Of a stretch of 38,061 bases of DNA, positions 1-38,061 are shown piece after piece. The position numbers were made by a program, and so were the translations under genes. Position 1 is the first letter of the stretch, and every line of letters begins with the position of its first letter. This stretch comes from Lentisphaeria bacterium (GTDB taxonomy: Bacteria > Verrucomicrobiota > Lentisphaeria > Victivallales > Victivallaceae), in the NCBI GenBank assembly GCA_017508285.1, contig JAFVZG010000042.1, positions 1 through 38,061 of the forward strand. The letters run 5' to 3'. Under the pieces are notes generated by a model. That model saw only the letters and a program-made list of their open reading frames with translations. It had not been told where the DNA came from and did no database searches.

Positions 1-30
1 AAAAATCCATTTTTACAGAAAGTCTTTATC

Positions 31-2304
31 ATGGATATCGAACAGCGTATTGATGATCTGCTCAAGCAGATGAGTACGGAAGAAAAAATCACCTTTTGTG
101 CCGGAGCATCCTGCATGACGACTGCCGTTTCAGAACGCCTCGGCATCCATCCGTTAACCATGTCTGACGGCCCCAATGGCGTCCGCAGCGACGGTCAGCC
201 CGGATCAGAAAACACCACCGCCCTGCCCTGCGGGATGGCTCTGGCGGCATCTTTTGATACGGAACTTGCGGAAAAATACGGCAAAACCATCGCTTTGGAT
301 TCCAAAGCCCTCGGCATCGGAGTCAGCCTCGGCCCCGGAGTGAATATCATGCGAACTCCGCTTTGCGGCAGAAACTTTGAATACTACGGCGAAGACCCGG
401 TTCTTGCCGGTAAAATCGGTTCCGGTTACATCCGCGGCTGTCAGAAAGAAAAAGTAGCCGCCACCCCGAAACATCTGGCGTTGAATAATCAGGAAATATG
501 CCGCACCACCGGCAGTTCCGATATTGATGAGCGTACTTTAAGAGAGCTCTACCTCACCGCCTTTGAAATAATGACCAAAGAGGGCAAGCCGTGGATGATG
601 ATGTCCAGTTACAACCGGATAAACGGCACTTACGCTTCTGAAAACGGCTTCACGCAGGAGTTGGTTGTGAAAAGAGAGTGGGGTTTTGACGGGGTAATGG
701 TTTCTGACTGGGGCGGAACCCATGATACTTGCGGGGCAATGCTCGGCGGGCTGGATCTGGAAATGGGCGGCCCGGGAACTCACTTCACCGTGGAAAAAGT
801 TCTGCCGCTGGTAAAAAACGGCATGATACCCGAAAGTGTGCTGGATGACAAAGTGCGCCGTATCCTCCGGCTGCTCTGCCGTACCGGAGCGATCGACGGA
901 ACCGTGCCCGAAGGTGTGTGCGGCGGGGATTTTCAAATCGCCACCGCGAAAGAAGCGGCGGAAAAGAGTGCAGTCCTGCTGAAAAATGCAGATTCTTTTC
1001 TGCCGGTCGATCTGAAAAAAATCAAAAAAATCGTCGTCAGCGGCCCCAATGCCGATTTCCGTCACCACCGGGGAACTCTCCTTTATCAGGGAGGTTCCGG
1101 AGCAGTATTCAGCGAAAGAGAGATCACTCCGCTTGCCGGGCTGCAGAAAATGGCAGAGGATAACGGCATCAACTTGCAATACCTGCCGACATATAAATTT
1201 GCTCACGACCGCTCCTGCCCGGAAGGATTTTTCGGAGAAAACGGCATATTATGCACCTGTTATTCCGACCAGGAAGCGATGCTGGAAAACCGGGATATCA
1301 TCTATCAGGAAAAGAATTTTTCCGGATTATTCGACTTTTTCACCTTCAGCAGCGGTGAAGTTGCCGACAGCGGCAATCATGTAAAAAAACATTTGCCGCA
1401 GACTGGTTTTGCCGCCCGCTTCAGTGCGACAATAACAGTTCCGGATACTGCGGGGAAAGAGGCGGTAATCAAACTCACAACCACTCAGGGAGAGTGCAAA
1501 GTCACCATCGGCGGTCAGGATATTCCGGGAAATAACGGTACTTTTTTCTATAACTGCGACGGCGGCAGAAAAGAATTGCCGCTGGAAGTCGAATTGCTCA
1601 CCGGCAGATTGATAAGACCATTCTTCCGGATCGATTGGTATGATCCGGAAGAGGAAAAACGCAAACGGGAAAATTTTCTTGCCGCTGTCAAAGACGCGGA
1701 TATGGTCATTTTCTGCGGCGGCAGAACCAAACTCGAAGATAAAGAAGCTATCGGCTGGGGCGATGTAGCCAATGCAGATGTCAAAGACCTCGCTCTTCCG
1801 GGAGATCAGGATGAATTGATTGCCAATGCGGCAAAACTCAACCCCAATATATTGGTAACATTGAATAGCGGCAGCGCAATGGATGTGGAAAAATGGATCG
1901 GTTCCGTTGCCGGTTTACTGCAGTTGTGGTATCCGGGAGAAGCCGGAGGAAGTGTCCTTTGCGACATTATCTGCGGCAAGGTGAATCCCTCCGGCAGATT
2001 GCCCTTCACCTGGGCAAAAGATCTGATGGATTACCCGTGCCACGCCAACGGCAACTATCCGGGCAACCGCACCGCTGCCGATCCCCATGTGCGCTATGAT
2101 GAAGGCATTTTTGTCGGTTACCGGCACTTTGACAAGGTTGGATCTGCCGTAAGATATCCATTCGGGTACGGTTTGGGATATGCGAAGTTTTCCATGGAAA
2201 TATCCGGCTTTGAGTTTACCGGAAAAACCGTTTCCGATGCGGCATGCAAAATTTCGGTAAAAGTAAAAAATATTTCAGAAACCGCCGGAATTGAAACCGT
2301 GTAA
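31..2304 (+). CDS. Glycoside hydrolase family 3 beta-glycosidase, truncated by an in-frame stop
   Basis: This is a GH3 enzyme, probably a beta-glucosidase that releases terminal sugars from oligosaccharides. The N-terminal barrel shows DGPNGVR at residues 46-52, a KHLALNNQE substrate-binding segment, and SDWGG with the catalytic nucleophile Asp226. The second GH3 domain begins near residue 310. An inserted PA14-like beta-rich segment appears at about 400-530, as in PA14-containing GH3 enzymes. The frame stops with TAA at 2302-2304, inside the C-terminal fibronectin-III-like domain, but the same frame continues with recognisable family sequence to 2547. The intact protein would be 838 residues instead of 757. 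Both catalytic domains are complete, so a folded product is possible. No signal peptide is visible, suggesting a cytoplasmic enzyme acting on imported oligosaccharides. The 30 bases before the ATG show no strong ribosome binding site, and the upstream context is outside the window. The linkage specificity cannot be read from sequence. Confidence 0.88.
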   Translation: MDIEQRIDDLLKQMSTEEKITFCAGASCMTTAVSERLGIHPLTMSDGPNGVRSDGQPGSENTTALPCGMALAASFDTELAEKYGKTIALDSKALGIGVSLGPGVNIMRTPLCGRNFEYYGEDPVLAGKIGSGYIRGCQKEKVAATPKHLALNNQEICRTTGSSDIDERTLRELYLTAFEIMTKEGKPWMMMSSYNRINGTYASENGFTQELVVKREWGFDGVMVSDWGGTHDTCGAMLGGLDLEMGGPGTHFTVEKVLPLVKNGMIPESVLDDKVRRILRLLCRTGAIDGTVPEGVCGGDFQIATAKEAAEKSAVLLKNADSFLPVDLKKIKKIVVSGPNADFRHHRGTLLYQGGSGAVFSEREITPLAGLQKMAEDNGINLQYLPTYKFAHDRSCPEGFFGENGILCTCYSDQEAMLENRDIIYQEKNFSGLFDFFTFSSGEVADSGNHVKKHLPQTGFAARFSATITVPDTAGKEAVIKLTTTQGECKVTIGGQDIPGNNGTFFYNCDGGRKELPLEVELLTGRLIRPFFRIDWYDPEEEKRKRENFLAAVKDADMVIFCGGRTKLEDKEAIGWGDVANADVKDLALPGDQDELIANAAKLNPNILVTLNSGSAMDVEKWIGSVAGLLQLWYPGEAGGSVLCDIICGKVNPSGRLPFTWAKDLMDYPCHANGNYPGNRTAADPHVRYDEGIFVGYRHFDKVGSAVRYPFGYGLGYAKFSMEISGFEFTGKTVSDAACKISVKVKNISETAGIETV

Positions 2305-2547
2305 ATCTATACCGGTGCCGTGGAACCGGAATTTGACCGGCCGGTCAAAGAGTTGAAACGATTTGCCAAAGTCAAATTGCTGCCGGAAGAGACCAAAGAG
2401 ATCGGCTTTGAGTTGTCATGGCGGGATTTTGCCGCATTCCATCCGGCAAAACACCACTGGTGCGTGCCGGAAGGCAACTACCGGGTGATCCTCGCCGCCA
2501 ATGCCGCAACTGAGATCGACAGCCGTCAAATCACCATCAATGCCTGA
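2305..2547 (+). pseudogene. Detached C-terminal fibronectin-III-like domain of the GH3 gene
   Basis: These 80 codons are in the same frame as the GH3 gene just upstream and read straight on from its TAA stop. They contain DRPVKELKRFAKVKLLPEETKEI, split here as DRPVKELKRF followed by a LLPEETKEI strand, which is the hallmark C-terminal domain of GH3 enzymes. Family members normally read V-(V/Q)-Q-(I/L)-Y at the break, whereas here it is V-stop-I-Y. One CAA to TAA change therefore explains the split. There is no ribosome binding site that would allow separate translation, so this is best read as a remnant of one gene, unless the stop is an assembly error or is read through. Confidence 0.85.
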
Positions 2548-2570
2548 CCGGCAAACGGATGCACACAAAA

Positions 2571-2613
2571 AATTTCCGGGGCTGAGCGCAAAAACACCTC
2601 AGCCCCGTCTTTA
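2571..2613. terminator. Bidirectional intrinsic terminator between convergent genes
   Basis: A perfect 9-bp stem, GGGGCTGAG at 2578-2586 with CTCAGCCCC at 2598-2606, encloses an 11-base loop. On the plus strand it is followed by GTCTTTATT. On the minus strand it is followed by a run of six T. It therefore suits both the GH3 gene and the converging esterase gene. Confidence 0.85.
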
Positions 2614-2706
2614 TTGCCGGAGATCCCGCCGGATATGACCCCGTATCCCGGGGATTTGCCCTTGGCGTTGTACGCGCTCTGCAGCGTTTGATCCGACACA
2701 GCTGTC

Positions 2707-4722
2707 TTACTTCAATTTGCCGGCTAAAGCCGCAACTTCTGCGGTAAATTCTTTTACTCTTTCCGCGCTCCACAATGTTCCATCATAAGCACGGGGAGAA
2801 ACAAATTCCACTTTTCCCTCTGCCAGAGCCGCTGCCAGAGAGACATCGCCCCACTTGAGGAAGCCGGGCAGAGACATCGCCGGAGTATAGAGGGCTCCGG
2901 GAAGACTCCAGTATTTAAATGGATCATTGACAAATGAGGGGATCGACTCCCGGCAGAAAAGCAGAGATCCCGGCACATCGATTGCTTTCACCGTAAAGTC
3001 ATCTTTGCTCAACGCAGCGGCAAATACCGCACTCAAACCGACCTCTTTTTCCGCTTCGATACGGATATCGGCGGCTTTGAAATCCTTTTTCAGCATTTTG
3101 ACCAATGCCATAATATCCAAAGTCCACTCTCCGGGAAGCGACCTGCCGATCCACAACAACTGCCGGAGCGTCTGATGGAATCCGGCAAGCAGATGATTGG
3201 ATCTCGCCGTTTCACCGCTGCCGAAAAGGTCGCACAAAACCACCGTCGAACCGTCGGCTGACGCTTCTGCCACCCATTTGCCGGAAACATCCGCTTTGCC
3301 TTTGGGAGAAAGCAGAAGTTTGAATTTGCCCTTTGCTTCGCCCGGTTTGACCAGCACCGGCAGCAGATGATCCCCCTGATCCAATGCATAACGGCCGATC
3401 CCGTCAACATCTTTGTAACGCTTCAAAGGCATCTGTGCCGGAAGTTTCCGCAGGCGCAAGACCTTTGCCAAACCGGCAAGCGTGCTGCTGCGGTCAAATC
3501 CACCGGAGGCGAGCATTTTTTCCCGGAGCATTTTACCCTGACGGATACAGTATACATCAGTACCGCAAACCTCTGCCGGACGATCTTTCGCAGAGGCAAA
3601 GACCCGCAGAGCTTCCGGTGGCTCGACGACCCCCTCGAAACTCTCCACCGGATTGCCGCTGCCGATACCTTTAAGATGCAGATCCATCCAGCCGATCATC
3701 GCCTGACGCTGCTGATCATGCATACCATGCACCCGGTTGGCGACCGTATAGCGGAGATTTTCCGGAACACCCAGATTCCAGTAGACTCTTTCCACAAGAT
3801 GATAGGTCTTGAGCATTTCACCGACCGAAAAGGTATGATTGCAATCATACAGCGCGTTGCCGATATTCAACGGCCGCGGCGCGATCAGAGCCAATACACC
3901 TGCTTCATCGGTAAAGGTCAACCCATCCGGCAGCAATTCACAGATGCAGTTGACTCCGTTGACATAAGATTCGTAAGAGCCGACACTGACCACCGGCATG
4001 GCGACCTTGATCCTTTCATCCATCGCCGCCAGATACATGGTCTGGTTGCCGCCGCCGGATGCACCGGTGGCACCGATGCAGTGGGGGATCACACAATCCA
4101 GAGATTCCAGCAGATCCACGCCGCGCATATTATCCACGATCTGTTCGCCCATCAGAGATTCACCGATATTGAGCAATGCTCCACCGGGGAATCCGCCATG
4201 ATATTCCAGCGCGTGACAATCACAGGCACGCTCGTAAACTCCGAAAGCATCCACCGTCAAGCAGACATATCCGGCCTTGACCAGTGCCTGAGAAGTAAGC
4301 TGGATGCGGTCACCGAATTTCCCGACATTGGAGTGACCGTGCATGTGCATGACTCCGGGGAAAGGTCCGTCACCGTCAGGAATGTAGAGCAAACCGGTGA
4401 CATGAACCCCGGGGCGGCTCTGGTAAGTAAGACGGGTGATGGTGTAGCCGTCACGCTGAACTTTACCGTATATTTTCACATCCAGCGGCAGAGAACCATC
4501 ATAGACGGTGCCGATCTTTTCCCAGATCTTTTTACGCAATTTTTTCTTGAAAGCCCGCAACTCCGCCATATCTGCCGGAGCCTCAAACTGCGATAAGCGG
4601 GAAAGTCTGCCGGCTTCGGTGCAAAGCAGACGGGTCACCGGACAATCATCAGCCGGTTCAAGATGAAATATTCCCTCTCTGGGAAATGGCGGCAGATCAG
4701 CATTCCAAACCCGGATATTCAT
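2707..4722 (-). CDS. Two-lobed alpha/beta hydrolase, acetylxylan-esterase/dienelactone-hydrolase type
   Basis: This 671-residue protein is probably a carbohydrate esterase. The first half is an alpha/beta hydrolase with an oxyanion-side HMHGHSN at about 127-132 and the nucleophile elbow GASGG around Ser222. An acidic residue follows in the strand after APRPLNIGNA (Asp293 region), and a likely catalytic His lies in VHGMHD (332 or 335). The last 300 residues resemble a second hydrolase-like fold but have no GxSxG elbow, an arrangement I associate with long planctomycete and Lentisphaerae sugar esterases. No signal peptide is seen. The ATG has a good AGGAG site upstream. It is 27 bases downstream of the transporter gene on the same strand, so the two are probably cotranscribed. 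Together with the facing GH3 gene this suggests handling of acylated plant or mucin glycans. The substrate is not determinable. Confidence 0.75.
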   Translation of the reverse strand: MNIRVWNADLPPFPREGIFHLEPADDCPVTRLLCTEAGRLSRLSQFEAPADMAELRAFKKKLRKKIWEKIGTVYDGSLPLDVKIYGKVQRDGYTITRLTYQSRPGVHVTGLLYIPDGDGPFPGVMHMHGHSNVGKFGDRIQLTSQALVKAGYVCLTVDAFGVYERACDCHALEYHGGFPGGALLNIGESLMGEQIVDNMRGVDLLESLDCVIPHCIGATGASGGGNQTMYLAAMDERIKVAMPVVSVGSYESYVNGVNCICELLPDGLTFTDEAGVLALIAPRPLNIGNALYDCNHTFSVGEMLKTYHLVERVYWNLGVPENLRYTVANRVHGMHDQQRQAMIGWMDLHLKGIGSGNPVESFEGVVEPPEALRVFASAKDRPAEVCGTDVYCIRQGKMLREKMLASGGFDRSSTLAGLAKVLRLRKLPAQMPLKRYKDVDGIGRYALDQGDHLLPVLVKPGEAKGKFKLLLSPKGKADVSGKWVAEASADGSTVVLCDLFGSGETARSNHLLAGFHQTLRQLLWIGRSLPGEWTLDIMALVKMLKKDFKAADIRIEAEKEVGLSAVFAAALSKDDFTVKAIDVPGSLLFCRESIPSFVNDPFKYWSLPGALYTPAMSLPGFLKWGDVSLAAALAEGKVEFVSPRAYDGTLWSAERVKEFTAEVAALAGKLK

Positions 4723-4749
4723 AAAAATCTCCTTTCTGAGTGCGATATA

Positions 4750-5661
4750 TTACAACACTGATAAAATCAAGCCACTTACGATCAATGCTCCGCCGACATA
4801 TTTCGGCAGGGCACTGCGTTCTTTCAAAACAATGATCCCGGCAATAAGCCCGATCAGGAGTCCGAGCTGACGGAATACCTGCACATAGGATACATTACTG
4901 ACATAATTCATGGATATCAAGACCAGAATATAGGTCAGAGAGGCAAATATCCCCGCCAGAAACGGTGCCCACTTGCACTCTTTCCAGATCTCTTTGAAGT
5001 GCTGACGCTGGCGGGGAAGAACCAAACCGATAAACAGCAGAAATGAACTCAGGAATATCCCTCTGGTCGAATAGTATGCCATGGATACCACCGGCTTGGT
5101 GATATCCATGCCGGATACCGTTTCGCGCATGATTTGCTGACTCAAACTGTCAAAAATGGTGTATCCGGTCGTGCCGCAAGCAGTAAGCAGCACAAAAAGC
5201 ATATTCTTTCTGAAGTAGTTGCGCCAGTTGAAATCCCCGAAACGCGCAAGCGGCATACTCAGACAGCCGCAAAAGACCAGTACCATACCGAGCACTCCGC
5301 ACAAAGTAAGCGGTTTACCCATTCCAAACAAAGCCGTCACCGCCACCGTCAAAAGCAAAGGCAGTGAACGCATCATCGGATAGGCACTTGACATATCCAT
5401 CAAACGGTAAGCCATAACCAGACCGCCGCAATACAGACAGGCATCACTCAATACCGACCCGGCAAGCGATGCCCAGAATTGCCACGGCATATCCCAGACC
5501 GGAACCGGAGTCCAAATTTGCACATGAAGCCACAACGCGGCAGAAGTGGCACAGATTATCGCGTAAAACGGCAAGGTCATGTGATATTTTTTCGCCAGAA
5601 TATTCCACGAGGCGTGTAAAATGGCAGAAGTAACGATCAGAAAAAACGCTGTCCAAGTCAT
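4750..5661 (-). CDS. EamA/DMT-family membrane transporter
   Basis: A 303-residue, very hydrophobic protein with about ten membrane-spanning segments, matching the two five-helix EamA repeats of drug/metabolite transporters. The start SAILHASWNILAKK and the closing VLKERSALPKYVGGALIVSGLIL are typical: the latter is the E-x-x-x-P-x-x-x-x-G-x-x-L-I-x-x-G signature of the last two helices. Such proteins export or import small solutes such as amino acids, nucleosides or sugars. Here the downstream esterase gene suggests a sugar-related solute, which is inference. The ATG is preceded by AAGGGG. The gene is first in a two-gene minus-strand operon with a promoter just upstream. Confidence 0.82.
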   Translation of the reverse strand: MTWTAFFLIVTSAILHASWNILAKKYHMTLPFYAIICATSAALWLHVQIWTPVPVWDMPWQFWASLAGSVLSDACLYCGGLVMAYRLMDMSSAYPMMRSLPLLLTVAVTALFGMGKPLTLCGVLGMVLVFCGCLSMPLARFGDFNWRNYFRKNMLFVLLTACGTTGYTIFDSLSQQIMRETVSGMDITKPVVSMAYYSTRGIFLSSFLLFIGLVLPRQRQHFKEIWKECKWAPFLAGIFASLTYILVLISMNYVSNVSYVQVFRQLGLLIGLIAGIIVLKERSALPKYVGGALIVSGLILSVL

Positions 5662-5689
5662 AAAAATCCCCTTTTTTATACATTTATTT

Positions 5690-5717
5690 AATATAGCACA
5701 GCAAAAATCTCTTTCAA
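5690..5717 (-). promoter_or_regulatory. Candidate promoter for the transporter-esterase operon
   Basis: On the minus strand TTGAAA (5712-5717) is separated by 16 bases from TATATT (5690-5695), and TGTGC directly precedes the -10. It lies about 30 bases ahead of the transporter ATG. The form matches the other promoters in this window. Confidence 0.6.
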
Positions 5718-5770
5718 CCTGAAAATTTTTTATTTTTCATTCCAACTTTCCCGCCTTTCACACTGCCGGT

Positions 5771-5799
5771 TTGCATTTTCAGCAAAACGGTTATATATT
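5771..5799 (+). promoter_or_regulatory. Candidate promoter for the zinc-ribbon gene
   Basis: TTGCAT (5771-5776), a 17-base spacer and TATATT (5794-5799) lie about 40 bases before the ATG at 5842. The leader ends in a strong GGAGGT ribosome binding site at 5831-5836. Confidence 0.65.
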
Positions 5800-5841
5800 G
5801 ATGCTGTGCAACAGATTTGTAAATAACAAAGGAGGTCACCC

Positions 5842-6870
5842 ATGGCAGATATAACCATTACCTGTCCCCAATGTTCAATGACCATGCAAGTCCGCTCGGA
5901 GTGGCGGGGAATGAATATGCGCTGCCCGGGATGTCAAAGCAATATCGTGATACCGGCACTGCCTGAAACGCCGGTCACTCCGCCCGGCACCCGCAAAACA
6001 GGAGCATCCCGGAAATCCTCTTTCGACAAATTTGCCGCAATTTTGTGGAAGTCATCCTGTCTGCTGCTGATCCTGATCGGTCTGGCAGTCCTTATCCGCG
6101 GTGCTTTTATCGCAGTCAGGGTATCCTGCGCCCAAAGCGAAAAAGAAGAGATCAAACAGGAGTATGAAAAATTATCCCAATACCGTTCTTCCCGGGATTA
6201 CTCCCGTAAAGAGTACGAAAAAAAGAGAGAGCGTCTGGATAAAAAATCGGATAAATGGGAAGAAAACTATGAGGATATCCAACCGCTTTCCCGATACTCC
6301 CCGAAATCAATGCTGACGACCGGGATCGCGATTTTTATCGCCGCTATTCTGGCGGCGGCGATCGATTTTGTGGTCTTCTCACTGGGCAGCGGAAATCTCG
6401 GCAAGACCCGCTGTCCGATATCCCAAATCGGCATCGTCCGGCTGCTGCAGCTGCTTTACGGCACTCTGGCACTGCTTCTTTTCCTTGCCGGATTCAATTT
6501 TGCCATACTGTTTATTTTTGCGGCATGGTTCGCCGCCGTTGCCGTATCGCTGCACTTTCACCGCCGTTTGGGAGTGGATATCGATCCGGCAGCTTCGCTT
6601 GCTGAAGATGCCACCGGAATACTCATGCTGCCGTGGAAAGCGGTCATCTCATTGAATTTCGTTCCCTTCATCGCCGGAGAAATCGTGCTGGCGGTAAACT
6701 TTTTCCGCCATGATTTCCACACCTTTACCGGAGCTGCGATCCTCATGGGGATAATTGCATTTCTGCCGTTGCTCCAGTATCTCTTTTTCCTCTTCGCCGC
6801 CTACTTTCTGGAAATCGGGCTTTCGATAGTAACGATCCCGAAACTCCTGAAAAAGCAGTTGGAAAAATAA
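5842..6870 (+). CDS. Zinc-ribbon multi-pass membrane protein of unknown function
   Basis: I do not recognise a specific family. The first 35 residues form a zinc ribbon with CPQC at 8-11 and CPGC at 28-31, of the type seen at the N terminus of many planctomycete and Lentisphaerae membrane proteins. A Pro/Arg-rich linker leads to one membrane segment (about 68-92). A highly charged Lys/Glu stretch at about 95-148 is probably helical or coiled-coil. The C-terminal half holds about five further membrane segments. The protein ends with a basic tail. It is monocistronic with its own promoter and a very strong ribosome binding site (GGAGGT), so it is probably well expressed. It converges on glgB with only 30 bases between them, and no functional link to glycogen is evident. 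Confidence 0.8.
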   Translation: MADITITCPQCSMTMQVRSEWRGMNMRCPGCQSNIVIPALPETPVTPPGTRKTGASRKSSFDKFAAILWKSSCLLLILIGLAVLIRGAFIAVRVSCAQSEKEEIKQEYEKLSQYRSSRDYSRKEYEKKRERLDKKSDKWEENYEDIQPLSRYSPKSMLTTGIAIFIAAILAAAIDFVVFSLGSGNLGKTRCPISQIGIVRLLQLLYGTLALLLFLAGFNFAILFIFAAWFAAVAVSLHFHRRLGVDIDPAASLAEDATGILMLPWKAVISLNFVPFIAGEIVLAVNFFRHDFHTFTGAAILMGIIAFLPLLQYLFFLFAAYFLEIGLSIVTIPKLLKKQLEK

Positions 6871-6873
6871 CCA

Positions 6874-6896
6874 TTCCGGGGGGGAAACTGCCGGAA
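6874..6896. terminator. Weak hairpin between convergent genes
   Basis: TTCCGG (6874-6879) pairs with CCGGAA (6891-6896) around an 11-base loop, between the zinc-ribbon gene and glgB. Neither strand has a clean T run after it, so it may only slow the polymerase. It is the only candidate terminator in this gap. Confidence 0.3.
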
Positions 6897-6900
6897 ACGG

Positions 6901-8892
6901 TCACTTTTCCCGCCGGAGAACCAGAGCAGTACGGCATGGCAGGTAAAGAGAGATGACCTCTCCGAAAGAGCGTTCCATACTGAAGTAACGCTGACCTTTT
7001 TCCCGGCGGCCGAAACCGCCGAATCCGGCATCGTCACTATCCAGAACGGTCATATAAGTTCCTCTCTGCACTTCCAATTCGTAATCACTGTATGAGTTTA
7101 CCGGATGAAAGTTGAAAAAGAACCAGTAAGAGTCTCTTTCAAAGGCGATCACTTTCCCCTGTTCATCAATCCGGACTGTCTGTACCGGGCGGTCAAAAAA
7201 GCCCTTTTCACCGATCAAACCGGTGATTTCCCGGTCAAAAGCGGATAACTGCCCGAAACGGAGAGCGGGATCTTTTTCCAGACTCCATTGGCGGCGGGCG
7301 TGATCCATGCTCCAATTATTTCCTTCCCTGGGAAGATCGATCCACTCAGGGTGTCCGAATTCATTGCCCATGAAATTCAAATATCCGTGCCCGGCAGCTG
7401 CCGCGGTTGACAGACGGAACAGTTTGTGCAGTGCCATTGCCCGGTCAATAACATTGTTGCCGGAGTTGCGGTGCATATTGTAATAAATTTCCGCATCGGT
7501 CATCCGGAAAAATGAACTTTTACCGCCGACGATCGCCTGATCGTGACACTCCACATAACTGATACTTTTTTCATCCCGGCGACGGTTGATCAACTCACCG
7601 TAAAGTTGAAACATATTCCAGTTTTCATCCGGGATATCCAGCATCTTAAACCACATATCCGTCACTCCCATCGCCAGACGGTAATCAAAACCGATCCCCG
7701 CTTTTGAAGCAAGCCCCGGCATACCGCTGACATCCTCGGCGATCGTCAGAGCATCCGGATTCACGGCGTGGATGACCCGGTTAGCCAGAGTCAGATAAGC
7801 AACGGCATCCTGATCGACATTGCAATTGAAGTACTCCTCATAACCGGTAAAGCAGTGATTCAAACCGTGATGGGTATAAAGCATGCTGGTCACGCCGTCA
7901 AAACGGTAGCCGTCAACATTGTACTTTTCAAGGAAATAACGGCAGTTGGAAAGAAGAAAACGCAAAACCCTTTCATCGGCATAATTGAAGCATAATGAAT
8001 CCCATGCCGGGTGTTCACCGCGTTCACCGGCGTGAAAATAGGTCGTGCGGCAGCCGTCGATCTCAGCCAATCCCTCAGCCACATTTCTGACCGAATGGGA
8101 GTGCACCAGATCGATTATCACCCGCAAATTCAGTTTATGCGCGGTATCGACCAATTCCTTAAACTCGTCCGGGGTACCGAAACGGCTGGAAACTGCAAAA
8201 AAGTTTGCCACATGATAACCGAAACTGCCGTAATAAGGATGCTCCATTATTCCCATCAGCTGTACGGTATTGTAGCCTTTGCGGGCGATCTCAGGCAGAA
8301 TTTTCCGGGTAAACTCACGGTAAGTACCGATCTGTGGAGCTTCCTGCGCCATGCCGACATGGGCTTCGTAGATCACCGGAGGAACTGCCGGAGGTGACGG
8401 ATATCGGAATTTGTAAGGTTTTTCCGGATGCCAGACGACGGCAGAAAATTGCTTGTCAGCTTCATTCTGAACCACATAATCAGCAAAAGCCGGTATGCGT
8501 AAACCCTCGCCGCCGGGAAAGCGCACCAGCATTTTGTAATGCATCCCGTGCCGGAAACTTTCTTCCGGAAAAATCCCTTCCCAGCAGCCGTTGCCGATCG
8601 CCCGTAAACTATATCTGTCATCGATCTGCCAATTACAGAAATCACCGGTCAGGATCACCTGCAAAGCGTGAGGGGCATACTCCCGGAATATCCATTTATT
8701 CCGGCAGAAATGCAAGCCGAAAAACTCATATTCCCGGGCGTGATCCGCCAAATTTTCCCCCTTGCCGCAAGTCAACTTGGCAGCAAGTTTATCCGCATAA
8801 CTCTTCCTCGCCCGCAATTCCGGAAGAAACGGATGCAAAAAGGGATCCTGCTCAAGAGCGACCGGAGTATTATGCCGTGATTCCAACTTCAT
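6901..8892 (-). CDS. glgB: 1,4-alpha-glucan branching enzyme, eukaryote-like GH13 type
   Basis: This enzyme cuts alpha-1,4-glucan chains and re-attaches them by alpha-1,6 bonds to make branched glycogen. An N-terminal CBM48-like domain (about 55-150) precedes a GH13 barrel with RFDGVTSMLY (nucleophile Asp332), IAEDVSG (acid/base Glu386) and ECHDQ (Asp451). The context GYRFDGVTSMLYTHHG is characteristic of the eukaryote-type branching enzymes (GH13 subfamily 8) rather than E. coli GlgB, and the 663-residue length also fits. A C-terminal beta domain closes the protein. It is last in the glycogen operon. A TTG start at 8904 would overlap the glgA stop; I prefer the ATG at 8892, although neither has a strong ribosome binding site, so translation may be coupled to glgA. 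Confidence 0.9.
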   Translation of the reverse strand: MKLESRHNTPVALEQDPFLHPFLPELRARKSYADKLAAKLTCGKGENLADHAREYEFFGLHFCRNKWIFREYAPHALQVILTGDFCNWQIDDRYSLRAIGNGCWEGIFPEESFRHGMHYKMLVRFPGGEGLRIPAFADYVVQNEADKQFSAVVWHPEKPYKFRYPSPPAVPPVIYEAHVGMAQEAPQIGTYREFTRKILPEIARKGYNTVQLMGIMEHPYYGSFGYHVANFFAVSSRFGTPDEFKELVDTAHKLNLRVIIDLVHSHSVRNVAEGLAEIDGCRTTYFHAGERGEHPAWDSLCFNYADERVLRFLLSNCRYFLEKYNVDGYRFDGVTSMLYTHHGLNHCFTGYEEYFNCNVDQDAVAYLTLANRVIHAVNPDALTIAEDVSGMPGLASKAGIGFDYRLAMGVTDMWFKMLDIPDENWNMFQLYGELINRRRDEKSISYVECHDQAIVGGKSSFFRMTDAEIYYNMHRNSGNNVIDRAMALHKLFRLSTAAAAGHGYLNFMGNEFGHPEWIDLPREGNNWSMDHARRQWSLEKDPALRFGQLSAFDREITGLIGEKGFFDRPVQTVRIDEQGKVIAFERDSYWFFFNFHPVNSYSDYELEVQRGTYMTVLDSDDAGFGGFGRREKGQRYFSMERSFGEVISLYLPCRTALVLRREK

Positions 8893-8900
8893 TTTTGCAG

Positions 8901-10418
8901 TCAATTCTGCACCAGAGGCCGCGCCAGCATCGATTCATAAATATCGATGTATGATTGAGCAGTAACATCCAGATTGAAACGCTTTACCGCCTCATCCATC
9001 ACCCGTGAGATGACTCCGGTGCGCCACGCCTCATCCTGACGGTAGAAACGCATCGCCTCATCCACCCCCCAAAGCAGACCGCCATGATCGTAATCGCGGA
9101 AAACAAAACCGTTGCCGCTTTTACCATCGGCGGAAAGATGATCCACCGTATCATGCAGACCGCCGGTATCATGCACCACCGGCAAACTGCCGTAATACTG
9201 ACAAGCCATCTGCGGCAGACCGCAGGGTTCAAAACGCGAAGGCATCAACATAAAGTCTGATGCCGCAAAGCCGAGGTGGGAAAGTTCCTCATCAAAATCA
9301 CAGACCATGACTCTTTCATAGAAGTTGTGATGCGCAATGATATCCCGGAAAACTTTCTGATAAGAGCCGTTGGCAACGATGGCGATCTGCAGACCGCTAT
9401 CCCAGTAACGGTGGATTATCTCATAAACCAGATCCGAAAGCAGCTGACACCCTTTCTGGATCGGATCCAGACGGTGAGGCCAGAAAAAGAGCGGTGCCGA
9501 CTGGTCGCATTTCAACCCGGTTCTCGCCTGAAAAGCGATTTTATTGACCTTTTTGGCAGCGGCACAATTACTGCTGTCATATTTCACTTCAAGGCAATCA
9601 TCATTGCGCGGATCATTGCTGACATCCGGAGAATTCAAGATCCCGGCAGCACAACCGGCATAATATTTACCCGATATCTCCCGGCGGATATTATCCGGCA
9701 CGAAACCATGCTGCCCGTCAACTATCTCTTTGAGAAATGTCGGACTTACCGTATTGATAAAGTGCGCCGCAAAAATACCGCTGGTCAGAAAATCCACCGG
9801 GTTGCTCTCACGGCTTTCCTCATAATTATACGGAGGTCTTTCATAATAAAGATTCTGCCAGAATGGAGCCGCATCGATACCGCGATCCTCGATCTGCGCC
9901 AGAGTCCGTTTCTGCGTATGGATATTGTGCACGGTAAAAAGACAGGGTATCCCCATCCGCCGCGCCGCCGCCGGGATCAGACCGGTCATCCAGTCATTGC
10001 AGTGAATAAGATCCGGCTTCACCTGCGGGATGATATTGTTGATGACCTCCCGCTGAAAAGCCAGCGACTGCATGAATGTGTCGCCATCGTAGTTGCTGTA
10101 AACTGAATCACGATAGTAAAAAATCCGGTCTTCCGCCAGATGGATACGGCTGTTGTGCAGATTGCTCATATAGACACGCAGCTCATCATTGATCAGATTG
10201 CCGACATCGATATGAAACATCCGCCGGTAATGGGGCAATGCCACATGCACATCTGCCCCCTGCCGGTAAAGCGCACCGACCAGCGCAGCTGAAACATCTG
10301 CCAAACCTCCGGCTTTCGCCCGCAGATAACTGCCCATTACGCTCATTCCGGATGGCAAAGAGGTTATCTCCGGGGTAACGACCAGAATCCGGGGATTGGA
10401 TTTTTTACTTTTCCGCAT
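8901..10418 (-). CDS. glgA: Glycogen/starch synthase (GT5 family)
   Basis: This enzyme extends alpha-1,4-glucan from a nucleotide-activated glucose. The N-terminal Rossmann lobe carries the nucleotide-sugar motif KAGGLADV at residues 35-42 and HCNDWMTGLIP. The C-terminal lobe has PSRFEPCGLPQM and GGLHDT, the usual acceptor and ADP-binding motifs. Its length of 505 residues is normal. One oddity is the segment FWPHRLDPIQKG, where most relatives read a shorter SRLxxQKG, so the donor loop may be modified. An upstream in-frame start would add 53 residues of low-complexity sequence overlapping glgP; I reject it because the ATG at 10418 begins the conserved fold and has AGGA upstream. It sits 28 bases downstream of glgP. 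No glgC is present in the window to supply ADP-glucose. Confidence 0.9.
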   Translation of the reverse strand: MRKSKKSNPRILVVTPEITSLPSGMSVMGSYLRAKAGGLADVSAALVGALYRQGADVHVALPHYRRMFHIDVGNLINDELRVYMSNLHNSRIHLAEDRIFYYRDSVYSNYDGDTFMQSLAFQREVINNIIPQVKPDLIHCNDWMTGLIPAAARRMGIPCLFTVHNIHTQKRTLAQIEDRGIDAAPFWQNLYYERPPYNYEESRESNPVDFLTSGIFAAHFINTVSPTFLKEIVDGQHGFVPDNIRREISGKYYAGCAAGILNSPDVSNDPRNDDCLEVKYDSSNCAAAKKVNKIAFQARTGLKCDQSAPLFFWPHRLDPIQKGCQLLSDLVYEIIHRYWDSGLQIAIVANGSYQKVFRDIIAHHNFYERVMVCDFDEELSHLGFAASDFMLMPSRFEPCGLPQMACQYYGSLPVVHDTGGLHDTVDHLSADGKSGNGFVFRDYDHGGLLWGVDEAMRFYRQDEAWRTGVISRVMDEAVKRFNLDVTAQSYIDIYESMLARPLVQN

Positions 10419-10446
10419 ATTCCGTTCCTGCCTTCTGTTATATATT

Positions 10447-12993
10447 TCACTCCGGCCAGCACATGAATCCCGGCACGCTGTTATCCCAGGCATCCCCGGC
10501 GGCTTTGATCCGGGCGGTAAGTCCGAATCTGCCGGCGATACAGCACTCAACTTCACCGGAGTAAATGTAATTGCCATTGCCGAGATCCTGACTCATGGTC
10601 AGGATCGTTGAAGAACTTTCCACGATCTCATTGTGGGCATTGGCACTGCCGCTGTAAGCATCGACTTCCACCTCTTCGGGCCGCAGATTGCCGAGATAGA
10701 CCTCCACACTGACGGAAATTTTATCACCGATGTGAAGATTGTTGAGCGAACCGTTAACCACCGGATTGCCGATATGCAGTTTACCGCCGTCAAAGTTTTC
10801 AACCAGCCGTTTCTTTACTTCGACCAGCCGTTTTGCTTCAGCGGCACCGTCAGCGGTAAGTTTGCTGAATGCAGCGGCAGCCGGGGTATAAAATTTGCGG
10901 TTGTAATCGCCGACCATCCTGGCACTGGAGAAGTACCCGAGACCGGTGGCTATCGACGATTTCATACGGGCTATCCACCGTTTGGGCAAATCGCCATCCT
11001 GACGCTCATAGAAGCAGGGGATGATCTCGTTTTCCAGAAGATTGAAAAGCTGCTGGCTTTCAAAATTATCCCGATCCTCATCGGCGGTGTAATAATCATT
11101 GCCTTCGATCGCCCAGCCGTTTTCGCCGTTGTATGCCTCTGCCCACCAGCCGTCAAGGATACTGCAGTTGATAACACCGTTGATAGCCGCTTTCATACCG
11201 GAAGTACCGCTTGCCTCCTGCGGACGGCGCGGAGTATTCAACCAGATATCCACGCCCTGTACCAGATGACGCGCCATGCCGATATCGTAATTCTCAAGGA
11301 AGAGCAGTTTATCCTGAACATTTTCCCGCTGGGCAAATTCGATAAGCTGACGGATCAACTGTTTACCGCCGTTGTCAGCAGGGTGGGCCTTACCGGCAAA
11401 GATGAATTGCACCGGGTGATTTTTGTCCTTCAAAAGAGCCAGAAGCCGCGCCTGATCCCGCAGCAGCAGAGTTCCGCGTTTGTAGGTGGCAAAGCGGCGG
11501 GCAAAACCGATGGTCAATACATCCGGCTGAAGCACCGGGCGTTTTTTATCCAGCCCCTGCGAACCGTCGATCATATAGCGGAAGTTGCGCTGTACCAGAC
11601 GGCGGGTGTAACGCACCAGACTCTGACGGCACAATTCGTGAGTTGTCCACAACTCATCGTCAGGGATCGCCGCCAGATCGGAAACCAGCTGCACCATATC
11701 CGGATTATTCAGCCACTTCGGAGTGAGATAACGCTCAAAAAGCCGGTTGTGCCGGGCAGATATCCATGAACTGATGTGCACCCCGTTGGTAATGTGACCG
11801 ATGGGTATCTCGGCATCTGAACGCTCCGGCCAGAGGTGACGCCACATATTGCGGGCGACTTCTCCATGCAGGCGGCTCACGCCGTTGCTGTAATTTGCCG
11901 CCATGCGCAGACCGAATACGGTCATGGACATCTCGGAGGCTCTGCCGCGGTCAGTGATGGGGATTCCCCAGCGGATAACTCTTTCAAGATCAAATTTTGC
12001 CGATGCCGCAAATGGCGCAAGATAAGGTTTGACCAGATTGATATCAAAGACCTCATTTCCGGCAGGAACCGGAGTGTGAGTGGTGAAAATATTGGATCGC
12101 CAGACCACTTCCAGAGCGACATTGGGGTCGTAACCGAGATCCTGCACAAGGTGTTCAAGACGGGCGAGTGAAAGAAATCCGGCATGACCCTCATTCATGT
12201 GGCAGACTTCCGGATCGTATCCCATTGCCAACAGGGCTTTGACACCGCCGACACCCAGCAGCAGCTCCTGATGCAGACGCATGCGTTTATCGCCGCCATA
12301 CAATCTCCAGGTCACTTCGCGCAGATCCGGCGGGTTCTGAGGCAATTCAGTATCCAGCAGTAAAAGCGGCACATTGCCGACCCACAACACCCAGACCGCG
12401 GCAAACAACTCCCGGTCATTCAGACGCATGGAAATGGTCACCGGTTCTCCCTGCGGATTGCAGCCGCGCTCCAGCGGCAGATCGTGGATCTCGGAAACCG
12501 GATAATGCTCCGTCTGCAATCCGGTGCGGTCAAGCACCTGACGGAAATAGCCCTGCCGGTAAAGCAGACCGACGGCTACCAGCGGCAACTGCATATCACT
12601 GGCGGCTTTAAGATGGTCACCGGCAAGCACACCGAGACCGCCGGAAAAGATCGGAATACTCTCGTGGATACCATATTCAAGCGAAAAATACGCGACATTG
12701 CGTTTTTCCGGAGGCAGAGCATTGGCGACCTGACGCTCAAATTCGCTCTGTACCGCCTTGACATTGCGCAAAAATCCGGCATCATTCACCAACTCTTCCA
12801 GACGGCGGCTGGAAACCATCCGCAAAAACATTTTGGCATTGCCGCCGACTTCCCGCCACAAATTGGGGTCGATACGCATGAATAATTCAATTGCCGAGTG
12901 ATGCCAGCACCACCAGATATTACCGGAAAGAGTCTCCAGAAATGACAATTCTTCGGGGATACGGGGGGCCACATTGTAAAGTTGAAGTTCCAT
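10447..12993 (-). CDS. glgP: Alpha-glucan phosphorylase (GT35, EASGTSGMKA subtype)
   Basis: This phosphorylase releases glucose-1-phosphate from the ends of glycogen chains using pyridoxal phosphate. The 848-residue protein begins with the DUF3417-like N-terminal domain of the subtype (NIWWCWHHSAIELF) and continues with YFSLEYGIHESIPIFSGGLG, typical of these enzymes. EASGTSGMKAAING marks the catalytic site, with the cofactor lysine at about Lys601. The motif has SGMK where E. coli GlgP has GNMK, so it belongs to the Thermotoga/actinobacterial branch. The last 100 residues form a beta-rich extension typical of this branch. An alternative start 15 codons upstream is disfavoured, since conservation begins at MELQLYNVAP. 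The gene lies between the CBM48 gene and glgA, so the operon encodes both breakdown and synthesis. Confidence 0.92.
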   Translation of the reverse strand: MELQLYNVAPRIPEELSFLETLSGNIWWCWHHSAIELFMRIDPNLWREVGGNAKMFLRMVSSRRLEELVNDAGFLRNVKAVQSEFERQVANALPPEKRNVAYFSLEYGIHESIPIFSGGLGVLAGDHLKAASDMQLPLVAVGLLYRQGYFRQVLDRTGLQTEHYPVSEIHDLPLERGCNPQGEPVTISMRLNDRELFAAVWVLWVGNVPLLLLDTELPQNPPDLREVTWRLYGGDKRMRLHQELLLGVGGVKALLAMGYDPEVCHMNEGHAGFLSLARLEHLVQDLGYDPNVALEVVWRSNIFTTHTPVPAGNEVFDINLVKPYLAPFAASAKFDLERVIRWGIPITDRGRASEMSMTVFGLRMAANYSNGVSRLHGEVARNMWRHLWPERSDAEIPIGHITNGVHISSWISARHNRLFERYLTPKWLNNPDMVQLVSDLAAIPDDELWTTHELCRQSLVRYTRRLVQRNFRYMIDGSQGLDKKRPVLQPDVLTIGFARRFATYKRGTLLLRDQARLLALLKDKNHPVQFIFAGKAHPADNGGKQLIRQLIEFAQRENVQDKLLFLENYDIGMARHLVQGVDIWLNTPRRPQEASGTSGMKAAINGVINCSILDGWWAEAYNGENGWAIEGNDYYTADEDRDNFESQQLFNLLENEIIPCFYERQDGDLPKRWIARMKSSIATGLGYFSSARMVGDYNRKFYTPAAAAFSKLTADGAAEAKRLVEVKKRLVENFDGGKLHIGNPVVNGSLNNLHIGDKISVSVEVYLGNLRPEEVEVDAYSGSANAHNEIVESSSTILTMSQDLGNGNYIYSGEVECCIAGRFGLTARIKAAGDAWDNSVPGFMCWPE

Positions 12994-13061
12994 AAAATTT
13001 TCCTGATAAAATTTCCATCCACACCACCGGAAACACACTTCCCGGATAACTTTGCGGTTGA

Positions 13062-13349
13062 TTACTTTTCTTTGACCGTGATAACGCTATTCAATGAGCC
13101 GAATTCATTGGGGACAAAATCCGGATTCAAGGCATCTGATCTCCATTCGCCATCCACCAGAAATTTATACTGATATTCCCCCGGTGTCAGCAGCAGCCGG
13201 CAGCGGTAAACACCGTCACCATTTTTATCGGTCATCATCTTATCCGGCTGCCATTGATTGAATGAACCAGCCACCGCTACACTTTTCCCCGGAGCGTCTT
13301 TATATTCCAGATTGACTGCCCGCCGGGTAAGCGGATTAACCTTTTTCAT
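13062..13349 (-). CDS. Free-standing CBM48 / AMPK-beta-like glycogen-binding protein
   Basis: A 95-residue protein that is almost entirely a carbohydrate-binding module 48, the glycogen-binding domain of AMPK beta subunits and branching enzymes. The signature reads VAVAGSFNQWQPDKM, then YRCRLLLTPGEYQYKFLVDGEW, supplying the aromatic residues that contact glucan. No catalytic domain is attached. It is the first gene of the glycogen operon, so it may tether partner enzymes to glycogen or sense glucan; that is inference. I chose the ATG at 13349 because it has AAAGGT upstream. A longer start at 13391 would fall within about 10 bases of the promoter -10 and has no conservation. Confidence 0.85.
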   Translation of the reverse strand: MKKVNPLTRRAVNLEYKDAPGKSVAVAGSFNQWQPDKMMTDKNGDGVYRCRLLLTPGEYQYKFLVDGEWRSDALNPDFVPNEFGSLNSVITVKEK

Positions 13350-13397
13350 CTCAAATACCTTTCTTGTTGAATGTAAAACACATACCTGCAACTGTAT

Positions 13398-13425
13398 AAT
13401 ATAACCGATTTAAATTTTTTTTCAA
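13398..13425 (-). promoter_or_regulatory. Candidate promoter of the glycogen operon
   Basis: TTGAAA (13420-13425), a 16-base AT-rich spacer and TATATT (13398-13403) on the minus strand lie about 50 bases ahead of the CBM48 gene. No terminator separates it from prmA, so read-through from prmA is also possible. Confidence 0.55.
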
Positions 13426-13444
13426 ATTTTCAAGTGATTTTTCA

Positions 13445-14320
13445 TCATGCAGAAAAAATCCCGCTGGTCCAATCCTTATCCCTGAAACGCTCGATCTCCT
13501 TCATCCCGACCTCGGCAAAAGCCGCGGCAACTTTGTCAAAATCCCGGTCAAGTATTCCGGAAAGCACCAGCACTCCGCCCGGAGCGACCCAGCTGACGAT
13601 ATTGAAGCGGAAAGCGATCAGCAAATGCCCCAGGATATTGGCGCAAACCAGATCATATTTTTCCGCTCTGCCCTGCCAGTCTGCAGCGTTGCCGACTTCC
13701 AGAGATATCCGGTCGGCAACTTTATTCAAAGCGGCATTTTCCCCTGCCACCGCCACCGCTTCCGGATCAAAATCAAACCCGTCGATGACCTCATAGCCGA
13801 GCAATGCCCCGGCTATGGCAAGGATACCGGAACCGCACCCGGCATCCAGCAGCCGTTTTTTATCCCCGGCAAAGCGGTCGATGCACTTCAGGCAGTAGTT
13901 GGTCGTGGCATGCTGACCGGTACCGAAACTCATTCCCGGATTGATCTCCAGAACCTTTTGCCCCGGCAGCGGAGCATCATCCAGCCACGCCGGACGGATC
14001 AACAGTTTATCGGATATACTGATCGGTTTGAAATACTTTTTCCACGCTTCGCTCCACTCTGATTTGGCAATGGTGAATATCTCCCCCATCGTCAACTCAA
14101 CACCGAATTCCCGCCATTGATCAAGAGCCGAACTCAACTTTTCCCGGTTTTCCTCAGCCTCTTTCAAAGAAAGCGAATAGACCGTATGGCGCACTGTACA
14201 ATTTTCCCGGTCAAAAAAACTGCTGAATTCAACTTCCAGAGCATTGAGAAGTTCCGATGCCGGTTCAAACTCTCCGCTGGGATCCGCCAGATCAATGGCG
14301 TAAAGCAATTGGTCATCCAT
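13445..14320 (-). CDS. prmA: Ribosomal protein L11 methyltransferase
   Basis: PrmA methylates lysines and the N terminus of ribosomal protein L11 using S-adenosylmethionine. The N-terminal third is the poorly conserved L11-binding domain. The catalytic domain shows EINPGMSFGTGQHATT at 125-140, the family-specific FGTGxHxTT motif, and the cofactor loop LLDAGCGSGIL at about 157-167, followed by FDFDPEAV. ANILGHLLI corresponds to the usual N-I-L-A catalytic motif with Gly in place of Ala. The length of 291 residues is normal. The ATG has CAGGAG about 11 bases upstream. It is divergent from rsmD, another methyltransferase of the translation apparatus, and is followed by the glycogen operon without an obvious terminator. 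Confidence 0.88.
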   Translation of the reverse strand: MDDQLLYAIDLADPSGEFEPASELLNALEVEFSSFFDRENCTVRHTVYSLSLKEAEENREKLSSALDQWREFGVELTMGEIFTIAKSEWSEAWKKYFKPISISDKLLIRPAWLDDAPLPGQKVLEINPGMSFGTGQHATTNYCLKCIDRFAGDKKRLLDAGCGSGILAIAGALLGYEVIDGFDFDPEAVAVAGENAALNKVADRISLEVGNAADWQGRAEKYDLVCANILGHLLIAFRFNIVSWVAPGGVLVLSGILDRDFDKVAAAFAEVGMKEIERFRDKDWTSGIFSA

Positions 14321-14393
14321 ATATTATCAAACTCCTGAATGGTAAAAATCCGGTTCTTTTCACGACCGGCGTTTTCTTTTTTACATATTATTA

Positions 14394-14422
14394 AATATAC
14401 CACCGGGCGGATGATTTGTCAA
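14394..14422 (-). promoter_or_regulatory. Promoter of prmA
   Basis: A consensus TTGACA (14417-14422 on the minus strand), a 17-base spacer and TATATT (14394-14399) with a TG-N extension form the strongest promoter match in the window. The leader to the prmA ATG is about 65 bases. Confidence 0.75.
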
Positions 14423-14434
14423 CAAATATGACAA
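14416..14434. promoter_or_regulatory. Inverted repeat over the prmA -35 element
   Basis: TTGTCA (14416-14421) and TGACAA (14429-14434) form a perfect 6-bp dyad with a 7-base centre. It covers the prmA -35 box and lies 28 bases upstream of the rsmD -35 box. This is a reasonable operator for a dimeric regulator acting on one or both promoters, but no cognate regulator is in the window. Confidence 0.4.
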
Positions 14435-14461
14435 TATCCGCAAATTTAACCCCGGGGTTCT

Positions 14462-14490
14462 TTGCAATATCCGGTTTGCGGTGCTATCTT
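14462..14490 (+). promoter_or_regulatory. Candidate promoter of the rsmD operon
   Basis: TTGCAA (14462-14467), a 17-base spacer ending in GGTGC, and TATCTT (14485-14490). It supports starting rsmD at 14534 instead of at an upstream TTG at 14462, which would fall inside the promoter. Confidence 0.6.
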
Positions 14491-14533
14491 AACGGAACAC
14501 AAATGTTTTTATAGAAAAGTTGCAGCAAAAAGT

Positions 14534-15103
14534 ATGAATATCATCGCCGGAAGTGCCCGTAATCTGATCCTTGCCGATCTGCCGGATCAGGAAGTCCGCC
14601 CCACAGCCATCCGATCAAGAAAGGCTCTCTTTGACAGCCTCGGCGCGATGGAAGGGCTCGGAGTGCTCGATCTGTGTTCCGGCTCAGGAGCGATCGCACT
14701 TGAAGCAGCCAGCCGGGGTGCCGCCTGGGCTGCCATGGTGGAAAATCACCCGGCACACATCGAATGTATCCGGGAAAACTGCCGCCGGATCACCGCTGCC
14801 GGATGCCGGAAAAATTTGCTGGTCATCCAATCAGATATCCTCAATTTCACCGGTTTCCGCCGGCAATTGCCGGGAACTCCGGATCTGATCTTTGCCGATC
14901 CGCCTTATGCGATTTCCGCCGGACTTTTTCATAAACTCGGAGCGGATAAAGAATTTACAAAATTCACTTCCGGAGCCCGTTTGATATGGGAAATACCGTC
15001 AGCTCCGGGGGCAATGGGAGAATTCCTCAATGCGGAGTTTCTGGATGAGCCGCAATTCCGCCGCTTCGGCAGTACCATCTTTTTGTCAGGTAAAATAAAA
15101 TGA
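14534..15103 (+). CDS. rsmD: 16S rRNA (guanine-966 N2)-methyltransferase
   Basis: RsmD methylates guanine 966 of 16S rRNA during assembly of the small subunit. The 189-residue protein opens with MNIIAGSARN, the conserved start where most relatives read xRIIxGxxRG, then RPTAIRSRKALFDSL. The cofactor loop DLCSGSGAIALEAASRGA follows at about 46-63, and the catalytic DPPY is at 122-125. The length and all motifs fit the family. No clear ribosome binding site precedes the ATG; conservation and the promoter position decide the start. Its last four bases overlap the next gene (ATGA), so the downstream kinase-like gene is probably translated by coupling. Confidence 0.87.
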   Translation: MNIIAGSARNLILADLPDQEVRPTAIRSRKALFDSLGAMEGLGVLDLCSGSGAIALEAASRGAAWAAMVENHPAHIECIRENCRRITAAGCRKNLLVIQSDILNFTGFRRQLPGTPDLIFADPPYAISAGLFHKLGADKEFTKFTSGARLIWEIPSAPGAMGEFLNAEFLDEPQFRRFGSTIFLSGKIK

Positions 15104-16122
15104 ACCGAACCACTGCACCGGATATCCGGAAAATCGATCAACTTTTTGACTGCGCCATGCCAGTCAAAGCCGGAGCAATAAGAGAAGTCCGCCGTACAGA
15201 AGAGTTTTACATAAAACTTGACAAGCGGAAAAATCACTCTTTCAAAAGCGAATTTGACCGGGCGATCCAGCTGCAGAAAGCAGGTATCCCGGTGACTGAC
15301 CCCATCTTTTACACCACCACGGAAAAAGGAAGTTTTCTGGTGACGGGGGCCTTGGAAGGTATTTCGCTTGAGGAGTATCTCAAAAATCACTCCCCCGGCA
15401 AAGATTTTTATTTCATGGCGGCAGATCTGTTGAAAAAGATGCTAAAAAAGGGATTTATCCACACCGATTTTCATCTCGGCAATCTGCTGTATTCAGAAAA
15501 AGAAAACCGCTTTGTTCTGGTCGATGTCGACGGCATAAAAAAGATACCGCCGTTTCTGGTGCCGCTGGTGCCGGAGTATATCCGGTTCCATCTTCTGACT
15601 GAATTCCGCTCCCATCTGAATAAAGAGGAGATGTCGGCACTTTTCCGCAGTGCCGGAGTGAACTCTCCGGAAAAATTCTACTCCCGGCTCTTTATCCGCA
15701 ATGCCGGAAAGATCCGCCATTCATGGGCACGCCGCAAAAAGCAGATACTTTCCGGATATCCGAAATTCACCGTGCCGGATAACGATACCCTTACCGACCG
15801 GGATAATGCCGGAAAAAAGTGTGAAGACCTTCCTCTTGACAACGGCAGAAATCTTTTCCTTGCCCACTTCTACTTGAAGCTTATCAGAGTGCCGCACCGG
15901 GAATTGCAGACTCTTGACCTGAAAAATGACCGGGTCACCGCAGTTGCCGCCGATCATGACCAGCCGGAAAAAACTGCGGCAGAAGAGATGATCGCAAGAT
16001 TGCAGTTTTACGGGATAGATACAACCATTTCAGATTGGAGAAAAGGAAACGGCAATTTGCCGGAATTATACTCTCTGGAAAAAGTCGCAGCTTCCCCCCT
16101 TATCAGTCAAACCACGGAGTAG
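15100..16122 (+). CDS. Lipopolysaccharide-kinase (Kdo/WaaP)-like protein
   Basis: The first 220 residues have the protein-kinase-like fold of Kdo and heptose kinases, which phosphorylate sugars of the lipopolysaccharide inner core. The likely ATP-binding lysine is in FYIKLDK (Lys39). The catalytic loop is HTDFHLGN at 121-128 (Asp123, Asn128), and the metal-binding motif is VDVDG at 141-145. The last 120 residues have no motif I recognise. At 340 residues it is longer than typical KdkA (about 240). There are no membrane segments. A lipopolysaccharide substrate would imply a diderm envelope, but relatives of this fold also phosphorylate other small molecules. The gene overlaps rsmD by four bases and is followed after three bases by yifB. 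Confidence 0.7.
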   Translation: MNRTTAPDIRKIDQLFDCAMPVKAGAIREVRRTEEFYIKLDKRKNHSFKSEFDRAIQLQKAGIPVTDPIFYTTTEKGSFLVTGALEGISLEEYLKNHSPGKDFYFMAADLLKKMLKKGFIHTDFHLGNLLYSEKENRFVLVDVDGIKKIPPFLVPLVPEYIRFHLLTEFRSHLNKEEMSALFRSAGVNSPEKFYSRLFIRNAGKIRHSWARRKKQILSGYPKFTVPDNDTLTDRDNAGKKCEDLPLDNGRNLFLAHFYLKLIRVPHRELQTLDLKNDRVTAVAADHDQPEKTAAEEMIARLQFYGIDTTISDWRKGNGNLPELYSLEKVAASPLISQTTE

Positions 16123-16125
16123 ATC

Positions 16126-17667
16126 ATGGTCGCTAAAATATATTCTGCCGCCGTTATCGGAGTCAATGCCTGCCCGGTGGAGATCGAAGTCAATATCGCC
16201 GGCGCAAACAGTACCAATATCAAAGAAAGTGCCATTTCCATCGTCGGTCTGCCGGATATCGCAGTCAAAGAGAGCCGCGACCGGATATATTCGGCATTCA
16301 TCAACTCCAAATTCATACCGCCGAAAGGCTTTACCGTAGTCAACCTCGCTCCGGCAGATATCCGCAAAGAGGGAGCATCTTTTGACCTCGGCATCGCGCT
16401 GGGTATCTTCGGAGCGACCGGAAACCTTGATCTGGAAAGACTCGGCAGGATCGCCGCTCTGGGTGAATTGGGGCTCGACGGTTCAGTGCGCCCGGTAAAA
16501 GGGGCTTTGCCGATCGCCGCAGAACTGGCAGCTCAGAAGATAGTTTCGGCATTGCTGGTGCCGCCTGCCAACGCCAGAGAAGCGGCGATCGCCGCCGGGA
16601 ACTCCCTGCCGGTTTTTCCGGTAAATACTCTCGCCGAAGCCGTGGAATTGATCAATCGCGGCAAAGGCACTCCATTCCGGGCTGAACTTGACTTGCTGGA
16701 AAAAACTTCAAGGCTCCCCGACTTTGATGAGGTCAAAGGTCAACTCGCCGCCCGCCGGGCTTTGGAGATCGCCGCCGCCGGAGGACACAATACTCTTTTG
16801 ATCGGCCCGCCGGGAACCGGTAAAAGTATGCTCGCCATGCGCCTGCCGGGTATCCTGCCGCCGATGACACTGGCTGAAACACTGGAAACCAGCCGGATAT
16901 ACAGTGTGCTTGGCTTGCTTTCCGGCAAAAATCCGGTAATGAATAACCGCCCTTTCCGCTCACCGCACCACACGATCTCGGATGCCGGATTGATCGGCGG
17001 CGGCAGAGACCCTCGGCCGGGGGAGATCAGCATGGCGCACAACGGGGTGCTCTTTCTGGATGAATTGCCGGAATTCAAACGCAATGTACTGGAAGTCCTG
17101 CGTCAGCCGCTGGAAGATGGCACCGTCACCGTTTCCCGTGCTTCCGGCAGCTGTGTATTCCCGGCGCGCTTCATGCTCTGCGCCGCCATGAATCCCTGTC
17201 CATGCGGCAGAGGCGAAGTGGAGTTGGGCTGCCGCTGCAAACCGGAGGAAAAACGCCGCTATCTGAAAAAACTCACCGGCCCGCTGCTCGACCGTATCGA
17301 CCTGCGGGTGCCGGTCAGACAACTCAGCGAAAAAGAGCTGCTCAAAGCCCCGGATGGCGAATCAAGTGAAGTTATCAGAGCCAGAGTATGTGCCGCCAGA
17401 GAGATACAGCAGAAGCGTTATGAGCAATTCGGATTTTTCAACAACAGCCAACTGACTCCTAAAACCTTGCAGAGATTCTGCGCTCTGCAAAGTTCAGGAG
17501 AAAAAATATTGAAAGATGCCATCAACCGCTTCAAACTCAGTCCGCGCGCCTATACCAGAATTCTGAAAGTCGCCCGCACCATCGCCGACCTTTCCGGGGC
17601 GGAGGTGATTTCGGATGCCCATATTTTTGAAGCGATCAACTACCGGAAAAATGATCTTGATGAATAA
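16126..17667 (+). CDS. yifB: YifB/ComM family Mg-chelatase-like AAA+ ATPase
   Basis: A 513-residue AAA+ protein of the family that includes ComM, a hexameric helicase promoting branch migration during natural transformation. The N-terminal ChlI-like domain contains ISIVGLPDIAVKESRDRI. The ATPase core has Walker A GPPGTGKS at 227-234 and Walker B VLFLDELPEF. The cysteine cluster NPCPCG...GCRCKP that follows is diagnostic of YifB/ComM. The C-terminal lid contains LSPRAYTRILKVARTIADL, also typical. It ends the rsmD operon and converges on yhcH with 13 bases between. Its presence with cinA, recN, dprA and recX supports a role in DNA uptake or recombination. Confidence 0.92.
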   Translation: MVAKIYSAAVIGVNACPVEIEVNIAGANSTNIKESAISIVGLPDIAVKESRDRIYSAFINSKFIPPKGFTVVNLAPADIRKEGASFDLGIALGIFGATGNLDLERLGRIAALGELGLDGSVRPVKGALPIAAELAAQKIVSALLVPPANAREAAIAAGNSLPVFPVNTLAEAVELINRGKGTPFRAELDLLEKTSRLPDFDEVKGQLAARRALEIAAAGGHNTLLIGPPGTGKSMLAMRLPGILPPMTLAETLETSRIYSVLGLLSGKNPVMNNRPFRSPHHTISDAGLIGGGRDPRPGEISMAHNGVLFLDELPEFKRNVLEVLRQPLEDGTVTVSRASGSCVFPARFMLCAAMNPCPCGRGEVELGCRCKPEEKRRYLKKLTGPLLDRIDLRVPVRQLSEKELLKAPDGESSEVIRARVCAAREIQQKRYEQFGFFNNSQLTPKTLQRFCALQSSGEKILKDAINRFKLSPRAYTRILKVARTIADLSGAEVISDAHIFEAINYRKNDLDE

Positions 17668-17680
17668 CGGCCGCAAGCGA

Positions 17681-18148
17681 TCACTTTACCAGCAGTGATT
17701 TGTGGATCTTGACCACTGCTTTCACCACACTTGAACCGTCACCGCAACCGGGGATGTGTCCTTCTTCCGGAAGAAAAATCGCAAAATTCCCCGGCTTCAT
17801 GGCAAGAGAGGTACTCTTTTGCCAATCGGCACGATAAAGGGCGTAATCACCTTTTTCATCGTAAGGAGTCAATATTTCCAACTCTTCCACCGGAGAAAAA
17901 CCGATCGTTTCATTACCGGCAACAAGCATCTGCAGATCCGCAAAATTGCGGTGGATCTCCACTTTGCTCTCCTCCGCCGGATGCGTGGCATAACGCTGGA
18001 TGAGAATGAAAAGCTTGTCTTCGATCAACACCTCTTTGCCATTGGGCATAGCGGCGGTCAATTCCGGCAGACGCTTTGCCATAAGTTCCACCGCTTTCGG
18101 AGCGATACCGGCATAGTCGGCAAGAGAATTCAAATCAGCAAAAATCAT
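17681..18148 (-). CDS. YhcH/YjgK/YiaL family protein
   Basis: A 155-residue cupin-like protein of the YhcH/YjgK/YiaL (DUF386) family. The diagnostic segments are VEIHRNFADLQMLVAGNETIG and FAIFLPEEGHIPGCG, which supply the histidine and acidic residues of the probable metal site. Members occur in sialic-acid and other sugar operons (YhcH) or with beta-galactosidase (EbgC), and are thought to act on sugar anomers or derivatives. The precise reaction is unknown here. It lies three bases after pdxK in the same transcript, an unusual partner. A six-base stem near its stop codon has no T run, so no convincing terminator is visible. Confidence 0.85.
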   Translation of the reverse strand: MIFADLNSLADYAGIAPKAVELMAKRLPELTAAMPNGKEVLIEDKLFILIQRYATHPAEESKVEIHRNFADLQMLVAGNETIGFSPVEELEILTPYDEKGDYALYRADWQKSTSLAMKPGNFAIFLPEEGHIPGCGDGSSVVKAVVKIHKSLLVK

Positions 18149-18151
18149 TCT

Positions 18152-18988
18152 TCACTCATCCAGAAGTTTCAGCAGCAGCGGAGTTGAACTTTCAAAATCC
18201 ACGCCATACCAGTTGTGCCCGTCATAGGATATGGTCTGCCGGATACTGTCAACGGTATACTCCACCGCCGTTCTCAACGCCTTATCCAGACTCTGACCGC
18301 GCATCAATGCGGCAAAACAGGCACTGGAAAAAACATCCCCCGTCCCGTGGAAAGAGACCGGCAGTTTTTCGCTGTAATACTCAAAATATTCACCGCTGCG
18401 GCTGTCGTAAGCCATCACTCCGCACCTGCCGGGTTCCAGTGATATACCGGTCAATGCCGCCACCGGAGAACCCAATTGGCAAAGCCGTTTAAGAAGTTCT
18501 TTTATCTCATCTGCGCTGTAGTTGTCAGCCAGATATTTTTCCCCGAGCATAAATGCCGCTTCAGTAAGGTTGGGTACGATTATATCCGCTTTGCCGCACA
18601 ATTTACCCATGCGTCTGGCAAAATCTTCATCAAATCCGACATACAGTTTGCCGTTGTCGCCCATCGCCGGGTCAACAAAGCGCAGCATACCGTCATGGTG
18701 AAATTCATCAAAGATCTTCTCCACCAATTCGATCTGCCGGAATGATCCCAGATATCCGGTACCGATACCGTCAAAGGTGATATTCTCTTTTTTCCAGTGA
18801 TCGACGATCACCTCGATATCATCAGTCAGATCCCGGAAAGAAAACCCCGTAAATGCCGTGTGATTGGAAAGCACCGCCGTCGGCAATATCGCCGTTTCGA
18901 TCCCCGCCGCAGAAATGATCGGCAAAGCCACCGTCAGAGAACATTTGCCGACGCAGGAGATATCCTGGATGGAAAGCACTCTTTTCAT
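18152..18988 (-). CDS. pdxK: Pyridoxal/pyridoxamine kinase
   Basis: A ribokinase-fold kinase that phosphorylates vitamin B6 vitamers to feed pyridoxal phosphate supply. Motifs are SIQDISCVGKCS near the start, the substrate-lid segment TAVLSNHTAF at about 37-46, DPAMGDNGK, VPNLTEAA, and the anion-hole and catalytic motif GTGD at 215-218 (Asp218). The length of 278 residues is normal. A TTG three codons upstream is in frame, but the AAGGAG site is only one base from it and ten bases from the ATG at 18988, so I chose the ATG. The substrate could be the pyrimidine of thiamine biosynthesis, but the length and motifs favour vitamin B6. It is expressed from a promoter flanked by dyad repeats. Confidence 0.82.
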   Translation of the reverse strand: MKRVLSIQDISCVGKCSLTVALPIISAAGIETAILPTAVLSNHTAFTGFSFRDLTDDIEVIVDHWKKENITFDGIGTGYLGSFRQIELVEKIFDEFHHDGMLRFVDPAMGDNGKLYVGFDEDFARRMGKLCGKADIIVPNLTEAAFMLGEKYLADNYSADEIKELLKRLCQLGSPVAALTGISLEPGRCGVMAYDSRSGEYFEYYSEKLPVSFHGTGDVFSSACFAALMRGQSLDKALRTAVEYTVDSIRQTISYDGHNWYGVDFESSTPLLLKLLDE

Positions 18989-19011
18989 AAACTCCAAACT
19001 CCTTTTTCATC

Positions 19012-19080
19012 CATACAGTTTCATTCAATGTATGCACTAATATATCACCGCATGCCCATGCTGTCAATGTATGGCATACA
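19012..19080. promoter_or_regulatory. Dyad operator candidate around the pdxK-yhcH promoter
   Basis: Four copies of the half-site TGTATG/CATACA flank the promoter: CATACA 19012-19017, TGTATG 19029-19034, TGTATG 19068-19073 and CATACA 19075-19080. The last two form the perfect 13-base palindrome TGTATGGCATACA, just upstream of the -35. The first two surround the start-site region. The 10-base repeat TCAATGTATG occurs twice, 39 bases apart. The spacing suits a dimeric repressor of GntR or similar type; its identity is unknown and none is encoded nearby. Confidence 0.55.
19039..19067 (-). promoter_or_regulatory. Promoter of pdxK-yhcH
   Basis: Consensus TTGACA (19062-19067 on the minus strand), a 17-base spacer and TATATT (19039-19044). 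The spacer holds a GCATG-GG-CATGC dyad. The -35 overlaps one repeat of the operator candidate. Confidence 0.72.
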
Positions 19081-19123
19081 CTTTTATCAATACAACAATA
19101 CCGTGATTTTTATCTCCGGCAGT

Positions 19124-19152
19124 TTGAAACCGGGAGGAAATAACACTATATT
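19124..19152 (+). promoter_or_regulatory. Candidate promoter of cinA-recN
   Basis: TTGAAA (19124-19129), a 17-base spacer and TATATT (19147-19152) lie about 37 bases before the cinA ATG. A CCGGAGG ribosome binding site sits just before that ATG. Confidence 0.62.
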
Positions 19153-19189
19153 ATAGTCAAGAAATACAACTTTTTACCGGAGGATCTTT

Positions 19190-20437
19190 ATGTCTGTCGC
19201 CGTTATCTGCACCGGAACGGAATTGCTCAAGGGCAGCTGCTGCAATACCGATCTGCGTTTTGCCGGAGAAAAACTTACTGCCGCTTCCCTGCCCCCGGTG
19301 CTGGAGATCTGTGTTCCCGACCATGCGGGAAAAATTGTTTCCGCCCTTGCTTTTGCGTTGCAAAATGCCGATATCATCATTATCAGCGGCGGTCTGGGGC
19401 CGACATCCGATGATATCACTCTGGAAACTGCCGCCAGATTTTTCGGAGCTGAATTGGAAGAAGTTCCGGAATTGAAAGAAAAAGTCGCCGCTCACTGGGC
19501 GTTGCGCCACAGCGGGCACTGCCCGAAGTTTCAATACAAACAGGCAAAGATAATCAAAGGCGGCAAATATTTTGACAACCCGGTCGGAACAGCTTCCGGC
19601 ATCGGTTTTGAGAGCAATTACCGCGGAGAAAAGAAACATATCTATCTGCTGCCGGGCCCTCCGGCAGAGTTTGAGGCAGTTTTTTCCGGCGGAGTATTGC
19701 CGGATATCCTTGAATTACAGGCAGAGAAACTTCACACCACGGGATTTCTGGTCTGCGCCACCGGAGAATCATCCGTTGCCAGAACCGTCGAACCGCTTTT
19801 AAAAGAGTTTGCCGGGGTGGAGATCGCCTACACCGCCACACCCGCCGGAACCAAACTTTTTATCAGCAGTAAAGATCCGGCAACTCTTGCTCAGGCAGTT
19901 GACGCTGCCCGCAATGCCATCGGCATCAATGCGCTTATCCCCGGTGCCACCTCTCTGCCGGAAGCTCTGCTGAAAAAACTGGCATCCGCCGGATTGACCA
20001 TGGGATGCGCCGAATCATGCACCGGAGGCATGATCGCTGATATGATCGTGTCAATACCGGGCTCTTCGGCAGTTTTCCAGGGCGGTATCGTCTCCTATGC
20101 CAATCAGGTGAAAAACAATATTCTCCATGTGCCGGAGGAAATTCTTGCTGAGCATGGTGCAGTAAGCAGTGAATGCGCCTCAGCCATGGTTCACGGTGCC
20201 TGCAAAGCCCTGAATACTCATTGCGCCGTAAGTACCACCGGCGTTGCCGGGCCGGATGGCGGCACTCCGGAAAAACCGGTCGGTCTGGTCTATATCGCCG
20301 CAGCAGTAAACAATCTGACCGCTGTGAAAAAACTGCAGCTGCACGGCAACCGGCAAACCATCCGGGAGCGCGCCGCCAATGCCGCACTGTTTCTGCTCTG
20401 GCAACTGCTGGATGCCCCGGAGAGTGATCAATGCTGA
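19190..20437 (+). CDS. cinA: CinA family competence/damage-inducible protein
   Basis: A full-length two-domain CinA of 415 residues. The N-terminal MoaB/MogA-like domain carries ICTGTELLKG and SGGLGPTSDD (66-75). It corresponds to the ADP-ribose pyrophosphatase part of bacterial CinA. The C-terminal domain has CAESCTGGMIADMI and GVAGPDGGTPEKPVGLVYIA, the signature of the PncC nicotinamide-mononucleotide deamidase domain. The protein therefore probably acts in pyridine-nucleotide recycling. The competence link known in streptococci, where cinA is cotranscribed with recA, is matched here by overlap with recN: the recN ATG lies seven bases inside the end of cinA. GGAGG precedes the start codon. 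Confidence 0.92.
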   Translation: MSVAVICTGTELLKGSCCNTDLRFAGEKLTAASLPPVLEICVPDHAGKIVSALAFALQNADIIIISGGLGPTSDDITLETAARFFGAELEEVPELKEKVAAHWALRHSGHCPKFQYKQAKIIKGGKYFDNPVGTASGIGFESNYRGEKKHIYLLPGPPAEFEAVFSGGVLPDILELQAEKLHTTGFLVCATGESSVARTVEPLLKEFAGVEIAYTATPAGTKLFISSKDPATLAQAVDAARNAIGINALIPGATSLPEALLKKLASAGLTMGCAESCTGGMIADMIVSIPGSSAVFQGGIVSYANQVKNNILHVPEEILAEHGAVSSECASAMVHGACKALNTHCAVSTTGVAGPDGGTPEKPVGLVYIAAAVNNLTAVKKLQLHGNRQTIRERAANAALFLLWQLLDAPESDQC

Positions 20438-22092
20438 ATTATTTGACCATCAACAATTTCGCCCTTATCGAGAGTGCCTCTGTCGAATTTTCCGGCGGTT
20501 TTACCGCCGTTACCGGCGAATCCGGTGCCGGTAAATCGATCCTTATGAGTTCGATAGAATTGCTTGCCGGAGGAAGAGTCGACCGGTCGGCGATCCGCTC
20601 AGGGTGCAAACAGTTGACCGTCTGCGGCGAATTTTCCATACCCGATGGATTGGTTACTGAAATAGCCCGGATGCTTGATGAAAACGGTATTGAGTTTGAA
20701 GCAGAAGAACCGAAGTTGACCATCCGCCGGAGCATCACTCAAAACAATACCAGAAATTTCATCAATGACACCCCGGTGACTTCCGCATTTCTCACCGCCG
20801 TCGGCGGCAGATTGATCGATCTTCACGGAGCCAATGAACAGGTCTCTTTGACCGTACCTGCCCGGCAGTTGGAGTTGCTGGATAACTTTGGAAATCTCAA
20901 AGAGTTACGCAGCAAATGCTCCGCTATTTATGATGAGTTGAAACAACTTGCTTCAGAGCGGGCAGCTTTTGAAGAAAATCTGCCGGATGCCGATGATGCC
21001 GACCGCTTCTCTCTGATCGCCGGAGAGATCGACCGGGTTTCCCCCGCCCCCGGTGAAGATGAAGAACTTGCCGCCAGACAACGCCTCGGAGCCAACGCCC
21101 GGCAGGTTCTGGAAACTTTGAATATGCTCACCGGAATGCTTACCGAAAATGAAAACGGCATCGCCGATCAACTCGGTTCAGTCTATCATCAACTTACGGA
21201 ATTGGAAAAAATCGACTCTTCGCTTACCGGCAATGCCATGGATGTCTGTGCTGAATTGCAGAATTCGGTATCCGAATTATCCGGCAGTCTCGCCGCCCTT
21301 ACCGAAAAAATCGACCTCGACCCGGAAACGCTTGCCGCTACGGAAGCCAGATTGAGCGAAATACACACCTTGAAACGGCGGTACGGCCCGACTCTGGAGC
21401 AGGTTTTCGCCACCAGAGAAAAAGCGGAAACTGCGCTGTCACAATTCCGCAATGCCCAAAAACAGCGGCAGGAATTTGACCGCCGGGAAAAAGAGTTGAC
21501 TGCGGCACTGAATGACGCTGCGACCGGATTGTCGCGCGCCCGCAAAAGTGCCGCCGGTAAATTTTTGCAACTTGCCAAAGAGAAATTGGTTCTTACCGGT
21601 TTCGACGGAGCCGCCCTTGAAGCAGAATTCACCGCCGTTGCTCCGGGCGCAAACGGCATGGATAAACTGGAACTGCTCTTCAATGCCAACCGCGGAGAGG
21701 AGCTGCGGCCTCTGCGCAAAGTTGCCAGCAGCGGAGAATTATCCCGACTGATGCTCGCATTGAAAACGGTTCTTGCCGATGCCGATTCAATCCCAACGGT
21801 GATATTTGATGAGATCGACATGAATATCGGCGGGGAAACCGCCAACAAAGTCGCCAATGAATTGCATACCCTCGGAAAAAAACGGCAGATTTTGTGTATT
21901 TCGCACCTCGCCCAGGTCGCCGCCCGTGCCGACAATCATTTTCTGGTCAGCAAAAGCACCCGTGACGGCCGTACCGTTTCCCGGGTGGAAAAACTGGATG
22001 ACCCGGTAGTGGAATTATCAAGAATGCTCGGCGGCGGAGATTCTGCCCTGCGCCATGCCGGTGAACTGCATAAAATTTGCCGGGAAGCCTGA
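20431..22092 (+). CDS. recN: DNA repair protein RecN
   Basis: RecN is an SMC-like ATPase that acts at double-strand breaks and, in some bacteria, during transformation. The N terminus LNYLTINNFALIESASVEF and Walker A GESGAGKS (29-36) are typical. The middle, about 160-380, is the expected coiled-coil, rich in Glu, Leu and Ala. The C-terminal half has the SGGELSRL-like signature as SSGELSRLMLALK, then Walker B TVIFDEID (Asp460, Glu461) and the CISHLAQVAA switch. The length of 553 residues is standard. It overlaps cinA by seven bases and its stop is two bases from the converging dprA stop, leaving no room for a terminator, so the two transcripts must overlap at their 3' ends. Confidence 0.93.
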   Translation: MLNYLTINNFALIESASVEFSGGFTAVTGESGAGKSILMSSIELLAGGRVDRSAIRSGCKQLTVCGEFSIPDGLVTEIARMLDENGIEFEAEEPKLTIRRSITQNNTRNFINDTPVTSAFLTAVGGRLIDLHGANEQVSLTVPARQLELLDNFGNLKELRSKCSAIYDELKQLASERAAFEENLPDADDADRFSLIAGEIDRVSPAPGEDEELAARQRLGANARQVLETLNMLTGMLTENENGIADQLGSVYHQLTELEKIDSSLTGNAMDVCAELQNSVSELSGSLAALTEKIDLDPETLAATEARLSEIHTLKRRYGPTLEQVFATREKAETALSQFRNAQKQRQEFDRREKELTAALNDAATGLSRARKSAAGKFLQLAKEKLVLTGFDGAALEAEFTAVAPGANGMDKLELLFNANRGEELRPLRKVASSGELSRLMLALKTVLADADSIPTVIFDEIDMNIGGETANKVANELHTLGKKRQILCISHLAQVAARADNHFLVSKSTRDGRTVSRVEKLDDPVVELSRMLGGGDSALRHAGELHKICREA

Positions 22093-22094
22093 GA

Positions 22095-23243
22095 TCAATC
22101 TTCAAAAAGTTCCGGGTGTCCGACGGCACGCTCACCGAAAGACGGCACCAGATGGTAGTAGAAGTCGGCATCCCGTTCTACAAAAAGTTTCAACTCCAAC
22201 TCCGACAGAGCAGCCAGCAAACTGCCCGGATCCATGCCGGTGGAATACTGTAACTCCTCCAAATCGGCATCACCTTTTCTGAGGATATCGCAAATTTTCC
22301 GGCAAAGCGGAGAAAGAGACTCTTCACCGACCACTTTGCCGGTAGCGTCATCCACCATTCCGGGGCGTAAACCACTGCGGAGTGAGAAAAGAACATCATC
22401 GAAACTCTCGATCAATTCCGCTCCCTCCCGGATCAATTTATGACATCCGGCAGCCTGCGGATTGCCCACCTGACCGGGAACGGCGAAAACCTCTTTACCC
22501 ATTTCCGCCGCCAATCTTGCCGTTATCAAAGCCCCGCTGTCAACACCGGCTTCCACCACGATCGAAGCACAGCATGCCGCCGCTACGATCCGGTTTCTGC
22601 GGGGAAAGTTGTGACGGCTCACCGGAAAATTCAAAGGGAATTCACTGACTACTGCCCCGCCGTTATTGATCATCTCCCGTGCCAGCGGGATATTTTCTTT
22701 CGGGTAAAGATGCAAAAGACCGCCGCCGACCACTCCGACGGTTCTGCCGCCTCTGGCGACCACGCTCTGATGGACGATGGAATCCACTCCGTAAGCCAGC
22801 CCGGAAAAGACCGTAAATCCGGCATCGACGGCACTTTCTGCAAGGCGTTGTGCCATCTGCCTGCCGTAATTTGAGACCCGGCGGCTGCCGACTATCGCAA
22901 TCGAATTTTCCTGATTATCCGGCAAATTTCCCCGGATATAAAGACACAAAGGCGGATCGCTTATATTGCGCAAAGCCGATGGATAATCATCATCTGCCAG
23001 TGTGACGACTTTCACATCTCCGCGTTCAGAAACCATTTTTTCACGCAGTAATTCGGCATCCCAGTCAAATCCGGATATCCTTTCGGCAAGGATTTTTCCG
23101 ATACCGGGAACCGCCTGCAGATTTCCCCGCCCGGCGAACCGGATGCCGTCAGCACTGCCGAATGCCTCTTTCAAAGCAAGGTAACGGGAGTAACCGATCC
23201 CGGAGATCATATTCAAAGCGATGCACAATTCGCCTTCGGTCAT
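22095..23243 (-). CDS. dprA: DNA-processing protein DprA
   Basis: DprA loads RecA onto incoming single-stranded DNA in natural transformation. This 382-residue version has an N-terminal helix-hairpin-helix-like region (VPGIGKILAERI, about 45-56) and the extended Rossmann fold with AIVGSRRVSNYG (116-127). SGLAYGVDSIVH (147-158) stands where most relatives have SGLARGIDxxAH, and SRHNFPRRNRIVAA follows. The C-terminal 90 residues form the winged-helix domain found in many DprA proteins. Its ATG overlaps the stop of the upstream fusion gene (ATGA), so the two are coupled in one operon. It converges on recN, and comM and cinA are close by. Confidence 0.92.
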   Translation of the reverse strand: MTEGELCIALNMISGIGYSRYLALKEAFGSADGIRFAGRGNLQAVPGIGKILAERISGFDWDAELLREKMVSERGDVKVVTLADDDYPSALRNISDPPLCLYIRGNLPDNQENSIAIVGSRRVSNYGRQMAQRLAESAVDAGFTVFSGLAYGVDSIVHQSVVARGGRTVGVVGGGLLHLYPKENIPLAREMINNGGAVVSEFPLNFPVSRHNFPRRNRIVAAACCASIVVEAGVDSGALITARLAAEMGKEVFAVPGQVGNPQAAGCHKLIREGAELIESFDDVLFSLRSGLRPGMVDDATGKVVGEESLSPLCRKICDILRKGDADLEELQYSTGMDPGSLLAALSELELKLFVERDADFYYHLVPSFGERAVGHPELFED

Positions 23244-24673
23244 GACTGCCCCCTCTTACCCTTCACAGCGGCAAAGAGCCGTGAACGCATTTCCCGGTAA
23301 CGGATCACCAGAAAACGCACCAGAAAGTAGGTCAATGGCGTCATCACCATCGCCCAGAGCAGACCACCGGCAAAAAAAGCCGCCACCAATGCCCAGCCCA
23401 GATCGGCAAAGGCACTCCACTTCTCGGCAAAAGAGAGAGTTTCACTGTTGAATATTTCCAGCAATTTCTTTGCGGCATCCGATGAGAGAGAACCGTTTAT
23501 GACTTTGTTGCCGACCCAGATCTGAATCGGATAGATAAATACCGCCGTCGGCGGAGTGGTGATAAATGTTCCCAACGCCGCACCGATTTTCGACCCGCGG
23601 AAAACAAATGAAAGCGGAACGGATATCACCAGCTGGCAGAATACCGGTATCACACAGCCGATAAACATCCCCAATGCCCAGCCGCGGGCAATGTAATCCG
23701 GAGATCCGCTCTCTCTAACCATCTTGGTATACATATACTTGCAAAAACGGATAAACTTATTGCGCCCGGCCGCTTTTTTTCCCGGCAAAAATACCGGCTC
23801 CGGCGGATTGACGGCAGAGAATTCCACCGTTTTCACCGGTTTCCAAATGCCGTTATCCCCCTGCAGACACAATACGCCACTGTCATTTATCCCGTATCTG
23901 CCGGATGCGAAATATTTTACGGTCTGCGGCAGAACCACATGGTCACCATGTTCTTTCAACCGGTCAATATTTTTCCCGGCAACCATGCGCAACTGGTCAT
24001 CCCGGCAGCCGGGAGTACGCGCCGCCTTTATCTCCTGCAATTTTTCAAGCGTGAAACCGGCAAGATCCACCGGCACCGGTTCCGATATCCCCAGCACCGG
24101 CCCGCCGTCAAGATCTTTCCTGCCGTTGCCGGAGTAATTCTGCACCAGAATAACACTGCTGCGCAAGGCATCTCTGCCGTCAAGGATCGCTCTTTCCACC
24201 GGTTCGTAGTGAAGCCCGGCATAGATGCGCCGGTTGCCCGCTTCGACAGTCAGATCACCGGGATGAACATTCAGGCACGGGATATTTCCCGCCAGATTGG
24301 TAAGCGGCACAAAACCGGCAAAAACCAGAAAATCACACCCGTAAGGCTGCAACTTTTTCCAGACTTCCTCACTCCACAAATCGCGGATATGGCGGCGATG
24401 TTCACTGTTGAGACGGATATCATCCTCACCGCGCTCCGAATAAAATTTACGGATATCCAGACTTTCCACCGGGACATCATACTTTTTCCCGATTTCAATA
24501 CAGCGGCTGCTATCCGGAGCATCGGTAAAAAGCACTGCACAAACTGCAGTATCCCCACCGGCAAAACTTTGCAGAAGCACTTCGGCATTGCTGCCGGCAC
24601 CGCTCATGCAGATCCCGAATTTAATCACCCTTTTTTTATCAATTTCTGGCAGTAACAGCCGGATATCTTTCAT
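23240..24673 (-). CDS. PurN-type formyltransferase fused to a DUF2062 membrane domain
   Basis: The N-terminal 230 residues resemble phosphoribosylglycinamide formyltransferase (PurN) and related folate-dependent formyltransferases. The cofactor-side motif SGAGSN is at 24-29, LNVHPGDL holds the catalytic Asn135 and His137, and LDGGPV holds the likely catalytic Asp189. The catalytic triad is therefore kept, although an insertion of about 16 residues separates His and Asp compared with PurN. A linker leads to a DUF2062 domain at about 305-465 with three or four membrane segments (GWALGMFIGCVIPVF, AALGTFITTPPTAVFIYP, LVAAFFAGGLLWAMVMTPL). The reading frame is continuous. DUF2062 is usually alone or joined to glycosyltransferases, so this pairing is unusual, and the formyl acceptor is unlikely to be free purine precursor alone. 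Translation is coupled to dprA. Confidence 0.75.
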   Translation of the reverse strand: MKDIRLLLPEIDKKRVIKFGICMSGAGSNAEVLLQSFAGGDTAVCAVLFTDAPDSSRCIEIGKKYDVPVESLDIRKFYSERGEDDIRLNSEHRRHIRDLWSEEVWKKLQPYGCDFLVFAGFVPLTNLAGNIPCLNVHPGDLTVEAGNRRIYAGLHYEPVERAILDGRDALRSSVILVQNYSGNGRKDLDGGPVLGISEPVPVDLAGFTLEKLQEIKAARTPGCRDDQLRMVAGKNIDRLKEHGDHVVLPQTVKYFASGRYGINDSGVLCLQGDNGIWKPVKTVEFSAVNPPEPVFLPGKKAAGRNKFIRFCKYMYTKMVRESGSPDYIARGWALGMFIGCVIPVFCQLVISVPLSFVFRGSKIGAALGTFITTPPTAVFIYPIQIWVGNKVINGSLSSDAAKKLLEIFNSETLSFAEKWSAFADLGWALVAAFFAGGLLWAMVMTPLTYFLVRFLVIRYREMRSRLFAAVKGKRGQS

Positions 24674-24722
24674 CAGAATCCCTCACCTGACTTGATCTGT
24701 GAACAATGCAAAACATTTTATT

Positions 24723-24751
24723 ACTGTAACCTCACGAAGCTTTTTTTTCAA
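24723..24751 (-). promoter_or_regulatory. Candidate promoter of the formyltransferase-dprA operon
   Basis: TTGAAA (24746-24751), a 17-base spacer and TACAGT (24723-24728) on the minus strand, about 50 bases before the ATG. The -10 is weaker than in the other promoters here. Confidence 0.45.
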
Positions 24752-24763
24752 CTGCAAAAAGCA

Positions 24764-24778
24764 AATATCCCCGATATT
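24764..24778. promoter_or_regulatory. Palindrome between divergent promoters
   Basis: AATATCCCCGATATT is a perfect 6-bp dyad with a three-base centre. A further AATATC half lies at 24795-24800. It sits upstream of both divergent promoters in the FHA/formyltransferase intergenic region, where an activator or shared regulator could bind. AT-rich dyads of this size can also arise by chance. Confidence 0.3.
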
Positions 24779-24833
24779 ATCCGGTAAAATGCAAAATATC
24801 ACAAAAAAAATCCCATTTTCCCGGTATAAAAGA

Positions 24834-24862
24834 TTGCAAAGCACCAAATCCGGTGTTATATT
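24834..24862 (+). promoter_or_regulatory. Candidate promoter of the FHA-ftsH operon
   Basis: TTGCAA (24834-24839), a 17-base spacer ending GGTGT, and TATATT (24857-24862). The leader also contains a GCCC-GCAA-GGGC tetraloop hairpin at 24897-24908, about 20 bases before the start codon. Confidence 0.65.
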
Positions 24863-24926
24863 GCTTTGATAAGAGATATTTATTATCAGTTAACGCGCCC
24901 GCAAGGGCAAAAGATTGGATCGAGAT

Positions 24927-25463
24927 ATGGAAAAGAACCCTAAATTAACCGTACTTTACGAGAAGCTCCGTGGCAAAAGCTTTGAGATCGACCGCGACGC
25001 AATGAGTATCGGCAGAAAAGATTCCTGCGATATTCAGCTGGCAGACGGCAGCGTCAGCAGCCATCATGCAGATATCATCCGCGTCGAGCAGAATGGCGAA
25101 GTCAATTACATCCTCCGGGATAATGACAGTACCAACGGAACCAAAGTCAACAATGAGCCGGTCTCTGAATATGTATTGAAAAATTCCGACCTGATCTCAT
25201 TCGGTCATGTCGAGGTGCTTTTTGACGGTGCTTCCCACGGTGATGACGATATCCACATCACTCACACCATCGATCTGGGCAACACCACCAACAACAATAC
25301 GACCACCACTCAGACTCTGACCAACTTCAGTGCCAGAGCCATGCAAGAAAAGCATAAAAATGCCCAGACCAATCTTCTGATGACCGGTATCATCATCGTC
25401 GGCGGATTGCTGGTGCTCGGAGTGGTCATATTCACCATATTCCAAATGTTCGCCGGTAAATAA
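24927..25463 (+). CDS. Tail-anchored FHA-domain protein
   Basis: A 178-residue protein with an N-terminal forkhead-associated domain (about 8-103), a phosphothreonine-binding module. The FHA signature residues are present: Gly29-Arg30, Ser44 and His47 in SVSSHHA, and Asn70-Gly71 in DSTNGT. A Thr/Asn-rich low-complexity stretch at about 118-133 follows. A single C-terminal membrane segment at about 150-173 then leaves only a few residues outside, so the FHA domain faces the cytoplasm. A TTG four codons upstream is in frame; I prefer the ATG. It is 47 bases upstream of ftsH with no terminator or second promoter visible. It may recruit a Thr-phosphorylated partner to the membrane, and the Thr-rich linker may itself be phosphorylated; both are inference. 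Confidence 0.85.
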   Translation: MEKNPKLTVLYEKLRGKSFEIDRDAMSIGRKDSCDIQLADGSVSSHHADIIRVEQNGEVNYILRDNDSTNGTKVNNEPVSEYVLKNSDLISFGHVEVLFDGASHGDDDIHITHTIDLGNTTNNNTTTTQTLTNFSARAMQEKHKNAQTNLLMTGIIIVGGLLVLGVVIFTIFQMFAGK

Positions 25464-25510
25464 TCCTTCCTGCGTAAAAAGTGCGTATTCAAGAAAGATC
25501 AGAGAAACCG

Positions 25511-27490
25511 ATGAACGACAACAACAGCGGTAAAACGCCGAAAAACAACCGACAATCCGCCCCCGGAAACGAACCGCCGCGCCGTTCACGGGCTGGTGTG
25601 GTGTGGCTTTTGATAATGCTGATGCTCGGCACCATGCTCCTTTTCAAAACCTGCGGCCCCGATCAGCAGCAGGAGTTGAATCAGAGCGGTTTTGAGCACC
25701 GGCTGAAAGAAAAAAGTATCGACACCATTTTGCTGATACCCGCCGGAGACAGAGTTTTCAATATCGAAGGAAAACTGAAAAAAACCGGCACTTCAGAAAA
25801 CCGGGAATTTTACATCACCCGGGTGGTCATGTCGGAAGAGCTGGAAAAAGCCATGCGGGATTCCGGTGCCACGGTGACTGTGGAAGCCGACAGCTCCGGA
25901 TTCTGGAATTTCATCCTTGCCAGTGTACTGCCGGTGGTGATAATCCTTGCGGTGATCTATTTCATTTCCATGCGGCAGATGAGGATGAATGGGCACGGGG
26001 CGATGGATTTCGGAAAAAGCAAAGCCAGAATGATCCCCCCGGATGAACTCAATGTCCGCTTTTCCGATGTCGCCGGTGCCGATGAAGCAAAAGAGGAGAT
26101 CATGGAGATCGTCGAATTTCTCCGTGACCCGCTGCGTTTTCAGCTTCTCGGCGGCAAGATCCCCAAAGGCTGCCTTCTGGTCGGCGATCCCGGCACCGGT
26201 AAAACCCTGCTGGCGAAAGCGGTCGCCTGCGAAGCCGGAGTACCGTTTTTCTCGATCAGCGGTTCGGATTTTGTCGAGATGTTTGTCGGTGTCGGTGCCA
26301 GCCGGGTGCGCGATATGTTCGATCAGGCGCGTAAACACACCCCGTGTCTGATATTCATTGATGAGATCGATGCAGTGGGCCGTTCCCGCTTCTCCGGCTG
26401 GGGCGGCGGTCACGATGAAAGAGAGCAGACCCTCAACGCCATGCTGGTGGAAATGGATGGTCTGGAAAGCCGCAACGGAGTCATCGTTCTTGCCGCGACC
26501 AACCGTCCGGATGTTCTTGACCCGGCACTGCTCCGTCCCGGCCGTTTTGACCGGCAGGTGGTCATGGATCTGCCGGATATTGCTGGCAGACGGCAGATAC
26601 TTGATGTCCATGTCAAAAAGATCAAAACTGATGCTTCAGTTGATCTGGATGTGGTCGCCAGAACCACTCCGGGATTCAGCGGAGCCGACCTTGCCAACCT
26701 CTGCAACGAAGCAGCCCTGCTCGCCGCCCGCAGAGGCAAAGAAGAGGTCTCTCAGAATGAGATGGAAGACGCCCGTGATAAAGTCAGTTACGGCACTGAA
26801 CGCCGCAGCCGCAAGATCAATGACCGGGAAAGAAAACTTACCGCTTATCACGAAGCCGGTCACACTCTCGTTGCCATTCACAATGAGTACTGCACTCCGG
26901 TCCACAAAGTCACCATCATTCCCCGCGGTCAATCTGCTTTAGGTGCTACTTTTATGATGCCCAAAGAGGATACCTACACCAAGAGCAAACTTGAGTTGAA
27001 AGCGATGATGGCGATGTCTCTCGGCGGCAGAGCTGCTGAGGAGATCGTATTCGGGGATATCACCACCGGAGCGGCGGCAGATATCCAGCACCTGACCGAT
27101 ATCGCCCGCAAAATGGTCTGCCAATTCGGCATGAGTCCCCTCGGGCCGGTCAAGATGGGCGACTTCACCAATCACCCGCACATGCGGATCGACGGATTAC
27201 CGCCGGATGGGATCTCCAACGAAACTGAAAGAGAGATCGATCTGGAAGTCCGCAGTTTGATCAACGAGGCTTATGAAAGTGCCAAAAACTGCCTGACAGA
27301 ACACCGTGATCAGCTGGAATTGATCACCAATGCCCTGTTGGAAAAAGAGACCATTTCCATCAATGAGATAAATATCATGCTGGGATTGGTTCCGGATACT
27401 GCGGAAGAAACCGCCGCTGCTGCACCGCAAGCAAGTGCGGATGCGGAAAATACCGGAAACACCACCAACGATGGTGAAGCTGAGGCATAA
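25511..27490 (+). CDS. ftsH: ATP-dependent zinc metalloprotease FtsH
   Basis: FtsH is a hexameric membrane protease that extracts and degrades membrane and short-lived cytosolic proteins. The 659-residue protein has two N-terminal membrane segments (about 28-46 and 132-152) flanking a periplasmic domain. The AAA+ domain follows, with Walker A GDPGTGKT (225-232), Walker [13 protein letters not shown], and the second region of homology [20 protein letters not shown]. The protease domain has HEAGH at 447-451. The C-terminal tail of about 40 residues is rich in Ala, Thr and Glu. A GTG ten codons upstream is in frame but lacks a binding site, so I chose the ATG. A DUF167 gene follows after one base. 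Confidence 0.95.
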
Positions 27491-27491
27491 A

Positions 27492-27800
27492 ATGGCGATC
27501 CCCGATGGAATGCTCCGGCCGGATGGCAGCGGAAACACCCTGTTGAAGCTGCGCATCCATCCGGGTGCCAAACGCAGTGCCGTCACAGGAATTTTCGGAG
27601 ATGCGGTCAAACTTGATCTGCAGGCACCGCCGGTAGACGGCAAAGCCAATGCCGCGCTCATAAAATTTCTGGCAGAAAAACTGCACCTGCCCAAGTCGGC
27701 AGTTTCGTTGAAAAGCGGCGAATCAAGCCGTGACAAAGTAGTACAAGCCGTGGGAATAACCCCGGAAGAAATCATATCTTTTCTTGAGTTGGAATCATGA
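27492..27800 (+). CDS. DUF167/YggU family protein
   Basis: A 102-residue member of the DUF167 (YggU) family, whose biochemical role is unknown. The diagnostic segments are LRIHPGAKRSAVTG, where most relatives have V-x-P-x-A, then LQAPPVDGKANAALIKFLAEKL and VSLKSGESSRDKVVQ. The start is set by the ATG one base after the ftsH stop. A longer in-frame version would overlap the end of ftsH by 56 bases and has no conservation. The TGA stop overlaps the ATG of the next gene, so translation of ftsH, this gene and apgM is tightly coupled. Confidence 0.88.
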   Translation: MAIPDGMLRPDGSGNTLLKLRIHPGAKRSAVTGIFGDAVKLDLQAPPVDGKANAALIKFLAEKLHLPKSAVSLKSGESSRDKVVQAVGITPEEIISFLELES

Positions 27801-29017
27801 AAAATTTTCGCAAAGCCATAATCTTTCTGCCCGATGGCATGGCAGATGATCCGTTGCCGGAATTAAACGGCAAAACCCCGCTTGAATTCGCCAATACCCC
27901 GGCGATGGACTCCATTGCCGCCAAAGGTGCCAGCGGAACATTTCTCACCCTTCCTGACGGATTGCCGACCAGTTCGGATGTGGCAAACATGTCAGTGCTC
28001 GGATTTCAGCCGGAATTGAACTACCCCGGCAGAGGACCGATCGAAGCGGCAAGTCAGGGGATCGAATTGGCCGATGATGATGTGGCATGGCGGTGCAATC
28101 TGGTCTATGTTTCAGATGACGGAGTTTTGCGCGACTACTCTGCCGGCCACCTGTCAGATGATGATTCAAAAATCCTGATGGCGGCATTGAAAGAGGAGTT
28201 TGATTCTCCGGAAGTAACTTTCCACCACGGAGTAAGTTACCGGAATCTGCTGGTGCTTCACGGCAAAAAATTCTCCAACAGGATCGACTATCAGAAACCG
28301 GATTCATCGCAGGATATTCCGGTGAGCCAATTGCGGCTGAAACCGCTGGATGATTCAGAGGAAGCGGCATATACTGTGCGCTTTCTGGAAGAACTTTCTG
28401 CCAAAGCGGCGAAGTTCCTTGCCGCCCATCCGCTCAATGCCGGGCGCCCCTCTCCTGCCAACTGGATCTGGCCGTGGAGTCCGGGGTACCGGCCGCAGAT
28501 GCAGATGTTTTCTGAGCGTTATGCCGGAAGGCGCGGTGCAGTTATCAGCGCAGTCGATGTGATAAAAGGGCTGGGCAAATGCACCGGCATGCAAGTGATC
28601 GATGTTCCGGGAGCAACCGGATTTCTGGATACCGATTACGAAGGGAAAGTACAGGCGGCACTCCGCGCCATCGAAGATAATGATTTGGTCTATGTCCATC
28701 TGGAAGCGATCGATGAGTGTTCCCATCTCGGCGATTTGCAGTTGAAACTGCGGGCTATCGGGGAGTTTGATGCCAAAGTGGTCGCTCCGATCCTCAAGGC
28801 TCTGCAGGATAAACCGTACAACTTTGCGGTACTTCCGGATCATCCGGTGCCGATCAAACTGCGCAAACACACCACGACCCCGGTTCCGCTGGCGATTTGC
28901 GGCCCGGCGATCTCTGAGCCGGATAATATAACGGTATTCAGCGAAACTCTCGCCCCGGGCGGCAATCTCGGCAATCTTTCCAAAGAGGAACTCGTCCGGA
29001 AACTGCTGGAGATCTGA
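27797..29017 (+). CDS. apgM: Cofactor-independent phosphoglycerate mutase, archaeal (ApgM) type
   Basis: This alkaline-phosphatase-superfamily enzyme interconverts 3- and 2-phosphoglycerate without a bisphosphate cofactor. Motifs: metal-binding LPDGMADD at about 11-18; the phosphorylated serine in PTSSDVANMSVLGF (about Ser60); NYPGRGPIEAASQGI; VHLEAIDECSHLGD with metal-binding Asp and His; and AVLPDHPVPIKLRKHTTTPVP near the C terminus. Its 406 residues match the ApgM class (about 400) rather than the 510-residue GpmI class. Some bacterial members act as homoserine kinases, so a role in threonine synthesis is an alternative that sequence alone does not exclude. It overlaps the DUF167 gene by four bases and is followed by recX after two bases. 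Confidence 0.88.
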   Translation: MKNFRKAIIFLPDGMADDPLPELNGKTPLEFANTPAMDSIAAKGASGTFLTLPDGLPTSSDVANMSVLGFQPELNYPGRGPIEAASQGIELADDDVAWRCNLVYVSDDGVLRDYSAGHLSDDDSKILMAALKEEFDSPEVTFHHGVSYRNLLVLHGKKFSNRIDYQKPDSSQDIPVSQLRLKPLDDSEEAAYTVRFLEELSAKAAKFLAAHPLNAGRPSPANWIWPWSPGYRPQMQMFSERYAGRRGAVISAVDVIKGLGKCTGMQVIDVPGATGFLDTDYEGKVQAALRAIEDNDLVYVHLEAIDECSHLGDLQLKLRAIGEFDAKVVAPILKALQDKPYNFAVLPDHPVPIKLRKHTTTPVPLAICGPAISEPDNITVFSETLAPGGNLGNLSKEELVRKLLEI

Positions 29018-29019
29018 GT

Positions 29020-29481
29020 ATGCCCAAAGAGCCTCCAAGCGCAATGACAAAGGCGATGGATCTTCTTGCCGCCAGACCATTGAGCGAATTGGAATTGCTC
29101 ACAAAGCTCCGCCGTGCCGGTTATCCGGATGATGAGTGCGACCGGGTGATCGCAGAGTGCGTAAAACGCCAGTACCTCAACGATGAACAATTGACCGCCG
29201 ATTGCGTGGATATTCTCCATCAGCGCAACCTCGGTGCCAGACAGATACGGATGAAACTCGCCCGGCGCGGTCTGGATACGGAAACGGTCAACGGTCTGCT
29301 CGCAGAATCACCGGAAGAGGAGTTGGATGCCGCCCGGAGAGCATTGGAAGGGAAACTGCGCCTGCTGACAAAAGAGAGCGATCCCCGCAAAAAACGGGAA
29401 AAACTTTTCCGCTTCATGGCAGGCAGGGGTTTTTCCCCGGGGGTGATATTCAAAGTGATGGATGAAAAAAGGGAAGAGTAA
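29020..29481 (+). CDS. recX: Regulatory protein RecX
   Basis: RecX binds and restrains RecA filaments. The 153-residue protein has the tandem three-helix repeats of the family: MDLLAARPLSELELLTKLRRAGY, then VIAECVKRQYLNDEQLTADCVD and LGARQIRMKLARRGL, ending FRFMAGRGFSPGVIFKVMDE. An ATG at 29044 (MTKAMDLL) is a second possible start. Finding recX after apgM instead of beside recA is uncommon but not unique. Its last codons overlap the terminator of the convergent zinc-finger gene, which on this strand lacks a T run. Confidence 0.85.
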   Translation: MPKEPPSAMTKAMDLLAARPLSELELLTKLRRAGYPDDECDRVIAECVKRQYLNDEQLTADCVDILHQRNLGARQIRMKLARRGLDTETVNGLLAESPEEELDAARRALEGKLRLLTKESDPRKKREKLFRFMAGRGFSPGVIFKVMDEKREE

Positions 29482-29490
29482 CCCCTTCCC
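29465..29490 (-). terminator. Terminator of the zinc-finger membrane gene
   Basis: Read on the minus strand, GGGAAG pairs with CTTCCC around an eight-base loop and is followed directly by six T residues (29470 to 29465). It lies 25 bases after the zinc-finger gene stop and overlaps the 3' end of recX. Confidence 0.8.
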
Positions 29491-29514
29491 CATCCGGCAG
29501 ACCCAAGTTGTCAA

Positions 29515-29928
29515 TCACTGCTGATCGACCATTGCTTCACGCTCACGTTTATATTTGGAATCCTGAGGCATCGCGCCTTTTCCGGCATTGATCGCCTTAC
29601 CGGCGCCTTTTTTGACCGTTTTAGCGACATTGCGCAATTTCCGGTCGATTTTCTTCTGGTTTTTAGAGTAGATGAACCAGCCGCTGCCGGCAAGCAGAAG
29701 CAGAATAATAAACCAGATCAGGATCCGCCGTCTCAGCAATGCATCACTCTTTTTGCCGCGGCGGATGACACCGTCGGCACGGGCTTTTGATGCGGTACCG
29801 CGACGGTAACACTCTTCCGAACAGTAATTTGCCCCGTCAATGTTTTGAAGACACTCACCACATACCGGTTTACGACAGGCAGCACAAACTGCAACAGCTT
29901 CACGATCAGGGTGTTTCAAACAAACCAT
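29515..29928 (-). CDS. B-box-type zinc-finger single-pass membrane protein
   Basis: A 137-residue protein of unknown role. The N-terminal 40 residues form a B-box-like zinc finger, CxH near residues 3-5, CAAC (15-18), CGEC (23-26) and CSEEC (36-40). A basic linker leads to a single membrane segment (about 69-87, IWFIILLLLAGSGWFIY), then a Lys/Arg-rich tail with KKGAGKAINAGKGA. The basic tail suggests contact with nucleic acid or lipid headgroups, which is inference. The chosen ATG has an excellent GGAGGTG site; a longer start at 30087 would include the promoter. It is monocistronic, with its own promoter and terminator. Confidence 0.82.
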   Translation of the reverse strand: MVCLKHPDREAVAVCAACRKPVCGECLQNIDGANYCSEECYRRGTASKARADGVIRRGKKSDALLRRRILIWFIILLLLAGSGWFIYSKNQKKIDRKLRNVAKTVKKGAGKAINAGKGAMPQDSKYKREREAMVDQQ

Positions 29929-29989
29929 ACGCACCTCCGGTCTTTTATTTTCTGCCTTGCCGGATAAAAAAATATCCGGTTCCTGTAAT

Positions 29990-30018
29990 ACTATAACTCC
30001 GGAATCAACTCTTGTCAA
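29990..30018 (-). promoter_or_regulatory. Promoter of the zinc-finger membrane gene
   Basis: Consensus TTGACA (30013-30018 on the minus strand), a 17-base spacer and TATAGT (29990-29995). The leader is about 55 bases, ending in the GGAGGTG binding site. Confidence 0.7.
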
Positions 30019-30268
30019 ATCCGGCAGAGTTTTTTGCAGGTAATGTCCCGAATTTTGTGAAACATACATACAAGACTGAATGAACACATTTTATGGCGAC
30101 ACATGGAATATATCACTTACATTATGATTGGTCAAAAACATAAAACGATTTGATTGCACCCGGTGGATTTTATCACAACAAATGGGATAATAATTTTTTG
30201 TAAAATATGCTTCTTTGCAGCACGCAAAAATACAGACAAAAATTTTTGCCTTAAAAGGCGGAATCGAC
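30019..30268. other. AT-rich intergenic stretch without a recognised gene
   Basis: This is the central part of the 425-base gap between the zinc-finger gene and gyrA. I see no conserved RNA fold, no T-run terminator and no plausible coding region. The only open frame (from 30154) starts at a TTG, runs through the gyrA promoter and has no binding site. A small GCCTT/AAGGC dyad at 30248-30259 is the only structure noted. Confidence 0.5.
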
Positions 30269-30297
30269 TTGTTTCCGTTGGCAAAGTGTGCTATATT
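30269..30297 (+). promoter_or_regulatory. Candidate promoter of gyrA and the downstream genes
   Basis: TTGTTT (30269-30274), a 17-base spacer with a TGTGC end, and TATATT (30292-30297), about 57 bases before the gyrA ATG. An AAGGAAGAG binding site precedes the start. Confidence 0.6.
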
Positions 30298-30353
30298 ATC
30301 TTATTAATAATGTATAGTACGGTTTATTGTATACTTAACCTAAAGGAAGAGAT

Positions 30354-33026
30354 ATGAGCGATACTCCATTGCGCGATATTTCGGTGAATATTGAAGAGAT
30401 CATGCACACCGCTTATCTCCAGTATTCTCTCAGTGTCAATGTCGGTCGTGCCATCCCGGATGTGCGTGACGGTTTGAAGCCGGTAAACCGGCGTATTTTG
30501 TATGCCATGGGCAGAATGGGCATCACCAAGAGCCATCAGACGGTAAAATGCGCCAAAGTGGTCGGTGAAGTCATGGGTAATTATCACCCCCACGGCGACT
30601 CGGCGATCTACGATGCCCTTGTCCGTCTCGGTCAGCCCTTCAGTCTGCGCGCGCCGCTGATCGAAGGTCAGGGAAACTTCGGTACCGATGACGGCGACCC
30701 GGCTGCGGCAAGCCGTTACACCGAGTGCCGTATGGAGCGTCTTGCCGAAGAGATGCTTCAGGATATCAAGGAAGATACCGTTGACATGGTTCCGACCTTT
30801 GACGAATCCGATGTGGAACCATCCGTGCTGCCGGCAAAATTCCCGCAGCTGCTGGTCAACGGCACCACCGGTATCGGTGTCGGTATGGCGACCAACATCC
30901 CCACCCACAATCTGGGTGAAGTCATTGATGCCACTGTCGCGCTTCTGGATGATCCGGATGCCTCGGTGGATCAATTGATGGAGTATCTGCCCGGGCCGGA
31001 CTTCCCCGGCGGGGCGATCATCCGCGGCCGCTTCACATTGCGGCAATTCTACCAGACCGGCCGGGGCAGTGTCCGGCTGCGCGCCAAAGCGGATATCATT
31101 GAAAAAGATGGCAAAGAGCAGATCATTTTCAGCGAAATACCTTACGGAGTTCACCGCAGTGAACAGATTTCTCATATCGACCAGCTGATCACCGACAAAA
31201 AAATCACCGGCATCAGCGACATCCGGGATGAGAGCAGTGACCGTACCGGTATCCGGATCGTGGTGGATATCAAAAGAGGTTCAATGGCACAGGTCGTCCT
31301 CAATCAGCTCTATTCCATGACCGCTTTTGAGACCACGATGGGCTGCACCATGCTGGTGGTCGATCACAACCGTCCCCGGATCATGAATCTGCCCCAGGTG
31401 CTTCAGGCTTACATCGACCACCGTCTGGAAGTAGTCCTCCGGAGAAGTATTTTCCGGTTGAAAACCGCCGAAGCCAGAATGCACATCGTTACCGGCTTGA
31501 TCAAAGCGGTGGAAAATCTGGATGAGGTCGTCACCATCATCCGTGAATCAGCGAGCCGTCCGGATGCCCATGAAAAACTGCAGATGAAGTTCGGGTTTTC
31601 TGAGATCCAGGCAGACGCCATTCTGGATATGCGTCTGCATCAATTGACCGGTCTGGCAATCGAAAATCTGCAGAATGAATTCAAGGAACTTACCGAGCGC
31701 ATCGAATACCTCAAAGGTCTGATCGCCGATCACCACAAACGCGTGGAAGTGGTCAAAGAAGAATTGCTGGAGATCAAAGAGAAATACGCGACCGCCCGCC
31801 GCACAGAAATAACTTCCGACGACAGTGATCTGAATATCGCCGATTTCATTCCCCGCCACAGCTGCGTGATCACAGTTTCCGATACCGGTTACATCAAACG
31901 GGTACCGGCAGACACTTACCGCACCCAGCACCGCGGCGGCAAAGGCATCATCGGCATGGGAACCAAAGAGGAAGACCATGTGGCACACCTTTTCAATGCC
32001 CACAGTCACGATATAATCTTCTTCTTCACCGATCGCGGCTTTATGTACTGGCTCAATGTTTACGAGATCCCCGAAGGCATCCGCACCGGCAAAGGCAAAG
32101 CGATTATCAATCTGATCAAAGTGGAAGAGGGCGAAAAGATCTGCGCCATGCTTACCGTTTCACGGGAAGATTTTGAGGATCAGAATAAATACATCGTCAT
32201 GGCTTCCAGACGCGGCTTTATCAAAAAGAGCGAATTGGCACTCTTCAAAAACTTGCGCCGGGTCGGCTTGCGGGCTCTGGTCATCGAAGAAGATGATGAC
32301 CTTATCGGTGCAGCAGTCGCCTCCAACGGCGATGAATTGCTGCTTTCGACCAAACTCGGTATGGCGTGCCGCTTCGACCAGAATGACGACCAGATCAGAC
32401 CGATGGGCAGAACCGCCCGCGGCGTGACCGGTATGCGCTTCAAACTTGAGGGCGATGAAGTGGTCAGTCTGGAAGTAATCAGTGAGCCGACCTACGATGA
32501 GCCTCAGGAAGATATCGACAGCGATATCGATCTTGCCGGTGAAGCAGTGGAAGAGGATGCTGCCGGTGCTGATGCCGCCGGTATCGGCCCGGAAGTGCTG
32601 GTAGTCACCGATGGCGGAATGGGCAAACGCTCATTTGTTTCCGCCTACCGCAAAACCAACCGCGGAGCCCGCGGAGTGGTGAATATCCGTTTGCGTGAAG
32701 GTGAAAATGTTTTGGCTGTGGTGCAGATCACTGGCGATGATGAATTGCTGCTGACCACCGAAAGAGGTCAGATCTCCCGGATCCCCGCATCTGAAATACG
32801 CCGGGTCGGCAGAGCATCACTCGGAGTTAAGATCATGAATCTCAATGCCAACGACCGGATCACCGGCGTTGCCAAATTGATGAAACTTGATGAAGAGAGC
32901 AGTTCAAGTGCTGAAGAGGTCACCGGAAGCGAAAACAGTGATCCGGAAACTCCGATCGAAGCAGAAGTCGTAACCGTGGAACCGGTTTCAACGGAAAACG
33001 GTGATAACAGCGAAGTTGAAGCGTAA
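30354..33026 (+). CDS. gyrA: DNA gyrase subunit A
   Basis: GyrA is the DNA-cleaving subunit of gyrase. The core shows [24 protein letters not shown], the helix [18 protein letters not shown], and the active-site tyrosine Tyr122 in SRYTECRM. The quinolone-contact Ser and Asp of that helix are unchanged from the sensitive form. The GyrA box QHRGGKG at 525-531 and the following beta-pinwheel identify gyrase rather than topoisomerase IV ParC. Two features are unusual: a 29-residue strongly acidic insertion in the pinwheel (715-743, 12 acidic residues) and a 45-residue tail (846-890) with no Lys or Arg. In E. coli the acidic tail tunes DNA wrapping, so both may modulate supercoiling here. At 890 residues the length is normal. 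gyrB is not in the window. folP follows after two bases. Confidence 0.95.
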
Positions 33027-33028
33027 GA

Positions 33029-33871
33029 ATGTTTGATTTTTCCGGATTTCTCAACTCTTCACGGCGCCCCAAAATAATGGGGATAGTCAATGCCAGCGGC
33101 GACTCATTCAGCGGCAATGGTCACATGACCGCTGATGCCGCGCTGGCACGCGCCCTGGCGCATCTGGATGGCGGCGCAGATATTCTGGATATCGGCGGCG
33201 AATCCACCCGTCCGGGGGCAAAAGAAATATCAAGCGATCTGGAAATAAACCGGGTACTGCCGGTGATCCGCAACCTGAAAAAAGTCCATCCGGAAATTAT
33301 TCTCAGTGTCGATACCCGCCACGCTGAAGTGGCACGGGCGGCTCTGACGGCAGGTGTGGAGATCATCAACGATGTCTCAATGCTCCGCAAATCACCGGAA
33401 ACCGCAGAGTTGGCTGCCGAATTTCAGGCAGGTTTGATAATCTCCCACTCCAGAGGGACTCCGGAAAACATGAGTTCACCGGAGTTCTGTGCCTACGATA
33501 TCCCGGTAGCAGAGGCGGTGGCGGCAGAGTTGGCAGAAGCCAGAGAAAAAGCGATCGCCGCCGGAGTGGATGCCGGTAATATCATGCTCGATCCCGGTTT
33601 CGGATTTGCCAAGACCCCGGAACAGTGCTGGGAGTTGGCAGAAGGTCTGGAAAAGATCTGCCCGTTATCGCAACTGTTGATCGGAGTTTCCAGAAAGTCG
33701 TTTCTTGGAGCATTGACCGGAGAGAGTGATCCAGCCGGGCGCAATGCGGAAACTCTGGCTCTGGAATTGCTGCTTGCCCAAAGAGGCGTGGGAATGATCC
33801 GCACTCACGGAGTAAAAGATTTGCACCGGGCTTTGCTGGTACTGGAAAAATGCCGGAAGGAGGATTTCTGA
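33029..33871 (+). CDS. folP: Dihydropteroate synthase
   Basis: FolP joins pterin pyrophosphate and p-aminobenzoate in folate synthesis and is the target of sulfonamides. The 280-residue protein has the expected series of motifs: MGIVNASGDSFSGNG (normally MGxxNxTPDSFxDGG), DIGGESTRPGAK, SVDTRHAEVARAAL, INDVSML, LDPGFGFAKT, and GVSRKSFLGALTG. The Thr-Pro of the first motif is replaced by Ala-Ser-Gly, a minor departure in a loop that closes over the active site. It lies two bases after gyrA, and its stop overlaps the cdaA start (TGATG). The last codons also hold the AAGGAGG binding site of cdaA. Confidence 0.92.
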   Translation: MFDFSGFLNSSRRPKIMGIVNASGDSFSGNGHMTADAALARALAHLDGGADILDIGGESTRPGAKEISSDLEINRVLPVIRNLKKVHPEIILSVDTRHAEVARAALTAGVEIINDVSMLRKSPETAELAAEFQAGLIISHSRGTPENMSSPEFCAYDIPVAEAVAAELAEAREKAIAAGVDAGNIMLDPGFGFAKTPEQCWELAEGLEKICPLSQLLIGVSRKSFLGALTGESDPAGRNAETLALELLLAQRGVGMIRTHGVKDLHRALLVLEKCRKEDF

Positions 33872-34710
33872 TGCCGATAATTGAATTTCTCACCGATTGG
33901 CGCGCTATTTTGCAGATAGTTATCCTCTTTTTGCTGGTCTATCTGGCGATGTACCATTTGCGCAATACTCACGGCTCGCTGGTCATGGGGGGCTTGCTGA
34001 TGTTCATCGGTTCATTATGGTTTTTGGCACAAACGCTTGACCTTGATGTGATATCCCGCCTGCTGGAAATGGTGCTCGGTTCACTGTTTTTGATGCTGAT
34101 GATCATTTTTCAGCCGGAATTGCGCCGGGCACTGGCGCGGCTGGGCAGTTTTGCCATCTGGGAAAACCGCAGACGGCGGGAGTTGATCAATGAGGTGATC
34201 AATGCCATGCTCAATATGTCCAAACGCAAATGCGGAGCGATCGTGGTGATCGAATGCAAGGTAAGATTGCAGACCCTGATCGATGATGCGATAATGCTGG
34301 ATGCCAAAGTAAATGCATTGATGCTGGAGTCGATCTTTTATCCGAATTCGCCGCTGCACGACGGCGCGGTGATAATCAGGGATGACCGGATCGTGGCGGC
34401 ACGGGCGATATTGCCCCTTTCCGGCTCGGAATCGATCTCCAAACAACTGGGGACAAGACACCGGGCGGCATTGGGAATTTCCGAAGAGAGCGATGCGGTG
34501 ACGGTGATGGTTTCCGAAGAAAGCGGGTCGATAAGCATCGGTCACGACGGGAAACTGCACCGGGATCTTTCGCTGGCGGAATTGCATAAAATGCTTGATA
34601 AACTGATCGTGCAGAAAGATGCCGGAGAACTGGATGAAACGATCCAGGAGTTGAATGATACTGATTTGAATGAAGAAACTTCAACCAATGAAAATGGAGG
34701 TGAAGCATGA
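33871..34710 (+). CDS. cdaA: Diadenylate cyclase CdaA (DisA_N domain)
   Basis: CdaA makes cyclic di-AMP from two ATP at the membrane. Three N-terminal membrane segments (about 12-30, 36-57, 62-80) precede the DAC domain, which has the catalytic DGA motif at 164-166 within SPLHDGAVII and RHR at 196-198 within GTRHRAALGIS. The order and spacing match Bacillus CdaA. The ATG at 33871 overlaps the folP stop and has AAGGAGG at ideal spacing; an in-frame ATG at 33850 is disfavoured because it lies before that site. A C-terminal Glu/Asn/Asp-rich tail of about 30 residues is extra. The next gene, a YbbR protein, overlaps by four bases, reproducing the cdaA-cdaR pairing known in Firmicutes. Confidence 0.92.
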   Translation: MPIIEFLTDWRAILQIVILFLLVYLAMYHLRNTHGSLVMGGLLMFIGSLWFLAQTLDLDVISRLLEMVLGSLFLMLMIIFQPELRRALARLGSFAIWENRRRRELINEVINAMLNMSKRKCGAIVVIECKVRLQTLIDDAIMLDAKVNALMLESIFYPNSPLHDGAVIIRDDRIVAARAILPLSGSESISKQLGTRHRAALGISEESDAVTVMVSEESGSISIGHDGKLHRDLSLAELHKMLDKLIVQKDAGELDETIQELNDTDLNEETSTNENGGEA

Positions 34711-35690
34711 GTGCATTTCTGACCTTCCTTTTCAAAGATCCCCTGCGCAAATTGATCGCGCTGTCACTGACAATAGTGCTTTATGCGGTGCTCAATGAAG
34801 GTAAACAGAGGGAAGAGATCATTGATGGTATTCCGATGCAGATAAAGTGCGATGATGATGTCTTTCTGCCGGAAATAAACCGCAGCTGTTCAGTGCGCCT
34901 GACTGTCAGGGGGTCGGAAAGTACGATCAAAAAATTGACCAAACAGGATATTCAAGGAACAATAATGCTTTCACGCAACACCCCCGGATTTGCTTCCGGG
35001 AGGGTGACTTTGCGCTTCAATCCCAAAGATTTTGCAGTACCAAGAGGAGTGGAAGTAATAAGAGTGGAGCATCCTCAGGAATTGACGATCCCGGTGCAGC
35101 GCAAGATTTCCCGGATGCTGCCGATCCATCCGGAAACTTTCGGCAGTGTACAATCCGGCTGGGTTTGCAATGAAGTCACCGCTGAACCGGCAAGCGTGAT
35201 CGTCTCAGGGCCGGAAAGATTGGTCAACACTCTGCGTGAAGTGGTGACTGAGCCGCTGAATATTGATGGAGAAACGGTAAGTTTCAGCAAAAAAGGTTTG
35301 ATATTGAAAAATCCTCAGCCGGAAGAGTTGAGTTTCGATCTGTCATCTGCCGAGGTGTCAGTAAAGATAGTCAGGATACCGGATGTGCCGAGAAAATTCA
35401 CGGATATTCCGGTCAGATGCATGGTTCCTCCGGGGAATTCGGTGCAGCTGCAGCCGGATAAAAAGATCGTCACAGTCACCGTTTCCGGCAGACAGAGTGC
35501 CATCAATAAGATATCGGGTAAGGATATTACGGTTTTTGCCGATCTGAGCGATCCGAAATATCAGCTGCCGGGCGAACACCTGCTGCAGCTGCAGGCGGTT
35601 TTGAATAATCCGCAGGATAATTTACGGATAAGTGCAATAGAACCGAAGGAAATAAAGATAAAAAGTGTGGTTGCTGTCGAAAAAAAGTGA
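34707..35690 (+). CDS. YbbR-domain protein, CdaR-like
   Basis: A 327-residue membrane-anchored protein with one N-terminal membrane segment (about 15-30) and repeated YbbR domains exposed outside. Repeats are visible at about 35-110, 115-200 and 215-310, with recurring I-P-V and V-x-V-x-G strands such as VTVSGRQSAINKISGKDI. In Firmicutes the cotranscribed YbbR protein CdaR modulates CdaA activity, and the same gene order with a four-base overlap is seen here. The functional link is therefore well supported by context, although I cannot judge whether it activates or inhibits. Confidence 0.85.
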   Translation: MSAFLTFLFKDPLRKLIALSLTIVLYAVLNEGKQREEIIDGIPMQIKCDDDVFLPEINRSCSVRLTVRGSESTIKKLTKQDIQGTIMLSRNTPGFASGRVTLRFNPKDFAVPRGVEVIRVEHPQELTIPVQRKISRMLPIHPETFGSVQSGWVCNEVTAEPASVIVSGPERLVNTLREVVTEPLNIDGETVSFSKKGLILKNPQPEELSFDLSSAEVSVKIVRIPDVPRKFTDIPVRCMVPPGNSVQLQPDKKIVTVTVSGRQSAINKISGKDITVFADLSDPKYQLPGEHLLQLQAVLNNPQDNLRISAIEPKEIKIKSVVAVEKK

Positions 35691-35743
35691 CAAGGTTGAC
35701 CTTGGACTTGATTTTCAGCAGTTGAAATAGAAAAATAAATAGA

Positions 35744-35762
35744 GGCAATTGCAGAAATTGCC
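35744..35762 (+). other. Hairpin in the YbbR to SurA-N intergenic region
   Basis: GGCAATT (35744-35750) pairs with AATTGCC (35756-35762) around a five-base loop. No T run follows, so it is not a standard terminator. It may be a processing site or attenuator. I found no convincing promoter in this 164-base gap. Confidence 0.35.
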
Positions 35763-35854
35763 TGAAAACTTCCGGAGCCGTCGGGCGAAAAACCTGAATG
35801 GTGAGAATGCGGGGCATTTGCAAGGAGTTTTTTGGAGAATAACAGGAGAAGAAA

Positions 35855-37093
35855 ATGGTAATCAAAAAACTTAATTCGATCTTTCACAAACACAGCCGTG
35901 TCCTGCTGCTGATACTGGCGGTATTGGTGATCATTCCCTTTGTTCTGGGCGATTTCCGCGGCGGCGGCTGCGATGACCCGCAGTCGATGACAGTAGGTAC
36001 GATGAATGGTAAAAAGGTGAAAGTTTCAGACTTGCGGCAATTCGGGCAGAGCCTTTCTCTGCTTGGCAACTCCAACCGGCAGGATGACTGGCAGTCACTT
36101 TTCAATGCGTATTGTCTGGTAAAATATGCAGAAGACAACGGGGTGGTCGTGACCGATGATGAAGCAGCAGAAGAGTTGCGCAAAATTTTCAGCAAAGACG
36201 GTAAATTTTCCAAGGCCGACTATGACAAGTTTTTATCCGGCCGCCGGTTGACCAACAGCGATGTGGTGGAGTCATTGCGTTTGAATATGACGATCCAGAA
36301 ACTTCAGCAGACAGTGTGCCGCGGAGTGGTGGTCACCGATGATGAGGTGAAGAGTTTTTATGAATTGGCATCGCCGGGATTTGATTTGGAAATTTGCGCG
36401 ATCCCGCTGAAAAAATTCAGAGTCGATGAGCCGAAAGAGAAGGATCTCAAAGAGTTTTACAGCCAGATCAGCAAATTCAACCCGAATTATCCGGCTTACG
36501 ATGAGGTAAAGAAGAACCTTCCGGAAATGTACAAGAGCGTCAAACAGCGGGAAACTGCAGTCAAACTGGCAGAGCAGGAGATCGCGAAACTTTTGAAGCT
36601 CAATGGTGAAAAACGCGCCCAGGCATTTGCGGCATTGAAGTTTGATCATAAGAAATTGAGCATTCCCGCCAATGCTGCGGAGATGGAAAAGATCAATAAG
36701 GATATGAATTTGATGCAGGTTTACCAGAGTTTCTGTCTGGATCTGCCGAAAAATCTGGCGATGATCCCGCAAATCGAAAAGAGCAATAATCCTCAGCTGC
36801 TCCAGTTTATGCTGGGTCAGATCAATCAGGCGTTGATCGGCGGTTTGCCGCAGGAATTGAGCCTGCAAAGCGGAGATATCGCGCGACCGGTAAATCTTTC
36901 TGATGCAGTGGCATTGGTCAGAGTGGTCAAACGGAAACCGGCGGCACTGCAGGAGTTTGCCAAAAATCAGGAGATACTGCGCAAATTGATGACCAATTTG
37001 AAAGAACAGCTGGTATTTCAGGATTTCTACAATGAGTTGATGCGCCAGTGCGTATTCACGATGGAAACGGCGGAAAACAAACAGGCTGAGTAA
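35855..37093 (+). CDS. SurA-N/PpiD-like membrane-anchored chaperone without a PPIase domain
   Basis: A 412-residue protein with an N-terminal membrane anchor (about 15-32, VLLLILAVLVIIPFVLG). A SurA-N-type chaperone domain follows (about 45-165), with GTMNGKKVKVSDL, then DDEAAEELRKIFSKDGKFSKADYDKFL, as in PpiD. The remaining part is helical and charged. I see no parvulin peptidyl-prolyl isomerase motif, so it may be a chaperone that retains only the substrate-binding fold. The ATG has AGGAGA upstream. The stop codon TAA shares its last A with the speD start, so speD is translationally coupled, an odd partner with no known mechanistic link. Confidence 0.78.
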   Translation: MVIKKLNSIFHKHSRVLLLILAVLVIIPFVLGDFRGGGCDDPQSMTVGTMNGKKVKVSDLRQFGQSLSLLGNSNRQDDWQSLFNAYCLVKYAEDNGVVVTDDEAAEELRKIFSKDGKFSKADYDKFLSGRRLTNSDVVESLRLNMTIQKLQQTVCRGVVVTDDEVKSFYELASPGFDLEICAIPLKKFRVDEPKEKDLKEFYSQISKFNPNYPAYDEVKKNLPEMYKSVKQRETAVKLAEQEIAKLLKLNGEKRAQAFAALKFDHKKLSIPANAAEMEKINKDMNLMQVYQSFCLDLPKNLAMIPQIEKSNNPQLLQFMLGQINQALIGGLPQELSLQSGDIARPVNLSDAVALVRVVKRKPAALQEFAKNQEILRKLMTNLKEQLVFQDFYNELMRQCVFTMETAENKQAE

Positions 37094-37905
37094 TGTCAGA
37101 AACAGCAAAAGATCATCTCTCCGGGGCGATTGCCCTCGGCAGACAGATGACTGTGGAGTTTTACGACTGCGCGGCAGATATTCTGGCGGATGCAAAGCGT
37201 CTGGAAGAGGTGTTCCTGACGGCGGCGCAGAGGTCAGGAGCGCATGTGGTGAACTCCACATTCCACTCTTTTGAACCGCAAGGGGTAAGCGGAGTGGTTG
37301 TAATATCCGAATCTCATTTTGCAGTACATGCCTGGCCGGAACATGACTATGCGGCAGTGGATCTTTTCACCTGCGGATCAGGAGTAGACTTCACAGCGGC
37401 GGTAAAGGCACTGGCAGAGGGGATGAATTCCGGACAATGGATAATTTCGAGCATGGTCAACCGGGGGATACTTCACGAGAGCGGTCAGATCGAAAGACTG
37501 GTACCGGTGGTGGAGAACGAGAGGAACTGCGGATTGCAGTTATCTTGGAAAGAGAGGTTTGACCGGTCGGCTGCAAGAGCGATATCCACATGTATAGATT
37601 TGTATAATTGCAAAAAATTGCCGGTAAAAGAGGAAGAATGCCGGAAAACAGCCGGTGAATTGAGCGACAAACTGTCATTGACTTCCGGAAAGGGGAAATG
37701 GGTATTTATTTCCGGAGAAAGGGAGAATGGGTTTACATTCTGCGGAGATACGGGGAGAATCTCCGGGACGATCAACCCGGAATCAGGGGCGGTATCGCTG
37801 GATATATTTAAGGATGGCTTTTTTGATCCCCGCCCGGTGGCAGAATTTGCGATGACAGTTTTTGAAGGGGGCTACTACCGGATGCAGGTACAAATAAGAC
37901 AGTAA
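37093..37905 (+). CDS. speD: S-adenosylmethionine decarboxylase proenzyme with a second SpeD-like domain
   Basis: The first 125 residues are a bacterial-type SpeD, which self-cleaves at ISES to form a pyruvoyl group at Ser74. His79 (FAVHAWPE) and Cys94 (DLFTCG) lie 5 and 20 residues further on, exactly the Ser63/His68/Cys83 spacing of Thermotoga SpeD. It supplies decarboxylated AdoMet for spermidine. At 270 residues it is twice the usual 120-140. Residues 160-270 repeat the same plan: CIDLYNC resembles TVEFYDC, and the later SLDIFKDGFFDPRPVAEFA matches the VDLFTCGSGVDFTAAVKALA strand-helix, but Ser, His and Cys are all lost. This looks like a duplicated, inactive domain. Relatives of SpeD can have altered substrates, so ornithine or arginine decarboxylation is an alternative. 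It is followed by a strong terminator. Confidence 0.85.
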   Translation: MSETAKDHLSGAIALGRQMTVEFYDCAADILADAKRLEEVFLTAAQRSGAHVVNSTFHSFEPQGVSGVVVISESHFAVHAWPEHDYAAVDLFTCGSGVDFTAAVKALAEGMNSGQWIISSMVNRGILHESGQIERLVPVVENERNCGLQLSWKERFDRSAARAISTCIDLYNCKKLPVKEEECRKTAGELSDKLSLTSGKGKWVFISGERENGFTFCGDTGRISGTINPESGAVSLDIFKDGFFDPRPVAEFAMTVFEGGYYRMQVQIRQ

Positions 37906-37920
37906 ATATAAATATATTGA

Positions 37921-37958
37921 ACCCGTTTGCATAAAAAGTGCAGTCGGGTCTTTTTTTA
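37921..37958 (+). terminator. Intrinsic terminator after speD
   Basis: ACCCG at 37921 pairs with CGGGT ending at 37949, extended by an inner TGCA/TGCA pair across one mismatch and a G-T wobble, with a seven-base loop. Seven T residues follow at 37951-37957. Confidence 0.88.
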
Positions 37959-38061
37959 TCGGGGGGTGCGGGGGCAGAGCTCCTGCTAAAGGGCGGCAGC
38001 CCGTTATCGGGGGTGCGGGGGCAGAGCCCATGCAAAAGGGCGACAGCCCGTATCGGGGGTG
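37958..38061. repeat. GC-rich tandem repeat, period 46-48 bases, continuing past the window
   Basis: Two full units and the start of a third follow the speD terminator: copy 1 at 37958-38005, copy 2 at 38006-38051 and copy 3 from 38052. Each unit begins ATCGGGGG, then GTGCGGGGGCAGAGC, a variable CCATGC or TCCTGCT centre, AAAGGG and a CAGCCCG end. The GGGC...GCCC parts can form a short hairpin in each unit. The copies differ at about six positions plus small indels. No coding signal is visible. It resembles the intergenic GC-rich repeats found after genes in several gut bacteria. Confidence 0.8.

Follow-up and report, generated by a model that had tools for sequence, protein, structure and literature searches.

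A SpeD protein with a catalytically dead second half

How does a SpeD protein come to carry a second half without catalytic residues, and what is that half for? The question is raised by a gene near one end of the window, a stretch of 38,061 nucleotides from a Lentisphaeria bacterium (GCA_017508285.1, contig JAFVZG010000042.1), whose 270-aa product consists of two consecutive AdoMetDC-type domains (Table 1). Proteins of this kind were described in 2023 as SpeD-SpeDC fusions by Li, Liang, Phillips and Michael in J Biol Chem (PMC10407285), and the window protein is a new example. In the fusion of Desulfotignum phosphitoxidans, the N-domain is an AdoMetDC and the C-domain an active pyruvoyl ornithine decarboxylase (ODC), SpeDC; mutation of S79 abolished the AdoMetDC activity and mutation of S229 the ODC activity (PMC10407285). 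ODC activity was measured in the fused Desulfotignum and Omnitrophica proteins, and was mapped to the C-domain in Desulfotignum (PMC10407285). Many Lentisphaerota fusions were reported to be without key C-domain residues, and degraded forms also occur in Desulfobacter latus (PMC10407285). The fusion of V. vadensis (271 aa) restored spermidine in an E. coli delta-speD strain and self-cleaved once, giving only two subunits, and fusions of its type were proposed as a model for the origin of eukaryotic class 2 AdoMetDC (PMC10407285).

Full-length homologs of the window protein, 36-68% identical to it, were found in Lentisphaerota, Kiritimatiellota MAGs and Desulfobacterales, and its closest relatives are MAGs with up to 68-70% identity. 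The protein is an ortholog of the V. vadensis fusion and belongs with other fusions of this type to a clade of Lentisphaerota. Its N-domain has the profile of a class 1b SpeD: PF02675 (AdoMet_dc) matched the whole protein at 6.7e-41 over residues 19-119, TIGR03330 (SAM_DCase_Bsu) matched at 2e-36 with 124.7 bits against a cut-off of 75.65, and the structural match to T. maritima 1tlu had a TM of 0.91 to the target. The N-domain Ser74, His79 and Cys94 were unchanged in 81 of 81 aligned fusion proteins.

The start of the fusion gene shares one base with the stop codon of the prolyl-isomerase-like gene, which is found directly 5' of the fusion gene in nearly all Lentisphaerota loci. The likely terminator is placed just 3' of the fusion gene and the contig end comes next, with no adjoining speE. 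A speE immediately downstream was stated for the first fusions noticed (PMC10407285), and we observed speE directly 3' of the fusion gene in the Desulfobacterales and in several Lentisphaerota, intact and dead alike. Most of the window's clade lacks this adjacency, so it cannot serve as a strict requirement for a degraded fusion.

Two further features of this part of the window were recorded. A 43-nt G-rich direct repeat in two copies (91%), 47 bases apart, occupies positions 37962-38051 and reaches the contig end. Positions 33850-35690, in the stretch that also contains the isomerase gene and speD, hold a gene for the diadenylate cyclase CdaA (TIGR00159), and an overlapping downstream ORF without an NCBIfam match lies where CdaR-type genes often sit.

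Table 1. Positions in the window of the fusion gene, its neighbours and the residues discussed in the text
Feature	Position	Strand	Basis
SurA/PpiD-like prolyl isomerase ORF, upstream	35855..37093	+	Weak peptidylprolyl isomerase profile matches
speD-speDC(degraded) fusion ORF, 270 aa	37093..37905	+	ORF call; full-length alignment of orthologs
N-terminal class 1b SpeD domain, residues 14-125	37132..37467	+	PF02675/TIGR03330; T. maritima 1tlu match
Ser74, predicted self-cleavage/pyruvoyl serine (T. maritima Ser63)	37312..37314	+	T. maritima alignment
His79 (T. maritima His68)	37327..37329	+	Alignment
Cys94 (T. maritima Cys83)	37372..37374	+	Alignment
Interdomain linker, residues 126-150	37468..37542	+	AlphaFold2 pLDDT, low confidence at 136-147
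C-terminal degraded SpeDC domain, residues 151-270	37543..37902	+	PF02675, Foldseek to 1tlu, viral SpeD2 clade
Gly221, position of second processing serine (Ser in intact fusions)	37753..37755	+	Alignment
Thr226, position of catalytic His	37768..37770	+	Alignment
Asp241, position of catalytic Cys	37813..37815	+	Alignment
Pro246-Arg247, invariant in intact and dead C-domains	37828..37833	+	Alignment
Glu251, invariant in Lentisphaerota set	37843..37845	+	Gln in two Desulfobacterales
Tyr262, invariant in C-domains	37876..37878	+	Alignment
Arg269, invariant in C-domains	37897..37899	+	Alignment
Likely intrinsic terminator, hairpin then T-run	37921..37957	+	Fold -14.3 kcal/mol, z -3.0, then 7-8 U

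The C-terminal half has an AdoMetDC fold

Taken alone, residues 143-270 matched PF02675 at 6e-5 with 23.8 bits against a cut-off of 25, and the NCBIfam search gave no match for the C-half. A profile of C-halves aligned with the N-halves at a hhalign E of 1.1e-6. AlphaFold2, run on the full-length window protein with 57 relatives, gave a model with a pLDDT of 88.5, in which strands (E) and helices (H) follow one another in matching order in the N-half (E16-24, H34-47, E52-59, E65-71, E74-81, E86-93, H100-111 and E115-124) and in the C-half (E163-171, H180-193, E202-207, E212-217, E221-228, E233-241, H246-256 and E261-269). The C-half alone was modeled with a pLDDT of 93.3, and the best PDB match of this model in Foldseek was T. 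maritima AdoMetDC 1tlu (TM 0.72/0.78), with Aquifex AdoMetDC also among the best, followed by potato and human AdoMetDC. A chance repeat or an unrelated C-terminal fold is ruled out by the Pfam, hhalign, AlphaFold2 and PDB matches.

Each half alone resembled a half of class 2 AdoMetDC in the structure matches. The full-length model resembled the class 2 enzymes poorly, at a TM of 0.31 and an rmsd of 18.9 for potato and a TM of about 0.28 for human, and the class 2 AdoMetDC profiles in Pfam and NCBIfam had no match at E<=10. Within the fusion chain, the N-domain may pack face to face on the C-domain as the two halves do in class 2 structures (1mhm, 3ep4), although the poor full-length match does not confirm this.

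An earlier note on this DNA had proposed a SpeD carrying a second, catalytically dead AdoMetDC-type domain that repeats the layout of the first. The ORF, Pfam and the fold agree with this proposal: the C-terminal fold is predicted to be AdoMetDC-like, AdoMet_dc was the best family in the C-half profile search with no better match elsewhere, and the elements of the two modeled halves come in the same order. The note had also stated that Ser74, His79 and Cys94 have no equivalent in the C-half. The catalytic residues are indeed absent, but the aligned positions exist and are taken by Gly221, Thr226 and Asp241.

Loss of the catalytic triad and constraint on the dead half

In the alignment, the processing serine and the catalytic His and Cys expected of SpeDC are absent from the window C-domain. 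The register of the C-domain is fixed because the 150-residue spacing between the two serines of L059 (Desulfotignum sp.) recurs in D. phosphitoxidans between S79 and S229, the two processing serines that were mutated (PMC10407285). With serine, histidine and cysteine lost in the window lineage, the C-domain would neither self-cleave nor decarboxylate. The C-domain Ser, His and Cys were kept in 10 Lentisphaerota/Kiritimatiellota loci and in 28 of the 31 Desulfobacterales loci, while the window protein and those of another 39 Lentisphaerota loci had lost the triad. The dead state in Lentisphaerota may or may not have had a single origin: all 40 of these dead sequences fell on one side of the best quick tree, with a support of 38, and the AU p for the Gly-type subset was 0.38. 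In the dead Desulfobacterales C-domains the triad was lost separately: Phe replaces Ser in L046 and in L077, whose source is a D. latus genome, and L056 has Ser in place of Cys.

Mean pairwise identities of the N- and C-halves were 0.69/0.68 and 0.83/0.82 in the intact groups, compared to 0.82/0.49 in the window's clade and 0.65/0.35 in the other dead Lentisphaerota. For three close pairs that had lost the triad, dN/dS of the C-half was about 0.06, 0.14 and 0.21. The two halves thus diverge equally as long as the C-half is catalytic, and a dead C-half diverges much faster, under purifying selection. Pro246, Arg247, Tyr262 and Arg269 were unchanged in 81 of 81 sequences and Glu251 in all but two Desulfobacterales; full length was retained in all 40 dead Lentisphaerota sequences, in a set chosen for full-length relatives. 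Since the dead half is relaxed yet under selection, a structural or regulatory role is favored over simple decay.

Origin of the C-domain and related phage genes

When the domains were placed separately in a tree, all C-domains, active and dead, joined unfused viral SpeD2 (100/98), and all N-domains joined T. maritima SpeD in the other group (99/97). As several branches were long and the tool warned on joins, only the main split was used. Among phages, the C-domain query matched only the Sinorhizobium phage SpeD group, which has been placed in the ODC clade, though one member works as AdoMetDC (PMC9992855); the N-domain query returned 149 records, mostly cyanophage AdoMetDC. Judged by these sequence comparisons, the C-domain comes from a separate SpeDC-like lineage and is no copy of the window SpeD. 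On account of the viral SpeD2 grouping and the ODC-active relatives, we take the window protein to be a SpeD-SpeDC fusion whose second half was later inactivated.

Five IMG/VR contigs gave strong matches, with 54% identity to the L059 C-domain, and two of them were examined in full. Both (L105:1160-2711 and L109:1354-2905) carry speD1 (109 aa), speD2 (127 aa) and speE as three ORFs with 4-base overlaps. Their SpeD2 is SpeDC-like, with SLISGH and FSC motifs intact, and their SpeD1 does not closely resemble the N-domain of the fusions. This phage speD1-speD2-speE operon corresponds to the fusion operon with its genes unfused, and may reflect either the ancestral arrangement or a later split.

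Other arrangements of SpeD homologs were also seen. Microcystis phage MaAM05 (L113) has two adjoining SpeD homologs, the second very divergent, and then speE, and two Desulfobacula-type contigs that also bear an intact fusion encode a separate 128-aa SpeD homolog (L050:735-1121 and L051:728-1114).

Polyamine pathway genes in the genome

SpeE is encoded in the window genome on another contig. In this MAG, which is 71% complete, we found no second SpeD, no agmatinase, agmatine deiminase or clear ornithine decarboxylase, and no putrescine source. Our search for the agmatine route found agmatinase or agmatine deiminase almost absent, and that for the carboxynorspermidine decarboxylase route gave no match over the cut-off. 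The window genome also encodes a LysA, and its one AAT-fold decarboxylase, a PF01276 protein beside a basic amino acid antiporter, had arginine decarboxylase as the closest match, at 1133.8 bits, under the cut-off of 1167. Compensation for the lost ODC by a PLP decarboxylase, scanned for with PF01276 and PF02784 over 50 genomes, was suggestive at first, but no conclusion was based on it, given this arginine decarboxylase match and the sampled PF02784 proteins being LysA or LysA-like. At L091:1-3348, an arginine-decarboxylase-like AAT-fold enzyme lies beside a basic amino acid/polyamine antiporter, probably as an acid-resistance pair.

What the dead half may do

The window protein is very probably best explained as a V. 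vadensis-type SpeD-SpeDC fusion whose degraded second half has been kept as a structural partner. The N-domain would cleave itself at Ser74 and generate the pyruvoyl group with which AdoMet would be decarboxylated for spermidine synthesis; by analogy with the V. vadensis ortholog, on which both were demonstrated, the window protein can be expected to have AdoMetDC activity and to undergo a single cleavage. The C-domain would go back to a SpeDC, a pyruvoyl ornithine decarboxylase, that was fused to SpeD. The folded C-domain would have been retained, replacing the second subunit that a single-domain SpeD needs, in the way that eukaryotic class 2 AdoMetDC uses its C-half. A role as structural partner is the most likely one for the dead C-domain.

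The dead domain could instead be a regulator, like the trypanosomatid prozyme or the human putrescine site: putrescine, ornithine or some other amine would still occupy the old ornithine pocket, and the domain would thereby adjust how the N-domain is processed or how active it is. We consider this unlikely. A dead AdoMetDC paralog does regulate in trypanosomes (PMC5201418), the charged R247, E251 and R269 persist in dead domains, and loss of ODC would make outside control of putrescine flux useful. However, the invariant residues are as conserved in active C-domains and may therefore be structural, and the pocket-proximal residues 200-235 are the ones that vary most within dead domains. More doubtful still is the specific idea of an amine sensor, with the dead SpeDC half controlling the SpeD half as a regulatory pseudoenzyme derived from a metabolic partner enzyme in one chain.

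That the C-half outpaces the N-half in divergence once the triad is gone, and that the triad positions vary freely across dead lineages, would fit a functionless, decaying remnant on its way to deletion. Such a remnant is nevertheless distinctly improbable in view of the dN/dS values well under 1 in three close pairs, the five invariant residues, the confident predicted fold and the full length kept by all 40 dead Lentisphaerota in the full-length-selected set. The earlier note had raised the possibility of an independent case parallel to the duplication and fusion believed to have given rise to eukaryotic AdoMetDC. A tandem duplication of bacterial speD with one half dying, independent of the SpeDC fusions, would account for the AdoMetDC fold common to both halves, but we give it hardly any credence: the C-domains group with viral SpeD2, apart from the N-domains of the same proteins; the phage matches of the two halves differ (Sinorhizobium phage SpeD, of the ODC clade, for the C query and almost exclusively AdoMetDC for the N query); and the orthologous C-domain of Desulfotignum is an active ODC (PMC10407285).

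Comparison with known systems

Domain identity, fold, triad loss, orthology, C-domain lineage and purifying selection were established in this analysis, and of its results the C-domain lineage, the unfused phage operon and the divergence pattern after triad loss are new. Fusions of this kind show a way in which two halves can come together in one bacterial chain, as they are in eukaryotic AdoMetDC; this model has been published before, and the window member by itself adds little to it. What the comparison adds is that the halves evolve at an equal rate while both are catalytic and that the dead half is much faster but non-neutral, together with a phage operon in which the same C-type gene is unfused, a plausible view of how the genes stood prior to fusion (or following a split). 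The parallel to class 2 AdoMetDC drawn in the earlier note thus holds as a formal likeness and not as a new case, both the architecture and the link having been published (PMC10407285).

The closest known system is the V. vadensis fusion (WP_116885763, 271 aa), which shares with the window protein its phylum, length, domain order, active N-domain motif and a C-domain without catalytic residues; the window protein comes from another species, has lost the whole C-triad (G/T/D) and has no speE after its gene. The fusions of Desulfotignum phosphitoxidans and Ca. Omnitrophica OLB16 are homologous to it from end to end, and the processing-site spacing of the Desulfotignum-type L059 is the same, but these two fusions, unlike the window protein, keep the C-domain Ser, His and Cys, are cleaved twice and decarboxylate ornithine. 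The class 1b AdoMetDC of T. maritima (1tlu, 1tmi, 3iwb-d) is alike in N-domain fold and active-site residues, at 46% identity, and shares its fold with the window C-domain as well, whereas it is a single-domain homodimer with two active sites. Among eukaryotes, the trypanosomatid AdoMetDC prozyme is likewise a catalytically dead AdoMetDC partner, yet it is a complete class 2 paralog in a chain of its own and acts as an activator in trans. Human and potato class 2 AdoMetDC have, like the window protein, two half-folds per chain, the first active and the second dead, but differ in their extra elements and in a sequence similarity that is not detectable.
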